Part shown: piece by piece, positions 1 to 64,000 of the stretch | Position numbering within the stretch: position 1 is the stretch's first letter | Layout of the letters: each line of letters begins with the position of its first letter | From: Rhizobacter sp. | Lineage (GTDB): Bacteria > Pseudomonadota > Gammaproteobacteria > Burkholderiales > Burkholderiaceae_C | Assembly (NCBI GenBank): GCA_023954175.1 | Contig: JAMLIM010000007.1 | Span: 17,302 to 81,301, forward strand | DNA: 64,000 nt | Direction: 5' to 3' | Notes under the pieces: generated by a model | The model's input: only the letters and a program-made list of their open reading frames with translations | The model's database searches: none | What the model was told of the DNA's origin: nothing | Made by a program: the position numbers and the translations under genes

Positions 1-207
1 CAGCAGCAGGTCGGGCTTGCCGGGAGCGTAACTATCGGCAAGCCTCGCCTTCCAGACCTCCTCGCTCGTGAATGGAAGTTGCATCATCCCGGCATAGACC
101 GCGGGATCGCCCATGATGCGTGCGAGCGCGGCAGCGTCGGAGAGCGTAGCGCGCCGGATCGTGATCGCTTCCGTAGTCGCGTCCACAGCGCGGCGGCGCG
201 GGCCCAT
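1..207 (-). CDS. GNAT-family N-acetyltransferase, N-terminal part (cut by window edge)
   Basis: An open frame on the minus strand starts with ATG at 207 and runs off the window with no stop (69 codons seen). Its translation has the look of a RimJ/RimL-type GNAT N-terminus: after a basic start (MGPRRRAV) comes ITIRRATLSDAAALARIM, then GDPAVYAGMMQLPFT and EEVWKARLAD, the usual first beta strand and helices of acetyl-CoA-dependent acetyltransferases. The acetyl-CoA binding motif would lie beyond the window. The ATG is two bases after the alaS stop codon (210-212), so the two genes are probably co-transcribed and translationally coupled. The acceptor substrate cannot be deduced. Confidence 0.7.
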   Translation of the reverse strand, partial: MGPRRRAVDATTEAITIRRATLSDAAALARIMGDPAVYAGMMQLPFTSEEVWKARLADSYAPGKPDLLL

Positions 208-209
208 CG

Positions 210-2837
210 TCAGACGCGCTCCGCCACCCAACCCTGCACCGAGTCGAGCGCGGCACCGAGCCGGCTCGGGTCCGTCCCGCCCGCCATCGCCAGATCGGCC
301 TTGCCGCCGCCCTTGCCGCCGACCTGCCGGGCGACGAAGTTGACGAGCTCGCCGGCCTTGAGGCGCCCCGTCGCGTCGGCCGTCACGCCGGCCGCAAGCT
401 GCACCTTCGCGCCATCGACGACCGCAAGCACGATCGCTGCGCTCTTCAACTTGTTCTTCAGCTGGTCCATCGTCTCGCGCAGCGCCTTCGCGTCGGCGCC
501 GTCGAGCGTCGCCGCGAGCACCTTGAGGCCACCGACGTCGACCGCGCGCGCGACCAGCTCATCGCCCTGCGACGACGCGAGCCGGCCCTTCATCGCCGCG
601 AGCTCGCGCTCGAGGTGGCGGATCTGGTCGAGCATCGCGTGCACGCGCGCGTTGACGTCGCCGGTCGAAACCTTGAGCGTCCCGGCGACGCCGCCGAGCG
701 TGCGCTCCATCTCCTGCGCATAGGCGAGCGCGTTGTCACCGGTGAGCGCCTCGACGCGACGCACACCGGCCGCGACGCCGCCCTCGGCGACGATCGTGAA
801 GAAGCCGATGTCACCGCTGCGTGCAACGTGCGTGCCACCGCACAGCTCGCGGCTGGTGCCGATGTCGAGCACGCGCACCTCGTCGCCGTATTTCTCGCCG
901 AACAGCATCATCGCGCCGGCCTTCTGCGCCTCGTCGATCGGCATCACGCGCGCCTGCGTCGCGGTGTTGGCGACGATCTCGGCGTTGACGAGCTGCTCGA
1001 TGCGCCAGATCTGCTCGTCGCTGAGCGGTGCGTTGTGCGCGAAGTCGAAGCGTGTGCGTTCGGGCGTGACGAGCGAGCCCTTCTGCTGCACGTGCGCGCC
1101 GAGCACCTCGCGCAGCGCCTTGTGCATCAGGTGCGTCGCGCTGTGGTTGCGCACGGTGCGCGCGCGGCGTTCGGCATCGACGCGGGCGACGAAGTTGTCG
1201 CCGATCTCGACCTCGCCTTCGAGGATCCGGCCGTGATGGCCGAACACGCTCGCCTGGATCTTCTGCGTGTCCTCGACGATCACGCGCGAGCGCGCATTGC
1301 GCAGTTCGCCGCTGTCACCGACCTGGCCGCCCGATTCGGCATAGAACGGCGTGTGATCGAGCACGACGACGACATCGTCGCCGGCCTGCGCACGCTGCAC
1401 CGGCGTGCCGTCGAGGTAGAGCGCAACGACCAAGCTGCGCTCACACACCAGGTGCTCGTAGCCGTGGAAGGTCGTCGGGGCGCCGTCGTAGACGAGGCCC
1501 TGCGCCATCTTGAACTTGGCCGATGCGCGCGCCTTCTCGCGCTGCCGGTTCATCGCCGCCTCGAAGCCCGCGCTGTCGACGGTCACGCCGCGCTCGCGGC
1601 AGACGTCCGCGGTCAGGTCGAGCGGGAAGCCGTAGGTGTCGTGCAGCTTGAAGGCGGTCTCGCCGTCGATCTGTCTTGTGCCGCCGGCGAGCGCGGCCTC
1701 GAGGATCTCCATGCCGTTGGCGATCGTCTGGAAAAAGCGCTCTTCCTCCTGCTTCAGGACGTCGGTGATGCGCAGCTTGTCGCGCCGCAGTTCAGGATAT
1801 GCATCGCCCATCTCGTCGGCGAGCGGCGCGACGAGCGTGTGGAAGAACGGCCTCCTCGCGCCGAGCTTGTAGCCATGGCGGATCGCACGGCGCGCGATGC
1901 GGCGCAGCACGTAGCCGCGGCCTTCGTTGCCGGGGATCACACCGTCGGCGACGGTGAAGGCGCAGGCGCGGATGTGGTCGGCAATCACCTTGAGCGACGG
2001 CGAGTCCTTGTCGACGCCGCTCGCGCCCGCGGCCTCGACGGCCTGCCTGGCCGCCGCGAGCAGGTTCACGAACAGATCGATCTCGTAGTTGGAATGCACG
2101 TGCTGCAGCACCGCCGCCAGGCGCTCGAGCCCCATGCCGGTGTCGACGCTCGGCTTGGGCAGCTTGTGCATCACGCCCGCCTCGTCGCGGTTGAACTGCA
2201 TGAACACGAGGTTCCAGATCTCGATGTAGCGGTCGCCGTCCTCGTCCGGCGAGCCGGGCGGGCCGCCCGCGATCTCGGCGCCGTGGTCGTAGAAGATCTC
2301 GGTGCATGGGCCGCAGGGGCCGGTGTCGCCCATCATCCAGAAGTTGTCGGACGCGTAGCGCGCACCCTTGTTGTCGCCGATGCGCACGATGCGCTCGGCC
2401 GGGACGCCGATCGTCTTGTGCCAGATGTCGTAGGCCTCGTCGTCCTCGGCGTAGACCGTGACCCAGAGCTTCTCGGCGGGCAGCTTGAAGACCTCCGTCA
2501 ACAACTCCCACGCGAAGCGAATGGCGTCGTGCTTGAAGTAGTCGCCGAAGCTGAAGTTGCCCAGCATCTCGAAGAAGGTGTGATGGCGCGCGGTGTAGCC
2601 GACGTTTTCGAGGTCGTTGTGCTTGCCGCCGGCGCGGATGCACTTCTGCGCCGTCGCGGCACGCGCATACGGCCGCTTGTCGAAGCCGAGAAACACGTCC
2701 TTGAACTGGTTCATGCCGGCGTTCGTGAACAGCAGCGTCGGGTCGTCGCCCGGGACGACGGGGCTCGACGCGACGACGGCATGGCCCCGGGCCTCGAAGA
2801 ATTTCAGGAACTGGGAGCGGATCTCGGAGGCCTTCAT
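210..2837 (-). CDS. alaS: alanyl-tRNA synthetase
   Basis: Charges tRNA-Ala in the cytoplasm and hydrolyses mis-charged Ser/Gly-tRNA. The 875-residue product is of normal length for the family. It starts [19 protein letters not shown], the class II N-terminal hallmark, with the catalytic domain continuing through [12 protein letters not shown]-type sequence (seen as [16 protein letters not shown]). The editing domain carries the zinc-ligand motifs [11 protein letters not shown] and [13 protein letters not shown], and the C-terminal part (coiled coil then C-Ala, ending in the [15 protein letters not shown] glycine-rich stretch) is complete. An in-frame start 96 bases upstream exists, but the ATG at 2837 gives the conserved N-terminus. 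The next gene downstream, a GNAT acetyltransferase, begins 2 bases after the stop. Confidence 0.98.
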
Positions 2838-2972
2838 GGACACCCTTGTTGGACACGGCACGGCGGCCCGGCGGCCGCAAGCGTCGGATTTTAGGCGGCC
2901 GGCGCTTGGACGACGCCCGCAGGCCACGCCCACGCGCTAGGATCGTCGGCGCCGGACAACGAAAGCCTCACG

Positions 2973-4214
2973 ATGCCCCACCACCCCAGCCCACCCCCGC
3001 CCGCAGGCCCGCTTGCCGGCGTGCGCGTACTCGACCTGTCGCGCGTGCTGGCGGGCCCGTGGGCGGCGCAGATGCTCGCCGACTACGGCGCCGACGTGAT
3101 CAAGGTCGAGCGCCCTGGCGAGGGCGACGACACCCGCGCCTGGGGCCCGCCCTGGTTCGGCGACGCGGCGGATCGCATGTCGGCCTACTACCTGTGCGCG
3201 AACCGCGGCAAGCGCTCGATCGCGATCGACATCGCCAGCAGCGCGGGGCAGGCGCAGATCCGCCAGCTGGCGCGCGAAACCGACGTGCTGATCGAGAACT
3301 ACAAGGTCGGCCAGCTCGCGCGCTACGGGCTCGATGCGGCGTCGCTCCAGGCGCTGAACCCGGGCCTCGTCTATTGCTCGATCACCGGCTACGGCCAGAC
3401 CGGCCCCGACGCCGCGCGCGCCGGCTACGACTTCGCGATCCAGGCCGCCGGCGGCCTGATGAGCATCACCGGCGAGCGCGACGGCACGCCCGGCAGCGAG
3501 CCGCAGAAGGTCGGCGTCGCGGTGGTCGACGTGATGACGGGCGTCTACGCGACGAGCGCGATCCTCGCCGCGCTGCACGAGCGCCACCGCACCGGGCGCG
3601 GCGCGCACATCGACATGGCGCTGCTCGACGTGCAGGTTGCGATGCTCGCGAACCAGGCCAGCAACCACCTCGTCGGCGGCCGGGTGCCGAAGCGCCTGGG
3701 CAACGCGCACGCCAACATCGTGCCCTACCAGGTGTTCGCGACGGCCGACGGCCACATCGTGCTCGCGATCGGCAACGACGCGCAGTTCGCCAAGCTCTGC
3801 GCCCTCGTGGGGCAGGCCGCGGTGGCACGCGATGCGCGATTTGCCACCAACGCGCAGCGCGTCGCGCAGCGCGCCGAACTCGTGCCGATGATCGCCGGCT
3901 GGATGCTCGCGCGCGGCACCGAGGAATGGGTCGGCGCGCTCGATGCCTGCGGCGTGCCCTGCGCGCCGATCCGCGACATCGCGCAGGTCTTCGAATCGGC
4001 GCAGGTTCGCGCGCGCGGCATGCAGGTGGCGCTCGAAACGGCCGACGGCCGCGACATGCCTGGCGTGGCGTCGCCGGTCGTGTTCGACGGTCGGCGCGCC
4101 GTCGCGGCGCAGACGCCTCCTGCGCTCGACGAACAGGGCGATGCCATCCGCGCCGCGCTCGACGCGTCGCCGGGCTGGCCGCCGGCCGAACCGAAGCGCG
4201 GAGCCGGCGCTTGA
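2973..4214 (+). CDS. CaiB/BaiF family CoA transferase (class III)
   Basis: A 413-residue class III CoA transferase that would move CoA between carboxylic acids. The N-terminus has the family pattern LAGVRVLDLSRVLAGPWAAQ, followed by LADYGADVIKVERPGEGDDTR. The expected catalytic aspartate is D153 in RAGYDFAIQAAGGLMSITG. The C-terminal domain has the usual EEWVGALDACGVPCAPIRDI pattern. It is divergent from alaS across 135 bases. The acyl substrate cannot be assigned (formyl-, succinyl- and other CoA transferases share this fold). The following gene is gabD 161 bases downstream, so a succinyl-linked role is possible but is only inference. Confidence 0.93.
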   Translation: MPHHPSPPPPAGPLAGVRVLDLSRVLAGPWAAQMLADYGADVIKVERPGEGDDTRAWGPPWFGDAADRMSAYYLCANRGKRSIAIDIASSAGQAQIRQLARETDVLIENYKVGQLARYGLDAASLQALNPGLVYCSITGYGQTGPDAARAGYDFAIQAAGGLMSITGERDGTPGSEPQKVGVAVVDVMTGVYATSAILAALHERHRTGRGAHIDMALLDVQVAMLANQASNHLVGGRVPKRLGNAHANIVPYQVFATADGHIVLAIGNDAQFAKLCALVGQAAVARDARFATNAQRVAQRAELVPMIAGWMLARGTEEWVGALDACGVPCAPIRDIAQVFESAQVRARGMQVALETADGRDMPGVASPVVFDGRRAVAAQTPPALDEQGDAIRAALDASPGWPPAEPKRGAGA

Positions 4215-4375
4215 CCACCTTGGCCCTGCATCCGAGCGCCGGCCGAGCGAATGGCCCCCGCGCCAGCACGAAACGCCACGCCATGCGCCTGCGCAAGCGG
4301 TTCGCTGTACCCTAGAGAGTTCGGAATTCCCCCCGGCCGCCGGCGCGGCGGCCCTTCCAGACGGAGAACCTCAGC

Positions 4376-5848
4376 ATGGACATGAAGACTTCCCCCCTCG
4401 CGACATTGAAGGACCCGACCCTGCTCAAGACCGACGCCCTGGTCGATGGCAAGTGGCTGCGCGGCAGCCGCCGCTTCGACGTGACGGACCCGGCGACGAG
4501 CGCCAAGCTCGTCGATGTGGCCGACCTCGGCGTCGACGAAACGCAGGCGGCGATCGACGCCGCCGCGCGCGCCCTGCCCGCCTGGCGCGCGAAGCCGGCC
4601 AAGGAGCGCGGCGCGATCCTGATGGCATGGTTCCGGCTGATGCACGAACATGCGGACGACCTCGCGCGGATCATGACGGCCGAGCAGGGCAAGCCGCTCG
4701 CCGAGGCGCGCGGCGAGGTGATCTACGGCGCGAGCTTCATCGAGTGGTTCGCCGAGGAAGGCAAGCGCGTCTACGGCGAGACGGTGCCGACGACCGACCC
4801 GAACAAGCGCTACCTCGTCATCAAGCAGGCGATGGGGGTGTGCGCCGCGATCACGCCGTGGAACTTCCCGAACGCGATGATCACGCGCAAGGTCGGCCCG
4901 GCGCTCGCCGCCGGCTGCCCGGTGATCGTCAAGCCGGCCGGGCAGACGCCGCTGTCGGCGCTCGCGCTGGCCGAGCTCGGGCAGCGCGCCGGCCTGCCGG
5001 CGGGTGTGCTCAACGTCATCACCGCTGCCAAGTCGGCTGCCATCGGCAAGCTGTTGTGCGAGAGCGAGACGGTGCGTCACCTGTCGTTCACCGGCTCGAC
5101 CGAGGTCGGCCGCATCCTCGCCGCGCAGTGCGCGCCGACGATCAAGAAACTCTCGCTCGAGCTCGGCGGCAATGCGCCCTTCATCGTGTTCGACGATGCC
5201 GATCTGGACAGTGCGGCCGACGGCGCGCTGATCAGCAAGTACCGCAACGCCGGCCAGACCTGCGTCTGCGCGAACCGGCTCTATGTGCAGGACAACGTGT
5301 ACGACGCCTTCGTCGAGAAGCTCGCCGCCAAGGCGCGCGGCATCAAGGTCGGCAACGGCTTCGAGGCCGGCGTGACGCAGGGGCCGATGATCGACGACAA
5401 CGCCGTCGCCAAGATCGAGAGCCACGTCGCGGATGCGCTGAAGAAGGGCGCGAAGGTGCTCACCGGCGGCAAGAAGTCCGGCGATCGCTTCTTCGAGCCG
5501 ACGGTGCTGATCAACGCGACGAGCGACATGCTGTGCGCGCGCGAGGAGACCTTCGGCCCGGTGGCGCCGGTGTTCCGCTTCAAGACCGAGGAAGAGGCGA
5601 TCGCACTCGCGAACGACACCGAGTTCGGCCTCGCGGCCTACTTCTACAGCCGCGACATCGGCCGCATCTTCCGCGTCGGCGAGGGGCTGGAGTCGGGCAT
5701 GGTCGGCGTCAACACCGGGCTGATCTCGACCGCCGAGGTGCCGTTCGGCGGCGTCAAGCAATCGGGCCTGGGGCGCGAGGGATCGCGTCACGGCATCGAG
5801 GACTATGTCGAGATGAAGTACCTCTGCCTGGGCGACATCAACAAGTAG
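4376..5848 (+). CDS. gabD: succinate-semialdehyde dehydrogenase (NADP+)
   Basis: Oxidises succinate semialdehyde, the product of GABA transaminase, to succinate; cytoplasmic. The 490-residue protein has the aldehyde dehydrogenase motifs: ITPWNFPNAMITRK with the VKPAGQTPLSALALAE cofactor region, FTGSTEVG, the catalytic glutamate E262 in LELGGNAPF, and the nucleophile C296 in NAGQTCVCANRLYVQ. The doublet CVC around the nucleophile is typical of GabD. It ends in the usual FGGVKQSGLGREGSRHGIEDYVEMKYLC block. A purine-rich GGAGAA lies upstream of the ATG. It is 10 kb away from the putrescine/GABA cluster in this window but would be its terminal enzyme together with gabT. Confidence 0.95.
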   Translation: MDMKTSPLATLKDPTLLKTDALVDGKWLRGSRRFDVTDPATSAKLVDVADLGVDETQAAIDAAARALPAWRAKPAKERGAILMAWFRLMHEHADDLARIMTAEQGKPLAEARGEVIYGASFIEWFAEEGKRVYGETVPTTDPNKRYLVIKQAMGVCAAITPWNFPNAMITRKVGPALAAGCPVIVKPAGQTPLSALALAELGQRAGLPAGVLNVITAAKSAAIGKLLCESETVRHLSFTGSTEVGRILAAQCAPTIKKLSLELGGNAPFIVFDDADLDSAADGALISKYRNAGQTCVCANRLYVQDNVYDAFVEKLAAKARGIKVGNGFEAGVTQGPMIDDNAVAKIESHVADALKKGAKVLTGGKKSGDRFFEPTVLINATSDMLCAREETFGPVAPVFRFKTEEEAIALANDTEFGLAAYFYSRDIGRIFRVGEGLESGMVGVNTGLISTAEVPFGGVKQSGLGREGSRHGIEDYVEMKYLCLGDINK

Positions 5849-5893
5849 CAATGCGGCGCCGTCGGCGGGCACCGCCCCGCCGCGCGGCGCGCC

Positions 5894-6862
5894 TCAAGGC
5901 GGGTCGATATCGCCGTCGTTGGCGGCGCCCGTGTCGCGCCACTGGCTTTCGCGCCAGTTGACGAAGCCGTCGCGTCCGCTGATCTGCGCCGCCGCGGCGG
6001 AAGAGAGCGCCTGGCGCAGCAGCACGCTGGCGTCATTGCCGTCGGCAGGAAACTGGCTGATGCCGATGCCCGCTGCGATCGCGGCACTCTGGCCGGACAG
6101 CGAGAACGTCTGGCGCAGCGCCTGCAGCAGCTTGCGTGCGACGAGCTCGGCGTCCACCGGCTCCTCGGTCGATGCCAGCAACAGCGCGAACGTGTCCGCC
6201 GTCAGCGCGGCGACGACATCGCTCGAGCGCACCGCTGCCCGCAGCCGCACGGCGACCTTGCGCCGCAGCACGTTGGCGGACTCGCTGCCGAGCGTCGCCT
6301 CGATCGTGTCGAAGCCTTCAATGCGCAGCGCGAGCAAGGCCATCGGCGCAGGCTCGCGCCCGCGCAAGGCGAGCAACTGGCTCATGTGGTCGATGAGCTG
6401 CTGCCGATTGGGCAGGCCGGTGCGCAGATCGGTCGCGCTCGCCTTGCGCGCCTCGAGCTCGATGCGCTTGCGCTCGACGGCCAGGCGCAGGCTGCGCGCG
6501 GCGTCGATCGCGGCCGCGTCGGTGGCGACCGGCAGCGAGAGAACGTCCTGCACGCCGGACTGCAGCAGGCGCAGCGCCAGCGCCGCGTCGAGCGCACCCG
6601 CGATGCGCACCACGACGGCCATGTCCGGTGTCGCCTGCGCGAGGCCGGGCCAGGCCGGCAGTTGAGACGCTTCAGCGGCGCTCGCGTCGATCATCACGCC
6701 GTCGAACGCACGCTCGCCAAGCGTTGTGCTGGCTTCCCCAAGGCTGGCGCAATGCGTGACTTCGAACGGCCCGAACGGCGCGTCGGCAAGCCTTCGATCG
6801 ATGACGGGCGTGGCCGCTCCATCCGTCCCGATCCAGAGAATCCTCAGTGCGGCACTTTGCAA
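5894..6862 (-). CDS. degenerate GGDEF-domain protein with REC-like N-terminus, probable c-di-GMP receptor
   Basis: A 322-residue protein in two parts. Residues 7-120 resemble a response-regulator receiver fold (LRILWIGTDG, FDGVMIDAS, QSGVQDVLSLP), but the acidic pocket and conserved lysine are not intact. Residues 145-300 are a GGDEF fold, opening with DLRTGLPNRQQLIDHM; at the active site GGDEF is replaced by TADTF (221-225), so cyclase activity is unlikely. An RSSD motif (212-215) sits exactly five residues before that site, the spacing of the product-binding I-site. TTG at 6862 is chosen as start because GGAGG lies 7 bases upstream; a longer in-frame start exists at 6997 but has no such support. 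It is convergent with gabD. Confidence 0.8.
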   Translation of the reverse strand: MQSAALRILWIGTDGAATPVIDRRLADAPFGPFEVTHCASLGEASTTLGERAFDGVMIDASAAEASQLPAWPGLAQATPDMAVVVRIAGALDAALALRLLQSGVQDVLSLPVATDAAAIDAARSLRLAVERKRIELEARKASATDLRTGLPNRQQLIDHMSQLLALRGREPAPMALLALRIEGFDTIEATLGSESANVLRRKVAVRLRAAVRSSDVVAALTADTFALLLASTEEPVDAELVARKLLQALRQTFSLSGQSAAIAAGIGISQFPADGNDASVLLRQALSSAAAAQISGRDGFVNWRESQWRDTGAANDGDIDPP

Positions 6863-7108
6863 TTCAGTCCCTCCGATGCCTGCCCTGGCCGGGCAAGTTC
6901 GTTCGCGCCGGCCGTTCTGCGCCACCCGCGCCTGCGCGACGCCACCGAACGCGTCAACGATGCCACTTGCATCGTAGCGGCGAACGAAGCCGAGCATATC
7001 CCGCCGATTACGCCCGCCGCGGCTTTCACGCCGTCGTCCGCAGGCGCTGCGTTAGCATGGTTCTCGAACCTGCCCCAGGGCCGGGCCCGGGAAACACTGG
7101 AGCCAGAC

Positions 7109-7843
7109 ATGAAGCGACGCTTGTTTTTCATTGCGGGCATGCAGGCCGCAGGCATGAGCCTGGCGCAGATGCCGAGCCTGGACAGCCTGATGAAGGACGT
7201 TCCCAAGCTGCCGGCGGCGACCGGCGCCACGGCGGGATCGTCCAACGTCAAGACCGACATTGCCGGCATCAAGGAAGCGCTCGCCATCGGCACCGAGAAG
7301 GCGGTGAACAGCCTCTCGAAGCCGAACGGCTACTTCGGCGACCAGGCCGTCAAGATCCTGATGCCCGGGAGCCTGCAGAAAGTGGCCGACGTGGCGCGCA
7401 TGGCAGGCTACGAGAAGCAGGTCGACGCATTCATACTGAGCATGAACCGCGCCGCCGAAGCCGCCGTGCCGCTCGCGGCCAAGATCTTCGCCGACGCGAT
7501 TCGCAACATGAGCGTGGACGACGTGCGCGGCATCCTCACCGGCGGCGACACCGCGGCCACCGACTTATTCCGCCGCAAGTCGGGCGACAAGCTCTTTGCG
7601 GCCTTCAAGCCTGTCGTGTCCAAAAAGATCAACGAGGTTGGCGCCACGCGCGCCTACAAGGACATGATGGGGCAGTACCAGCAAGTGCCCCTCATGCAAA
7701 CCAAATCGCTCGACCTCGACGACTACGTCACCCGCAAGGCGCTCGACGGCGTGTTCTATAGGGTCGGCCAGGAAGAAAAGCAGATCCGCACCAATCCGGC
7801 TGCGCGCACGACCGAACTGCTGAAATCGGTCTTCGGCAAATAG
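7109..7843 (+). CDS. DUF4197 domain-containing protein
   Basis: A 244-residue protein of the DUF4197 family, function unknown. After a short basic and hydrophobic start (MKRRLFFIAGMQAAGMSLAQ, a likely signal peptide) come the family features: IKEALAIGTEKAVNSLSKPNG, FGDQAVKILMPGSLQKV, MNRAAEAAVPLAAKIFADAI, ILTGGDTAATDLFRRKS and a C-terminal DYVTRKALDGVFYRVGQEE. The ATG at 7109 is favoured over upstream in-frame starts because it gives the signal peptide. It stands alone between the minus-strand GGDEF gene and tRNA-Gly. A periplasmic location is inferred. Confidence 0.85.
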   Translation: MKRRLFFIAGMQAAGMSLAQMPSLDSLMKDVPKLPAATGATAGSSNVKTDIAGIKEALAIGTEKAVNSLSKPNGYFGDQAVKILMPGSLQKVADVARMAGYEKQVDAFILSMNRAAEAAVPLAAKIFADAIRNMSVDDVRGILTGGDTAATDLFRRKSGDKLFAAFKPVVSKKINEVGATRAYKDMMGQYQQVPLMQTKSLDLDDYVTRKALDGVFYRVGQEEKQIRTNPAARTTELLKSVFGK

Positions 7844-8008
7844 CCAAGCGGCGCAGGCCGTGCCGGCGTCCGCGCGCAACAGGACGCTTCGGAGCGAAGT
7901 CCATTGCGCCCGTCGCCGAGACAGGTTTCTGGTGTGCGAGCCGCCAGTCGATCGCCGCGCGTGAAGGCGCGTGAGGGCAGCCTGTGATCGCGTAAACTTG
8001 GCGCCGCT

Positions 8009-8082
8009 GCGGGTGTAGTTCAATGGTAGAACGGCAGCTTCCCAAGCTTCATACGAGGGTTCGATTCCCTTCACCCGCTCCA
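8009..8082 (+). tRNA. tRNA-Gly (anticodon CCC)
   Basis: A 74-base cloverleaf including an encoded CCA. The acceptor GCGGGTG pairs with CACCCGC, the D arm is GTTC...GAAC, the anticodon loop is TTCCCAA (CCC), and the T arm contains GGTTCGATTCC. One mismatch is present in the anticodon stem. It closely resembles the enterobacterial glyU sequence as remembered. No other tRNA lies next to it. Confidence 0.97.
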
Positions 8083-8136
8083 CTTCACCGCTCCAGTCCC
8101 CGAACGCCCCCGCGGCCTCGCCCGCAGGTGCGGTGC

Positions 8137-8388
8137 TCAAGGATTGGTCGACAATTCCCGGTTGATGATCTGACGCGCGCGGCGCATCGCGTAGAACAGC
8201 GCGTCGCGCGCCGTGCCCCAGCGGTAGCCGCAGGCAAGGCTCTCGTCGCGGAAGGTCTCGGCGCCGCGCGGGGATCCATCGTCGATGCGCCTGACGACGA
8301 GGGCTGCGATGTAGCCTTCGCCGAGTGGCGCCTCGACCGCGCCGGCGTAGATGCGAAACGGGCCTTCGGTACATTCTTCGAACTGCAC
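8137..8388 (-). CDS. small conserved-looking hypothetical protein
   Basis: An 83-residue cytoplasmic protein without a recognised domain. It reads like a real coding sequence: FEECTEGPFRIYAGAVEAPLG, GYIAALVVRRIDD, then DESLACGYRWGTARDALFYAMRRARQIINREL. GTG at 8388 is chosen because GGAGG (complement of 8394-8398) sits 5 bases upstream; a TTG at 8400 is the alternative. It is convergent with tRNA-Gly and divergent from the DMT transporter gene. No function is proposed. Confidence 0.55.
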   Translation of the reverse strand: MQFEECTEGPFRIYAGAVEAPLGEGYIAALVVRRIDDGSPRGAETFRDESLACGYRWGTARDALFYAMRRARQIINRELSTNP

Positions 8389-8588
8389 ATGGACCTCCAA
8401 GGCAAGCGCCTTCGCCCGCCAGGCCCCCGACTATGTGCCGCGCACGCGCGGCTGGGTATCCACCAGAGGGACGACACCCAAAAGGGGGAGAAGGCACAGC
8501 GCTTTCCCGTTCGTGCGACCGTGTTGCAAATACTCGGCGTCGTGGCCCGCCCGCGATTCAGCCGGCGATCCGCGTGCCGGAGCCCGGT

Positions 8589-9494
8589 TTGAACGCCTCC
8601 GCACCCGCGATCGACGCCGCATCCGCGCGCCGCGCGCTCGTGTTGCTCGTGATCCTGACGCTGGTCTGGGGGTCGACCTGGCCGCTCTTCTCGATGGCGG
8701 TGCACGAGGTCTCGGTCTGGACCTTCCGCGCGATTTCGGTGACGGTCGCCGGTCTGGTCGTGCTCGGCGTCGCGCGCTTTCGCGGGCAGTCCTTGCGCAT
8801 CCCGCGCAGGCACTGGCCGCGCGTCGGTATCGCGACCTTCTTCTACTTCGTGCTGTGGAACATCGCGAGCACCTACGCGGCGATCCTGCTGCCTTCGGGC
8901 CAGGCGGCGGTGGTCGGTTTCACGATGCCGCTGTGGTCGGCGCTGATCTCCTGGGCGCTGCTCGGGGAGCGGCTCGGCGCGCGCCTCGTCCTCGGCATCA
9001 TGCTCGGAGCAACCGCCGTGCTGCTGCTGATGGTGCCGAGCTTTCACGCCTACGCCAGGGCGCCGGCCGGCCTTGCGATGGGCCTCGTCGCCGCGATCGG
9101 TTGGGCGACCGGCACCTTGATCATCAAGCGCGGCAGGCTCGATGTGCCCGCCACCGTGCTGACCGGCTGGCAGTTGCTGGTCGCGGCCGTGCCGACCGCG
9201 ATCGGCGCCGCGATTCTTGGCGACGGCGTCTGGTTCATGCCGTCGTGGCAGTCGATCGCGGTGATCACCTACATCGCGCTCGTGCCGATGGCGATCGGCA
9301 ACGTCAGCTGGTTCGCGATCGTCGACATCCTGCCGGTCAACGTCGCCGGGTTGTCGGTCGTCGCGGTGCCGGTGGTGGCGATGCTCGCCGGCGCGCTGGT
9401 GCACGGCGAGCCGCTTGGCGCGATCCAGCTGACGGCGATGGTCTGCTGCTTTGTCGCGCTCTGGCTCGTGCTGGTGCGTCCGGGCCTGCGATAG
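8589..9494 (+). CDS. EamA/DMT-family transporter
   Basis: A 301-residue inner-membrane protein with about ten hydrophobic helices and two EamA repeats. The first repeat starts ALVLLVILTLVWGSTWPLFS, the second GLAMGLVAAIGWATGTLIIKRGR. The conserved start of family members (VWGSTWP) and the C-terminal VVAMLAGALVHGEPLG motif are present. No ATG precedes the first helix; TTG at 8589 has GGAG 6 bases upstream and gives MNASAPAIDAAS before the helix. The substrate (metabolite or drug efflux) cannot be told from sequence. It is the first of three DMT transporters in the window. Confidence 0.88.
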   Translation: MNASAPAIDAASARRALVLLVILTLVWGSTWPLFSMAVHEVSVWTFRAISVTVAGLVVLGVARFRGQSLRIPRRHWPRVGIATFFYFVLWNIASTYAAILLPSGQAAVVGFTMPLWSALISWALLGERLGARLVLGIMLGATAVLLLMVPSFHAYARAPAGLAMGLVAAIGWATGTLIIKRGRLDVPATVLTGWQLLVAAVPTAIGAAILGDGVWFMPSWQSIAVITYIALVPMAIGNVSWFAIVDILPVNVAGLSVVAVPVVAMLAGALVHGEPLGAIQLTAMVCCFVALWLVLVRPGLR

Positions 9495-9554
9495 GCGACG
9501 GCCCGCGCGGCCTCGCCGCCGCAGGCGGTCGGTCGGTCAGTCGGTGTCGCTAGC

Positions 9555-11135
9555 CTATTTCGGCCGGGACGATTGGGACGTCTGGGACGCCTGCGTCGCC
9601 TGATCGCGCATCCGCCTGCGCAACTCGCGTTGCGCGTGTTCGCGCTCGCGCCATTCCTTCTTCGCGGCCCGGTAGAGCGAGACGCACAGCAGCATGATGA
9701 CGAACGAGAACGGCAGCGCGGCGACGATCGCCGCGGTCTGGATCGCCTTCAGCCCGCCCGCCAGCAACAGGCTGATCGCGACGAGCGCGAGCAGCGAGCC
9801 CCATACGGCCTTCAGCCGCAGCGACGGGTTCGCGTTGCCGTGCGAGCTGAGCATCGCAAGGACCAGCGTCGCCGAATCGGCCGAGGTCACGAAGAACACC
9901 ATCACCAGGAGCGTCGCCACGCCGGACAGCAGGGCGCTCGCCGGCAGCGCGTCGAACAGGCGGAAGATGGCGATCGACGGATCGAGCTTCGCCGCCTCCG
10001 ACAACGGCACGTGGTCGAAGATCTCGAGATGCAGCGCGCTGCCGCCGAAGACCGAGAACCAGGCAAAGCACATCAACGCCGGCACCAGCAAGGTGCCGGA
10101 GACGAACTCGCGAATCGTGCGCCCCTTCGAGACACGGGCGATGAAGAGCCCGACGAAAGGCGACCACGACAGCCACCAGGCCCAGTAGAAGATGGTCCAG
10201 TCGCCGACCCAGCTGCTCTCGCGAAACGGCGTCAGGCGCAGGCTCATGCTCACGAAGGCGTCCAGATAGCCACCCAGCGCATCGGTGAAGGTGTCCAGGA
10301 TGGCGCCCGTGGGGCCGACGATGAACACCGCCGTCGCCAGCAGGCCGGCAATGCACAGGTTGATCGTCGACAGCCACTTCACGCCGCGCTCCAGCCCCGA
10401 CAGGGCGGACGCCATGAACATCACCGTCGTCACGACGATGATCACGACCTGCGCGGTAATGCTGATCGTCACCCCGAACACCGCGTTCAGCCCGCTGTTG
10501 ATCTGCATCGCGCCCAGCCCCAGCGAGGTGGCGACACCGAAGGCCGTCGCGACGACCGCGAACAGGTCGATCAGGTCCAGCCAGCGCGACTTCGGGTTGA
10601 CGTTCAGGCCACCCATCGTCGAGCTGAAGTTCAAGCCGCCGCCGCGCGCCTGGAAAAACGCGATCGCCAGCGCAACCAGCGTGTAGATGGCCCACGGGTG
10701 CAGGCCCCAGTGGAAGAACGAATAGCGCATCGCCGCGCTGGCGGCGCCGGCCGACATCGGCGTGACACCCGGCGGCGGCGAGCGGAAGTGCGACAAGGGC
10801 TCGGCCGCGCCCCAGAACACGAGCCGGATGCCCATGCCGGCGGCGAACAGCATGGCAGACCAGGACAGGTTGGAGAACTCGGGCTCCTCGTCGTCACCGC
10901 CCAGACGCAGGGTGCCGTAGCGGCTGAACGCGAGGAACAGGCAGAACACGACGACGCCGAGCACGACCCACAGAAAGAGCCAGCCGAATCATTGGGTCGT
11001 GTGGGCGAGGGCCGTATTGCCTGCCGCGCCGAGCGACGCGGGCGAAGCCAGGCCCCACACGACGACGCTGCCGACGATCGCAATCGCCGTGTACAGCAGC
11101 ATTGAGTGCTTTTCAGTCGCGTCCGCTTGATTCAT
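9555..11135 (-). pseudogene. BCCT-family betaine/choline/carnitine transporter interrupted by an in-frame TGA
   Basis: From ATG 11135 the frame reads as a normal BCCT N-terminus (MNQADATEKHSM, first helix LLYTAIAIVGSVVVWGLASP) and then hits TGA at codon 49 (complement of 10989-10991). The same frame continues without further defect to 9555, giving all remaining helices and the family signature DWTIFYWAWWLSWSPF-like block with ARVSKGRTIREFVSGTLL. The stop sits in LAHTTQ-stop-FGWLFLW, where one base change from TGG (Trp) would explain it. A GTG at 10964 could restart translation but would lose the first helix. So this is a fresh nonsense pseudogene or a sequencing error, with Na+-coupled compatible-solute uptake as the ancestral role. 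Confidence 0.75.
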
Positions 11136-11343
11136 AGGTCTCGATTCTTTTTTGTGGTTGCGTTACGCGAACGACCGCGGTCGCCGGCGCCTTCCCGGAT
11201 CACGAGCACATCCGCCGCACCGCCGCGTGTTGTCGCAGCAGCCGGAGCGTACCGCAAGCACTTGCACACGACCACCTCCGGCGCGACGCCCGCACGCGCG
11301 CAGAGACGGCACTTCCTTTGCGCCTGCGGGGTCGTCGCGGACG

Positions 11344-11389
11344 TGAAAACGCCGCGCGTCCCGACCCGAAGGTGGGGGCGGCGCGGCGG
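11344..11389 (-). terminator. intrinsic terminator of aceA
   Basis: On the minus strand, 15 bases after the aceA stop, a long GC-rich stem with two mismatches and one bulge closes on a TTCG tetraloop (67-70 of line 11301, positions 11367-11370) and is followed by TTTT. It would end the aceA transcript. Confidence 0.7.
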
Positions 11390-11403
11390 CGCGCGGTGCA
11401 GGG

Positions 11404-12702
<1,299 letters not shown>

Positions 12703-12805
12703 GAAAGTTTCTCCAGTGGGTTCGTTGAGGAAGGAAATGGAGCGCCGGGTGGCAGCGACTTGACGCGACAAGGATAGCGCGGGCGCCTTTCGCTGAACAC
12801 ACTTA

Positions 12806-12821
12806 TGTCTTATATAAGACA
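12806..12821. promoter_or_regulatory. palindromic operator candidate upstream of aceA
   Basis: TGTCTTATATAAGACA is a perfect 16-bp inverted repeat in an AT-rich patch within the 338-base aceA/speB intergenic region. The form fits a dimeric repressor site such as those of GntR/FadR-type regulators; which protein binds is not known. Apart from this the intergenic region (12703-13040) shows only AT-rich promoter-like sequence around 12800-12900. Confidence 0.55.
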
Positions 12822-13040
12822 AAAATGTTTGTGCTGTAAATTCAACAACTTAAGTCACGCGTTCCATGATGCGACATCTCGTTTTTCGGGATGAAAGAAT
12901 TTGCGGCGGCGCAGCATCACGCGTTTTCACGATACGCAACGTGCGCCGCGCGTGGTGGAATTCGCCGCGGCGCGCGCAGCGGTGCGTATGATCCCGCGCA
13001 GTTCACAACGCCCGCGGCGCCCTGCGCCGGACCCGACCGC

Positions 13041-14000
13041 ATGAGTTCGTTCGCCTTCCTCTCGACGCATGCCTTCCTGAAGGCGCCGATCGGTGACGCC
13101 GGCATGCGGTTTGGCATCGCCGGCCTCGCGTGGGACGGCAGCGTGACGAACCGGCCCGGCGCGCGCTTCGGCCCGCGCGCGATCCGCGAAGCGAGCCACA
13201 TGCTGTGCGACGGCGTGCACCCGCTGTTCGACACGACGCCGCTCGGCGCGTTGACCGACCTCGGCGACCTCGCGCTGCCGAACACCAGCCTCGCCTCGAT
13301 GCGCGAAGCGATGGCGCCGCAGGTGGAAAAGCTCCTCGCGCAGCACCACATGGTCTGGCTGGGTGGCGACCACTCGATCACGCTGCCGCTGCTGCGCGCC
13401 TACCGTGCACGACTGGGCCGGCCGCTGGCCGTCGTGCACTTCGACGCCCATTGCGACACCTGGGAAGATCATTTCGGCGAGCCCAGTGGCCACGGCACCT
13501 GGGTCCATGAAGCGATGAGCGAAGGCCTGGTGGTCGATGAATGCTTCATGCAGATCGGCATCCGCTCGGCCGGGCTGCGCGAGGCGCGCGAGTATGTGCG
13601 GGACCGCGGCGGCCTGATCCACACGGCTCGCGACCTGAGGGGCATCGAGCGCCCGGCGGACCTTGCCGCGTTGCTCGCGCCCTGGCGCGATCGCGTGGCG
13701 CGTCATGGCAACCCGCCGCTGTACCTGAGCCTCGACATCGACTGCCTCGACCCCGCCTTCGCCCCCGGCACCGGCACGCCCGAGCCCGGCGGCCTGAGTA
13801 CCAACCAGGTGCTCGGCCTGCTGGAGGAACTCGCGGACATGCCCTGCGTCGGCATGGACTGCGTCGAGGTGGCGCCGCCCTACGATCACGCCGAACTCAC
13901 GAGCTACGCGGCGGCGAGTTTCGTCTGGACCTATCTCTGCGGACAGATCGCGCGCCACGCGCGCGACGCCGCTACACCGGCAGCGCCGTCGTCTTCTTGA
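13041..14000 (+). CDS. speB: agmatinase / ureohydrolase family protein
   Basis: Mn2+-dependent hydrolase that releases urea from a guanidino compound, most likely agmatine to putrescine. The 319-residue protein has the family metal motifs WLGGDHS (107-112), FDAHCD (134-139) and LDIDCLDPAFAPGTGTPEPGG starting at 231. The start at 13041 precedes SFAFLSTHAFLKAPIGDAGMRFGIAGLAWDGSV without a good ribosome site. Its position next to a putrescine-degrading cluster favours agmatinase; guanidinobutyrase (gbuA), which would give GABA, is a real alternative because these cannot be told apart by these motifs. Its last 29 bases overlap the end of the convergent lrp-type gene. Confidence 0.85.
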   Translation: MSSFAFLSTHAFLKAPIGDAGMRFGIAGLAWDGSVTNRPGARFGPRAIREASHMLCDGVHPLFDTTPLGALTDLGDLALPNTSLASMREAMAPQVEKLLAQHHMVWLGGDHSITLPLLRAYRARLGRPLAVVHFDAHCDTWEDHFGEPSGHGTWVHEAMSEGLVVDECFMQIGIRSAGLREAREYVRDRGGLIHTARDLRGIERPADLAALLAPWRDRVARHGNPPLYLSLDIDCLDPAFAPGTGTPEPGGLSTNQVLGLLEELADMPCVGMDCVEVAPPYDHAELTSYAAASFVWTYLCGQIARHARDAATPAAPSSS

Positions 14001-14451
14001 CGGTTCGCAGCACCAGCATCGAGTTCGATCGCGAGACGCCCGGCAGGCGCATCAGCACCTCGGAGTGGAAGCGCTCCAGGTCCTCGGCGTCGCGATAGGC
14101 GAAGCGGATCAGGTAGTCGTTCGCGCCCGCAACGTAGTAGCAGTCGAGGATCTCGGGCCGGTCGCGCACGGCCTGCTCGAAGGCCTCGAGCTGCGGCGTG
14201 TTCATGCTGTCGAGGTTGATGATCGTGAAGCTGATGCCGTGGCGGCCGACCGCACGCGGGTTGACGAGCGCAACGTACTGCGCGATCACCCCGCTGTCCT
14301 CGAGCTGCTTGACGCGCCGCAGGCAGGCCGACGGCGACAGATGAACGCGCTGCGCGAGGTCCAGGTTCGAGAGCCGCCCTTCGCGCTGCAGCTCGGTCAG
14401 GATCGCGCGGTCGATCGAATCGAGTTTCACTTCCGGGGTTCTGGGCGGCAT
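13972..14451 (-). CDS. Lrp/AsnC-family transcriptional regulator
   Basis: A 159-residue regulator: an N-terminal winged helix-turn-helix (LDSIDRAILTELQREGRLSN, then LAQRVHLSPSACLRRVKQLEDSGVI, about residues 10-58) and a C-terminal RAM ligand-binding domain ending in LRTVKKTTALPV. It is divergent from the aminotransferase gene at 14585 with a 133-base shared upstream region, the usual layout for a local regulator, so it probably senses an amino acid or amine and controls the cluster that follows. Its 3' end overlaps the convergent speB by 29 bases. A longer upstream start is possible, but the ATG at 14451 fits the family. Confidence 0.93.
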   Translation of the reverse strand: MPPRTPEVKLDSIDRAILTELQREGRLSNLDLAQRVHLSPSACLRRVKQLEDSGVIAQYVALVNPRAVGRHGISFTIINLDSMNTPQLEAFEQAVRDRPEILDCYYVAGANDYLIRFAYRDAEDLERFHSEVLMRLPGVSRSNSMLVLRTVKKTTALPV

Positions 14452-14584
14452 GTCGTGCGAATGTGACGGCTGTTGTTCGCATGATATTGTGCAGAGCGGG
14501 GTTCGCCCCGATCGTTTGAGCAAGCACATTGCGCCCGCCCACGCATAGACTTGCGCGTTGCCAATCCGAAGTGCGGAGCCTGCC

Positions 14585-15916
14585 GTGACCACCAATCCGA
14601 AGACCGATTCCAAGACGTCGCTCGAAGCCTATTGGATGCCGTTCACCGCAAACCGCCAGTTCAAGCAGGCCCCGCGCATGTTGGCGCGCGCCGAAGGCAT
14701 GTACTTCTGGACGCCCGAGGGCCGCAAGATCCTCGACGGCATCGCCGGCCTGTGGTGCGTCAACGCCGGCCACGCGAGCCCGAAGGTGGTGCAGGCGATC
14801 CAGGCGCAGGCGGCCGAGATGGACTTCGCGCCGCCCTTCAACATGGGCCATCCGAAGGCCTTCGAGCTTGCCGAGCGGCTGGTCGAGATCCTGCCCGCCG
14901 GCATGAACAAGGTCTTCTACACGAACTCGGGCTCCGAGTCGGTCGAGACCGCGCTCAAGATGGCGATCGCCTACCACCGCGCGCGCGGCGAGGGCTCGCG
15001 CACCCGGCTGATCGGCCGCGAGCGCGGCTATCACGGCGTCAACTTCGGCGGCATCTCGGTCGGCGGCATCGTCGCCAACCGCAAGATGTTCGGCACCCTG
15101 CTCGCCGGCGTCGATCACATCCGCCACACGCATGACCTGGCGCGCAATGCCTATTCGCGCGGCGTGCCCGAGCACGGTGCGGAGTTCGCCGACGACCTCG
15201 AGCGTCTCGTCGCGCTGCACGACGCATCGACGATCGCGGCCGTGATCGTCGAGCCGGTCGCCGGATCGACCGGTGTGCTGCTGCCGCCCAAGGGCTACCT
15301 CGAGCGGCTGCGCGCGATCTGCGACAAGCACGGCATCCTGCTGATCTTCGACGAAGTGATCACCGGTTTCGGGCGCCTGGGTTCGCCGTTCGCGGCGACG
15401 CACTTCGGCGTCACGCCCGACCTGATGACGGTCGCCAAGGGCCTGAGCAACGGCGCGGTGCCGATGGGCGCGGTGTTCGCGAAACAGCACATCCACGACA
15501 CGTTCATGAACGGGCCGGACCACCTGATCGAGTTCTTCCACGGCTACACCTATTCGGCGCACCCGCTCGCCTGCGCGGCGGCGCTCGCGACGCTCGACAC
15601 CTACGCCGAGGCCGACCTGCTGACGCGCGGCGCGAAGATGGCGCCGTACTTCGAAGACGCGCTGCATGCGCTCAAGGGCCTGCCGCACGTGATCGACATC
15701 CGCAACATCGGCCTCGTCGGCGGCGTCGAGCTCGCGCCGATGCAAGGGCAGCCGGGCAAGCGCGCGTTCGATGTGTTCCTCAAGTGCTGGGAACGCGGCG
15801 TGCTGATCCGCACCACCGGCGACACGATCGCGCTGTCGCCGCCGCTGATCATCGAGCAGTCGCACATCGACGAGATCGTCGGCACGATCGCCGACGTGCT
15901 CAAGCACGCGGCCTGA
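14585..15916 (+). CDS. class III omega-amino acid--pyruvate aminotransferase
   Basis: PLP enzyme of 443 residues that moves the terminal amino group of an amine or omega-amino acid (beta-alanine, putrescine or related) to pyruvate. Typical blocks: LEAYWMPFTANRQFK at the N-terminus, GIAGLWCVNAGH, FYTNSGSESVETALK, IFDEVITGFGRLGSP, and the Schiff-base lysine in LMTVAKGLSNGAVPMG. GTG at 14585 is chosen because GGAG lies 6 bases before it; TTG at 14558 is the alternative. It is the first gene of a plus-strand series of polyamine genes and divergent from the Lrp-type regulator. Substrate preference is inferred from this context; it is the beta-alanine:pyruvate type by overall sequence. Confidence 0.9.
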   Translation: MTTNPKTDSKTSLEAYWMPFTANRQFKQAPRMLARAEGMYFWTPEGRKILDGIAGLWCVNAGHASPKVVQAIQAQAAEMDFAPPFNMGHPKAFELAERLVEILPAGMNKVFYTNSGSESVETALKMAIAYHRARGEGSRTRLIGRERGYHGVNFGGISVGGIVANRKMFGTLLAGVDHIRHTHDLARNAYSRGVPEHGAEFADDLERLVALHDASTIAAVIVEPVAGSTGVLLPPKGYLERLRAICDKHGILLIFDEVITGFGRLGSPFAATHFGVTPDLMTVAKGLSNGAVPMGAVFAKQHIHDTFMNGPDHLIEFFHGYTYSAHPLACAAALATLDTYAEADLLTRGAKMAPYFEDALHALKGLPHVIDIRNIGLVGGVELAPMQGQPGKRAFDVFLKCWERGVLIRTTGDTIALSPPLIIEQSHIDEIVGTIADVLKHAA

Positions 15917-15981
15917 AGTCACTCCGTCTGAAGCACCGCAGCACCACGACCACCGGAGGGCTTGCCTAGCGCATCGCACCC

Positions 15982-17298
15982 ATGTCCTTGTTCCGAGCCG
16001 ATCAATCGCTAGCCTCGCACTCCTACTACGCGGCCACCGTGCCGCAAGGTCCGTGCTTTCCGAGCCTCTCGGGCGAACTCGAATGCGATGTCGCCGTTGT
16101 CGGCGGCGGGCTGGCAGGGCTTTCGGCGGCGATCGAACTGGCGGACCTGGGGTTCGACGTTGCGTTGCTCGATGCGCGCCGCATCGGCTATGGCGCTTCG
16201 GGGCGCAACGGCGGGCAGGCGCTCGCCGGCCTGGCGTGCGAACAGTCGGTGATCGAGTCGCAGCTGGGCGCGGCGGACTCGCGCGCGGTGTGGGACATGA
16301 CGCTCGAAGCGATCGCGCTGATCCATGCGCGCTGCGAGCGCTTCGGCATCGACTGCGATTGGCAGGGCGGCTATCTGTCGCTCGCGACGAGCGAACGCAA
16401 GGGGCGCGAGCTCGCGCAGTGGCATGAGCACATGCAGCGCCGGTACGGCTATCAGGCGACGCCGATCGGCCCCGGCGAGGTTGGCGACTGGATCGCGAGC
16501 CCGCGCTTTCACAGCGGCCTGCACGACCCGCTGTCCGGGCATCTCCATCCGCTGAAATACTGCATCGGCCTGGCGCGCGCGGCGGACAAGCTCGGCGTGC
16601 GGATCTTCGAGAACTCGGCCGTCACTTCGCTCTCGCACGGCACGACGGCCACGCTGCACACCGCCGACGGCCGGCTGCGCGCCCGACACGTGCTGCTCGC
16701 CGGCAACGTCTATCTGAACGGCGTCGCGCCGCTGCTGGCGCGGCGCATCATGCCGGTCGGCACCTACGTCGTCGCGTCCGAACAGCTCGATCCTGCACTC
16801 GCACGCTCGCTGATCCCGTCGCGTGCCGCGGTGTGCGACACCAATTTCGTGCTCGACTACTTCCGCCCGACGCCCGACGACCGGCTGCTCTACGGCGGCC
16901 GCGTCAGCTACAGCACCGTCACGCCGCCGAACCTGGAAGCGAGCATGCGCGCGCGCATGGCGCGCACCTTCCCGCAGCTCAAGGGGACGCAAGTCGAATA
17001 CGCCTGGGGCGGCTTCGTCGACATCTCGATGAACCGGGCGCCCGATTTCGGCCGCCTCTCCGACATCGGCGGCGGGCGCGAGGCGGCGAATGTCTACTAC
17101 CTGCAAGGCTTCTCCGGCCACGGCCTCGCGCTCACCGGTCTTGCGGGCAAGCTCGTCGCGGAAGCGATCGGCGGCGACGCCACGCGCCTCGACACCTTCG
17201 CCCGCATCCGCCATCGCCCCTTCCCCGGCGGGCCGATGCTGCGCACGCCGGCGCTCGTGCTCGGCATGGCCTACTACCGCCTGAGGGACATGCTGTGA
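15982..17298 (+). CDS. puuB: FAD-dependent gamma-glutamylputrescine oxidase
   Basis: Oxidises gamma-glutamylputrescine to gamma-glutamyl-aminobutyraldehyde with release of ammonia and H2O2. The 438-residue protein is a DAO-type oxidoreductase: an N-terminal SYYAAT segment typical of PuuB, the FAD dinucleotide motif VAVVGGGLAGLSAAIELA (about 37-54), and the RIGYGASGRNGGQ motif. The C-terminal FAD-binding segment is YYLQGFSGHGLALTGLAGKLVAEAI. It ends in GTGA shared with puuD, so the two are translationally coupled. Placement among puuA, puuC and puuD makes the assignment firm. Confidence 0.92.
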   Translation: MSLFRADQSLASHSYYAATVPQGPCFPSLSGELECDVAVVGGGLAGLSAAIELADLGFDVALLDARRIGYGASGRNGGQALAGLACEQSVIESQLGAADSRAVWDMTLEAIALIHARCERFGIDCDWQGGYLSLATSERKGRELAQWHEHMQRRYGYQATPIGPGEVGDWIASPRFHSGLHDPLSGHLHPLKYCIGLARAADKLGVRIFENSAVTSLSHGTTATLHTADGRLRARHVLLAGNVYLNGVAPLLARRIMPVGTYVVASEQLDPALARSLIPSRAAVCDTNFVLDYFRPTPDDRLLYGGRVSYSTVTPPNLEASMRARMARTFPQLKGTQVEYAWGGFVDISMNRAPDFGRLSDIGGGREAANVYYLQGFSGHGLALTGLAGKLVAEAIGGDATRLDTFARIRHRPFPGGPMLRTPALVLGMAYYRLRDML

Positions 17299-18113
17299 AT
17301 CACGCCAGCCACCCGCACTCCTCCGCGCAGGGCAGCGCGTCGGCCGATCGGCCGGTCGTGCTCGTGCCCGCCGACAACCGCATGCTGGGCGAACACCCCT
17401 TCCACGTCGCCGGCAAGAAGTACGTCGACGCGGTGCGACTGGCCGGATGCCTGCCGCTCGTCGTGCCCTGGGCCGGTGCCGACGAGGTGGACGAGTTGCT
17501 CGCCCTCGCCGACGGCGTGCTGCTGACCGGCTCGCCCTCCAATGTGCACCCGAGCCTGTTCGGCCAGGAGGTGCACAACCCGGCGCTGCCGCTCGACCCG
17601 GCGCGCGACGAGTGGACGCTGCCTTTGACGCGCCGGGCGCTCGCGCTCGGTGTGCCGCTGTTCGCGATCTGCCGCGGCTTCCAGGAGACCAATGTCGCGC
17701 TCGGCGGCACGCTGCATCAGGCGATCCACGAACTGCCCGACAAGGAGGGCCACCGCGCCGCGCCGACCGACGCCTCGGCCGACGCGCAGTACGCGCCCGC
17801 GCACGAGGTCCACATCGTGCCCGGCGGCGTGCTCGAGGGCATCGTCGGTGCCGGCAGCGTGCGCGTCAACTCCGTGCACGACCAGGGCGCCGACCGCCTG
17901 GCACCGGGCGCGCGCGCCGAGGCCCTGGCGCCGGACGGTCTCGTCGAGGCCTTCTCGATGCCCGAGGCGATCGGCTTCAACCTGTGCCTGCAATGGCACC
18001 CCGAGTGGAAAGCCGCGGAGAACCCGCTGTCGATGAAGCTGTTGCGCGCGTTCGGCGCGGCGTGCCGGCGCTTTCGGGAACAGCGCCGGGTGCCGGAGAG
18101 AGTCCCGGATTGA
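17295..18113 (+). CDS. puuD: gamma-glutamyl-gamma-aminobutyrate hydrolase
   Basis: Class I glutamine-amidotransferase-like hydrolase (peptidase C26) that frees GABA from gamma-glutamyl-GABA. In 272 residues the nucleophile elbow is FAICRGFQETN (C126), followed by VALGGTLHQ, and the catalytic His-Glu pair is in CLQWHPEW near the C-terminus. GTG at 17295 overlaps the puuB stop by four bases (GTGA), which fixes the start. It follows puuB directly and precedes puuA by 107 bases. Confidence 0.93.
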   Translation: MNHASHPHSSAQGSASADRPVVLVPADNRMLGEHPFHVAGKKYVDAVRLAGCLPLVVPWAGADEVDELLALADGVLLTGSPSNVHPSLFGQEVHNPALPLDPARDEWTLPLTRRALALGVPLFAICRGFQETNVALGGTLHQAIHELPDKEGHRAAPTDASADAQYAPAHEVHIVPGGVLEGIVGAGSVRVNSVHDQGADRLAPGARAEALAPDGLVEAFSMPEAIGFNLCLQWHPEWKAAENPLSMKLLRAFGAACRRFREQRRVPERVPD

Positions 18114-18220
18114 TCGGGTCGAAGCTCGCGCCTGGCCGCGCGCCGGCGCCAGGCCACCGCAAGGTGGCCGCACCCCAGACACCCGAGAGACACCCGAGAG
18201 ACTCACACAGGCAGACCATC

Positions 18221-19585
18221 GTGGACAAGAGCAAATTTACATTCGCCGACCTGGAACAGTGGTTCGACGAACGACGCGTGACGGAGATCGAGTGCCTCGT
18301 GCCCGACCTCACCGGCGTGGCGCGCGGCAAGATCCTGCCGCGCGAGAAATTCACCGAAGATCGCGGCATGCGACTGCCCGAGGCCGTGGTGGCCATGGGC
18401 GTGACGGGCGAGTTCCCGGAGGAAGGGCCGTACTACAACGTCATCAGCCCGAACGACCGCGACATGCACCTGCGGCCCGATCCGAGCACGGTGCGCATCG
18501 TGCCCTGGGCAACCGACCCGACCGCGCAGGTCATCCACGACTGTTTCGACCGCGACGGCAATCTCGTCCCCTTCGCGCCGCGCTCCGTGCTGCGCCGCGT
18601 CTGCGGCCTGTTCGACGCCGAAGGCTGGAACCCGGTCGTCGCGCCCGAGGTCGAGTTCTATCTGGTTGCCCGCAACACGGACCCCGACATTCCGCTCAAG
18701 CCGCCGATCGGCCGCAGCGGACGCTCGGAGACCTCGCGCCAGGCCTATTCGATCGACGCGGTCAACGAGTTCGATCCGCTGTTCGAGGACGTCTATGCCT
18801 ATTGCGAGCAGATGGAGCTGAACGTCGACACGCTGATCCACGAGGTCGGCGCCGGGCAGATGGAGATCAACTTCTTCCACGACCACCCGCTCGGCCTGGC
18901 CGACGAGGTGTTCTTCTTCAAGCGCACGCTGCGCGAGGCGGCGATGCGCCACGACATGTTCGCCACCTTCATGGCCAAGCCGATTGCCGGCGAGCCGGGC
19001 AGCTCGATGCACATCCACCAGAGCATCGTCGACAAGGCGTCGGGGCGCAACATCTTCAGCAACGAGGACGGCTCGCCAAGCCCCGAGTTCTACTGGTACA
19101 TCGGCGGCCTGCAGAAGTACATCCCGGCGGCGATGGCATTGTTCGCGCCCTACGTCAACTCCTATCGCCGGCTGGTGCGCTCCAACGCGGCGCCGATCAA
19201 CCTGCAATGGGGCACCGACAACCGCACGGTCGGCATCCGCTCGCCGGTCGCAACCCCCGCTGCACGCCGCCTCGAGAACCGCGTCATCGGCGCCGACGCC
19301 AATCCGTATGCCGCGTTTGCGGCGACGCTCGCCTGCGGATACCTTGGCATCCGCGAGCGCATCGAACCCTCGCCCGAGTGCAAGGGCGACGCCTACCTCG
19401 GCGAATTCCAGTTGCCGCGCAGCCTCGGCGAGGCGCTCGACTTCCTGCGCGAGTGCAAGCCGCTGGCCGAGGTGCTCGGGGAATCCTTCGTCACGGTCTA
19501 CACCGAGATCAAGGAGATCGAGTACGCCGAGTTCATGCGCGTGATCTCACCCTGGGAGCGGGAGCACTTGTTGCTGCACGTCTGA
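18221..19585 (+). CDS. puuA: gamma-glutamylputrescine synthetase (glutamine synthetase family)
   Basis: ATP-dependent ligation of glutamate to putrescine, the first step of the Puu pathway. The 454-residue protein has the glutamine synthetase fold: an N-terminal beta-grasp with CLVPDLTGVARGKILPREKF, the metal and substrate block VAPEVEFYL, AGQMEINFFHD, and SSMHIHQS; the adenylylation tyrosine region of GlnA is absent, as expected for PuuA. GTG at 18221 (GTG GAC AAG AGC) is the likely start; an ATG at 18259 would cut a conserved strand. Its role is assigned from family and neighbours; other polyamine or amine glutamylating GS-like enzymes are possible. Confidence 0.92.
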   Translation: MDKSKFTFADLEQWFDERRVTEIECLVPDLTGVARGKILPREKFTEDRGMRLPEAVVAMGVTGEFPEEGPYYNVISPNDRDMHLRPDPSTVRIVPWATDPTAQVIHDCFDRDGNLVPFAPRSVLRRVCGLFDAEGWNPVVAPEVEFYLVARNTDPDIPLKPPIGRSGRSETSRQAYSIDAVNEFDPLFEDVYAYCEQMELNVDTLIHEVGAGQMEINFFHDHPLGLADEVFFFKRTLREAAMRHDMFATFMAKPIAGEPGSSMHIHQSIVDKASGRNIFSNEDGSPSPEFYWYIGGLQKYIPAAMALFAPYVNSYRRLVRSNAAPINLQWGTDNRTVGIRSPVATPAARRLENRVIGADANPYAAFAATLACGYLGIRERIEPSPECKGDAYLGEFQLPRSLGEALDFLRECKPLAEVLGESFVTVYTEIKEIEYAEFMRVISPWEREHLLLHV

Positions 19586-19626
19586 GCCTGGGAACGCCCG
19601 GCTCGCTTTGCATTGGAGACTTTGGA

Positions 19627-21036
19627 ATGAACACAGCGAACACTTCGCCGACCCCGCCCGCCGCCCGGCGCAGCACGAAGCAATGGCAGGCCGCCGACAC
19701 GGCCCACTTCCTGCACCCGTTCACCGACTTCAAGGCGCTCGCCGACAAGGGTTCGCGCGTGATCACGCGCGCCGAGAACATCTACCTCTGGGACAGCGAA
19801 GGCAACAAGATCCTCGACGCGATGTCGGGCCTGTGGTGCGTCAACGTCGGCTACGGGCGGCAGGAACTGATCGACGCCGCGACGCGGCAGCTGAAGGAGC
19901 TTCCCTTCTACAACAGCTTCTTCCAGACCGCGACGCCGCCGGCGATCGAACTCGCGGAGCTGCTCGCCGAAGTCACGCCGCCGCAGTTCAAGCACGTGTT
20001 CTTCTCCGGTTCGGGCTCGGAAGGCAACGACACGATCGTGCGCATGGTGCGCCGCTACTGGGACGTCAAAGGGCAGCCCGAGCGCACGGTGATCATCAGC
20101 CGCAACAACGCCTATCACGGCTCGACGATGGCGGGCGCCTCGCTCGGCGGCATGAGCGGCATGCACGCCCAGGGCGGGCTGCCGATCCCCGGCATCGTGC
20201 ACATCGAGCAGCCGTTCTGGTTCGAGCTCGGACGGGACATGACGCGCGAGGCCTTCGGCCTCAAGGCGGCGTCCTGGCTCGAAGACAAGATCCTCGAGGT
20301 CGGCGCCGACAAGGTCGCCGCCTTCATCGGCGAGCCGGTGCAGGGTGCGGGCGGCGTGATCATTCCGCCCCCGACCTACTGGCCCGAGATCCAGCGCATC
20401 TGCGACAAGTACGGCATCCTGCTCGTCTCGGACGAAGTCATCTGCGGCTTCGGGCGCAGCGGCAACTGGTGGGGCTGCGAGACCTTCGGCTACAGGCCCG
20501 ATCTGATGACGTTCGCCAAGGGCGTGACCTCGGGCTACATCCCGCTCGGCGGCGTGATGGTCGGCGACCGCGTCGCCAAGGTGCTGATCGACGAGGGCGG
20601 CGAGTTCAACCACGGCTACACCTACAGCGGCCATCCGGTCGCCTGCGCGGTGGCGCTCGCCAACATCCGCCTGATCCAGCGCGAGGGGCTGGTCGAGAAG
20701 GTGCGTGACGACCTCGGCCCCTACCTGGCGCAGCACTTCGCGAAGTTCGCCGAGCACCCGCTGATCGGCGAGGCGCAAAGCGTCGGCATGATGGGCGCGC
20801 TGCAGATCGTGCGCGACAAGGCGAGCGGCGAGACCTTCGATCCGGTGCACGACGTCGGCATGCTCTGCCGCGGGCACTGCTTCGGCAACGGGCTCATCAT
20901 GCGCGCCGTCGGTGACCGCATGATCATCGCGCCGCCGCTCGTGATGACGCATGCGCAGATCGACGAGATGGCCGCGCTGATCCTCAAGTGCCTGGACCTG
21001 ACCTTGTCGGACATCAAGCAACGAGGCTGGCTGTGA
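19627..21036 (+). CDS. spuC: class III aminotransferase, putrescine--pyruvate type
   Basis: PLP enzyme of 469 residues that would convert putrescine directly to 4-aminobutanal with pyruvate as acceptor. Blocks: HFLHPFTDFKALADKGSRVI typical of SpuC-like enzymes, MSGLWCVNVGYG, FFSGSGSEGNDTIVRM, VSDEVICGFGRSG, and the PLP lysine in LMTFAKGVTSGYIPLGG. It gives a second, non-glutamylated route for putrescine next to the Puu pathway. It lies 41 bases after puuA with ATG 19627 preceded by GGAGACTTTGGA. The gene symbol is by resemblance to Pseudomonas SpuC. Confidence 0.88.
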   Translation: MNTANTSPTPPAARRSTKQWQAADTAHFLHPFTDFKALADKGSRVITRAENIYLWDSEGNKILDAMSGLWCVNVGYGRQELIDAATRQLKELPFYNSFFQTATPPAIELAELLAEVTPPQFKHVFFSGSGSEGNDTIVRMVRRYWDVKGQPERTVIISRNNAYHGSTMAGASLGGMSGMHAQGGLPIPGIVHIEQPFWFELGRDMTREAFGLKAASWLEDKILEVGADKVAAFIGEPVQGAGGVIIPPPTYWPEIQRICDKYGILLVSDEVICGFGRSGNWWGCETFGYRPDLMTFAKGVTSGYIPLGGVMVGDRVAKVLIDEGGEFNHGYTYSGHPVACAVALANIRLIQREGLVEKVRDDLGPYLAQHFAKFAEHPLIGEAQSVGMMGALQIVRDKASGETFDPVHDVGMLCRGHCFGNGLIMRAVGDRMIIAPPLVMTHAQIDEMAALILKCLDLTLSDIKQRGWL

Positions 21037-21219
21037 GCACACCATGCCGCATGCCGCCTACTTGCGGCCTGCCGGCGGGCGCGTCCCGCACTGGTGCGCG
21101 CGCGCAACGCCCCGGATTTGCCCGTAGCCAAGGCCGGGCTCCGCCTCGATAGACTCGCCCAGTTTGCTCGAATCGACCGACTAGAAACGTTCCCAAAACC
21201 AGTTGCCGGAGAACCTCGG

Positions 21220-22344
21220 ATGAATCCCACAAGACACCTGTTGAGCGCCCTCGCCTCGATTGCCGCCGCAACCTTCGCCCTCGGATGGGTGCCGCCCGCG
21301 GCGGCGCAGGAAGAGGAGAAGGTGCTCAACGTCTACAACTGGTCGGACTACATCGCCGACGACACGATCGCGAACTTCGAGAAGGAAACCGGCATCAAGG
21401 TGCGCTACGACAACTTCGACAACAACGAGATCGTGCACGCCAAGCTCGTCGCCGGGAAGACGGGCTACGACATCGTCGTGCCATCCTCGTTCTGGGCCAA
21501 GATCCAGGCCGATGGCGGCCTGCTGCGCAAGCTCGACAAGTCGCAGTTGCCCAACCTCGTGCACATGGACCCCGAGGTGCAGCGCACCCTCGCCAAGCTC
21601 GACCCCGGCAACCAGTACATGGTCAACTGGATGTGGGGCTACACGACGGTCGGCATCAACGTCGACAAGGTCAAGGCCGCGCTCGGCAGCACGCCGATGC
21701 CCGAGAACGCGTGGGACCTCATCTTCAAGCCCGAATACATCTCCAAGCTCAAGTCCTGCGGCGTGAGCTTTCTCGATTCGCCGACCGAGGTCATCCCCGC
21801 TGCCCTGCACTACCTGGGCAAGGACCCGTCGAGCAACAACCCGGCCGACTACACCGGTGTGGCGCCGCTGCTCAAGAGCATCCGGCCCTACGTGACGCTG
21901 TTCAGCTCGTCGGGCTACATCAACGATCTGGCGAGCGGCTCGATCTGCGTCGCGCTCGGCTGGTCGGGCGACATCAACATCGCGCGCCAGCGCGCGATCG
22001 ACGGCAAGACGGGGCAGAAGATCGAAGCCCTGCTGCCCAAGACCGGTGGCCTGCTGTTCTTCGACGTGATGGTGATCCCGGTCGATGCGCCGCACCCCGG
22101 CAACGCGTACAAGTTCATGAACTACATCATGCGGCCCGAGGTCGATGCGAGCCTGACGAACAAGGTCTTCTATGCGAACCCGAACAAGGATTCGAAGAAG
22201 TTCATCAAGCCCGAGGTGGCGAACAACCCGACCGTCTTCCTGTCCGACGAGGAGATGAAGAAGATGGTGCCGCCGGGCGCGTTGAACAACGACACGCGAC
22301 GCGCGATGACGCGCCTCTACACGAGCTTCAAGACCGGGCTCTGA
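21220..22344 (+). CDS. potF: putrescine ABC transporter, periplasmic binding protein
   Basis: Polyamine-binding protein of the PotD/PotF family, 374 residues. A signal peptide (MNPTRHLLSALASIAAATFA to PPAAAQ) would be cleaved near residue 29. The mature part opens with VLNVYNWSDYIADDTI, the family signature, and has GYDIVVPSSFW, YMVNWMWGYTTVGINVDKV and VALGWSGDINIARQRA, which surround the ligand pocket. ATG 21220 has GGAG 8 bases upstream. It is the first gene of potF-potG-potH-potI; its order matches the E. coli putrescine importer. Confidence 0.95.
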   Translation: MNPTRHLLSALASIAAATFALGWVPPAAAQEEEKVLNVYNWSDYIADDTIANFEKETGIKVRYDNFDNNEIVHAKLVAGKTGYDIVVPSSFWAKIQADGGLLRKLDKSQLPNLVHMDPEVQRTLAKLDPGNQYMVNWMWGYTTVGINVDKVKAALGSTPMPENAWDLIFKPEYISKLKSCGVSFLDSPTEVIPAALHYLGKDPSSNNPADYTGVAPLLKSIRPYVTLFSSSGYINDLASGSICVALGWSGDINIARQRAIDGKTGQKIEALLPKTGGLLFFDVMVIPVDAPHPGNAYKFMNYIMRPEVDASLTNKVFYANPNKDSKKFIKPEVANNPTVFLSDEEMKKMVPPGALNNDTRRAMTRLYTSFKTGL

Positions 22345-22413
22345 CGCGAGACGGCGGCGCCTCCGACATGGCGCCGCAGACGCCGCCCGCGGCCAGCACA
22401 GGAAATCGAGCCC

Positions 22414-23547
22414 ATGAGTAGCGATCCGGTCCCGGTGAACAGCCCGACCGACCAGCCGGCCTTCTTGCAGATCGACGACGTCGTGAAGGACTTCGGCGGC
22501 GGCGCCGTTGCCGTCAACCACGTCAGCGTCGACATCGCGCAGGGCGAGATCTTCGCCCTGCTCGGTTCGTCGGGTTGCGGCAAGACGACCCTGCTGCGCA
22601 TTCTTGCGGGCTTCGAGACGCCGACCTCGGGGCGCGTGCTGCTCGAGGGCAAGGACATCGGCGGCCTTGCGCCCTACGAGCGGCCGTTCAACATGATGTT
22701 CCAGTCTTACGCGCTGTTCCCGCACCTCACGGTGTGGGACAACATCGCCTTCGGCCTGCGGCGCGACGGCATGGCCAAGGGCGCAATCAAGGAGCGCGTC
22801 GGCTCCATGCTCAAGCTGGTGCAGCTCGACAAGTTCGCCAAGCGCAAGCCGCATCAGTTGTCGGGCGGCCAGCAGCAGCGCGTCGCGCTGGCGCGCTCGC
22901 TCGCCAAGCGGCCGCAGATGCTGCTGCTCGACGAGCCGCTCGGCGCGCTCGACAAGAAGCTGCGCGAACAGACGCAGCTCGAGCTCGTCAACATCATCGA
23001 GGAGGTCGGCGTCACCTGCGTCATGGTGACGCACGACCAGGAAGAGGCGATGACGATGGCCACCCGCATCGCCGTGATGAGCGAAGGCCGCGTGCTGCAG
23101 ATCGGCGCGCCGGGCGACGTCTACGAAACGCCGGCGACGCGCTTCGTCGCCGACTTCATCGGCAACGTGAACCTGATGGAGGGCCGCGTCGAGGTCGACG
23201 AACCCGACCACGCCGTCGTGCGCTGCGCCGACTGCACGCACTATGTCGGCCACGGCGTCACGGGCACGGTCGGCATGGCCGTCGGCGTCGCCGTGCGGCC
23301 CGAGAAGATCAGCCTGCAGGCCGACGAGCCGGGCGGCACGCACGGCTTTCACAACAAGGTCAAGGGCACGATCAAGGAGCTGTCCTACTTCGGCAGCTTC
23401 ACCGTCTATCACCTCGAACTGTTGAGCGGCGCAGTCCTCAAGATCAGCCAGATCAACGCGGCCCGCCACCGCGATGCGACGCTCACCTGGGGTGACACCG
23501 CGTGGGCGAGCTGGCCACCCACCTCGCAGGTCGTGCTGACGCAATGA
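22414..23547 (+). CDS. potG: putrescine ABC transporter ATP-binding protein
   Basis: Energises polyamine import from the cytoplasmic face. In 377 residues the Walker A is GSSGCGKTTLL, the Q-loop region MFQSYALFPHLTV, the ABC signature LSGGQQQRVALARSLA, the Walker B LLLLDEPLGALD, and the switch histidine is in VMVTHDQEEAMTMATRI. A C-terminal TOBE domain follows from about residue 280. Its stop overlaps the potH start (ATGA). PotA and PotG are not separable by motif; potG is used because of the gene order. Confidence 0.95.
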   Translation: MSSDPVPVNSPTDQPAFLQIDDVVKDFGGGAVAVNHVSVDIAQGEIFALLGSSGCGKTTLLRILAGFETPTSGRVLLEGKDIGGLAPYERPFNMMFQSYALFPHLTVWDNIAFGLRRDGMAKGAIKERVGSMLKLVQLDKFAKRKPHQLSGGQQQRVALARSLAKRPQMLLLDEPLGALDKKLREQTQLELVNIIEEVGVTCVMVTHDQEEAMTMATRIAVMSEGRVLQIGAPGDVYETPATRFVADFIGNVNLMEGRVEVDEPDHAVVRCADCTHYVGHGVTGTVGMAVGVAVRPEKISLQADEPGGTHGFHNKVKGTIKELSYFGSFTVYHLELLSGAVLKISQINAARHRDATLTWGDTAWASWPPTSQVVLTQ

Positions 23548-24536
23548 AGCGTCCACCCAAGCCGCGCTTCCCCGACGCGACGCCGACGGGCCTCGTCGCG
23601 GCGTGGGTCGCGCGCCACCCGGGCCTGGCGCGCTGGTTCAGCGGGCGCGTCGCGGTGATCGGCGTGCCCTACCTGTGGCTGCTCGTGTTCTTCATGCTGC
23701 CGTTCCTGATCGTGCTCAAGATCAGCGTCTCCGAGATCGACGGCGTGCACTTCAAGGACGTGCTGACCTTCAACGACACGGTGCTCGCGCTGTCGCTCAA
23801 GCTCGGCAACTACGTCTTCATCACGCAGGACGACCTCTACTTCCTGACCTATCTGTCGAGCATCAAGTACGCGGCGATCACGACCGTGCTGTGCCTAGCG
23901 ATCGGCTATCCGTTCGCCTACTTCATGGCACGTGCGAAGCCGGCGGTGCAGCCGGCGCTGCTGATGCTCGTGATGCTGCCCTTCTGGACCTCGTTCCTGC
24001 TGCGCGTCTACGCGTGGAAGGGCTTGCTGAGCGAGAACGGCCTCGTCGCCGAGCTGCTCACCGCGTTGCGCATCGACCACCTGCTGCTCGCGGCAGGGCT
24101 GATCCCGGCGCTCGACAAATACATGAACACGCCGTTCTCGCTCGTGCTCGGCATGATTTATTCGTACCTGCCGTTCATGATCCTGCCGCTCTACGGCAAC
24201 CTGGCGAAGATGGACCTGCGCCTGCTCGAGGCGGCGACCGACCTCGGCGCGACGCCCTTCGTCGCGTTCTGGCGCGTGACGGTGCCGCTGTCGAAGGCCG
24301 GCATCATCGCCGGCTCGATGCTCGTCTTCATCCCCTGCGTCGGCGAGTTCGTGATCCCCGAACTGCTCGGCGGCCCGCAGACCTTGATGATCGGCCGCGT
24401 GCTGTGGGACGAGTTCTTCAGCAACAACGACTGGCCGATGGCCTCGACCGTCGCCGTCGTGATGATCCTGCTGATCATCGTGCCGCTCGCGATCTTCAAC
24501 CGCTACCAGGCGCAGGCACAGGAGCTGCGGCGATGA
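23544..24536 (+). CDS. potH: putrescine ABC transporter permease
   Basis: Inner-membrane permease, 330 residues, with about six helices and a cytoplasmic N-terminal extension. The first helix is VIGVPYLWLLVFFMLPFLIV; the EAA loop that docks on the ATPase is EAATDLGATPFVAFWRVTVP. ATG 23544 lies inside the potG stop (ATGA) and the gene ends in ATGA with potI, so the three are translated as a coupled unit. Confidence 0.95.
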   Translation: MKRPPKPRFPDATPTGLVAAWVARHPGLARWFSGRVAVIGVPYLWLLVFFMLPFLIVLKISVSEIDGVHFKDVLTFNDTVLALSLKLGNYVFITQDDLYFLTYLSSIKYAAITTVLCLAIGYPFAYFMARAKPAVQPALLMLVMLPFWTSFLLRVYAWKGLLSENGLVAELLTALRIDHLLLAAGLIPALDKYMNTPFSLVLGMIYSYLPFMILPLYGNLAKMDLRLLEAATDLGATPFVAFWRVTVPLSKAGIIAGSMLVFIPCVGEFVIPELLGGPQTLMIGRVLWDEFFSNNDWPMASTVAVVMILLIIVPLAIFNRYQAQAQELRR

Positions 24537-25396
24537 AGCGGCGCGCAACGCTGTTCGGTGCCGGCTTCAACCGCCTGTTCGCGCGAAGCTGGCTGACCGC
24601 GGGCTACCTGTTCCTGTTCGTGCCGATCCTCGCGCTCGTCGTCTATTCGTTCAATGCGTCGCCGGTGCCCAACACCTGGAGCGGTTTCAGCTTCAAGTGG
24701 TATGCCGCGCTCGCCAAGGACCGGGAACTGCTCGACGGGCTGTGGCTGTCGCTGCGCATCGCGGTACTCACCGCGAGCGGCGCCGTGGTGCTCGGCACGA
24801 TGGCCGCCTTCGCGCTCGTCAAGTACCGGCGTTTCGGGGGCCGCACGCTGTTCTCCGGCATGGTCAACGCGCCGCTCGTGATGCCCGACGTCATCATCGG
24901 CCTGTCGCTGCTGCTGATGCTCGTCACGGTGCAGCGCGCGGTCGGCGTTCCCGAGCGCGGCATCCTGACGATCTGGTTCGGGCACGTGCTCGTCGGCATG
25001 GCCTACGCGACGATCATGGTGCAGGCGCGGCTGCAGGACCTCAATCCGCAGCTCGAGGAGGCGGCGATGGACCTCGGCGCGCGGCCCGGCCAGGTGTTCG
25101 CGCTCGTGACGCTGCCGATGATCCTGCAGACGCTGCTGTCGGCCTGGCTGCTGACCTTCACGCTGTCGTTCGACGATGTCGTCCTGTCCGCCTTCCTGTC
25201 CGGACCGGGCTCGACGACGATGCCGCTCGTCATCTTCTCGCGCGCGCGCCTCGGCCTGAACCCGAGCGTCAATGCGATCGCCGCGGTGACGGTGCTGGTC
25301 GTCTCGATCGGCATCATCTTCGCGAGCCTCGCGCTGGCCAGGGCCGAGCGCAGGCGCGCGCGCGACATGGCCGCCGCCGCGCGCGGCGACGACTGA
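24533..25396 (+). CDS. potI: putrescine ABC transporter permease
   Basis: Second permease subunit, 287 residues, about six helices. It starts with LTAGYLFLFVPILALVVYSF, and the EAA motif is EEAAMDLGARPGQVFALVTLP. The helix TFTLSFDDVVLSAFLSGPG is a typical PotC/PotI element. ATG 24533 overlaps the potH stop by four bases. Seventy-eight bases separate it from the DUF3138 gene. Confidence 0.95.
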   Translation: MKRRATLFGAGFNRLFARSWLTAGYLFLFVPILALVVYSFNASPVPNTWSGFSFKWYAALAKDRELLDGLWLSLRIAVLTASGAVVLGTMAAFALVKYRRFGGRTLFSGMVNAPLVMPDVIIGLSLLLMLVTVQRAVGVPERGILTIWFGHVLVGMAYATIMVQARLQDLNPQLEEAAMDLGARPGQVFALVTLPMILQTLLSAWLLTFTLSFDDVVLSAFLSGPGSTTMPLVIFSRARLGLNPSVNAIAAVTVLVVSIGIIFASLALARAERRRARDMAAAARGDD

Positions 25397-25474
25397 GCAC
25401 CCTCTTTCGACAGCCCCGTTCGACCGATCACGACACGCACTTACCAAGACAACCGCCCCATGAGGAGAACCCCG

Positions 25475-26857
25475 ATGAAGCTTTGGCACCCGACCGCACT
25501 CGCGCTGGCCCTCGCAGCGTGCTTCCCAACCCTCGCGAGCGCGCAATCGAACGAGGAACTGCTCAAGGAGCTGCGCGAGCTCAAGGCGCGCGTGAACGAA
25601 CTCGAAGCCAAGCAAAAGGCGATCGAGGCCAAGGGCGACAGCGGCCAGTGGGGCATGACGCCGGCACAGCAGGCCGACCTCAACCGCGTCGTCGTCAAGA
25701 CCGAGGCGATCGAGGACAACCGTGAGGCGAGCGGCCTGCAGGGCCTGAAGATCAGCGGCCAGATGCAGACTGCCTACATCTACAACCAGGGCCAGGATCT
25801 AGCCGGCTTCCAGTTCCTCGACTCGGTCGCCACCTACGGCTACAACTACTACAACTCCTACATCGGCATGGCGATGATCACCTTCGAGAAGGAGATGGAA
25901 GGCGGCACGATCTGGAAGCTCTCGCTCGCGCCGCAGCGCGGCGTCGGCTCGGTGATCGACGGCTACTCCGTCGTCCAGGAGGCGAGCGTCTCGGTGCCGC
26001 TGACCGATCTTCAGACGCGCTTCATCGCCGGCCAGATTCCGGACTGGTCGGGCTACGAGTACCTCGAGCCGACCAAGACGCCGCTGATCACGCACAACCT
26101 GCTGTTCGACTTCACGCTGCCGACCGGCTACATCGGCGCCGGCTTCGACGTGACACGCGGCAAGTGGCAGACCAAGGCGATGCTTGCGCAGATGAACCAG
26201 AACGCGAACTCCTCCGCCCGGCAGGGTTCGGTGTTCGCGTTCCGGGTCGACTACTCGAAGGGCGAATACGACGGCTTCGGCGCCGCCGGCGTCTACGGCT
26301 CGGCGCCCAACTTCGTCAACGGCTATCAGGTCGACACCGACACCTACAACAACTCCACCCTCGGGTTGATCGAGGTCGACGGCTACTACATCCGGGGCAG
26401 CTTGACCCTGCAGGGCCAGTTGAGCTACGGCATGCAGAAGAATGCGGCGATCACGCCCAACCAGAGCAATGGCGAGTTCCAGGATGCCTCCTGGTGGGGC
26501 CTGTCGGCACTCGCCGGCTACCACTTCACGCCGCGTCTGCAGGGCATCACACGCTTCGACTACATCGACAACTCGAAGAACGGCGGCGGCCTGCTCGGCT
26601 ACGGCGCCGACTACGTCAACGGCATCGGCCCCGACGCCAACCTCGATTGCGGCACGGCCTACGTCAGCGGCTGCGACAAGGGCGCGAACCGCTATGCGCT
26701 GTCCGTCGGCCTGAACTACCTGTTCAACGAGTTCACCACCTTCAAGGCCGAGTACCGCTACGACTGGTCCAACCTCAACGTGTTCGAGAATCTCAGCAAC
26801 AACACCTACCGCAAGTACAACAACGTGCTCGGCGCGTCGGTGGTGCTCGGCTTCTGA
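25475..26857 (+). CDS. DUF3138-family outer-membrane protein (porin-like)
   Basis: A 460-residue exported protein. Signal peptide MKLWHPTALALALAACFPTL ending ASAQ; then a short coiled coil (about 25-55, NEELLKELRELKARVNELEA) like the trimerising helix of some porins; then alternating aromatic strands typical of a beta barrel, ending in a terminal phenylalanine (VLGASVVLGF), the outer-membrane assembly signal. The family is DUF3138 by overall pattern. ATG 25475 has AGGAG 8 bases upstream. Its place between potFGHI and puuC suggests an outer-membrane channel for polyamines, which is inference. Confidence 0.85.
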   Translation: MKLWHPTALALALAACFPTLASAQSNEELLKELRELKARVNELEAKQKAIEAKGDSGQWGMTPAQQADLNRVVVKTEAIEDNREASGLQGLKISGQMQTAYIYNQGQDLAGFQFLDSVATYGYNYYNSYIGMAMITFEKEMEGGTIWKLSLAPQRGVGSVIDGYSVVQEASVSVPLTDLQTRFIAGQIPDWSGYEYLEPTKTPLITHNLLFDFTLPTGYIGAGFDVTRGKWQTKAMLAQMNQNANSSARQGSVFAFRVDYSKGEYDGFGAAGVYGSAPNFVNGYQVDTDTYNNSTLGLIEVDGYYIRGSLTLQGQLSYGMQKNAAITPNQSNGEFQDASWWGLSALAGYHFTPRLQGITRFDYIDNSKNGGGLLGYGADYVNGIGPDANLDCGTAYVSGCDKGANRYALSVGLNYLFNEFTTFKAEYRYDWSNLNVFENLSNNTYRKYNNVLGASVVLGF

Positions 26858-27023
26858 CGGCAGCAGGGCCCGCTCGACCGCGCCGGCAGGGCTGGCGGGC
26901 GGCGTCTCGCAACATCTGAAGGCGGGTGAGGCGCCCGTCCGTCCCCGGCGGCCTCGCGGGCATAGGCCACCACCCGATGCGCGTGCACCCGCACTGCGCG
27001 ATCATGCTTGTGAAGGAATCGAG

Positions 27024-28523
27024 ATGAATGCGCCCTCCCCCGACTGGCACGCCGCAGCACGCGCGCTGCGCATCGACGGCCGCGCCCTGATCGGCGGCGA
27101 GCGCGTCGCGGCGCGCGGCGGCGAGACCTTCGATTGCCGCTCCCCGATCGACGGCCGCAGCCTCGGTGGGGTCGCGCGCGGGCAGGCGGCCGACATCGAC
27201 GCCGCGGTCGAGTCCGCCCGCCGCGCGTTCGACGATGGCCGTTGGGCGCGCAAGGCGCCCGCCGCACGCAAGAAGACGCTGCTGCGCTTCGCCGACGCGA
27301 TCCTTGCCGCGAAGGACGAGCTGGCGCTGCTCGAAACGCTCGACATGGGCAAGCCGATCCAGTACAGCCTGGCGGTTGACGTCGCGGCGACGGCGCGCTG
27401 CATCGCCTGGTATGCCGAGGCCGTCGACAAGATCTACGACGAGATCGCCCCAACGCCGCACACGGCACTCGCGCTGATCACGCGCGAGGCGATGGGCGTG
27501 ATCGGCGCTGTCGTGCCCTGGAACTATCCGATGATCATGGCCGCGTGGAAGCTCGGCCCGGCACTCGCGGCCGGCAACAGCGTCGTCCTGAAGCCGAGCG
27601 AGAAGTCGCCGCTGACAGCGTTGCGGCTGGCCGAGATCGCGGTCGCTGCCGGCCTGCCCGAAGGCGTTTTCAACGTCGTCCCCGGCTACGGCCACGAGGC
27701 CGGCGAGGCGCTCGCGCTGCACATGGACGTCGACGCGATCGGCTTCACCGGCAGCACGCGCGTCGGCCGCAAGATGCTCGAGTACGCCGGGCGCAGCAAC
27801 CTGAAGCGTGTCTACAACGAGCTCGGCGGCAAGTCGGCCTTCGTCGTCTTCGACGACTTCGCCGACACCGCCCGCGCCGCGAAGACGGTTGCGGGCAGCA
27901 TGTTCTTCAACCAGGGCGAGAGCTGCAACGCGCCGTCGCGCGTGTTCGTCCATGAGCGTGTCGCCGACGCGTTTCTCGAGGTCGTCGCCGCCGAAGCGCC
28001 GAAGTACGCGCCCGGCGATCCGCTGTCGGGCAGCACCGAGATGGGGGCGATCGTCGACGCGACGCAGTTGAAGACGGTGCTCGGCTACATCGAGGCCGGC
28101 CGCAGCGAAGGCGCGCGCGTGCTCGCCGGCGGCAGCCAGGCGCGGGTCGAGAGCGGCGGCTTCTTCGTCGAGCCGACTGTCTTCGACGGCGTGACCAATG
28201 CGATGAAGATCGCACGCGAGGAGATCTTCGGCCCGGTGATGAGCGTGATCCGCTTCAAGACCGAGGCCGAAGCGATCGCGATGGCGAACGACTCGAGCTA
28301 CGGCCTGCAGGCGAGCGTCTGGAGCGACAACATCAACCGCGCCCACCGCGTCGCGCGCGCACTCAAGGCCGGCACGGTGCACGTGAACCAGTACGATGAG
28401 GACGACATCACCGTGCCCTTCGGCGGCTTCAAGCAAAGCGGCAACGGGCGCGACAAGTCGCTCCACGCCTTCGACAAGTACACCGAACTCAAGACGACCT
28501 GGATTCGCATCGACGGAGAATGA
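27024..28523 (+). CDS. puuC: gamma-glutamyl-gamma-aminobutyraldehyde dehydrogenase
   Basis: NAD(P)+-dependent aldehyde dehydrogenase of 499 residues that oxidises the PuuB product to gamma-glutamyl-GABA. Motifs: VVPWNYPMIMAAWKLGPALA, VLKPSEKSPLTALRLAE, FTGSTRVGRKML, catalytic E266 in NELGGKSAF, nucleophile C301 in FFNQGESCNAPSRV, and the C-terminal PFGGFKQSGNGRDKSLHAFDKYTELKT block typical of PuuC/AldH. No terminator or long gap separates it from the upstream genes, but 166 bases without clear signals precede it. Free 4-aminobutanal from the SpuC route could also be its substrate. Confidence 0.92.
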   Translation: MNAPSPDWHAAARALRIDGRALIGGERVAARGGETFDCRSPIDGRSLGGVARGQAADIDAAVESARRAFDDGRWARKAPAARKKTLLRFADAILAAKDELALLETLDMGKPIQYSLAVDVAATARCIAWYAEAVDKIYDEIAPTPHTALALITREAMGVIGAVVPWNYPMIMAAWKLGPALAAGNSVVLKPSEKSPLTALRLAEIAVAAGLPEGVFNVVPGYGHEAGEALALHMDVDAIGFTGSTRVGRKMLEYAGRSNLKRVYNELGGKSAFVVFDDFADTARAAKTVAGSMFFNQGESCNAPSRVFVHERVADAFLEVVAAEAPKYAPGDPLSGSTEMGAIVDATQLKTVLGYIEAGRSEGARVLAGGSQARVESGGFFVEPTVFDGVTNAMKIAREEIFGPVMSVIRFKTEAEAIAMANDSSYGLQASVWSDNINRAHRVARALKAGTVHVNQYDEDDITVPFGGFKQSGNGRDKSLHAFDKYTELKTTWIRIDGE

Positions 28524-28562
28524 CGACCCCAAGACGCCATCGGCGTCGCCCCCCGAGGGGAT

Positions 28563-28597
28563 CTCAGCCCCCTTGGGGCGGCCCGGCGGGGGCTGAG
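28563..28597. repeat. GC-rich inverted repeat before gabT
   Basis: CTCAGCCCCC at 28563-28572 pairs perfectly with GGGGGCTGAG at 28588-28597 across 15 bases. There is no T tract, so it is not a classic terminator. It ends 17 bases before the gabT start and could be a dispersed hairpin repeat of the kind common between genes in Burkholderiales, or an mRNA structure that influences gabT translation. Confidence 0.6.
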
Positions 28598-28614
28598 GCA
28601 ACAGAGGAAGCAAG

Positions 28615-29895
28615 ATGAACCACTCCAAGAACGAACAACTGATGGCCCGCAAGGCCGCGGCGACGCCGCGCGGCGTCGGCGTGATGGCGAGCTTCTTTGC
28701 CGAGCGCGCCGACAACGCCGAACTGTGGGACGTCGAAGGCCGCCGCTTCATCGACTTCGCCGGCGGCATCGCGGTGATGAACACCGGCCACGGCAACCCG
28801 AAGGTGCTCGCCGCGATCGAGGAGCAGCTGAAGCGCTTCACGCACACCTGTTACCAGGTCGTGCCCTACGAGAGCTATATCGCGCTCGCCGAGAAGCTCA
28901 ATTCGATGACGCCCGGCACGCACGCGAAGAAGACGGCGCTTTTCTCGACCGGCGCCGAGGCGATCGAGAACGCGATCAAGATCGCGCGCTCGTACACCAA
29001 GCGCAGTGGCGTGATCGCCTTCTCCGGCGCGTTCCACGGGCGCAGCATGTTCGCCGTCTCGCTCACCGGCAAGGTGGCTCCCTACAAGCTCGGCTTCGGG
29101 CCGTTCCCGCCCGAGATCTATCACGCACCGTTTCCGGGTGAAGGGGTCGCACTCGACGACGTCAAGAAGGCCGTCGGCCACATCTTCAAGGCCGACATCG
29201 AGCCGAGCCGGGTGGCCGCGATCGTGTTCGAGCCGGTGCAGGGCGAAGGCGGCTTCAACGTGATCCAGGCCGAAGCCGTGCGCTGGCTGCGCGCGCTGTG
29301 CGACGAGCATGGCATCGTGCTGATCGCCGACGAGATCCAGACCGGCTTCGGCCGCACCGGCAAGATGTTCGCGATGGAGCACTACGGCGTCGTGCCCGAC
29401 CTGATGACGATCGCCAAGTCGCTCGCCGGCGGCGTGCCGCTGTCGGCGGTGACGGGCAAGGCCGAGATCATGGACGCGCCGGCGCCCGGCGGCCTCGGCG
29501 GCACCTACGCCGGCAACCCGCTCGCGGTCGCCGCCGCGCATGCGGTGATCGACGTCATGCGCGAAGACAAGCTGCCCGAACGCGGGCAACGGCTCGGCGA
29601 CCGGCTCAAGGCCATGCTCGGCACGATGCGCAAGGAGGTGCCCCAGATCGCCGACATCCGCGGCCTGGGCGCGATGGTCGCGGTCGAGTTCAGGCAAGCG
29701 GGCAATGGCGAGCCCGATGCCGACCTCACGAAGCGGGTGCAGGCGCAGGCGCTCGAGCGCAACCTGATCCTGCTTTCGTGCGGCGTCGACGCCAACGTGC
29801 TGCGCTTCCTGTTCCCGCTCACCGTGCAGGATGCGATCTTCGACGAAGCCCTGGACATCCTGAGAACTTCGCTGCGCGCCGCCGTGGCGCAATGA
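28615..29895 (+). CDS. gabT: 4-aminobutyrate aminotransferase
   Basis: PLP enzyme of 426 residues that converts GABA and 2-oxoglutarate to succinate semialdehyde and glutamate. Blocks: GGIAVMNTGHGNPKV, FSTGAEAIENAIKIAR, FSGAFHGRSMFAVSLTGK, IADEIQTGFGRTGKMFAMEH, and the Schiff-base lysine in LMTIAKSLAGGVPLSAV. AGAGGAAG lies just before the ATG. Its stop overlaps the start of the next gene (ATGA). It links the GABA made by PuuD to GabD, whose gene is at 4376. Confidence 0.96.
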   Translation: MNHSKNEQLMARKAAATPRGVGVMASFFAERADNAELWDVEGRRFIDFAGGIAVMNTGHGNPKVLAAIEEQLKRFTHTCYQVVPYESYIALAEKLNSMTPGTHAKKTALFSTGAEAIENAIKIARSYTKRSGVIAFSGAFHGRSMFAVSLTGKVAPYKLGFGPFPPEIYHAPFPGEGVALDDVKKAVGHIFKADIEPSRVAAIVFEPVQGEGGFNVIQAEAVRWLRALCDEHGIVLIADEIQTGFGRTGKMFAMEHYGVVPDLMTIAKSLAGGVPLSAVTGKAEIMDAPAPGGLGGTYAGNPLAVAAAHAVIDVMREDKLPERGQRLGDRLKAMLGTMRKEVPQIADIRGLGAMVAVEFRQAGNGEPDADLTKRVQAQALERNLILLSCGVDANVLRFLFPLTVQDAIFDEALDILRTSLRAAVAQ

Positions 29896-30839
29896 CGGCC
29901 CAGGGCGGCGCGCCGTCACCGGCCGCGCGCGCTGCGCACGCCCCGTGGTGGGCCTACGCGAGCCTTGCCGCGAGCATGACGCTCGTCGGCAGCTACGTCG
30001 GCCTGTCCAAGCTGCTGGTCGCCGTCTTTCCGGTATTCCTGCTCGCATGGCTGCGCTTCGGCATCGCCGCCGTCGCGATGCTCGGCTGGCTGCGGCGTGC
30101 GCCGGGCGACCCGCCGCTCTCGGCGCGCGACCGCAAGTTGCTGTTCTGGGAGAGCTTCCTCGGCAACTTCATGTTCTCGATCTGCATGCTGTTCGGCGTT
30201 GCACTCACCTCGGCGCTGGCAGCGGGGGTGATCATGGCGGCGATCCCGGCCGCGGTCGCGCTGCTGTCCTGGCTCACGCTTGGCGAACGCATCGCCCGGC
30301 GCGTGGCGCTCGGCATCGCCTGCGCGATGGCCGGCATCGCCCTGCTCTCGCTGACGCGCAGCCCGGCCGGCCCGGCCGTCACCGAAAGCGGCACGCGCTG
30401 GCTGGGCAACCTGCTGCTGATCGGCGCGGTGCTGTGCGAGGCGAGCTATGTCGTCATCGGCAAGCAGCTCACCGCAAACGTCTCGGCCAAGCGCATCAGC
30501 GCGCTCGTCAATCTGTGGGGCCTCGCGCTCGTCACGCCGATGGGGCTGTGGATGGCGCTGTCGTTCGACTTCGGCACCGTCTCGTCCGCGATGTGGGCGT
30601 TGCTGCTCTTTTATGCGCTCGCCGCAAGCACGGTGACGGTGTGGCTGTGGATGACGGGCCTGAAGCACGTGCCTGCGGCGGCGGCCGGCGTCTACAGCGT
30701 GATGCTGCCGGTCAGCGCGGCAGCCGTCGGTGTGCTCGTGCTCGGCGAATCATTCGGCGCGGCGCACGGCGTCGCCTTCGTGCTGGCGCTCGCCGGCGTC
30801 GTGCTCGCGACCCGCCCCGACCTGCGTCCGCCGCCCTAG
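29892..30839 (+). CDS. EamA/DMT-family transporter
   Basis: A 315-residue inner-membrane protein with about ten helices and two EamA repeats; FPVFLLAWLRFGIAAVAML in the first and LLLIGAVLCEASYVVIGKQL opening the second, ending in GVLVLGESFGAAHGVAFVLALAGVVLATR. ATG 29892 overlaps the gabT stop by four bases, so it is translated with gabT. That coupling suggests export or uptake of an amine, GABA or related amino acid, but the family does not show its substrate. Confidence 0.88.
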   Translation: MTAQGGAPSPAARAAHAPWWAYASLAASMTLVGSYVGLSKLLVAVFPVFLLAWLRFGIAAVAMLGWLRRAPGDPPLSARDRKLLFWESFLGNFMFSICMLFGVALTSALAAGVIMAAIPAAVALLSWLTLGERIARRVALGIACAMAGIALLSLTRSPAGPAVTESGTRWLGNLLLIGAVLCEASYVVIGKQLTANVSAKRISALVNLWGLALVTPMGLWMALSFDFGTVSSAMWALLLFYALAASTVTVWLWMTGLKHVPAAAAGVYSVMLPVSAAAVGVLVLGESFGAAHGVAFVLALAGVVLATRPDLRPPP

Positions 30840-30875
30840 ACTCGTCACACGACGGGCGACGGGCGTGGTGGCAAC

Positions 30876-31877
30876 TCAGGCCGGGACGGCGAACTGCGCC
30901 AGCGCCTCGCGCGCCTGCGCCGCGACGGCGCGCGGCGGCATGAGCTTCATGCGGTGATCCGACCACACCTGGCGCCAGCGCCGCGCACCCGGCCGGCCGT
31001 TCCACAGGCCGAGCGCATGGCGCATCGCATGCGACCAGGGTGTGCCTTCGCGATGGAGGCGCTCGAGGTGATCGAGCCACCGATCCTCGACCTGCTCGCG
31101 CGAGACTGCCGGTCCGGGCACGCCGAAGAACGTCTCATCCCAGGCGGCCATCGCCCAGGGCTCGTGATACGCATGGCGGCCCAGCATCACGCCATCGACA
31201 TGCCGCAGATGCGCCGCGATCGCCGCATCGCTCGCGACGCCGCCGTTGAGCACGATGGTCAGCGCCGGGAAGTCCCGCTTGAGGCGATAGACCACCTCAT
31301 GGCGCAGCGGCGGCACCTCGCGGTTCTCCTTCGGGCTGAGGCCCTGCAGCCACGCATTGCGTGCATGAACGATGAACACGCTGCAACCTGCGTCTGCCAC
31401 GGTGCCGATGAAATCGCGCACGAAAGCGTAGCTCTCGACGCGCCCGACGCCGATGCGGTGCTTGACCGTGACCGGCAGGCCCTCGGCCGCATCCTGCATC
31501 GCGCGCACGCAATCGGCGACCAGCGGCGCTTCGGACATCAGGCAGGCGCCGAACGCGCCACGCTGAACACGCTCGCTCGGGCAACCGCAGTTGAGGTTCA
31601 CCTCGTCGTAGCCCCAGCGCAGCGCGAGACGTGTGCAGGCGGCCAGGTCTTCAGGCTCGCTGCCGCCGAGTTGCAATGCGAGTGGATGCTCGACGACGTC
31701 GAAATCCAGGTGGCGCGGCACGTCGCCATGCAGCAGCGCACCGGTCGTCACCATCTCGGTGTAGAGCCGGGTGCGCCGCGTCAGCAGCCTGTGGAACACG
31801 CGGCAATGCCTGTCCGTCCAGTCCATCATCGGAGCGACGGACAGGCGCCAGGCGTCGGGTGCGTGAGTCGAGGTCAT
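30876..31877 (-). CDS. dusA: tRNA-dihydrouridine synthase A
   Basis: FMN-dependent reductase that makes dihydrouridine in the D loop of tRNA (positions 20/20a in E. coli). The 333-residue protein starts RLSVAPMMDWTDRHCRVFHR, the DusA signature, with YTEMVTTGALLHG; the proton-donor cysteine is C99 in NLNCGCPSERVQRGAFGACL, and VKHRIGVG and NGGV blocks bind FMN. ATG 31877 is selected; the frame is open further upstream but without DusA-like sequence. A 268-base region upstream (31878-32145) shows no other gene. Confidence 0.94.
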   Translation of the reverse strand: MTSTHAPDAWRLSVAPMMDWTDRHCRVFHRLLTRRTRLYTEMVTTGALLHGDVPRHLDFDVVEHPLALQLGGSEPEDLAACTRLALRWGYDEVNLNCGCPSERVQRGAFGACLMSEAPLVADCVRAMQDAAEGLPVTVKHRIGVGRVESYAFVRDFIGTVADAGCSVFIVHARNAWLQGLSPKENREVPPLRHEVVYRLKRDFPALTIVLNGGVASDAAIAAHLRHVDGVMLGRHAYHEPWAMAAWDETFFGVPGPAVSREQVEDRWLDHLERLHREGTPWSHAMRHALGLWNGRPGARRWRQVWSDHRMKLMPPRAVAAQAREALAQFAVPA

Positions 31878-32145
31878 CGTCGAAAGGGATCTGGATCGCA
31901 CGGCGAGGCGAAGCCGTCGTGTGCGTTGCGTCGCAGGCGTGATTGTCGCCGGGCAGGGCCGGGACGCTCTGCCGGCCGCCGTCCATCGCGCCTTGGAGCG
32001 CAGCCGCGCACACCACAAGGCGGGATTTCTGCGCGCTCTTCGCCACCGCGGCGACTTGCGACAGCGCGGATCATGGGCAGAATAGTCCCTCCGCCCTGCG
32101 CTTTCGCGCTGGGCGGCCGGCAAACTCAGCGCGATGAGGGCAGTC

Positions 32146-32733
32146 ATGGCAAGCGAACAACGCGCGGCAAATGCCGCATTCCAGCATGCGGCCGACGAGG
32201 CCGTGAGCCTCACGCCGGGTACGTCGGTCAGCGCCAAGCCGATCAGCGGCGAGACCTACCCCATGATGCGCCAGCTCGGCGGGCGGGCCTACCAGTTGCT
32301 CGCCGCCGCGCGCGCGGCCGACCACTTCATCGCCCAGGAGAGCGAGCAGGACCGCGATACCGGCACCTGGCTGATATCGACCGCCGTCACGCTGGCCGAG
32401 GAGATGACCGACGACATCGACGGCATGGCCAAGAACATCAGGGCCAGCACGAACGACGCGACGCTGGCGCAGGGTTTCCAGAAACTGCGCGCGCGTGCCC
32501 ACCAGCTGTACGCGGCGACACGGGCGGCCGATCACTTCCTGGAGCAGGAGAGCAACGTCGATCGCAGCACCGGCTCCTGGCTCATCGCCTGCGCACTCGG
32601 CCTCGCCGACAAGCTCGCCAACGAGCTCGAGGATCTGGCCAACGGCATGCGTCGGGGCGCCGGCGACGCCGCGATGCCGACCTCCGATCGCCGCCCTGGG
32701 CCGGGCAGCACATCGCATTCCGCGATGGTCTGA
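32146..32733 (+). CDS. hypothetical protein built of two tandem ~57-residue repeats
   Basis: A 195-residue soluble helical protein of unknown function. Residues 43-99 and 113-169 are two copies of one unit at a 70-residue period: GRAYQLLAAARAADHFIAQE versus ARAHQLYAATRAADHFLEQE, then DRDTGTWLISTAVTLAEEM versus DRSTGSWLIACALGLADKL. ATG 32146 has GAGG 6 bases upstream; ATG 32134 is the alternative. The C-terminal 25 residues are polar and unstructured. It is a single gene between dusA and a convergent DMT transporter. No domain is recognised. Confidence 0.75.
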   Translation: MASEQRAANAAFQHAADEAVSLTPGTSVSAKPISGETYPMMRQLGGRAYQLLAAARAADHFIAQESEQDRDTGTWLISTAVTLAEEMTDDIDGMAKNIRASTNDATLAQGFQKLRARAHQLYAATRAADHFLEQESNVDRSTGSWLIACALGLADKLANELEDLANGMRRGAGDAAMPTSDRRPGPGSTSHSAMV

Positions 32734-32792
32734 CGCGCCGAGCGGTTGCGGCTTCGGAGCGGCGCGGTTGCGCGCACTTCGGGCGCAGCGGG

Positions 32793-33701
32793 TCAGGCGA
32801 TCGGGCTCACCACCGGCAGTTCGACTTCTGCGCGCAGCGCGAGCAGTTCGTTGACCACAAGCGCGCCGATGACGAGCGTGCCGCCGACGAGCGTCGCGAC
32901 GCTCGGCGCTTCGCCGGCGCCGAGCCAGGCCCAGGTCACGCCGAGAATCACCTCGAGCAGGCCGAGCAGCGACACCTCCGGCCCCGGCAGCACGCGCGCC
33001 GCGCGAACGACGAGCAGGCAAGGTACGGCGAGCTGAAACACGCCGAGCAGGGCGAGCAGCGTCAGGTCGTGCGCAGACGCCTGAAAGGGCGTCGCCCAGG
33101 GCAGCACACCGAGCATCGAGACCAGCGCGCCGATCAGCACGGCACTCATCATGTCCTTGCCTTCTTCCGTCTTGCCGTGCTGGACGTGCTGCAGCAGCGT
33201 CCAGTTGATCGCCGCCGCGACGGGCACGCAAAACGCCACCGCGATGCCGATCAACTGATCGGCGTCCTTTGCGCCGGCCTCGTTCCCGAACATCCACGCA
33301 ATGCCCGCACCGGCGACGCCGATCGCGCCCCAGGTGCGCGCGGCGAGCCGATGGCCGAGGACGAAACGCGACATCAGGGCCGTCAGCAAGGGCCCGATCG
33401 ACATCGTGACAAGCACGTTCGCGACCGAGGTCAGCGTGATCCCGACCATGAACGCGGTGAACATCACCGACCAGCACAGACCCGAAGCCCACACCGGCCA
33501 CGGCGAGCGCGCCAGCCGGCGCCAGAACGCCGCCCCGCGCATCACGCTGAACGCGATCGACAGCGCGAGCGCGTTGAATGCGCTGCGCCAGAACGTGATT
33601 TCGAAGCTGCGCGCCGCCTCGAGATGGCGCGTCACGACGCCTGCGATGCTCCACAGCAGCGTCGCGACCACCATCAGAAAAACCGCCTTGCGATGCGTCA
33701 T
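32793..33701 (-). CDS. EamA/DMT-family transporter
   Basis: A 302-residue inner-membrane protein with about ten helices and two EamA repeats, starting KAVFLMVVATLLWSIAGVVTRHLE with FEITFWRSAFNALAL; the second repeat follows GIAVAFCVPVAAAINW. GAGG lies 7 bases before the ATG. It starts 22 bases after the typA stop on the same strand and so probably ends the nusA-infB operon transcript. The substrate is not evident. Confidence 0.9.
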   Translation of the reverse strand: MTHRKAVFLMVVATLLWSIAGVVTRHLEAARSFEITFWRSAFNALALSIAFSVMRGAAFWRRLARSPWPVWASGLCWSVMFTAFMVGITLTSVANVLVTMSIGPLLTALMSRFVLGHRLAARTWGAIGVAGAGIAWMFGNEAGAKDADQLIGIAVAFCVPVAAAINWTLLQHVQHGKTEEGKDMMSAVLIGALVSMLGVLPWATPFQASAHDLTLLALLGVFQLAVPCLLVVRAARVLPGPEVSLLGLLEVILGVTWAWLGAGEAPSVATLVGGTLVIGALVVNELLALRAEVELPVVSPIA

Positions 33702-33723
33702 CGCAGCACCTCTGCAGGAGTGA

Positions 33724-35541
<1,818 letters not shown>

Positions 35542-35572
35542 GCTTTGCTTTCGTTCTTTCGTACTTTCGGAT

Positions 35573-36532
35573 TCAGGCGAGGACTTCGTGGCCTCGCGCA
35601 TTGACCTGCAACAGGGCCTGCACTTCGGGCGGGCTGAGCAGCCGGTCGGCGATCAACTCGCCACCGGCGATGTGCGCGCTGCCGAGGAACGCGCCGCGCT
35701 GCGGCCCGTAGACGCGCACCTGCGCCGCATCGGCCGCATCGATGCGCCGGCGCAGGCCGCTCAGGAAGCGCCCCGCCTCGTCGTCGGCCAGGCGCACCGC
35801 GGGCCAGTCGGCCAGCAAGGTGTCGGCCGGTTGCAGCAGCGCGTCTCGCGCCGGCTCATCGAGCGCGGCGAGCGCCTCCAACGTGATCGACGCCTCGACG
35901 CGCAACGCGCCGCTCGCGGTGCGGCGCAGCGCCGCGAGATGCGCGCCGCAGCCGAGCGCTTCGCCGATGTCTTCGGCAAGCGTGCGGATGTAGGTGCCCT
36001 TGCTGCAGCGCACGTCGAGCACGAGGCGTTCTTCGCGCCATTCGACGATGTCGATCGCGAGGATGCGCACCTCGCGCGGCGCGCGCTCGATCTCGATGCC
36101 GGCGCGCGCATAGTCGTACAGCGCGCGGCCCTCGAGCTTCAGCGCCGAGTGCATCGGCGGCACCTGGCTGATGACGCCGACGAAGCGGCGGCAGACGGCG
36201 TCGATCTGCTCGCGCGTGACCTTGACCGGACGCTCGCGCAGCACCTCGCCCTCGGCATCTCCCGTGCTCGTCGTGCGGCCGAGCGCGAGCGTCGCGCGGT
36301 ACGCCTTGTCGGCGTCGAGGCTGACCTGCGAGAACTTGGTCGCGGCGCCGAAGCACAGCGGCAGCAGGCCGGTCGCGAGCGGGTCGAGCGTGCCGGTGTG
36401 GCCGGCCTTCTCGGCGCGATAGAGGCGTTTGGCCCTTTGCAAGGCGTCGTTGCTCGACAGGCCAAGCGGCTTGTCGAGCAGCAGGACGCCATGCACCGGG
36501 CGGCGCACGATGCGGACGCGTTCGGGTTTCAC
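35573..36532 (-). CDS. truB: tRNA pseudouridine-55 synthase
   Basis: Makes pseudouridine 55 in the T loop of tRNAs. The 319-residue protein has the catalytic aspartate D50 in [20 protein letters not shown], preceded by [37 protein letters not shown] and [21 protein letters not shown] follow, and a C-terminal PUA-like tail is present. The start is GTG 36532 with little ribosome-site sequence; the stop of a 37-codon reading frame lies 4 bases upstream, so coupling to that frame or to rbfA is likely. Confidence 0.96.
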
Positions 36533-36536
36533 GCGT

Positions 36537-36650
36537 TCAGTCCGGCGCCGCGCCGCCCGAGGTCAGGCCGCGCGCCCAGGGCAAGGCAGGCGCAGCTTCG
36601 CGACCCTCGAGGCCGCGCAGGTGAGTCGCGATGCGCTTGGCGGGCGTCAT
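36537..36650 (-). CDS. 37-residue small ORF between rbfA and truB
   Basis: ATG at 36650 (one base after the rbfA stop) to TGA at 36537 (four bases before the truB start) gives [20 protein letters not shown] and 17 more residues, high in Ala, Gly and Arg. An AGGAAG-like sequence inside the end of rbfA could serve it. Codon third positions are G/C-rich like the neighbours. It fills the whole rbfA-truB gap in one frame, which suggests that ribosomes translate through it; whether the peptide matters or it only couples translation is unknown. Confidence 0.35.
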
Positions 36651-36651
36651 C

Positions 36652-37017
36652 CTAGTCTTCCTTCGCCCGCGTGGCGTTGGCTTCCTGGATCAGCGCGTTC
36701 AGCTCGGCGGCGCGTTCGGTCGTGCGGTCGAACAGGAAGTGCAGCGTCGGCACGGTGTGGATGCTCAGGCGCTTGAAGAGGCCGTTGCGCAGGTAGCCCG
36801 CGGCCTCGTTGAGCGCGGTTTCGCACTCCTTGGCGTCGCCGACGAGCACGGAGAAATAGACCTTGGCGTGCGCGTAGTCGGGCGTGACTTCGACCAGGTG
36901 CAGGGTGACGAGGCCGATGCGCGGGTCCTTCAGCTCGCGGATCAACTCGGCCAGATCACGCTGGATCTGGTCGGCGATGCGAAAGCCGCGGTTGGGGATG
37001 GATCGCTTGTGTCGCAT
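36652..37017 (-). CDS. rbfA: 30S ribosome-binding factor A
   Basis: KH-like factor of 121 residues that matures the 16S 5' end and is needed at low temperature. Family pattern: [52 protein letters not shown], ending in a charged tail ([13 protein letters not shown]). ATG 37017 (MRHKRS) is chosen; a longer in-frame start at 37056 adds non-family sequence. It lies 82 bases after infB in the classical order. Confidence 0.95.
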
Positions 37018-37099
37018 GGTGTGTTGCGCTGTCGCTCCATGCACAAACCCCGCCAACTTTTCGGAGGGCGGGGCTTGTTCAGGGGGAGCAAGTGCCGCG

Positions 37100-39979
37100 T
37101 CAGAGCGTTCGTGCCACTTCCTTGACCTCGAAGAACTCGAGCTGATCGCCCTCGGCGATGTCGTTGTAGTTCTTCAGCTTGATGCCGCACTCGAAGCCTT
37201 CCTTGACCTCGCGCACGTCGTCCTTCTCGCGCCGCACCGAATCGACCTCGCCGGTGTAGACGACGACGTTCTCGCGCAGCAGGCGGAAGCGCGCGCCGCG
37301 ACGCACGACGCCCGACGTGACCATGCTGCCGGCGACGGTGCCGATCTTGGAGGCGACGAACACCTTGCGGATCTCGGCCGTGCCGATGACTTCCTCGCGC
37401 TGTTCGGGCGCGAGCATGCCCGTCATCGCCGCCTTCACCTCGTCGACCGCGTCGTAGATGATGTTGTAGTAGCGGATGTCGACGCCGTTGCCTTCGGCGA
37501 GCTTCCTCGCGCCCGCATCGGCGCGCACGTTGAAGCCGATGACGACTGCCTTCGACGCGATCGCGAGGTTGATGTCGCTTTCGCTGATGCCGCCCACCGC
37601 GCCGTGCACGACACGCACCTTGACCTCGTCGGTCGACAGCTTGAGCAGTGATTGCGCGAGCGCTTCCTGCGAGCCCTGGACGTCGGCCTTGACGATGAGC
37701 GACAGCGTCTGCGACGCGCCGGCGGCGTCGAACATGTTCTCCAGGTTCGCGGCCTGCTGGCGGTTGAGCTTGACATCGCGGTACTTGCCCTGGCGGAAGG
37801 TCGCGATCTCCCGCGCCCGGCGCTCGTCGGCGAGCACCATGAACTCGTCGCCCGCCTGCGGCACTTCGGTCAGGCCCTGGATCTCGACCGGGATCGACGC
37901 CCCGGCTTCGGTGCAGGGCTTGCCGTTCTCGTCGAGCATCGCGCGCACGCGCCCGTAGCTCGACCCGGCGAGCACGACGTCGCCGCGCTTCAAGGTGCCC
38001 GACTGCACGAGCACGGTCGCCACCGGGCCGCGGCCCTTGTCGAGCTGCGCTTCGATCACGAGGCCCTTGGCCGGTGCGTCGACCGGCGCCTTCAGCTCGA
38101 GCACCTCGGCCTGCAGCAGCACCTGCTCGAGCAGCTGGTCGATGCCGGCACCGGTCTTGGCCGAGACCGGCACGAATGGCGACTCGCCCCCGAATTCCTC
38201 GGGCACGACGCCTTCGGCGACGAGTTCGGACTTGAGCCGCTCGACGTTCGCCTCGGGCTTGTCCATCTTGTTCATCGCGACGACGAGCGGCACGCCGGCG
38301 TCCTTCGCGTGGGCGATCGCCTCCTTCGTCTGCGGCATCACGCCGTCGTCGGCGGCGACCACCAGGATCACGATGTCGGTCGCCTTCGCGCCGCGCGCGC
38401 GCATCGCGGTGAACGCGGCGTGGCCCGGCGTGTCGAGGAAGGTGACCATCCCGCGCGGCGTCTCGACGTGATAGGCGCCGATGTGCTGCGTGATGCCGCC
38501 TGCCTCGCCGGCAGCGACGCGCGAAGTCCGGATGTAGTCGAGCAGCGAGGTCTTGCCATGATCGACGTGGCCCATCACGGTGACGACCGGTGCGCGCGGC
38601 AGCAGTTCGAGGTCGGTCTCGCTCTCGCCCTCTTCGAGGAAGGCCTCGGGGTCGTCGAGCTTGGCGGCGAAGGCCTTGTGGCCCATCTCCTCGACGAGGA
38701 TCATGGCCGTTTCCTGGTCGAGCTGCTGGTTGATCGTGACCATCTGGCCGAGCTTCATCAACTGTTTGATGACCTCGGAGGCCTTGACCGACATCTTGTG
38801 CGCGAGGTCGGCGACGCTGATCGTCTCGGGCACGTGCACCTCCTGCGGCAGCAGCTCGGTCGGCGCGACGTAGGTCGACGGCGCGCCATCGTTGCGATCC
38901 CCTCTGCGCCCGCCACGCGGCGCACGCCAGCCCGGGCGCGACGCGCCACCGCTGTTGAGGGTCTTCAGGCCGCGGCGCTTGGCCGCATCGTCGGCCCAAC
39001 TCGACGACAGCTTCTCGGACTTGATCGACTTCTTCTCGCCCGGCTTGGCCGCCGTGGCGGCGCCAGGGGCGCCCGGCGCACCGGCCTTCTTGTGGATCGT
39101 CCCCTTGATCTCGGCCACCACCGGCTTCCGCGGTTCGGCCTGGTGCGGCACGAGAACGCGCTTGGGCGCGTTCATCATCTGACGGATCGCCGCGGCCTCG
39201 TCCTCGGCCTGCTTGCGACGCTTTGCGAGGTCGGCAAGCCGCTGCTTCTCTTCGTCGACGACGTCGGCAGCCTTGATCACGCGCAGCGCCGGCTTGGCGG
39301 GCTCGGCCGCGTCGGGCGCGGCGGTGTCGTCCGCCGACGGCTCGGCCGTTTGATCGGCCGCGGCTTTCTCAGCCGCCTTCTCTGCAGCCTTGTCCGCCGC
39401 CTTCTTCGCAGCCTTCTCCGATACCTTCTTCTTCGGCGCGGCTGCGGCGGCCAGCGCCTCGGCCGCCAGTTCCGCGGCGGCCTTTTCGACCGCTTCGCGC
39501 TGGCGCAGCTCGGCAGCGTCGCGCTCGGCGCGCTCCTGCTCCTCGCGCTGCTGGCGCTTCTCGGCAATCTCTTCTTCCTGGCGACGCAGCAGTTCGGCCT
39601 GCGCATGCGCCTCTTCCTCGCGGCGGCGGAGTTCGACATCGTCGATCGCCGGCGTCATCGGCTCGGCGGCCGGCGCGTCGTCGCGCTTGATGAAGGTGCG
39701 CTTCTTGCGCACTTCGACCTGAATCGTGCGCGCCTTGCCGCTCGAATCGGCCTGCTTGATCTCGCTCGTCGACTTGCGCGTGAGCGTGATCTTGCGACGC
39801 TCGGCGCCCGCCGTCCCGTGCGCCGAGCGCAGGTGGTCGAGCAGGCGCTCCTTGTCGGATTCGGTCAGCGCATCGTCGGTCGATGCCTTCTCCACGCCGG
39901 CCGACTGGAGCTGCTCGAGCAGCGCCGCGGCCGAGCGGTTGAGCTCTGCAGCGAACTGGGCGACGGTGGTCACGGCCAT
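37100..39979 (-). CDS. infB: translation initiation factor IF-2
   Basis: GTPase that brings fMet-tRNA to the 30S subunit. The 959-residue protein has an N-terminal IF2N domain (1-50), a long charged Ala/Glu/Lys low-complexity linker (about 110-370) with a coiled EAEEELRR-like stretch, a second IF2N-type motif ([20 protein letters not shown], 387-406), and the G domain with G1 GHVDHGKT at 470-477, then DTPGHAAF and NKMDKPEAN. Domains II-IV follow to the end. It is 49 bases after nusA. Confidence 0.98.
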
Positions 39980-40028
39980 GGGTGCTTTCCTTGCTTCTTT
40001 AGCTTGCGGTGCGGCGAGTTGCGCTCGT

Positions 40029-41507
40029 TCAAGTGGTGAACCAGTGCTCGCGCGCTTTCATGATCAGGGTCTTGGCGTGCTCTTCTTCGATGCCGGACAT
40101 CTCGGTCAATTCGTCGACCGCGAGATCGGCCAGATCGTCACGCGTGTGAATGCCGCCGTCGAGCAGACGGGCGATGATCTCGGCGTCGAGGCCTTCGAGG
40201 TCACGCAGGTCCTGCGAGACGTCCTCGACCTTCTCCTCGCGCACGAGGTCCAGCGTCAGCAGCGCATCCTTGGCGCGCGTGCGAAGCTCGTTCACGGTGT
40301 CTTCATCGAAGCTCTCGATCTCGAGCATCTCCTGCATCGGCACGTAGGCCACTTCCTCGAGACTCGTGAAGCCCTCGGCGATCAGGATGTCGGCCACTTC
40401 GACGTCGACGTCCAGCTTGTCGACGAAGAGCTTGCGCAGGCTTTCGCTTTCCTCGTTCTGCTTGGTCTGCGACTCCTCCGCGCTCATGATGTTGATGCGC
40501 CAGCCGGTCATCTCGGACGCAAGGCGCACGTTCTGGCCGCCGCGGCCGATCGCGATCGCGAGGTTTTCCTCGTCGACGACGACGTCCATCGCGTGGCGCT
40601 CCTCGTCGACGACGATCGACTGCACGTTGGCCGGCGCAAGCGCGCCGATGACGAACTGCGCCGGGTCCTCGGACCACAGCACGATGTCGACCCGCTCGCC
40701 GGCGAGTTCGTTCGTCACCGCGTTGACGCGCGAGCCGCGCACGCCGACGCAGGTGCCGATCGGATCGACACGCCGGTCGTGCGACACGACCGCGATCTTG
40801 GCGCGCGAGCCCGGGTCGCGCGCGCAGCTCTTGATCTCGAGCAGGCCCTGCTCGATCTCGGGCACTTCGAGCGCGAAGAGCTCCATCATGAAGGAAGGTG
40901 CGCTGCGCGAAAGGATGATCTGCGGGCCGCGCAGGGTCGCGTCGACCTCGAGGATGACGGCCCGCACGCGATCGCCGACGCGCAGGTTCTCCTTCGGGAT
41001 CATCTCGCCGCGGCGCAGCCGCCCCTCGACGCGACCGGATTCGACGATGATGTCGCCCTTGTCGAGCCGCTTGACGGCGCCGACGAAGATCTTGTCGCCG
41101 CGCGACAGGAAGTCGGTCAGCAATTGTTCACGCTCGGCGTCGCGGATCTTCTGCAGGATCACCTGCTTGGCCGCCTGCGCGCCGATGCGACCGATGGTCA
41201 CGGAATCGATCGGCTCCTCGATGTAGTCGTCGACCTCGATGTCCTCGATCTGTTCCTGCGCTTCGAACAGCAGCACCTCGGCGTCCGGAATCTGCAGCCC
41301 GGCCTCGTTGGGCACGACGTGCCAGCGGCGGAAGGTCTCGTAGACCCCCGTCTCGCGATCGACCGAGACGCGCACGTCGATCTCGCCGCCATGCAGCTTC
41401 TTGGTGGCAGATGCCAGCGCCGCCTCGACGGCACCGAACACGACTTCGCGTTCGACGCTCTTCTCGCGCGCAATTGCGTCCACCAGCATCAACAGTTCGC
41501 GGTTCAT
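40029..41507 (-). CDS. nusA: transcription termination/antitermination protein NusA
   Basis: RNA polymerase-binding factor for pausing, termination and antitermination. The 492 residues comprise the N-terminal polymerase-binding domain ([20 protein letters not shown]), an S1 domain (GTVKRLD-like sequence seen as [20 protein letters not shown]), two KH domains ([21 protein letters not shown] and [18 protein letters not shown]), and C-terminal acidic repeats as in E. coli. It starts 3 bases after rimP. Confidence 0.97.
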
Positions 41508-41510
41508 TTC

Positions 41511-42116
41511 TTAACGACCTCCATCGACACCAACTGCGCGGCGGTCGGCCTGCGCAGCATCCTGCGGCGCCGCCGGCACGAAGCGGCGGCCCTTGAAATC
41601 GAGCTCCGGGACGAGCCGGGCTTCGCGTACTTCTTCCAACTCGAAGTCGAGCACCTGCTCGAGCGGCTCGGCCGGCGCTGGCCGCGCCGACGGCACGCGC
41701 GACTTGCCGCGCGTCACCGGCGCCGGCTCGGCCTCCAACTGCAGGCGCCAGCCCGCACCCGAAGGGTGCGCGAGCAGCGTGCCGCTGAAGCGCTTGCGGC
41801 CCTTGAACGGCAACTTCAGCGTCAACGCGACACGCTCGCCGGCGAAGCGGGCAAAGTCGGCAGCCTTCTTGAGTGGCCGATCGAGTCCGGGCGACGAGAC
41901 CTCCAGGCGCTGATAGCCGCAGTTCTCGACTTCGAGGACGTGCTGAAGCTGGCGCGTGACCTTCTCGCAGTCCTCGACGACGATGAACTCGCCGGACGGA
42001 TCGCCCTGCACGCGGTCGATGGTGACGCGCAGCAACCCGCCCGCGGACTTCTCGATGTCCACGAGTTCGTAACCCAGGCCCTTGACGGTGCCTTCGACGA
42101 CGGTTTGCCAAGTCAT
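41511..42116 (-). CDS. rimP: ribosome maturation factor RimP
   Basis: Assembly factor for the 30S subunit, 201 residues, slightly longer than usual because of an extended C-terminus. Family sequence: [83 protein letters not shown]. First gene of rimP-nusA-infB-rbfA-truB-typA. A terminator-like hairpin lies about 100 bases upstream in its leader. Confidence 0.95.
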
Positions 42117-42216
42117 CGCGCTGCGCTGCCCTCTCCTGTCAATGTGCTGCCAGTTGCCTGCTGGACCATGTGCAGGTCCGGCGCACCAGGAGTCAGACCT
42201 GCTTTATAGATCGCGC

Positions 42217-42247
42217 AAAAAAAAGTGGGCTGGAAGAATCCGCCCAC
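42217..42247 (-). terminator. intrinsic terminator or attenuator in the rimP-nusA leader
   Basis: On the minus strand GTGGGCGGA (complement ending 42247) pairs with TCCAGCCCAC across a TTCT loop with one bulged A, directly followed by eight T residues. It is a strong intrinsic terminator. It stands 101 bases before the rimP start, and no gene precedes it on that strand up to the divergent fabI, so premature termination (attenuation) of the nusA operon is the simplest reading. Confidence 0.8.
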
Positions 42248-42445
42248 GCAGCTTTCTTGCGAAAGGCGCATTGTAACGTGATCCGTCGCTACACGCAAGA
42301 ACGGACACTGTCAACCGGGTTGCGGAGCGCCCCGCCTCGTCAGCGCGGCCGATCCCTCGGCAGCCGAGTTGCCGCGCGGCCGCTGGCGCTGCGGGCGCAT
42401 GCCAAAATCCCCCTCAGTCGCCATCACCAACACAATGGAGAAAGC

Positions 42446-43225
42446 ATGGGATTCCTCGCCGGAAAGCGATTCCTGATCACGGGTGTACTGTCCAACCGTT
42501 CGATTGCCTACGGCATTGCGCGCGCATGCCACCGCGAAGGCGCTGAACTCGCGTTCAGCTATCAGGGCGAGCGTTTTCGTGAGCGCATCACCGACTTCGC
42601 GCGCGAGTTCGGCTCGGAGCTCGTTTTCGACTGCGATGTCTCGGACGATGCGCAGATCGCGAGTCTGTTTGAAGATCTCGGCGCCGCCTGGCCGGAGTTC
42701 GACGGCCTGGTGCATGCGATCGGTTTCGCGCCGAAGGAAGCGATCTCCGGCAGTTTCCTCGATGGCCTGTCGCGCGAGGCGTTCCGGATCGCGCACGACA
42801 TCTCGAGCTACAGCTTTCCTGCGCTCGCGAAGGCCGCTGCGCCACGCCTGCGAAACGGCGCGTCGTTGCTGACGCTGACCTACCTCGGCAGCCAGCGCAG
42901 CGTGCCGCACTACAACACGATGGGGCTTGCGAAAGCTTCGCTCGAGGCGAGCGTGCGCTACCTGGCCGTGAGCCTGGGCGATCGCGGGGTTCGGGTGAAC
43001 GGCATCTCCGCGGGCCCGATCAAGACGCTCGCAGCCACCGGCATCAAGGACTTCGGCCGCATCCTCGACATCGTCGAGCGCAACGCCCCGCTGCGTCGCA
43101 ACGTGACGATCGAGGACGTGGGCAACGTCGCCGCATTCCTGCTGTCCGATCTCGCCGCCGGCGTGACCGCGGAGATCACCTATGTCGACGGCGGATTCAG
43201 CCAGGTGATGGGCGGCGGCAACTGA
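42446..43225 (+). CDS. fabI: enoyl-[acyl-carrier-protein] reductase (NADH)
   Basis: Last step of each fatty-acid elongation cycle; the target of triclosan. The 259-residue SDR protein has the FabI nucleotide motif [20 protein letters not shown] and the active-site residues Y146, Y156 and K163 ([20 protein letters not shown]), at the same numbers as in the E. coli enzyme. ATG 42446 is preceded by GGAG 6 bases away. It is divergent from the rimP operon and ends 96 bases before its own terminator. Confidence 0.97.
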
Positions 43226-43321
43226 AGGTTCGCACGGCGCCGGGGCAGACGGGCGCTGCGCATCGCTGCGGCAGATTCCGCAGAGTCGAGCGCCCGGCTG
43301 AGCTTCGGCCCCATCCACGAG

Positions 43322-43351
43322 CCCGCCCTGCCCTGTGCCCGGCGGGTTTTT
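43322..43351 (+). terminator. intrinsic terminator after fabI
   Basis: CCCGCC (43322-43327) pairs with GGCGGG (43341-43346) followed by TTTTT. It closes the fabI transcript. Confidence 0.8.
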
Positions 43352-43378
43352 CACGCTCGCACACTCGCGACGGACAAG

Positions 43379-43414
43379 AAAAAGCCCGCCGCGAATCGTT
43401 GATCCGCGGCGGGC
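43379..43414 (-). terminator. minus-strand intrinsic terminator, native end of the displaced tRNA-Glu transcript
   Basis: Read on the minus strand, GCCCGCCGCG and CGCGGCGGGC form a perfect 10-bp stem with an 11-base loop (43394-43404) and are followed by TTTTTCTTG. It lies 8 bases beyond the distal att repeat, which is a copy of the tRNA-Glu 3' end. The natural reading is that it was the terminator of the tRNA-Ala/tRNA-Glu transcript before the island was inserted. Confidence 0.8.
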
Positions 43415-43421
43415 GGCAAGT

Positions 43422-43438
43422 TGGCGTCCCCTAGGGGA
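43422..43438. repeat. distal attachment site core of the integrated island
   Basis: TGGCGTCCCCTAGGGGA, identical to the last 17 bases of tRNA-Glu including CCA (54339-54355) and in the same orientation. The tRNA sequence is not continued here, so it is a duplicated 3' fragment as left by site-specific integration. Confidence 0.85.
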
Positions 43439-43488
43439 AACGACCCGACACCCCTGGAACCCGCATGAATGCTGGGCTCCAGCGATGT

Positions 43489-43541
43489 GCTACACAACCA
43501 CGTTCCCGGTGTTGTTACGCAGCCGGGTTGATAACTGTAGC
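43489..43541. promoter_or_regulatory. candidate integrase arm-type sites, distal end
   Basis: GCTACA at 43489-43494 and its inverse TGTAGC at 43536-43541, within the longer GTGCTACA and TGTAGCAC, flank 41 bases about 50-100 bases inside the island. The same hexamers form an inverted repeat near the tRNA end of the island at 54255-54271. Shared sites at both ends are what recombinase arm sites would look like. The surrounding 43439-43563 holds no gene. Confidence 0.45.
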
Positions 43542-43563
43542 ACAGGACCCGGCAAGTTCGCGC

Positions 43564-43794
43564 TCAGAGAGCCGCAAAGCATTCCTCCTTGCCATCGACC
43601 GGACGCATCGTTGGACCAAACTGATGGCTACCTGAGGGTGACAACGCACCGCTCACCTTCGGCGCGGCCTCCCCCTTGTCCGACTTGGGCTTTGTCCGCG
43701 GCTCTCGCGCTTCAACGCCATAGCGATACGGGACCACCAGACGGTTGGAACACGGTTGCACTTGCGCCATCACTGAACCGGACGAGACGAGCAT
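43564..43794 (-). CDS. doubtful small hypothetical protein in the island
   Basis: ATG 43794 to a stop at 43564, 76 residues: MLVSSGSVMAQVQPCSNRLV, then VPYRYGVEAREPRTKPKSDK and a C-terminus ending DGKEECFAAL. It is hydrophilic with no domain or signal that I recognise. Base use is less G/C-biased than in the chromosome. It may be a real island gene or a chance frame. Confidence 0.25.
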   Translation of the reverse strand: MLVSSGSVMAQVQPCSNRLVVPYRYGVEAREPRTKPKSDKGEAAPKVSGALSPSGSHQFGPTMRPVDGKEECFAAL

Positions 43795-43895
43795 CTGGGC
43801 GTCGCGTTGATACCCCTACCGGGACTTGCGGCGGCGATGCCTATATGCCGGCCAGGGACGGATTGGCCGTCGCCGATAGAAACCTGAAACACCAC

Positions 43896-44150
43896 ATGAA
43901 CGTACACGAACAGCTGACGCAACGCATCGAACATCTGAAGTCGCTCCAAGCCCTGCTGAACGGCGCCCGCGGAGCCTTCGCATCGCCAACGGTGACGCTG
44001 ACATCCGACCAACTCGCCACGCTCGACACCTTGGTCTTCAGTGAGCTCTATGCAAACGAGAGGTCCGTCCGCAAGCTCGTTGCCTTGACCGAAGTCCTTC
44101 GGCGCCTCGAGCCGGGCGAGAGCATCTCAAACGTTGACCTGCCGGACTGA
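43896..44150 (+). CDS. small hypothetical helical protein in the island
   Basis: ATG 43896 gives 84 residues: NVHEQLTQRIEHLKSLQALL, a middle VTLTSDQLATLDTLVFSELY and a last helix SVRKLVALTEVLRRLEPGES. It reads as a compact three-helix cytoplasmic protein with sensible amino-acid composition. No clear ribosome site is seen. It is the only non-mobile-looking plus-strand gene at the distal end of the island. From 44151 to about 44470 no gene is evident. Confidence 0.45.
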   Translation: MNVHEQLTQRIEHLKSLQALLNGARGAFASPTVTLTSDQLATLDTLVFSELYANERSVRKLVALTEVLRRLEPGESISNVDLPD

Positions 44151-44604
44151 CCGGTCTGCAAAGACTCGAGCCCTCGGAGGTCTTTCGGAAGAAGCGTTCA
44201 ACGGCACAAGAAAGTGGCGCGGCTGCGGGGACACCGCGCGCCACATGGATGTCAGAGATTTGACGCTCGGCTCTCACGGCAACACCAGACCAGCGAATGT
44301 TGGCGCAGACGCTCTGCTCGATTTAGCCGGTGCCGAGGCCAGGGTAGCCAACTTGATTGCGCTCATGCGAGGCGCAGTTTGGGCAGGCACGACGCTACAG
44401 TGTTTCCCGTGGCAACCCCCACGGTAAAGGAATGGGGGCTTCCCCCACGGCAACATGACATGGCAGGTGTCGGCTGTTGACACGCGCCGGCCGACTTTGG
44501 GATGGTCGGCTGAGCGCGCGGTCTGCCCAGCCTTCGTTGACCTCCTTCGATATTGATCGCGGGGACGGGCGTAGCCCGTAGCGGATTCCCCGCGCCGGCG
44601 CAGA

Positions 44605-45345
44605 TCAGCGGGGCCCTGCCGGCCTGGTTTGCTACTGCGCGCCTTGATAAGCTGCTGCCTTTCGGCCGTGCTGCGGCTGGCGGATCGACTCGTTGCCTGT
44701 CCCGACGATGCAGTGAAGAACCAGCAGCGCCGTGGTCACCTTTCGCCGCCGAACACGCCGGAATCACTCGGCGAAGTCCAGATTCGTCGCGATCATCACG
44801 CTGGTGTGCCTTCGTACGCGGCTGAGCAGGCGGGAACAGTAACGCACCTCATCCTCGGCCTGCTACTGAACGGGCAGGTGTTCAACCATCGAGGATGACC
44901 AAACTATGCGCGCTCAACGCGTCGCGTCCGGCCTTGCCTGCGCCTTTCTCCGTCTTGCATTGACCGTCGACCGTCGAGAACTGCACCTGCCGCCATGCCG
45001 GGTGATGACACGCCGACGGCCGGCCGCCAGGCGTTTTGCCAGCGCCTGCCCACCCATCAGCAATGACGTGCGCGTCGCCGGTGAAGCCGTTGCCAGTGTG
45101 CCCACCAGCTTGCGATCCACTGCTAAGACCCTTTGTTTTATTTTTCCGCCATGGCGCAATCGAATCCGCTGCGCAGCTGATCGTATCGCGTGGCCCGTGC
45201 CTTTGCCGCAGCAGATGCCGACCAACCAACGAGGACTTCGATGCCCGCACCTCCTCCCCACCACGTCTCTGCTCACCAGACCGGCTCCAGTGCCGGGCTA
45301 CGTGCAGGCGTAGCTGTTTGAGCTCGACCGTCACGCGCCGACAGC
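44605..45345 (-). pseudogene. istB: istB remnant (IS21 helper ATPase)
   Basis: Recognisable against the intact istB: the start region VELKQLRLH remains but the ATG is changed, the ATPase region survives in pieces (for example DLVILDE and WSACRR-like shifts), and the stop region TGATCTGCGCCGG is kept. Multiple frame shifts break the reading frame. Not functional. Confidence 0.75.
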
Positions 45346-46786
45346 GGCCGGCCTCCTCGGTGGCGCTTCGCCCGGCAGTCGGCTCGCAGTCCAGCCGTAG
45401 CGCGCTGCAGCCGGGCGCCACGGTAGCCGACATGCGCGATCGCCGCGCCTGCGGCGTCGGCGCCGCGTTCACAATCGCCCGAGCACGCCGACCACATGTC
45501 TCCACACTGACCTTTTGCCGGCAAACCTCCAGCTTCACCCCACCGCTACAGTACCGCGCGGGCCGTCAGCATCGATGGCCAGCACTCTGCGCCATCACAC
45601 GGTCGCCACCAGCTGCGCAGCAATGGCGCATGCTGCAGTTCGGGCATGCGGCACACGCCGCCGCGCAACGCGCCGGGTGCTTCCTCTGCAGCAGCGGATA
45701 ATGCTGCCAGTCATACCAATCGCGCCAGCGAGTCAATAATGTGACGGGCCGATCTGTCAGTTTAAATATCATTGACGACGCCGCCCGGATATGTTTCGCA
45801 AAAATGACTAGTTTTTGCCCAAATTATCATATTTTGAATGATGCGGTGCTTTTTTCGCGCCATCGACACTATAGATGCGCCGACGGCGCCGGCTTTTTCG
45901 CCGACATGGTGCCGCCGAACGGTGCCGTCGGCGGGCATCGAGGCGCGGCCACCGTGTCGATTAAACCGGTTTACCGCTGAACTACTGTGCTGATGGCGCA
46001 CCTCGTCCCCACAACGCTGGCAGCGCCCCAGCCAGGCGTTGAGTTTTCGGTGACTGCCGAACCCATACGCATCGATCCAGATGCGTCACCGTCCTGACAT
46101 TCTCCGACTCGATCTCTTTCCAGCCCGAGGCGACGCCGCAGTCGGGGTCGACCGTATGCGCGCACATGGCAGGCGCGTCTGCCGACGATGTGGCCCTGCC
46201 TTCTGATCTTATCGATCGCGGTCTTTCATGTTGTCAGATGCGGCCGCGAGGGACGCTTACCCAGCGCCGCAAAGTTGCGCGTATGCAGACGGTTATCCGC
46301 GACCCGCGGCTTCGGTAGGCCACGAAGCCAGAACGCCTGGGCTCGCGCAGCCATGCGCATATCTGTGCCCGGTAGGGATGCTGCCCACCAACTCCTCTTC
46401 GCTCCAGTCAACTGGAACGCTGCCGAGTTCGAATGCCAGCGGTAGAAGGCGTTGCCGATGCAGTTGACTCCGTTCGCTACGCCTGACGAGCCGGTGACGT
46501 GCGTAGCCGCCGCCGTACCCGCCGCCTTCGATCTCAACGTGCGCGCTCTGGCTGTGCGACGCTCGTGCTTGGGTCGCCGCGCGTCGGCCTTCAACGCCTG
46601 CTTGAGCGCCTCTGGAAGTCGGTCAGCTTGCTCGGCTGCACGCCGCGCCGGTACTTCGGCGGACCATCGACCTCGCCGCAGCCACTTCGCAACCGTGTTG
46701 CGCGACAAACCCCGTCATGCGCGAGATCTCGCTCCGGACTTCGTCTTCCGGCAGTACAAGCGCCGGATCCCGCCAATCATGTCCAT
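45336..46786 (-). pseudogene. istA: istA remnant (IS21 transposase)
   Basis: The ATG and [14 protein letters not shown]-like start are at 46786, then [27 protein letters not shown] and later VDPDCGVASGWKE match the intact transposase but in different frames, with indels between them. The DDE domain is broken, so it is a dead copy. The stretch 45750-45860 is strongly A/T-rich compared with the intact copy. Confidence 0.75.
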
Positions 46787-46900
46787 GGTGCCATCCCCAC
46801 GCCAGGCACAAAAAGGGCAGCAGGGTAGGTTGAACACCTGGCTCCAGATTTCAGTCGGCGCGGCTCTCAAAGTGGCTCGGATTTTCGGCTGGCGCCAACA

Positions 46901-47876
46901 GTCTTGGCGAACCGCTCGGCGAAACGCTGGTCATCCAGTAGTTCCAGCAGTGCCGAGAAAGACTCCGGGTAGCCGTTGTGCGGGGTCGCCGACAGGAACA
47001 GCTTGTGCTCGAAGTGTGGGGCGAGCAGACGAATCGCCTGGGTGCGCTGGGAGTCGGTTGCGTACTTGCCGCTGCCCGCCGGCGCCACGTTGTGGGCCTC
47101 GTCGACGAGCAACATATCGAAGCGGCGAGGGTAGTTGGACTGACCTGCGGCAGGAAGGACTTCGCGCATCAGGCGCAAGGGCCGTTCACGCTTCAGGAAG
47201 TCGATGGACGTGATGAGACGCGGATAGTGATTCCACGGGTTCACGTGCAGACCCCGGCTGCGACGAAGCTGCTTCATGGCTTCGCTGTCGACGATGCGGA
47301 AGTCGAGGCCGAACTTATCGCGCATCTGCTCGCGCCACTGAATCTGCAAACCGGAAGGACAGACGATGAGGACCGAGCGGATGCGGTGGCGAAGCATCAT
47401 CTCCTGGATAACCAGACCGCTTTCGATGGTCTTGCCCAGGCCGACGTCGTCTGCGATGAGCAGGTTGACGCGCGGCATCTGTATCGCTCGGGCCAGTGGG
47501 TCGAGCTGGTAGTCCTCGATTTCGATGCCGCTGCGGAAGGGCGCCTGCAGGGTGCTGGTGTCGGTCTGCGAAACCGCCCCCAGCGGACCGCGTTCAGAAA
47601 CGCATCCAGCTTCTGGTGGTCAAGTCGAAGCCATTGAACTCCTGGGCATCGATGCACGCTCAAGGACGGCAGTACCGGGTTCGAGCTCCCAGACCACCCG
47701 CAACTCCTCGCCGAGCGCGTCGTCCTCAACCGAGGACATTGATACCAGGTGCTGAGGTCGAACCCCTTCGGGAGCGGTACCAGCCTCAACCGTCGTGACA
47801 ACGAAACGGCGGTTGCGTGCCTGGACGAGTTGCCCGTGCCGGCAGCGCTCGTGTGGCGGAGATGACCTCGAGCACT
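46901..47876 (-). pseudogene. drmD: truncated, frameshifted SNF2-type helicase, DrmD-like (DISARM)
   Basis: Minus-strand sequence starting near GTG 47876 (after GGGAGG) encodes GQLVQARNRRFVVTTVEAG and SSVEDDALGEELRVVWELEP, then LDAFLNAVRWG, then in another frame TLQAPFRSGIEIEDYQLDPL, the helicase motif I region LLIADDVGLGKTIESGLV, RRSRGLHVNPWNHYPRLITS, motif II LLVDEAHNVAP and motif III FLSATPHNGYPESF. At least two frame shifts occur, one at a run of five G near 47585. The gene stops at the left end of the decayed IS21 (46900), so the C-terminal two thirds is gone. The pattern is that remembered for DrmD of DISARM phage-defence systems; a different SNF2 family cannot be excluded. Confidence 0.65.
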
Positions 47877-48682
47877 GTTCCCTCCCGTGGGCGCGACGGA
47901 GCGGGCCGAAGAGCCGCGAATTCTTAGTGCAGCCAGTCGGCACGGGCCGTCGGTGCGCCGCTTCGCGCCTTGGTGTTGACGAGCGGGGGAGCTCAGGGCC
48001 CCAGAAGACTGACGACGTAGGCATGACCGGGTTGCCCAGGGCCTTGGGGCGAAGGTGGTCGTTCAGGTCATCACCCCGTAGGGTCGAAATGTCGACGCGC
48101 ACGAACGGCAGAGCGCGGAGAGAGTTGGCTGCAGGAGCTGGGCAACGTGCCCACGCGACTTCGAACGCGTCCGAAACTGGACTTCCTCAGCGAGGCCCCG
48201 GACGCTTGGATTGCGGCGGCAGTTTGGCGGGGTTACTAAGCAAGGGACCCGGGAGCAAGTTCAACCTGTGCAAGCCGTTAGCAAACCTGAAGCTGTGGGG
48301 TTGGCAGCCTTAACTTGGCTTCTTGGCAGCCCACACTTGTCTCGACAATTGCTTTCCAACCTACCCGGGATGGAATCCGTATCCGAGCAAATATAAAGCC
48401 GATTGCTATACAAAGGCGTCAATGACCAACTACCCCGTAGCGACGGGTCAAGGGGGAGATATTGATGCATAATAATCCAATATCTTTGGGGCTTTTCTCG
48501 GCCACGAATAATGAGCTTGGTAGCCATACTCTTACCAAGGAAAGTCGGGTATAAAGTCGACTTATCCTAGGCTCATCATGACTTAGCTGTGTTGCATCAT
48601 TATGTGCTGCCGAGCCACGTGCACCGACCGCCACCCAGACAAAGTTGCCGCGGGCGCGAAAACGCCCAATGGACTCCCTCAC
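47877..48682. other. gene-poor decayed segment between the helicase remnant and IS21
   Basis: No intact gene is supported. On the minus strand 47960-48120 reads LPFVRVDISTLRGDDLND and HLRPKALGNPVMP, which looks like real protein but ends in no frame that I can extend; it may be the tail of a lost upstream gene of the same locus. From 48300 to 48600 the sequence is A/T-rich and shows nothing recognisable. Confidence 0.4.
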
Positions 48683-48798
48683 TGTTGGCGCCAGCCGAAA
48701 ATCGAGCCACTTTGAGAGCCGCGCCGACTGAAATCTGAGCCAGGTGTTCAACCTACCCTGCTGCCTTTTTGTGCAGCAGGGGATGAGGAGTGATCACC

Positions 48799-50334
48799 AT
48801 GGACATGATTGGCAGGATCCGGCGCTTGTACTGCCGGGGCAAGAAGTCGGAGCGCGAGATCTCGCGCATGACGGGGTTGTCGCGCAACACGGTTGCGAAG
48901 TGGCTGCACGGCGAGGTCGATGGTCCGCCGAAGTACCGGCGCGGCGTGCAGCCGAGCAAGCTGACCGACTTCCAAGAGGCGCTCAAGCAGGCGTTGAAGG
49001 CCGACGCGCGGCGACCCAAGCACGAGCGTCGCACAGCCAAGGCGCTGTACGTTGAGATCAAGGCGGCGGGGTACGGCGGCGGCTACACGCGCGTCACCGA
49101 CTTCGTCCGGGCATGGCGCCAGGGCGAAGGTCAAGCTGCATCGGCCAACGCCTTCATACCGCTGGCATTCGAACTCGGCGAGGCGTTCCAGTTTGACTGG
49201 AGCGAAGAGGGGTTGGTGGTGGGCGGCATCTACTACCGGGCACAGGTCTCGCACATGAAGCTGTGCGCGAGCCGGGCGTTCTGGCTCGTGGCCTACCCGA
49301 GCCAGGGTCACGAGATGCTGTTCGATGCGCATACGCGCGGCTTTGCGGCGCTGGGTGGCATCCCGCGTCGCGGCATCTACGACAACATGAAGACCGCGGT
49401 CGATAAGGTCAAGAAGGGCAAGGGCCGCATCGTCAACGAACGCTTCGCCACCATGTGCGCGCACTACCTGGTCGACCCCGACTTCTGCAACGTCGCCTCG
49501 GGCTGGGAGAAGGGTCGAGTCGAGAAGAATGTCCAGGACAGTCGCCGACGCATCTGGATCGATGCGGCCAAGGTCAAGTTCGGCAGCTTCACCGAACTCA
49601 ACGCCTGGCTGGGGGCACGCTGCCGGGCGTTGTGGGACGAGGTGCGCCATCCCGAGCACGAGCAGTTCAGCGTGGCTGAGATGCTCGAGCACGAACGGCC
49701 GCACCTGATGCCCATGACGACGCCGTTCGACGGCTATGTCGAGAAGCCGGCGCGCGTCTCGAGCACCTGCCTGGTGTCGGTGGCGCGCAACCGCTACTCG
49801 GTGCCGTGCGAGCTGTTCGGGCAGCTGGTCAGCACGCGGCTGTATCCGGGCAGCGTCGTCGTGGTGGCCGACGACAGAATCGTGGCCCGTCACGACCGAC
49901 TGAGCAACGCCGGCGAGACCCGGTATGACTGGCAGCATTACATCCCGCTGCTGCAGAGGAAGCCCGGCGCGTTGCGCAACGGCGCGCCGTTCGCCGACAT
50001 GCCCGAGGCGCTGCAGCGGCTGCGCCGGGGGTTGCTGCGCAACCCGGGTGGCGACCGTGTGATGGCGCAGGTGCTGGCCATCGTGCTGACGGCCGGACTG
50101 GACGCGGTGCTGGTAGCGGTGGAACTGGCGCTGGAGACCGGGCCACCAGGCAAGGTCAGTGTGGAACATGTGGTCAACGTGCTCGGGCGATTGAACGCGG
50201 CGCCGACGCCGCAGAGCGCGGCGACCTCGCTGCAGGTGTCGGTACCGCCATTGGCCGATACGGCGCGCTACGACAGTTTGCGAGCCGACAGCGTGGACAG
50301 CGCCACCGAGGAGGCCGGCCATGTCGACGCGTGA
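48799..50334 (+). CDS. istA: IS21-family transposase IstA
   Basis: DDE transposase of 511 residues. N-terminal helix-turn-helix ([20 protein letters not shown]), then the catalytic core with the first aspartate in [21 protein letters not shown], and [16 protein letters not shown] holding the glutamate. ATG 48799 has AGGAG 8 bases upstream. It overlaps istB by 14 bases. Intact, so the element may still be mobile. Confidence 0.93.
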
Positions 50335-51145
50335 CTTGACGGTCGAGCTCAAACAGCTACGCCTGCACGGGATGGCCGGCGCCTGGGCCGATCTGGTTGA
50401 GCAAGGCAGTGGTGGGGGAGGAGGTGCGGGCATCGAGTCCTCGCGTTGGTTGGTCGAGCATCTGCTGCAGGCCGAAGGCACGGACCGCGCGATGCGCTCG
50501 GTCAGCCACCAGATGCACGCAGCGAAGTTCCCGGTGCACCGCGACATGGCGGGCTTCGACTTCGAGGTCTCGCCAGTGGATCGCAAGCTGGTGGGCACAC
50601 TGGCCACAGCGGCCTTCACCGACGACGCGCACAACGTCGTGCTGGTGGGTGGACCGGGCACGGGCAAGACGCATCTGGCGACGGCCATCGGCGTGTCGGG
50701 CATCACCCGGCATGGCAAGCGGGTGCGGTTCTACTCGACGGTCGACCTGGTCAATGCGCTGGAGCAGGAGAAGGCGCAAGGCAAGGCCGGACGCATTGCG
50801 TTGAGCTTGCTGCGCATGGACCTGGTCATCCTCGATGAGTTGGGCTACCTGCCGTTCAGCCAGGCCGGTGGGGCGTTGCTGTTCCACCTGCTCAGCCGCT
50901 TGTACGAACACACCAGCGTGATGATCACGACGAATCTGGACTTCGCCGAGTGGTCCAGCGTGTTCGGCGACGCGAAGATGACCACGGCGCTGCTGGACCG
51001 GCTCACGCATCACTGCCACATCGTCGAGACGGGCAACGAGTCGATCCGCTTCAGCCGCAGCACGGCCGAGGCAAAGAAGCGCATCAAGGCGCGCGAGCAG
51101 GCTCGCAAGGGCAGCAAACCGGAGCCACCGACAGAGCCCTTCTGA
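50321..51145 (+). CDS. istB: IS21 helper ATPase IstB
   Basis: AAA+ ATPase of 274 residues that assists target choice by IstA. Walker [16 protein letters not shown], Walker [14 protein letters not shown], sensor region [19 protein letters not shown], and the typical end [18 protein letters not shown]. It starts inside istA (14-base overlap), as is usual for the family. Confidence 0.95.
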
Positions 51146-51377
51146 TCTGCGCCGGCGCGGGGGAATCCGCTACGGGCTACGCCCTGCGCGTCTTCCCCCG
51201 CCCGAACATCAACTCATCGAGGAGGTCAACGAACAAGGCAAAGACCTACACTTATCCACAGCCGACCATCCCAAAGTCGGCTTCCACCCCTGGCTCATTG
51301 TTCAGTCGGCGCGGTGGCTCAGTAGTGACTTGGCGCCGACAACGCACGTCCACTGAACGCGTCACCTTCGAGCACCG

Positions 51378-52286
51378 CTACAGACACCATGTAGTCGATT
51401 CAGGCAGGGCGCGACGGTTGTCGCGCCCTGCTCCGTCGTCGACCGCCTCGGCAACAAGCGGCGCCAGCCATTGACCGTCTCTCGCCAATCTGCCGAGTTC
51501 CGCGAAGAGCGCCCCGACCTCGCGATGGGACACGTTGCCGCAGGGGCGCACGTCGCGTTCAAGCGCCACCGGCGCGCCGTTCAGCGGCGGATACGAGCCG
51601 GTCGCACTGCGCACGAGCTCGGTCGCAAATCGCTCCAGGCAGCGCGCCAGGATGGCGTGGCTCTCGGGAACCGCCACGATGGCGATGTCGAATGCGCCGT
51701 CAGCGATGAGGTCGGCGGCGCGTTCGCGGTCGCCATCGAGTCCACCCGGCTGAGCCAACCATCGGTTGCGTGACCACAGCGCGCGTCGCAGCACCCTGTC
51801 CGCGTCCTCCTCGCACTCGAAGCCCAGTTTTCCCAGGCGCTCGAACGCGTACCGGAACGCTCGCTGGGCGCTGTACATGCGTCCGTCGGCATACAGGTGG
51901 GTGATGAGCCGGCTGCGCACGCTGTTGCCGACGCTGCTGCCCACATAGAGCATGCGCTGGTCAGGACTGGTGTCGGTGATGACGTACATGCCGGGCACCA
52001 GCAGGTCCCTCTGTTGCCCACCGAATGGCAGCTTCGCGATGTGCGGGTAGAAGCCGGTCGAAAGTTGCAACGCCTGCGGCAGCCCGACGACGCGCTGACC
52101 AATCCATGGTCGAAGTCGGTCGATGGCCTGGGCCAGGTTGGAAAGGGGCAACCAGGCGTCGACGGTGTCGCCGACCTCTTCGGGCTCGAGCGGAACGAGT
52201 CGCCCGAGGAGACGCATGTCCAAGGGGACACGGTCGGCGCGCAGGCTGCGGCTGTCACCCGGCCGCCAGAACACGGCGCCGCTCAT
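51378..52286 (-). CDS. GIY-YIG-like protein coupled to the island integrase
   Basis: A 302-residue protein not assigned to a named family. Residues 98-130 fit the GIY-YIG nuclease core: PGMYVITD, then LYVGSS at 113-118, R124/R126 and H130. Much later LERFATELVRS (218-228) with SYPPLNG supplies the place of the catalytic glutamate (E219 or E223) and the following asparagine, so the domain carries an insertion of about 85 residues. Residues 1-95 are an unrecognised N-terminal domain. Its ATG overlaps the integrase stop (ATGA), so it is translated with the integrase. The intact IS21 begins 36 bases past its stop. A nuclease role in recombination or defence is possible but inferred. Confidence 0.6.
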   Translation of the reverse strand: MSGAVFWRPGDSRSLRADRVPLDMRLLGRLVPLEPEEVGDTVDAWLPLSNLAQAIDRLRPWIGQRVVGLPQALQLSTGFYPHIAKLPFGGQQRDLLVPGMYVITDTSPDQRMLYVGSSVGNSVRSRLITHLYADGRMYSAQRAFRYAFERLGKLGFECEEDADRVLRRALWSRNRWLAQPGGLDGDRERAADLIADGAFDIAIVAVPESHAILARCLERFATELVRSATGSYPPLNGAPVALERDVRPCGNVSHREVGALFAELGRLARDGQWLAPLVAEAVDDGAGRDNRRALPESTTWCL

Positions 52287-54124
52287 GCACGCCCCCGCAT
52301 CATCTCCGGCGTCCACTTCGGCACGTCGGCCCGGGCCGGGAACGACAACTTGCTCAGCTCCGCCAGCACTGTCTTCGGCGGAAAGCGTCCATATTCCTGC
52401 GATGCGCGCTTCGGGGTGTGGCCCTGGAGGTAGTCCTGGACATCCGGTGGGACTTGCGCATCTCGCATCCAGGTCTTGAGCGTGTGCCGAAACGAAATCC
52501 AGTCCACGCCGCGCGCCTTGACGCGCACGCGCTTCAGGTAGCGGTTGAACCACTTCGAGTAGTTGCCGGCGATGTTGCCCTTGTCGTCGGGCCTCATGTC
52601 CGGGAACAGCGCGAACGAACCGCTCCGGCGCACGCACTCCACGTAGTCCATGAAGCCCAGCTCGAGGACCCGTGGGTGCACGGGAATGATGCGTCTGGAG
52701 GCACCTGTCTTGAGCGAAGACTCGAAGAGCTCCTCGCGCGCTTCTGTGGACAACTGGTGCAGGGCGGCCTGTTCGTTGTTGTCGCGAGCCGTGACCCACA
52801 GACAGACGATGCCGTCGCGTACGACGACCTCGTGCACGCTGAGCTGCGCCAGTTCGGCCATGCGCGCGCCGGTGATATGAGCGAGGGTCGGCAGCCAGTA
52901 CGCGGCCTCACCGGCGCCACCAATCGGGCGCTCACCCTGCGCATGCACGGGCCCACGGAAGAAGGTCCTGAGCTGTTCCTGCGACAGGTCCTGCTTCTCC
53001 GTGATATCACCGGGCTTGACCTTGTCTTTGCGCATTTGCTCCAGCGGACTGACGATGCGACGCTCGCACAACAGGTCATCGACCGCCAGTGCGAAGATGG
53101 CGCGCAAGAGTCCCATCAACTTGTTGACGGTTTGCGGCCGAATCGGCTTGCCACGTACCATGCGCTTGCCCTCGTTGGACTGGAAGCCAAGCATGTCGCT
53201 GCGTGTCAGCGTGCTCACGCGCGACTTGCCGGTGAACGACTTGAGTCGGGCCCAGACGGCTTTCGCTTCGATGACCGTCTTTGCGGCGGGTCGGTTCTTC
53301 GTCAGCCAGTGTTCGAAGGCGCGGTCCAGGTCGTCGAGGTCGTCCTCGCTGCGCAGGGGCGCAGGAGCCTTGGCGGACTTCTCCGACGGGGTGGTTTCGC
53401 CGTCGAGCCGGTCGGCGATGCCGCGCAGCGCGCGCAACTGGGCGAGCATCATTTCCTTGAGCAGGCTTTTCCAGGTGTCGGAACCCTCGTCGCATTTGAG
53501 CTTCTCGGCCTCCAGGAAGCCGCGCGCGTCCTCGGCGACAGCGTCGTAGTCACCCCTTGCGTTGGCCGCACGCAGTTGGGTCCGCTGGGTGTCGAGGTCG
53601 CCGCTGTACTCTTCGAACTCGGATGCACTGAGCTTCTCGCCGCGGTCCAGGTCGTCCGAGTACAGCAGCAAGGCCTCGAAGCGACGGGCAACGACGGGCA
53701 CGTCGTCGGCGAGGACCTCGGCCGCATCGACGACCCGCTGCGGTTTAGCGTGAGGGAGTTCGCACTTGCGGTCCAGCTCCTCGACCAGCCGGTCGAAACG
53801 GTAGGCCTCTCTTCGGGCCAGTCGCTCGGCGCAAAGCCGGTCGGCGGTCTTCAGGCTGACCCGGTACACCGGCCCGGTGACGCAGCCGCGACGGCACAGT
53901 CTCACCGGATAGCGGCGCATGAAGTAGTAGCGGCCCTCCCGCAGGGTGAGGTAAGGCACCTTGCGAGCCTCCTTGCGAGCCCCCTTTCGAGCGGTCTTGG
54001 ACGCCGCCTGGCGGCGCTCGCTGCGGTTGGGACGACGGGCGTCGTTGGACCCGGTGTCGGGCGCCTGGCCCTCGTGCGGGAGCTCTGGGCTGGAGTGCTC
54101 CGCGGACTCGACCTTCATGGACAT
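52283..54124 (-). CDS. site-specific tyrosine recombinase (island integrase)
   Basis: A 613-residue integrase. After a basic start it has an N-terminal segment PYLTLREGRYYFMRRYPVRL like the DUF6538 domain of many integrases, a middle core-binding SAM-like region (about 300-400), and the catalytic domain: first Arg in HITGARMAELAQLSV, the second box WISFRHTLKTWM, then QGHTPKRASQEYG with the nucleophile tyrosine. The usual HxxR is SFRH here, as in some families. ATG 54124 is chosen (GAGG 10 bases upstream); ATG 54118 is equally possible. It lies 214 bases from tRNA-Glu and on the same strand. Confidence 0.93.
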   Translation of the reverse strand: MSMKVESAEHSSPELPHEGQAPDTGSNDARRPNRSERRQAASKTARKGARKEARKVPYLTLREGRYYFMRRYPVRLCRRGCVTGPVYRVSLKTADRLCAERLARREAYRFDRLVEELDRKCELPHAKPQRVVDAAEVLADDVPVVARRFEALLLYSDDLDRGEKLSASEFEEYSGDLDTQRTQLRAANARGDYDAVAEDARGFLEAEKLKCDEGSDTWKSLLKEMMLAQLRALRGIADRLDGETTPSEKSAKAPAPLRSEDDLDDLDRAFEHWLTKNRPAAKTVIEAKAVWARLKSFTGKSRVSTLTRSDMLGFQSNEGKRMVRGKPIRPQTVNKLMGLLRAIFALAVDDLLCERRIVSPLEQMRKDKVKPGDITEKQDLSQEQLRTFFRGPVHAQGERPIGGAGEAAYWLPTLAHITGARMAELAQLSVHEVVVRDGIVCLWVTARDNNEQAALHQLSTEAREELFESSLKTGASRRIIPVHPRVLELGFMDYVECVRRSGSFALFPDMRPDDKGNIAGNYSKWFNRYLKRVRVKARGVDWISFRHTLKTWMRDAQVPPDVQDYLQGHTPKRASQEYGRFPPKTVLAELSKLSFPARADVPKWTPEMMRGRA

Positions 54125-54254
54125 GGCGTGCTGGCCTCGTTTGATTGAACAAGCGAGCAGACCAGCCGTGCCACATGAAGGGGTCTTGTCGACCCCGCAA
54201 AAGCAAAACGGCGCACGAGGCGCCGGTTGCTGTATCACACTGCCCGGCCAATCT

Positions 54255-54271
54255 GCTACACGTCATGTAGC
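54255..54271. promoter_or_regulatory. candidate integrase arm-type site, tRNA-proximal end
   Basis: GCTACA (54255-54260) and TGTAGC (54266-54271) form an inverted repeat around CGTCA, 68 bases from the att core and between it and the integrase start. The hexamers recur at 43489-43541 at the other end of the island. Confidence 0.45.
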
Positions 54272-54338
54272 CCGGGTGTTTATTCCTTGTCCCACAGGGC
54301 TGCGATTCCTATAAGAATCAACAGCTTGCTGTGTTACA

Positions 54339-54355
54339 TGGCGTCCCCTAGGGGA
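54339..54355. repeat. tRNA-proximal attachment site core
   Basis: TGGCGTCCCCTAGGGGA, the last 17 bases of tRNA-Glu with CCA, identical to 43422-43438. The core covers part of the T stem, the 3' acceptor strand and CCA, a common integration target. Confidence 0.85.
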
Positions 54356-54414
54356 TTCGAACCCCTGTAGCCACCGTGAAAGGGTGGTGTCCTAGGCCTC
54401 TAGACGAAGGGGAC
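54339..54414 (-). tRNA. tRNA-Glu (anticodon TTC)
   Basis: A 76-base cloverleaf with encoded CCA. Acceptor GTCCCCT pairs with AGGGGAC, the anticodon stem CCACC/GGTGG closes the loop CTTTCAC (TTC), and the T loop is in GGTTCGAATCC. Its 3' end is regenerated by the island's att sequence, so it stays intact. It is the last gene of the gltX transcript, and its own synthetase gltX lies just upstream. Confidence 0.97.
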
Positions 54415-54458
54415 TTAGACGCTCATTCAGCCTGAGCAACATGTGGCCAACGCAACGG

Positions 54459-54534
<76 letters not shown>

Positions 54535-54610
54535 GCGTTGCGTCGGGCCCGACTCGCGCCGGGCACCGCTCAAGCGAAGCTTAAATTATAGCCAGCATTT
54601 CGACTCACTT

Positions 54611-56017
54611 TCAGTCACGCAAGCACAGTCGCGCAAGCACGACATCTTTGTCGAACAGCGCGAGCACGGCGTCGAGCGACGGCGTCTGCGCCCGCCCGCA
54701 AACCAGCACGCGCACCGCCATCGCGAGTTGCGGCATCTTGAGGCCGTGCGCGGCGAGCGTGTCCTTCACGCACTGCTGAATCGACTCCCGATGCCAGCTG
54801 GCAGCAGCCAGCGCCGCGCGCAAGGTTTCGATGGCCGGTGCCACGGCGGGTGTCAGATGTGCCTCGAGTTCGGCCTGCGACGGCGTGACGGGTGCGAAGT
54901 ACATCGCCAGCCAGTCGGCGATCTCGCGGGTCGTCGAGCAACGGTCCTTGAAGAGCGCGATGGCCGACTCGAGATGCGTGCCCAGCGCGGCAGATATTCC
55001 ACGCCTGCCGAGCTGCTCCACGACCAGTGGCGCGAGCGTCGCGTCGGGCGTCATCTTGATGTGCTGCGCGCTGACCCAGCGCAGCTTGGCTTCGTCGAAC
55101 TGCCCCGCGCTCTTGCCCAGATGATCGAGATCGAACCACTGCACGAGTTGCTCGCGCGTGAAGATTTCGTCGTCGCCGTGGCTCCAGCCGAGGCGCGCCA
55201 GGTAGTTGACGACGGCATCGGCCAGATAGCCCTCGTCACGATACTGCGTCACGGGCTTGGCGCCGTGGCGCTTGCTCATCTTCTCGCCCTGCTCGTTGAG
55301 CACCGTCGGCAGGTGCGCGTAGACGGGCGGCGTGGCGCCGAGCGCACGCAGGATGTTGATCTGGCGCGGCGTGTTGTTGACGTGATCATCGCCGCGGATG
55401 ACGTGCGTGATCGCCATGTCGATGTCGTCCACGACGACGCAGAAGTTGTAGGTCGGCGTGCCATCGGGACGGGCGATCACCAGATCATCGAGTTCATCGT
55501 TCTGGATCTCGATGCGACCCTTGACCTTGTCTTCCCACACGACCGCGCCGCCCACCGGGTTGCGAAATCGCAGCACCGGCTCGATGCCGGCCGGCACCGG
55601 CGGCAGCGACTTGCCGGGTTCCGGGCGCCAGGTGCCGTCGTAGCGAGGCTTGGCCTTGGCGGCCAGCTGGCGCTCGCGCAACGCGTCGAGTTCGGCACTC
55701 GACATGTAGCAGCGGTAGGCACTGCCCTGCGCCAGCATCTGCGCGAGCACCTCCTTGTAGCGCGCCATGCGCTGCATCTGGTAGTACGGCCCTTCGTCGC
55801 AATCGAGCCCGAGCCAGCGCATGCCCTCGAGGATGACCTGCACCGCCTCCTCGCTCGAGCGTTCGACATCCGTGTCCTCGATCCGCAGCACGAAACTGCC
55901 GCCCTTCGCGCGCGCGTAGGCCCAGGGGTAGAGCGCCGAGCGGATGTTGCCGAGGTGGATGAAGCCGGTGGGCGACGGCGCAAAGCGCGTGCGCACCGAG
56001 GGCGCGCCGGGGGTCAT
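54611..56017 (-). CDS. gltX: glutamyl-tRNA synthetase
   Basis: Charges tRNA-Glu. The 468-residue class I enzyme has the HIGH-type motif in [20 protein letters not shown] (HLGN at 21-24) and KMSKR in [30 protein letters not shown] is also typical. ATG 56017 overlaps the metZ stop (ATGA), which sets the start. Downstream come tRNA-Ala and tRNA-Glu on the same strand, so the enzyme and its substrate are probably co-transcribed. Confidence 0.97.
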
Positions 56018-57255
56018 GTGCCGAGCGACGCGAGGCCGCGTTCCAGATCGATCTGCAGATCGCGCACATCCTCGAGCCCCACGGCGAGGCGGATCAGGCC
56101 CTGCGTGATGCCCGCCGCCTGCCGCTGCTCCTCCTTCAAGCGTCCATGCGAGGTGCTGGCCGGATGCGTGATGCTCGTCTTGGTATCGCCGAGGTTGGCC
56201 GTGATCGAGCACAGCCGTGTGCTGTCGATGACGTGGAACGCCTGGCGCCGCGCAAGGTCGGCGCCGCCTTGTTCGGCGCCGCGCACGATGAACGACACCA
56301 CGGCACCGCCGCAGCCGGACTGCTGCGCCATCGCGAGCGTGTGCTGCGGGTGCGACGCAAGCCCGGGATAGAAGACGCGTTCGACTTGCGGCTGCTGCTG
56401 CAGCCACTGCGCCAGTTCGAGCGCGCTCGCCGACTGCGCGCGCATGCGGATCGACAGCGTCTCGAGCCCCTTGAGCACGACCCAGGCGTTGAAGGGCGAC
56501 AGCGTGATGCCGGTGCTGCGCATCACCGGCACGAACTTCTCCTCGAGCAACTGCTCTGCGCCGCAGACGGCACCGGCGATCACGCGGCCCTGTCCATCGA
56601 GGTACTTGGTGCCCGAGTGGATGACGAGATCGGCGCCGAAGTCGACCGGACGCTGCAGCGCCGGCGTGCAAAAGCAGTTGTCGACCGCGAGCAGCGCGCC
56701 ATGCTCATGCGCGATCGTTGCCAGCGCGCGCAGGTCGCACACCTCGGTGAGCGGATTGCTCGGCGTTTCGGCGAAGAGCAGCTTCGTCTCGGGCCGGATC
56801 GCCTTGCGCCAGGCGTCGACGTCGGTCTGCGAGACGAACGTGGTCGAGATGCCGAACTTCGCGAACTCACGCGCGAACAGCACGATCGTCGAACCGAACA
56901 GGCTTTGCGAACAGACGACATGGTCACCGGCCTGGAGCAGACTCAGCCCGAGCAAGGTGATGGCCCCCATGCCGCTGGCCGTCGCGACGCACGCCTGCAT
57001 GCCCTCCATCGCGGCCAGGCGCCGCTCGAGCATCATCACCGTCGGGTTCGAAAAGCGCGAGTAGACGAACGCCTCTTCCTCGTTGGCGAACCGCGCCGCG
57101 GCCGTCGCCGCATCCGGGTGGACGAAGCTGCTCGTCAGGAACAGCGCCTCCGAGTTCTCGCCCCACTGACTGCGCGGCAAGCCGACGCGCACGGCGAGCG
57201 TATCGGGCCGGGCGTCGTGCGGCAGGTCCGCGCGCGGTATCTTCTTGTCCGTCAT
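56014..57255 (-). CDS. metZ: O-succinylhomoserine sulfhydrylase
   Basis: PLP enzyme of the Cys/Met metabolism family that makes homocysteine from O-succinylhomoserine and sulfide. The 413-residue protein has [43 protein letters not shown], and the Schiff-base lysine in [22 protein letters not shown] 57255 overlaps the last base of the purF stop (TGATG), and its own stop overlaps gltX. Use of the O-acetyl substrate cannot be ruled out, but the purF-metZ order is that known for MetZ in beta- and gammaproteobacteria. Confidence 0.93.
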
Positions 57256-58775
57256 CACGCTTGCTCCGTCGCGCGCTGCAGTGCGAGGCGCGTGCGATCG
57301 TCGTCCTCTTCGTCGTCCTGGCCTGCGCGGTCGCTCGCCATTGCGTCGAACTCGGCAGCCGTGATGTCGCCGGTGACGTAATGGCCATCGAAGCACGACG
57401 CCTCGAAGCCGTCGAGCTTCGGGTTGAGCGCCGCGACGACCCTCTTCATCGCGTCGACATCCTGGTAGATCAGGGCGTCGGCACCGATGAACTGGCGGAT
57501 CTCCTCGGTGCTGCGGTCGTGCGCGATCAACTCGGCCTTGGTCGGCATGTCGATGCCGTAGACGTTCGGAAAGCGCACCGGCGGCGCCGCGCTCGCCATG
57601 TAGACCTTGCGCGCGCCGGCCTCGCGCGCCATCTGCACGATCTCCTTGCTCGTCGTGCCGCGCACGATCGAATCGTCCACGAGCAGCACGTTGCGGCCCT
57701 TGAACTCGGAGGCGATCGCGTTGAGTTTCTGCCGCACCGATTTCTTTCGCATGCCCTGCCCCGGCATGATGAACGTGCGGCCGACATAGCGGTTCTTCAC
57801 GAAGCCCTCGCGATAAGGCTTGCCGATCTTCTGCGCGAGCTGCATCGCCGACGGCCGGCTCGATTCGGGGATCGGAATCACGACGTCGATCTGGCTCGGC
57901 GGGATGGTCGAGATCAGCCGCTGCGCCAGCGTCTCCCCCAGGTTCAGCCGCGCCTGGTAGACCGACACGCCGTCCATGACGGAATCAGGCCGCGCCAGGT
58001 AGACGTACTCGAACATGCAGGGGTAGAGCCTTGGATGCTCGGCGCATTGCTCGGTGTGAATGCGGCCGCCGAGATCGACGAAGATCGCCTCGCCCGGTGC
58101 AACGTCGCGCACGAGCTTGTGCCCTGTCCCTTCGAGCGCGACCGATTCGCTTGCGACGACGATTTCGCGTCCGTCCTCGCCTTCGCTCTCGCCGAAGCAC
58201 AGCGGGCGGATGCCGAACGGATCCCGAAACGCGAGCAAGCCGTGACCCGCGATCAACGCAATCACCGCATACGACCCGCGCACGCGTTTGTGGACGGCGC
58301 GCACCGCCTCGAACACGGCCTCGGGCGACAGGGCCCGATCACGCGCCGCGGCCTCGAGCTCGTGCGCGAGCACGTTGATCAACACTTCGGTGTCGCTCTC
58401 GGTGTTGATGTGTCGGCGGTCGACGTCGATCAACTCCTGCTTCAGCGCATGCGCGTTCACGAGATTGCCGTTGTGGACGAGGACGATGCCAAAGGGCGCG
58501 TTGACGTAGAAGGGCTGCGCCTCTTCCTCGCTGTAGGCGTTGCCCGCCGTCGGGTAGCGCACCTGCCCGAGACCCACGACCCCGGGCAGCGCCCGCATGT
58601 TGCGGGTGCGAAACACGTCGCGCACCATGCCGCGCGCCTTGTGCATGAAGCACTTGGTGCCCAGCATCGTCACGATGCCGGCCGCGTCCTGCCCGCGGTG
58701 CTGCAGGAGCAGCAGGCTGTCGTAGATGAGCTGATTGACGGGAGCCTTCGAGATCACGCCGACGATGCCGCACAT
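57255..58775 (-). CDS. purF: amidophosphoribosyltransferase
   Basis: First committed step of purine synthesis: PRPP and glutamine to phosphoribosylamine. The 506-residue protein starts MCGIVGVISK, so Cys2 is the N-terminal nucleophile of the glutaminase domain; the PRPP loop is LLVDDSIVRGTTSKEIVQMA in the C-terminal half. It lies 17 bases after cvpA and its stop touches the metZ start. Confidence 0.97.
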   Translation of the reverse strand: MCGIVGVISKAPVNQLIYDSLLLLQHRGQDAAGIVTMLGTKCFMHKARGMVRDVFRTRNMRALPGVVGLGQVRYPTAGNAYSEEEAQPFYVNAPFGIVLVHNGNLVNAHALKQELIDVDRRHINTESDTEVLINVLAHELEAAARDRALSPEAVFEAVRAVHKRVRGSYAVIALIAGHGLLAFRDPFGIRPLCFGESEGEDGREIVVASESVALEGTGHKLVRDVAPGEAIFVDLGGRIHTEQCAEHPRLYPCMFEYVYLARPDSVMDGVSVYQARLNLGETLAQRLISTIPPSQIDVVIPIPESSRPSAMQLAQKIGKPYREGFVKNRYVGRTFIMPGQGMRKKSVRQKLNAIASEFKGRNVLLVDDSIVRGTTSKEIVQMAREAGARKVYMASAAPPVRFPNVYGIDMPTKAELIAHDRSTEEIRQFIGADALIYQDVDAMKRVVAALNPKLDGFEASCFDGHYVTGDITAAEFDAMASDRAGQDDEEDDDRTRLALQRATEQA

Positions 58776-58792
58776 GGTGAGACGTCCTTAAC

Positions 58793-59326
58793 TCAGGAGC
58801 CGTAAACGGCGACCGGAAGGTGCCGCGCGAGTTTGGGCGGCAACAACGGATTGAGGCCCTGCAAGGCCTCATTCAACCATGGCGCGAAGCGCGAGCGCTG
58901 CCACGCGTGCGAAGTCTCGATCGGCGTCAACCCCACCACCGTCGCCACGAGCAGCAGCACGACGACGCCGCGCGCCAGCCCGAAGCCGGCGCCCAGCACC
59001 CGGTCCGGCGCGCGCAGCGGCGTCGCGTGCAGCATCAGGCGCACGAGCCGGGCCGCCAGCCCCCACACGATCCAGATGGCGATGAATGCGCACAGGAACG
59101 ACGAGGTCTCGTTCAGTACCGAACCAGCCTCCCCGATCGGCAGCAACGGTGCCAGCCACGGCGCCAGCCAGAACGCGCCGAAAAACGCCACGCCCCAGCC
59201 GATCAGCGAGACGACTTCGAACACCAGCCCGCGCACGATGCCGACGAACACCGACAGCACGAGCCAGGCCAGCATGGCGAGGTCGACACCGCTGATCTGC
59301 ACGCCGCCGAAGTTCGATGCGTCCAT
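58793..59326 (-). CDS. cvpA: CvpA family membrane protein
   Basis: Inner-membrane protein with four hydrophobic helices, 177 residues from ATG 59326 (SGVDLAMLAWLVLSVFVGIV, LIGWGVAFFGAFWLAPWLAP, FLCAFIAIWIVWGLAARLV, LARGVVVLLLVATVVGLTPI). Required for colicin V export in E. coli and, more generally, for envelope and purine-linked phenotypes. A GTG at 59347 that overlaps the dedD stop (GTGA) is an alternative start that adds seven residues. It is placed between dedD and purF as in E. coli. Confidence 0.92.
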   Translation of the reverse strand: MDASNFGGVQISGVDLAMLAWLVLSVFVGIVRGLVFEVVSLIGWGVAFFGAFWLAPWLAPLLPIGEAGSVLNETSSFLCAFIAIWIVWGLAARLVRLMLHATPLRAPDRVLGAGFGLARGVVVLLLVATVVGLTPIETSHAWQRSRFAPWLNEALQGLNPLLPPKLARHLPVAVYGS

Positions 59327-59343
59327 GGTGCGCCGAGCAACGC

Positions 59344-60162
59344 TCACAGTGTGAGGATGACGGTGGGCAGATCGGCGGCCTTGATCCGCGCCGCGGCACG
59401 TTCGGCCTCGGCGCGCGTCGAGAACGGGCCGACGCGCACGCGGGTTCTCGCCCCGGCCGGGGTCTCGGCGACCTGCGTGTACGTGACGAGCCCGAGTCGC
59501 TCGACCTTCGCCCGCGTCGCCTTCACCGCCGCCGCGTCCGCGAACGCCCCCACCTGCACGACGAATCGCGCCGTGCCGGCCGCCGCCGGTGCTGGCGGTG
59601 ACGCTGGGCCCGATGCGACCGTCTTGCCCTCCAGCAACGACTTCGCGCGCGCGCCATCGTCGGCGGCGGTGTCCATTGTCTTGGGAACGGCCGCCGAAGT
59701 CGCGGTGGCGCCAGACGGCTTCGGCTTCGACGCCGCTTCGGCCGGAGAACGCGCCGCGGCGTGAGCCGCTTGCGACGCCGACGCGCCCTGGCCTGCGGCG
59801 GCGGCCGTGCTCGCGGCGGGTGCAAGCTCGCGGCCGGCATCCGCAGAAGTCTCGTCGATCACACGGTCACCGACGCGATCTGATTTCGCCGCCGGAAGCG
59901 ATTCGCTCCTCGCTGCGGACGCCGGGCCCGGTGACAGCACCAGTGGCGCCGCGCTGTCCTGGCGCGGAATGTCGATCGGCAGGTCGACCGGGATCGGACG
60001 CGGCTGGGTTTCGAACAGCAGCGGGAAGCCGACGATGCCGGCGACCACGAGGACCGCCGCACCGATCAGACGCTGGCGCGCCCGCGTACGCGCCTGACGC
60101 ACATCGTCCGCCGCGTCGGGTGCGGCCGGCTTCTTGCGTTTGAATGCTGACAGCAGATCCAT
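59344..60162 (-). CDS. dedD: SPOR-domain cell-division protein, DedD-like
   Basis: A 272-residue protein: cytoplasmic N-terminus with MDLLSAFKRKK, one helix (LIGAAVLVVAGIVGFPLLFE, about 33-52), a long Ala/Pro/Ser-rich periplasmic linker (80-190), and a C-terminal SPOR domain (RFVVQVGAFADAAAVKATRA to PTVILTL) that binds denuded septal glycan. ATG 60162 is chosen. It overlaps or adjoins cvpA. The assignment rests on layout and position. Confidence 0.9.
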   Translation of the reverse strand: MDLLSAFKRKKPAAPDAADDVRQARTRARQRLIGAAVLVVAGIVGFPLLFETQPRPIPVDLPIDIPRQDSAAPLVLSPGPASAARSESLPAAKSDRVGDRVIDETSADAGRELAPAASTAAAAGQGASASQAAHAAARSPAEAASKPKPSGATATSAAVPKTMDTAADDGARAKSLLEGKTVASGPASPPAPAAAGTARFVVQVGAFADAAAVKATRAKVERLGLVTYTQVAETPAGARTRVRVGPFSTRAEAERAAARIKAADLPTVILTL

Positions 60163-60297
60163 CAGGAGCGGCGCTGGGGAGAGTGCAATACGTGGGCGAA
60201 CCGCGAGCCGATGGACGTAGAAGCGTTGCAAAGGCGCCCGGTCCGCGCGCCTGAACCGGCTGGCCCGACCAGCCCGGATCACGAAACCACGCCGGGC

Positions 60298-61629
60298 TCA
60301 GACAGGCTGCTTCGCGGCCAATGCAGGCAAGCCTTGCGCGATGACGCCGCCCACGGTGTAGAAGGAGCCGAAGACGACGATTCTATCAGCGGGGTCTGCC
60401 TGCCCGAGGGCGGTGCGCAGCGCGTCCGGGGGTGACGCGTGGCATTCGACGGCGACGCCCGCGCGGGCGTCGTGTCCATCGTCGTTCGCGAGACCGGCAT
60501 GCAGGTCACGGAGTGCCTGCGCGCTCATCGCGCGCGGCGTCGGCAGGTCCGCCATGTGCCAGGCATCGACAAGAGGCGCCATGCGGCTCAGCATCTGCGC
60601 AATGTCCTTGTCCTTCATCGCGCCGAAGACGGCATGCGTGCGAGGAAAGTACCCCATCTGGTCGAGGTTGTGCGCCAGCGTCGCGACCGCGTGCGGGTTG
60701 TGCGCAACGTCGAGCACGATCGTGGGCTGGCCTGGGACGATCTGAAAGCGGCCCGGCAGCTCCACGCGTGCGAGTCCGTTGCGCACGGCCTGCGCCATCA
60801 CGGGCAATCGCTCTCGCAGTGCCTCGAATGTGGCCAGCACGCCCGCCGCGTTGAGCAGTTGGTTGGCGCCGCGCAACGCAGGATGCGCGAGCCCGGCGTA
60901 GCGCCGCTCGCGCCCGAACCAGTTCCACTGCTGGCGGTCGCCTTCGTAGCCGAAGTCACGCCCGGACAGCCACAGATCCGCACCGAGCGCCGCCGCCTGG
61001 TCGAGCACACTCTGCGGCGGCATCGGGTCACTCAGGACAACCGGCCGGCCGGCGCGCATGATGCCGGCCTTCTCGAACCCGATCGCCTCGCGCGTGTCGC
61101 CAAGGTAGTCCATGTGATCGAGCGCGATGCTCGTGATCAGCGCGCAGTCGGCGTCGAAGACGTTCACCGCGTCGAAGCGGCCGCCAAGGCCGACCTCGAG
61201 GATGATCAAGTCCAAGGGTTGGGCCGCGAACAGGCGGGCGATCACGAGCAGCGTGAACTCGAAGAAGGTCAGCGCGAGGTCGCCGCGCGCGCGTTCGACC
61301 GCTTCGAAGTGCGGCAGCAGGGCCTCCGCATCGACCGCTGCACCGCCGATTCGGCAGCGCTCCTCGAAATGCACCAGGTGCGGTGACGTGTGCAGCGCCA
61401 CGCGATAACCCGCCTGCAAGGCGACAGCTTCTAGCATCGCGCAACTCGAGCCTTTGCCGTTCGTGCCACCCACCATGATGATCGGCGCCTCGAAACTCAG
61501 CGCCAGCCGCTCGCACATGCGTTCGACCCGGTCCAGCGTGAGGTCGATGGTTCGCGGATGCAGGCGCTCGCAATGGGACAGCCAGTCATCCAGCGTCGCA
61601 GGCATGGCGGGAAGCTCGGGCAATGTCAT
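60298..61629 (-). CDS. folC: bifunctional folylpolyglutamate synthase / dihydrofolate synthase
   Basis: Adds glutamate to dihydropteroate and folates. The 443-residue protein has the ATP-binding loop IIMVGGTNGKGSSCAMLEA, LHTSPHLVHFEERCRIGG, LEVGLGGRFDAVN, and the ligand motif VLDVAHNPHAVATLAHNL. ATG 61629 is chosen; the longer frame to 61707 is not conserved. First gene of the minus-strand folC-dedD-cvpA-purF-metZ-gltX series, with 135 bases before dedD. Confidence 0.95.
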   Translation of the reverse strand: MTLPELPAMPATLDDWLSHCERLHPRTIDLTLDRVERMCERLALSFEAPIIMVGGTNGKGSSCAMLEAVALQAGYRVALHTSPHLVHFEERCRIGGAAVDAEALLPHFEAVERARGDLALTFFEFTLLVIARLFAAQPLDLIILEVGLGGRFDAVNVFDADCALITSIALDHMDYLGDTREAIGFEKAGIMRAGRPVVLSDPMPPQSVLDQAAALGADLWLSGRDFGYEGDRQQWNWFGRERRYAGLAHPALRGANQLLNAAGVLATFEALRERLPVMAQAVRNGLARVELPGRFQIVPGQPTIVLDVAHNPHAVATLAHNLDQMGYFPRTHAVFGAMKDKDIAQMLSRMAPLVDAWHMADLPTPRAMSAQALRDLHAGLANDDGHDARAGVAVECHASPPDALRTALGQADPADRIVVFGSFYTVGGVIAQGLPALAAKQPV

Positions 61630-61673
61630 GTCGAGATCGTATCGCTCCCAATCGACGACCAAGATGGCGGCCA

Positions 61674-61700
61674 CGAAAAAGGGCGGCCGAAGCCGCCCTT
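61674..61700 (-). terminator. intrinsic terminator after the PEP-CTERM gene
   Basis: On the minus strand AAGGGCGGC and GCCGCCCTT pair around a TTCG tetraloop and are followed by a T run (complement of 61676-61680). It ends 26 bases after the PEP-CTERM stop. Confidence 0.85.
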
Positions 61701-61725
61701 GAGGCAAACGCAGTCGAGTGCCGCT

Positions 61726-62370
61726 TCAGGACCTGCGTGAGCGACGACGCGCGATGAAGCCGATGCCGGCCAGACCGGCAGCAAACAGCGCGTAGGTCGA
61801 GGGCTCAGGAACTGGTGTTGTGACCAAGAAGTCCTGGTGCTCGCGGCTGAAGAGCTGGTTGACGTGCAGCGTCACCGCAAAACTGGGAAGACCTGCCCAG
61901 TTCACTGCGTTCAGGTACCCCTGGGTTGCAGCGTCCGCACTTGTCGCCTGAAACGTACCTGAGGCCAGATCGTAGCTACCACTGGTCTCGTACAGAATCT
62001 CCCAGACAGCAGATTGAGCAGCGGCTGACATCGCTGCATCTATTGGGAAGCCATCGGTGTTGAGCTGTGAGATCCAGCGGTCCAGATCAAGCGATTTCTC
62101 GGCTCCCCAGGCCGTCACCCCGTCGACAACCGAATAGTCGGTGTATGTGGTGTTGAAAGCAAAGGTCTGCAGCACATCCGTGCAATAGGTCAGAAACGAA
62201 TCTCCGTTCAGGAAACCTGTGAACTGTCCGGCCCGACCACTGTAGTTGGGGCTGCTTACCGAGACCGAAGTTGCCGGCGAGAAGGTGAAGTCGGTCAGTT
62301 TGACGGTGTCGGCAAACGCCGGCGCCGCGACGGCCAGCGCGGCGGCAAGTGCAATGGTCTTGAACTTCAT
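61726..62370 (-). CDS. PEP-CTERM sorted exported protein
   Basis: A 214-residue secreted protein. Signal peptide MKFKTIALAAALAVAAPAFA (cleavage near residue 20), a beta-rich middle part (TYCTDVLQTFAFN, SAAAQSAVWEILYETSGSYD), and the C-terminal sorting tail VPEPSTYALFAAGLAGIGF followed by ARRRSR. The tail predicts processing by an exosortase (EpsH/XrtA type) that must be encoded elsewhere. A role in exopolysaccharide or biofilm is usual for the family but unproven. AGGAG lies 10 bases before ATG 62370. Its upstream region is displaced by an IS30 element at 62417. Confidence 0.88.
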   Translation of the reverse strand: MKFKTIALAAALAVAAPAFADTVKLTDFTFSPATSVSVSSPNYSGRAGQFTGFLNGDSFLTYCTDVLQTFAFNTTYTDYSVVDGVTAWGAEKSLDLDRWISQLNTDGFPIDAAMSAAAQSAVWEILYETSGSYDLASGTFQATSADAATQGYLNAVNWAGLPSFAVTLHVNQLFSREHQDFLVTTPVPEPSTYALFAAGLAGIGFIARRRSRRS

Positions 62371-62416
62371 GGTGAGACGCTCCTTCAGGGTAAGCAACTG
62401 CGGACCACTGGGTGAA

Positions 62417-63865
62417 TTCAACCAGTCGTCGCAACACATCCTGATAGGAGGTGTTGATGAAGATGAAGAAGTTGAAGTCGGATCGATCGCTGAGAGCGAA
62501 GCTGCGATCACCAGGCAGGCCGCCGGTGTTGCATCGCGCCGAGCGATGGCCGTTCTGGAAGGCGATCGGGCAAGGACGCTCCAGCGAGGACGCTGCCGCA
62601 ATAGCCGGCGTGTCGCCGGCTGTCGGCAACCGCTGGTTCCGACAATGTGGCGGTATGCCTCCGTCCAATCTCGCACCGTCCGCGCCAGAGCCAACAGGCC
62701 GATACCTCGTCTTCGCTGAGCGCGAACAGATCGCGCTGGCGCGTGCCCGTGGCGAAGGCGTTCGAGAGATTGCCAGGCAGCTCGGTCGATCGCCATCGAC
62801 GATCTCGCGCGAGCTGCGGCGCAATGCCGCGACGCGTGGAGGCGGCCTCGAGTACCGAGCTCACACGGCGCAGTGGCATGCCGACCGCGCTGCAATGCGT
62901 CCGAAGCCTGCCAAACTGCTGACGAACCCCGCATTGCGCGAGTACGTGCAGGATCGGTTGGCCGGCAACATCGTGACGCCTGGTGGCAAATTGATCGCAG
63001 GACCGCAGGTTGAGTGGAAGGGCCGCCGGCATGGGCCAAGACAAGCCCGCCGATGGTCGCAGGCTTGGAGCCCAGAGCAGATCGCCAATCGTCTGTTTAT
63101 GGATTTCCCCGAAGACACTTCGATGCGCATCAGCCATGAAGCGATCTACCAGGCGCTTTACGTGCAGGGCCGCGGAGCATTGCGCCGGGAGCTGACCTCT
63201 TGCCTGCGAACCGGCCGCGCCCTGCGGGTGCCGAGGGAGCGCGTTCGCAATCGCGGCAAGTCGTTCGTGACGCCCGAGATTTTGATCAGCGAACGACCAG
63301 CCTCCGTCGAGGACCGGGCTGTACCCGGCCACTGGGAGGGCGATCTGATCCTGGGACTCGCAAGCTCGGCCATCGGGACCTTGGTCGAGAGGTCGACGCG
63401 CTTCACTATGCTACTGCACCTTCCGCCGCACCCCGGCCACCGCCAGCAGCCCCGCGATAAGCACGGTCCTGCATTGGCCGGCCACGGTGCCGAGGCCGTG
63501 CGTGACGGGATCATGAAGGCAATGGCTTCGCTGCCCGAACAATTCCGTAAGTCGCTGACCTGGGACCAGGGCGCCGAGATGAGCCAGCATGCCAAGCTCT
63601 CGATCGACACGGGCTTGGAGGTGTACTTCTGCGATCCCCAGAGCCCATGGCAGCGGGGAACCAACGAGAACACCAACGGACTGCTGCGGCAATACTTCCC
63701 GAAGGGAACAGACCTCAGCGCGCACAGGGCCAGCGAACTGAACGCAGTGGCACTTGCCTTGAACACGAGACCACGCAAGACACTCGGCTGGCGTACGCCG
63801 GCAGAAGCCTTCAACGAACTGATACGCTCGGGCGAGCAAAGCAGTGTTGCGACGACCAGTTGAGT
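62417..63865 (+). mobile_element. IS30-family insertion sequence
   Basis: A 1.45-kb element with 21-bp terminal inverted repeats (62417-62437 and 63845-63865) that match at 18 positions, including GTCGTCGCAACAC. The right repeat overlaps the end of the transposase gene. It is inserted about 47 bases upstream of the PEP-CTERM start. The exact ends could be a few bases further out; no clear target duplication was recognised. Confidence 0.85.
62457..63863 (+). CDS. IS30-family transposase
   Basis: DDE transposase of 468 residues. The helix-turn-helix region is FAEREQIALARARGEGVREI with LGRSPSTISRELRRNA; the catalytic triad lies in GHWEGDLILG (first Asp), SLTWDQGAEMS (second Asp) and WQRGTNENTNGLLRQYFPKG (Glu), as expected for IS30. 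AGGAGG (62446-62451) is 5 bases before ATG 62457. The frame is complete and the element may be active. Confidence 0.95.
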   Translation: MKMKKLKSDRSLRAKLRSPGRPPVLHRAERWPFWKAIGQGRSSEDAAAIAGVSPAVGNRWFRQCGGMPPSNLAPSAPEPTGRYLVFAEREQIALARARGEGVREIARQLGRSPSTISRELRRNAATRGGGLEYRAHTAQWHADRAAMRPKPAKLLTNPALREYVQDRLAGNIVTPGGKLIAGPQVEWKGRRHGPRQARRWSQAWSPEQIANRLFMDFPEDTSMRISHEAIYQALYVQGRGALRRELTSCLRTGRALRVPRERVRNRGKSFVTPEILISERPASVEDRAVPGHWEGDLILGLASSAIGTLVERSTRFTMLLHLPPHPGHRQQPRDKHGPALAGHGAEAVRDGIMKAMASLPEQFRKSLTWDQGAEMSQHAKLSIDTGLEVYFCDPQSPWQRGTNENTNGLLRQYFPKGTDLSAHRASELNAVALALNTRPRKTLGWRTPAEAFNELIRSGEQSSVATTS

Positions 63866-64000
63866 CCGGGCTGTGATCCGCCTGCGTTAACTTCAATGTA
63901 GGAGCGCGATTGAAGCCACGCCATCCCCTATCTCGGGGGTCACCGCAATCTGACCGCGCCGCCCCGAACGCGTCGCCTCACTCCCGCTTCAGGCGGCAAT

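Follow-up and report, generated by a model that had tools for sequence, protein, structure and literature searches.

A reduced genomic island integrated at a tRNA-Glu gene of Rhizobacter sp.

Why should the last 17 nucleotides of a tRNA-Glu gene occur a second time, in the same orientation, more than 10 kb away from the gene itself? The question arises in a Rhizobacter sp. genome, in a stretch of 64,000 nucleotides (the window; assembly GCA_023954175.1, contig JAMLIM010000007.1, positions 17,302 to 81,301). The answer is very probably a tRNA-Glu genomic island, inserted by a tyrosine integrase through a 17-bp attP and the identical tRNA 3′ end; the repeats, the intact tRNA, the integrase gene and an empty site in a same-genus genome all point this way. 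The element is of an ordinary kind, a reduced tRNA-integrated genomic island, and its mobility is doubtful.

The direct repeats and the tRNA target

The ends of the island and the chromosomal features around them are:
43422..43438, + strand: attL, the tRNA-Glu 3′ end in a displaced 17-bp copy, exact repeat
54339..54355, + strand: attR, the 17-bp repeat within the 3′ end of the intact tRNA-Glu
54339..54414, − strand: tRNA-Glu(TTC), found by ARAGORN, intact, the integration target
54459..54534, − strand: tRNA-Ala(GGC), found by ARAGORN, chromosomal flank
42446..43225, + strand: fabI (NCBIfam enoyl-ACP reductase FabI, 481 bits), left chromosomal flank, also beside the empty site of the relative
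43379..43414, − strand: hairpin with a minus-strand T run; an equivalent hairpin stands directly before att in the relative

The two 17-bp copies are exact, lie in the same orientation and are spaced 10,917 bases apart, as a sequence-only reading of this DNA had reported; that reading had also put the right copy in the 3′ end of tRNA-Glu, and the ARAGORN coordinates make it the last 17 nt of the gene, CCA included. Might such a 17-mer simply be common across the chromosome, the objection that the same reading had raised against itself? With up to two mismatches allowed, these are the only two matches in the window, and shuffled sequences give none; with up to one mismatch, the whole assembly (3,918,481 bases in 148 contigs, 94.69% complete) holds exactly two copies, and a reversed control pattern gives 0. 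The boundaries of the island and its integration target are well supported, and to this extent the earlier claim that the repeats define the island exactly stands; it does not extend to the length, which at 10,917 is only approximate because 44490-46900 is probably poorly sequenced (see below).

The left flank had been read as carrying a terminator at 43379-43414. A hairpin is predicted there (−32.2 kcal/mol for 43376-43440, with a z of −3.0), with the caveat that its T run, judged by eye, is on the minus strand and so fits the tRNA transcript. In an unoccupied site it likely terminates that transcript, whereas here the island has come between it and tRNA-Glu; the own terminator of fabI, also read by eye, seems to lie near 43320-43350.

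This arrangement recalls the tRNA-gene islands of tyrosine integrases of the Islander type (PMC4383910): an intact tRNA stands at one end and a displaced 3′ fragment at the other, a tyrosine integrase gene lies inside, a relative has an empty site, and the 17-bp block falls within the T-stem/acceptor portion of the tRNA, which by our own reading fits the J subsite. Set against such islands, the present one differs in being small, in its IS21 copies and gene remnant, and in the unusual Ile in the HxxR box of its integrase.

The integrase and its relatives

The sequence-only reading had placed a tyrosine recombinase gene beside the tRNA, and one is found there, with a second reading frame adjoining it:
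52283..54124, − strand: tyrosine integrase of 613 aa with DUF6538 and Phage_integrase; Ile543 stands in for the HxxR His
51378..52286, − strand: ORF302, 302 aa, an orphan that overlaps the integrase stop codon and has a sub-threshold GIY-YIG-like segment

The protein matches DUF6538 (Pfam PF20172) above the cut-off and Phage_integrase (PF00589) just below it (23.9 against the Pfam cut-off of 27.1), and it also matches PHROG integrase families. In the literature searched, no paper was found with the term DUF6538. Beyond the residues of the family consensus, the tyrosine recombinase active site takes in K and H/W; the island integrase retains R421, K472, R546, H569 and Y578, and has Ile543 at the His position of HxxR. 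The consensus itself, as given in a review, runs R...HXXR...Y (PMC8371274).

Does the position next to a tRNA mean anything for integrases of this group? A relative occurs in 31 of 300 genomes of the order, the window genome included, and a scan of genome contigs found 97 relatives, of which 80 were kept. A co-oriented tRNA lies directly upstream of the integrase in 60 of these 80 and is missing in the other 20, in loci that hold 77 tRNAs altogether in 891,757 bases; most relatives have the layout of the window element, in which the integrase gene immediately follows the tRNA and reads in the same direction. The isotypes of the 60 neighbors are mixed (Ser 19, Glu 14, Arg 12, Ala 5, Asp 4, Leu 3, SeC 2, Met 1). 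On the integrase tree, with 68 labelled rows, the isotype changes 21 times, against a mean of 39.7 and a minimum of 35 in 200 shuffles, so that it tracks the tree more closely than shuffled labels do. This suggests that the group keeps to tRNA 3′ ends while the isotype changes along the tree. DUF6538 was present in all 16 of the 80 relatives scanned with Pfam. Like these DUF6538 integrases (PF20172 + PF00589), the window protein has DUF6538, the catalytic R, K, R, H and Y, and a place just downstream of a co-oriented tRNA; unlike them, it scores below the cut-off for Phage_integrase, and its best segments are only 23-37% identical to the relatives found. In a quick tree it sits on a long, poorly placed branch, and because it is distant from every relative found, its site preference is read from its position. 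In seven tRNA-Glu relatives no further copy of the tRNA 3′ end turned up in the short stretches examined, which says little.

Can the island still move?

The integrase may be impaired because Ile543 takes the place of the HxxR His. In an alignment of 93 rows, three of which duplicate proteins already present, this position is H in 81, Y in 4, R in 3 and a gap in 4, and Ile occurs in the window row alone. Judged from this residue, excision of the island is probably slow or no longer possible. That the integrase is instead fully active, with Ile543 tolerated and the island excising, ORF302 perhaps assisting it, is possible, though we doubt it: the HxxR position does tolerate change, because some relatives carry Tyr or Arg there, and the integrase and ORF302 frames are both open with a strong codon-position bias, but no other aligned row has Ile, and the 80 relative loci have neither a significant ORF302 homologue (tblastn, best E 1.6) nor a GIY-YIG motif in a motif scan.

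What, then, is ORF302? As a whole protein it has no match to Pfam GIY-YIG, and the cut-out segment reaches 15.7 bits against a cut-off of 22.6. No homologue was found in 300 genomes of the order, its own genome aside, none in plasmids and phages, and none in viral contigs and genome contigs scanned with six exact 8-residue patterns; PDB sequences gave three chance-level matches (best E 0.95). One weak match (E 0.83) lies beside a relative integrase, in locus L067, and the single-sequence AlphaFold model has a mean pLDDT of 34.3. It is very unlikely that ORF302 is a new accessory factor to an Ile543 integrase that would recombine without the HxxR His, which would combine a variant active site with a control function.

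Two IS21 copies, one of them scrambled

The middle of the island is taken up by insertion sequences and the gene fragment between them:
48683..51342, + strand: intact IS21-family element, imperfect inverted ends TGTTGGCGCC/GGCGCCGACA
48790-50334, + strand: istA
50321-51145, + strand: istB
44490..46910 (about 44490-46900), − strand: second IS21 copy, inverted and scrambled, ~76% identity to the intact copy
46909..47841, − strand: drmD 5′ fragment, covering 3-309 of the 1021 profile positions, interrupted by a single TGA and ending at an IS21 copy

The intact copy belongs to the IS21 family: istA and istB score above the curated cut-offs as a transpos_IS21 / IS21_help_AAA pair (NCBIfam), and the ends are inverted; its flanks, inspected by eye, show no clear target-site duplication. 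Like the IS21 of IncP plasmids (e.g., pAKD15, JN106166), it has full istA and istB, and the two agree at 86.7% of nucleotides across 97% of the query; unlike the plasmid element, it is chromosomal, lies within an island and has an inverted partner close by. The two mutually inverted copies flank the drmD fragment.

The left copy is another matter. Against the intact one it has 67 deletion and 25 insertion runs, 92 indel runs in ~2.4 kb, and with an IncP copy as the third sequence its private changes number 492 in 2085 sites against 42 in 1635 for the intact copy. The substitutions fall on istA codon positions as 115/110/90. Read on the istA strand, they comprise A>G 93, G>A 87, C>T 54 and T>C 47, that is, 180 A/G and 101 C/T exchanges, with 12-43 of each transversion type; per site, A>G is at 0.245 against 0.147 for T>C, and G>A at 0.116 against 0.085 for C>T. 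Differences are sparser in the first 400 columns of the alignment (32 substitutions, 8 indel runs) than in most of what follows.

How can a transposon decay so far beside a sister that has hardly changed? Probably it has not: we take the block at 44490-46900 to be unpolished long-read sequence or an assembly defect, because its strand-asymmetric A/G pattern resembles published nanopore error. In nanopore reads, according to one study, A/G exchanges occur at ~3-5 times the level of transversions and C/T exchanges slightly above it, and the A/G excess is strand-asymmetric (PMC8486125). Since the leftward limit of the block is only approximate, 43439-44490 should also be handled with care. An old pseudogene was the first reading of this copy and was dropped after the IncP polarisation and the comparison with the drmD fragment. 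Ordinary nanopore reads carry a lower load of mismatches and indels than this block, which weighs against an artefact and favors real sequence, either an ancient pseudogene or a copy that underwent specific hypermutation in the cell; the even spread over codon positions is what the lack of selection would give, but random read errors give the same. Either origin is nonetheless unlikely: the drmD fragment, although presumably non-functional for no less time, runs through 933 bases without a frameshift, the sister copy has few private changes, and the substitution spectrum is nanopore-like.

What did the island carry?

A defense gene, at least in part, if the drmD fragment is any guide. It reaches 498 bits with NF038317, short of the cut-off of 610, and reads in a single frame with one TGA; the ORF list had suggested several frameshifted pieces, a division that was rejected. 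Like DrmD of DISARM (NCBIfam NF038317), the fragment clearly matches the N-terminal SNF2 region; unlike a full-length DrmD, it is below the cut-off, has a stop, and retains only the first third or so of the profile. In seven ORFs scanned with PADLOC, none of the DISARM partners drmA, drmB, drmC and a methylase gene was found; the one match to a DrmA model is a cross-match by the drmD fragment. No further DISARM gene stands among the island ORFs scanned. A genome-wide search, which covered DrmD alone, gave three other matches at 35-46 bits; they are meaningless because similar weak matches occur in 14 of 14 control genomes. The one other reading frame to be named here is short:
43896..44150, + strand: 84-aa ORF, no family match above the cut-off, codon-position GC resembling that of real genes

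The drmD gene marks class 1 DISARM. At least drmD was once part of the cargo, probably within a DISARM cluster, although a former full cluster is a guess because drmD alone was found; what is left of the cargo looks like a remnant. Could it be the remnant of something else, an integrated prophage or a conjugative element rather than a defense island? The integrase does match PHROG integrase families, but Pfam and NCBIfam found no structural, replication, relaxase or transfer gene in nine island ORFs, and we consider such an origin improbable. The nine ORFs scanned lie outside the scrambled block, and the cargo is too reduced to settle this point.

The empty site and the insertion

If the island was inserted between fabI and tRNA-Glu, a relative should show the two joined, and the sequence-only reading had proposed just this comparison. 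The tRNA/gltX stretch was used to search 60 genomes, the window's own included, with a match in 59, and 19 relative loci were read, each with ~1.5 kb of flank in which FabI was sought by tblastn. In one same-genus genome (G004, locus L004) the expected order is present: fabI, the hairpin, an undivided tRNA-Glu that holds the only 17-mer, tRNA-Ala and gltX, without a counterpart of 43439-54338. The proteins on either side are close to those of the window (FabI 94.6% and GltX 86.8% identical), and the end of fabI lies 73 bases from the 17-mer there against 196 bases from attL in the window. The fabI/tRNA-Glu junction was seen in just this one of the 19 loci; tblastn found no FabI within the ~1.5 kb flanks of the other 18, and in L005 and L006 the sequence ahead of the tRNA differs. 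Integrase and ORF302 DNA is absent from the four other genomes of the genus that were searched, three of which gave chance-like matches of 26-36 bases.

That the two 17-mers reflect chance or a general property of tRNA-Glu, in a region of native chromosome, is hardly credible: the exact 17-mer is indeed present at tRNA-Glu in many related loci, but this assembly has only two copies, shuffles none, an integrase gene adjoins the tRNA, and a congener has the site empty.

On the favored reading, insertion at tRNA-Glu, the integrase would have recombined a 17-bp attP and the same 17 bases closing the tRNA gene, a reaction deduced from its outcome. The incoming 17-bp copy would have made the tRNA whole again on the right, leaving the displaced 3′ fragment to mark the left end. 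The drmD gene is cut short by an IS21 copy, and the remainder has probably been deleted.

What the island means

The scrambled block has the look of a decayed transposon, but its substitutions follow a pattern like sequencing error, so that the size of the island and any claim of a pseudogene within it should not be trusted before the reads are checked. The integration site, by contrast, is confirmed, and an island boundary can now be named for this genome.

Sequences flanking and within the island

At the empty site of a same-genus genome (L004), short T runs flank the hairpin on both sides; in the hairpin region of the window (43379-43421), the minus-strand T run is the sole one left, and the island now parts this hairpin from tRNA-Glu. 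Inside the island, one ORF has gene-like codon-position GC, with no family matches above the cut-off:

43896-44150, plus strand, ORF of 84 aa

The scrambled IS21 copy (window 44490-46900) is broken up by indels in 92 runs, its A/G substitutions are strand-asymmetric, and it looks like nanopore sequence left unpolished. Elsewhere, a solitary end of 48 bp that matches the end of the IS21 element exactly lies within a contig (L075; G000:C127:4671-4718) without an attached element; it may be a relic or a misassembly.

Relatives of the island's tyrosine integrase adjoin a selenocysteine tRNA gene, as called by ARAGORN, at L132 and L138; at L078, L079, L081, and L092, relatives from other Proteobacteria adjoin tRNA-Glu(TTC), as in the window.
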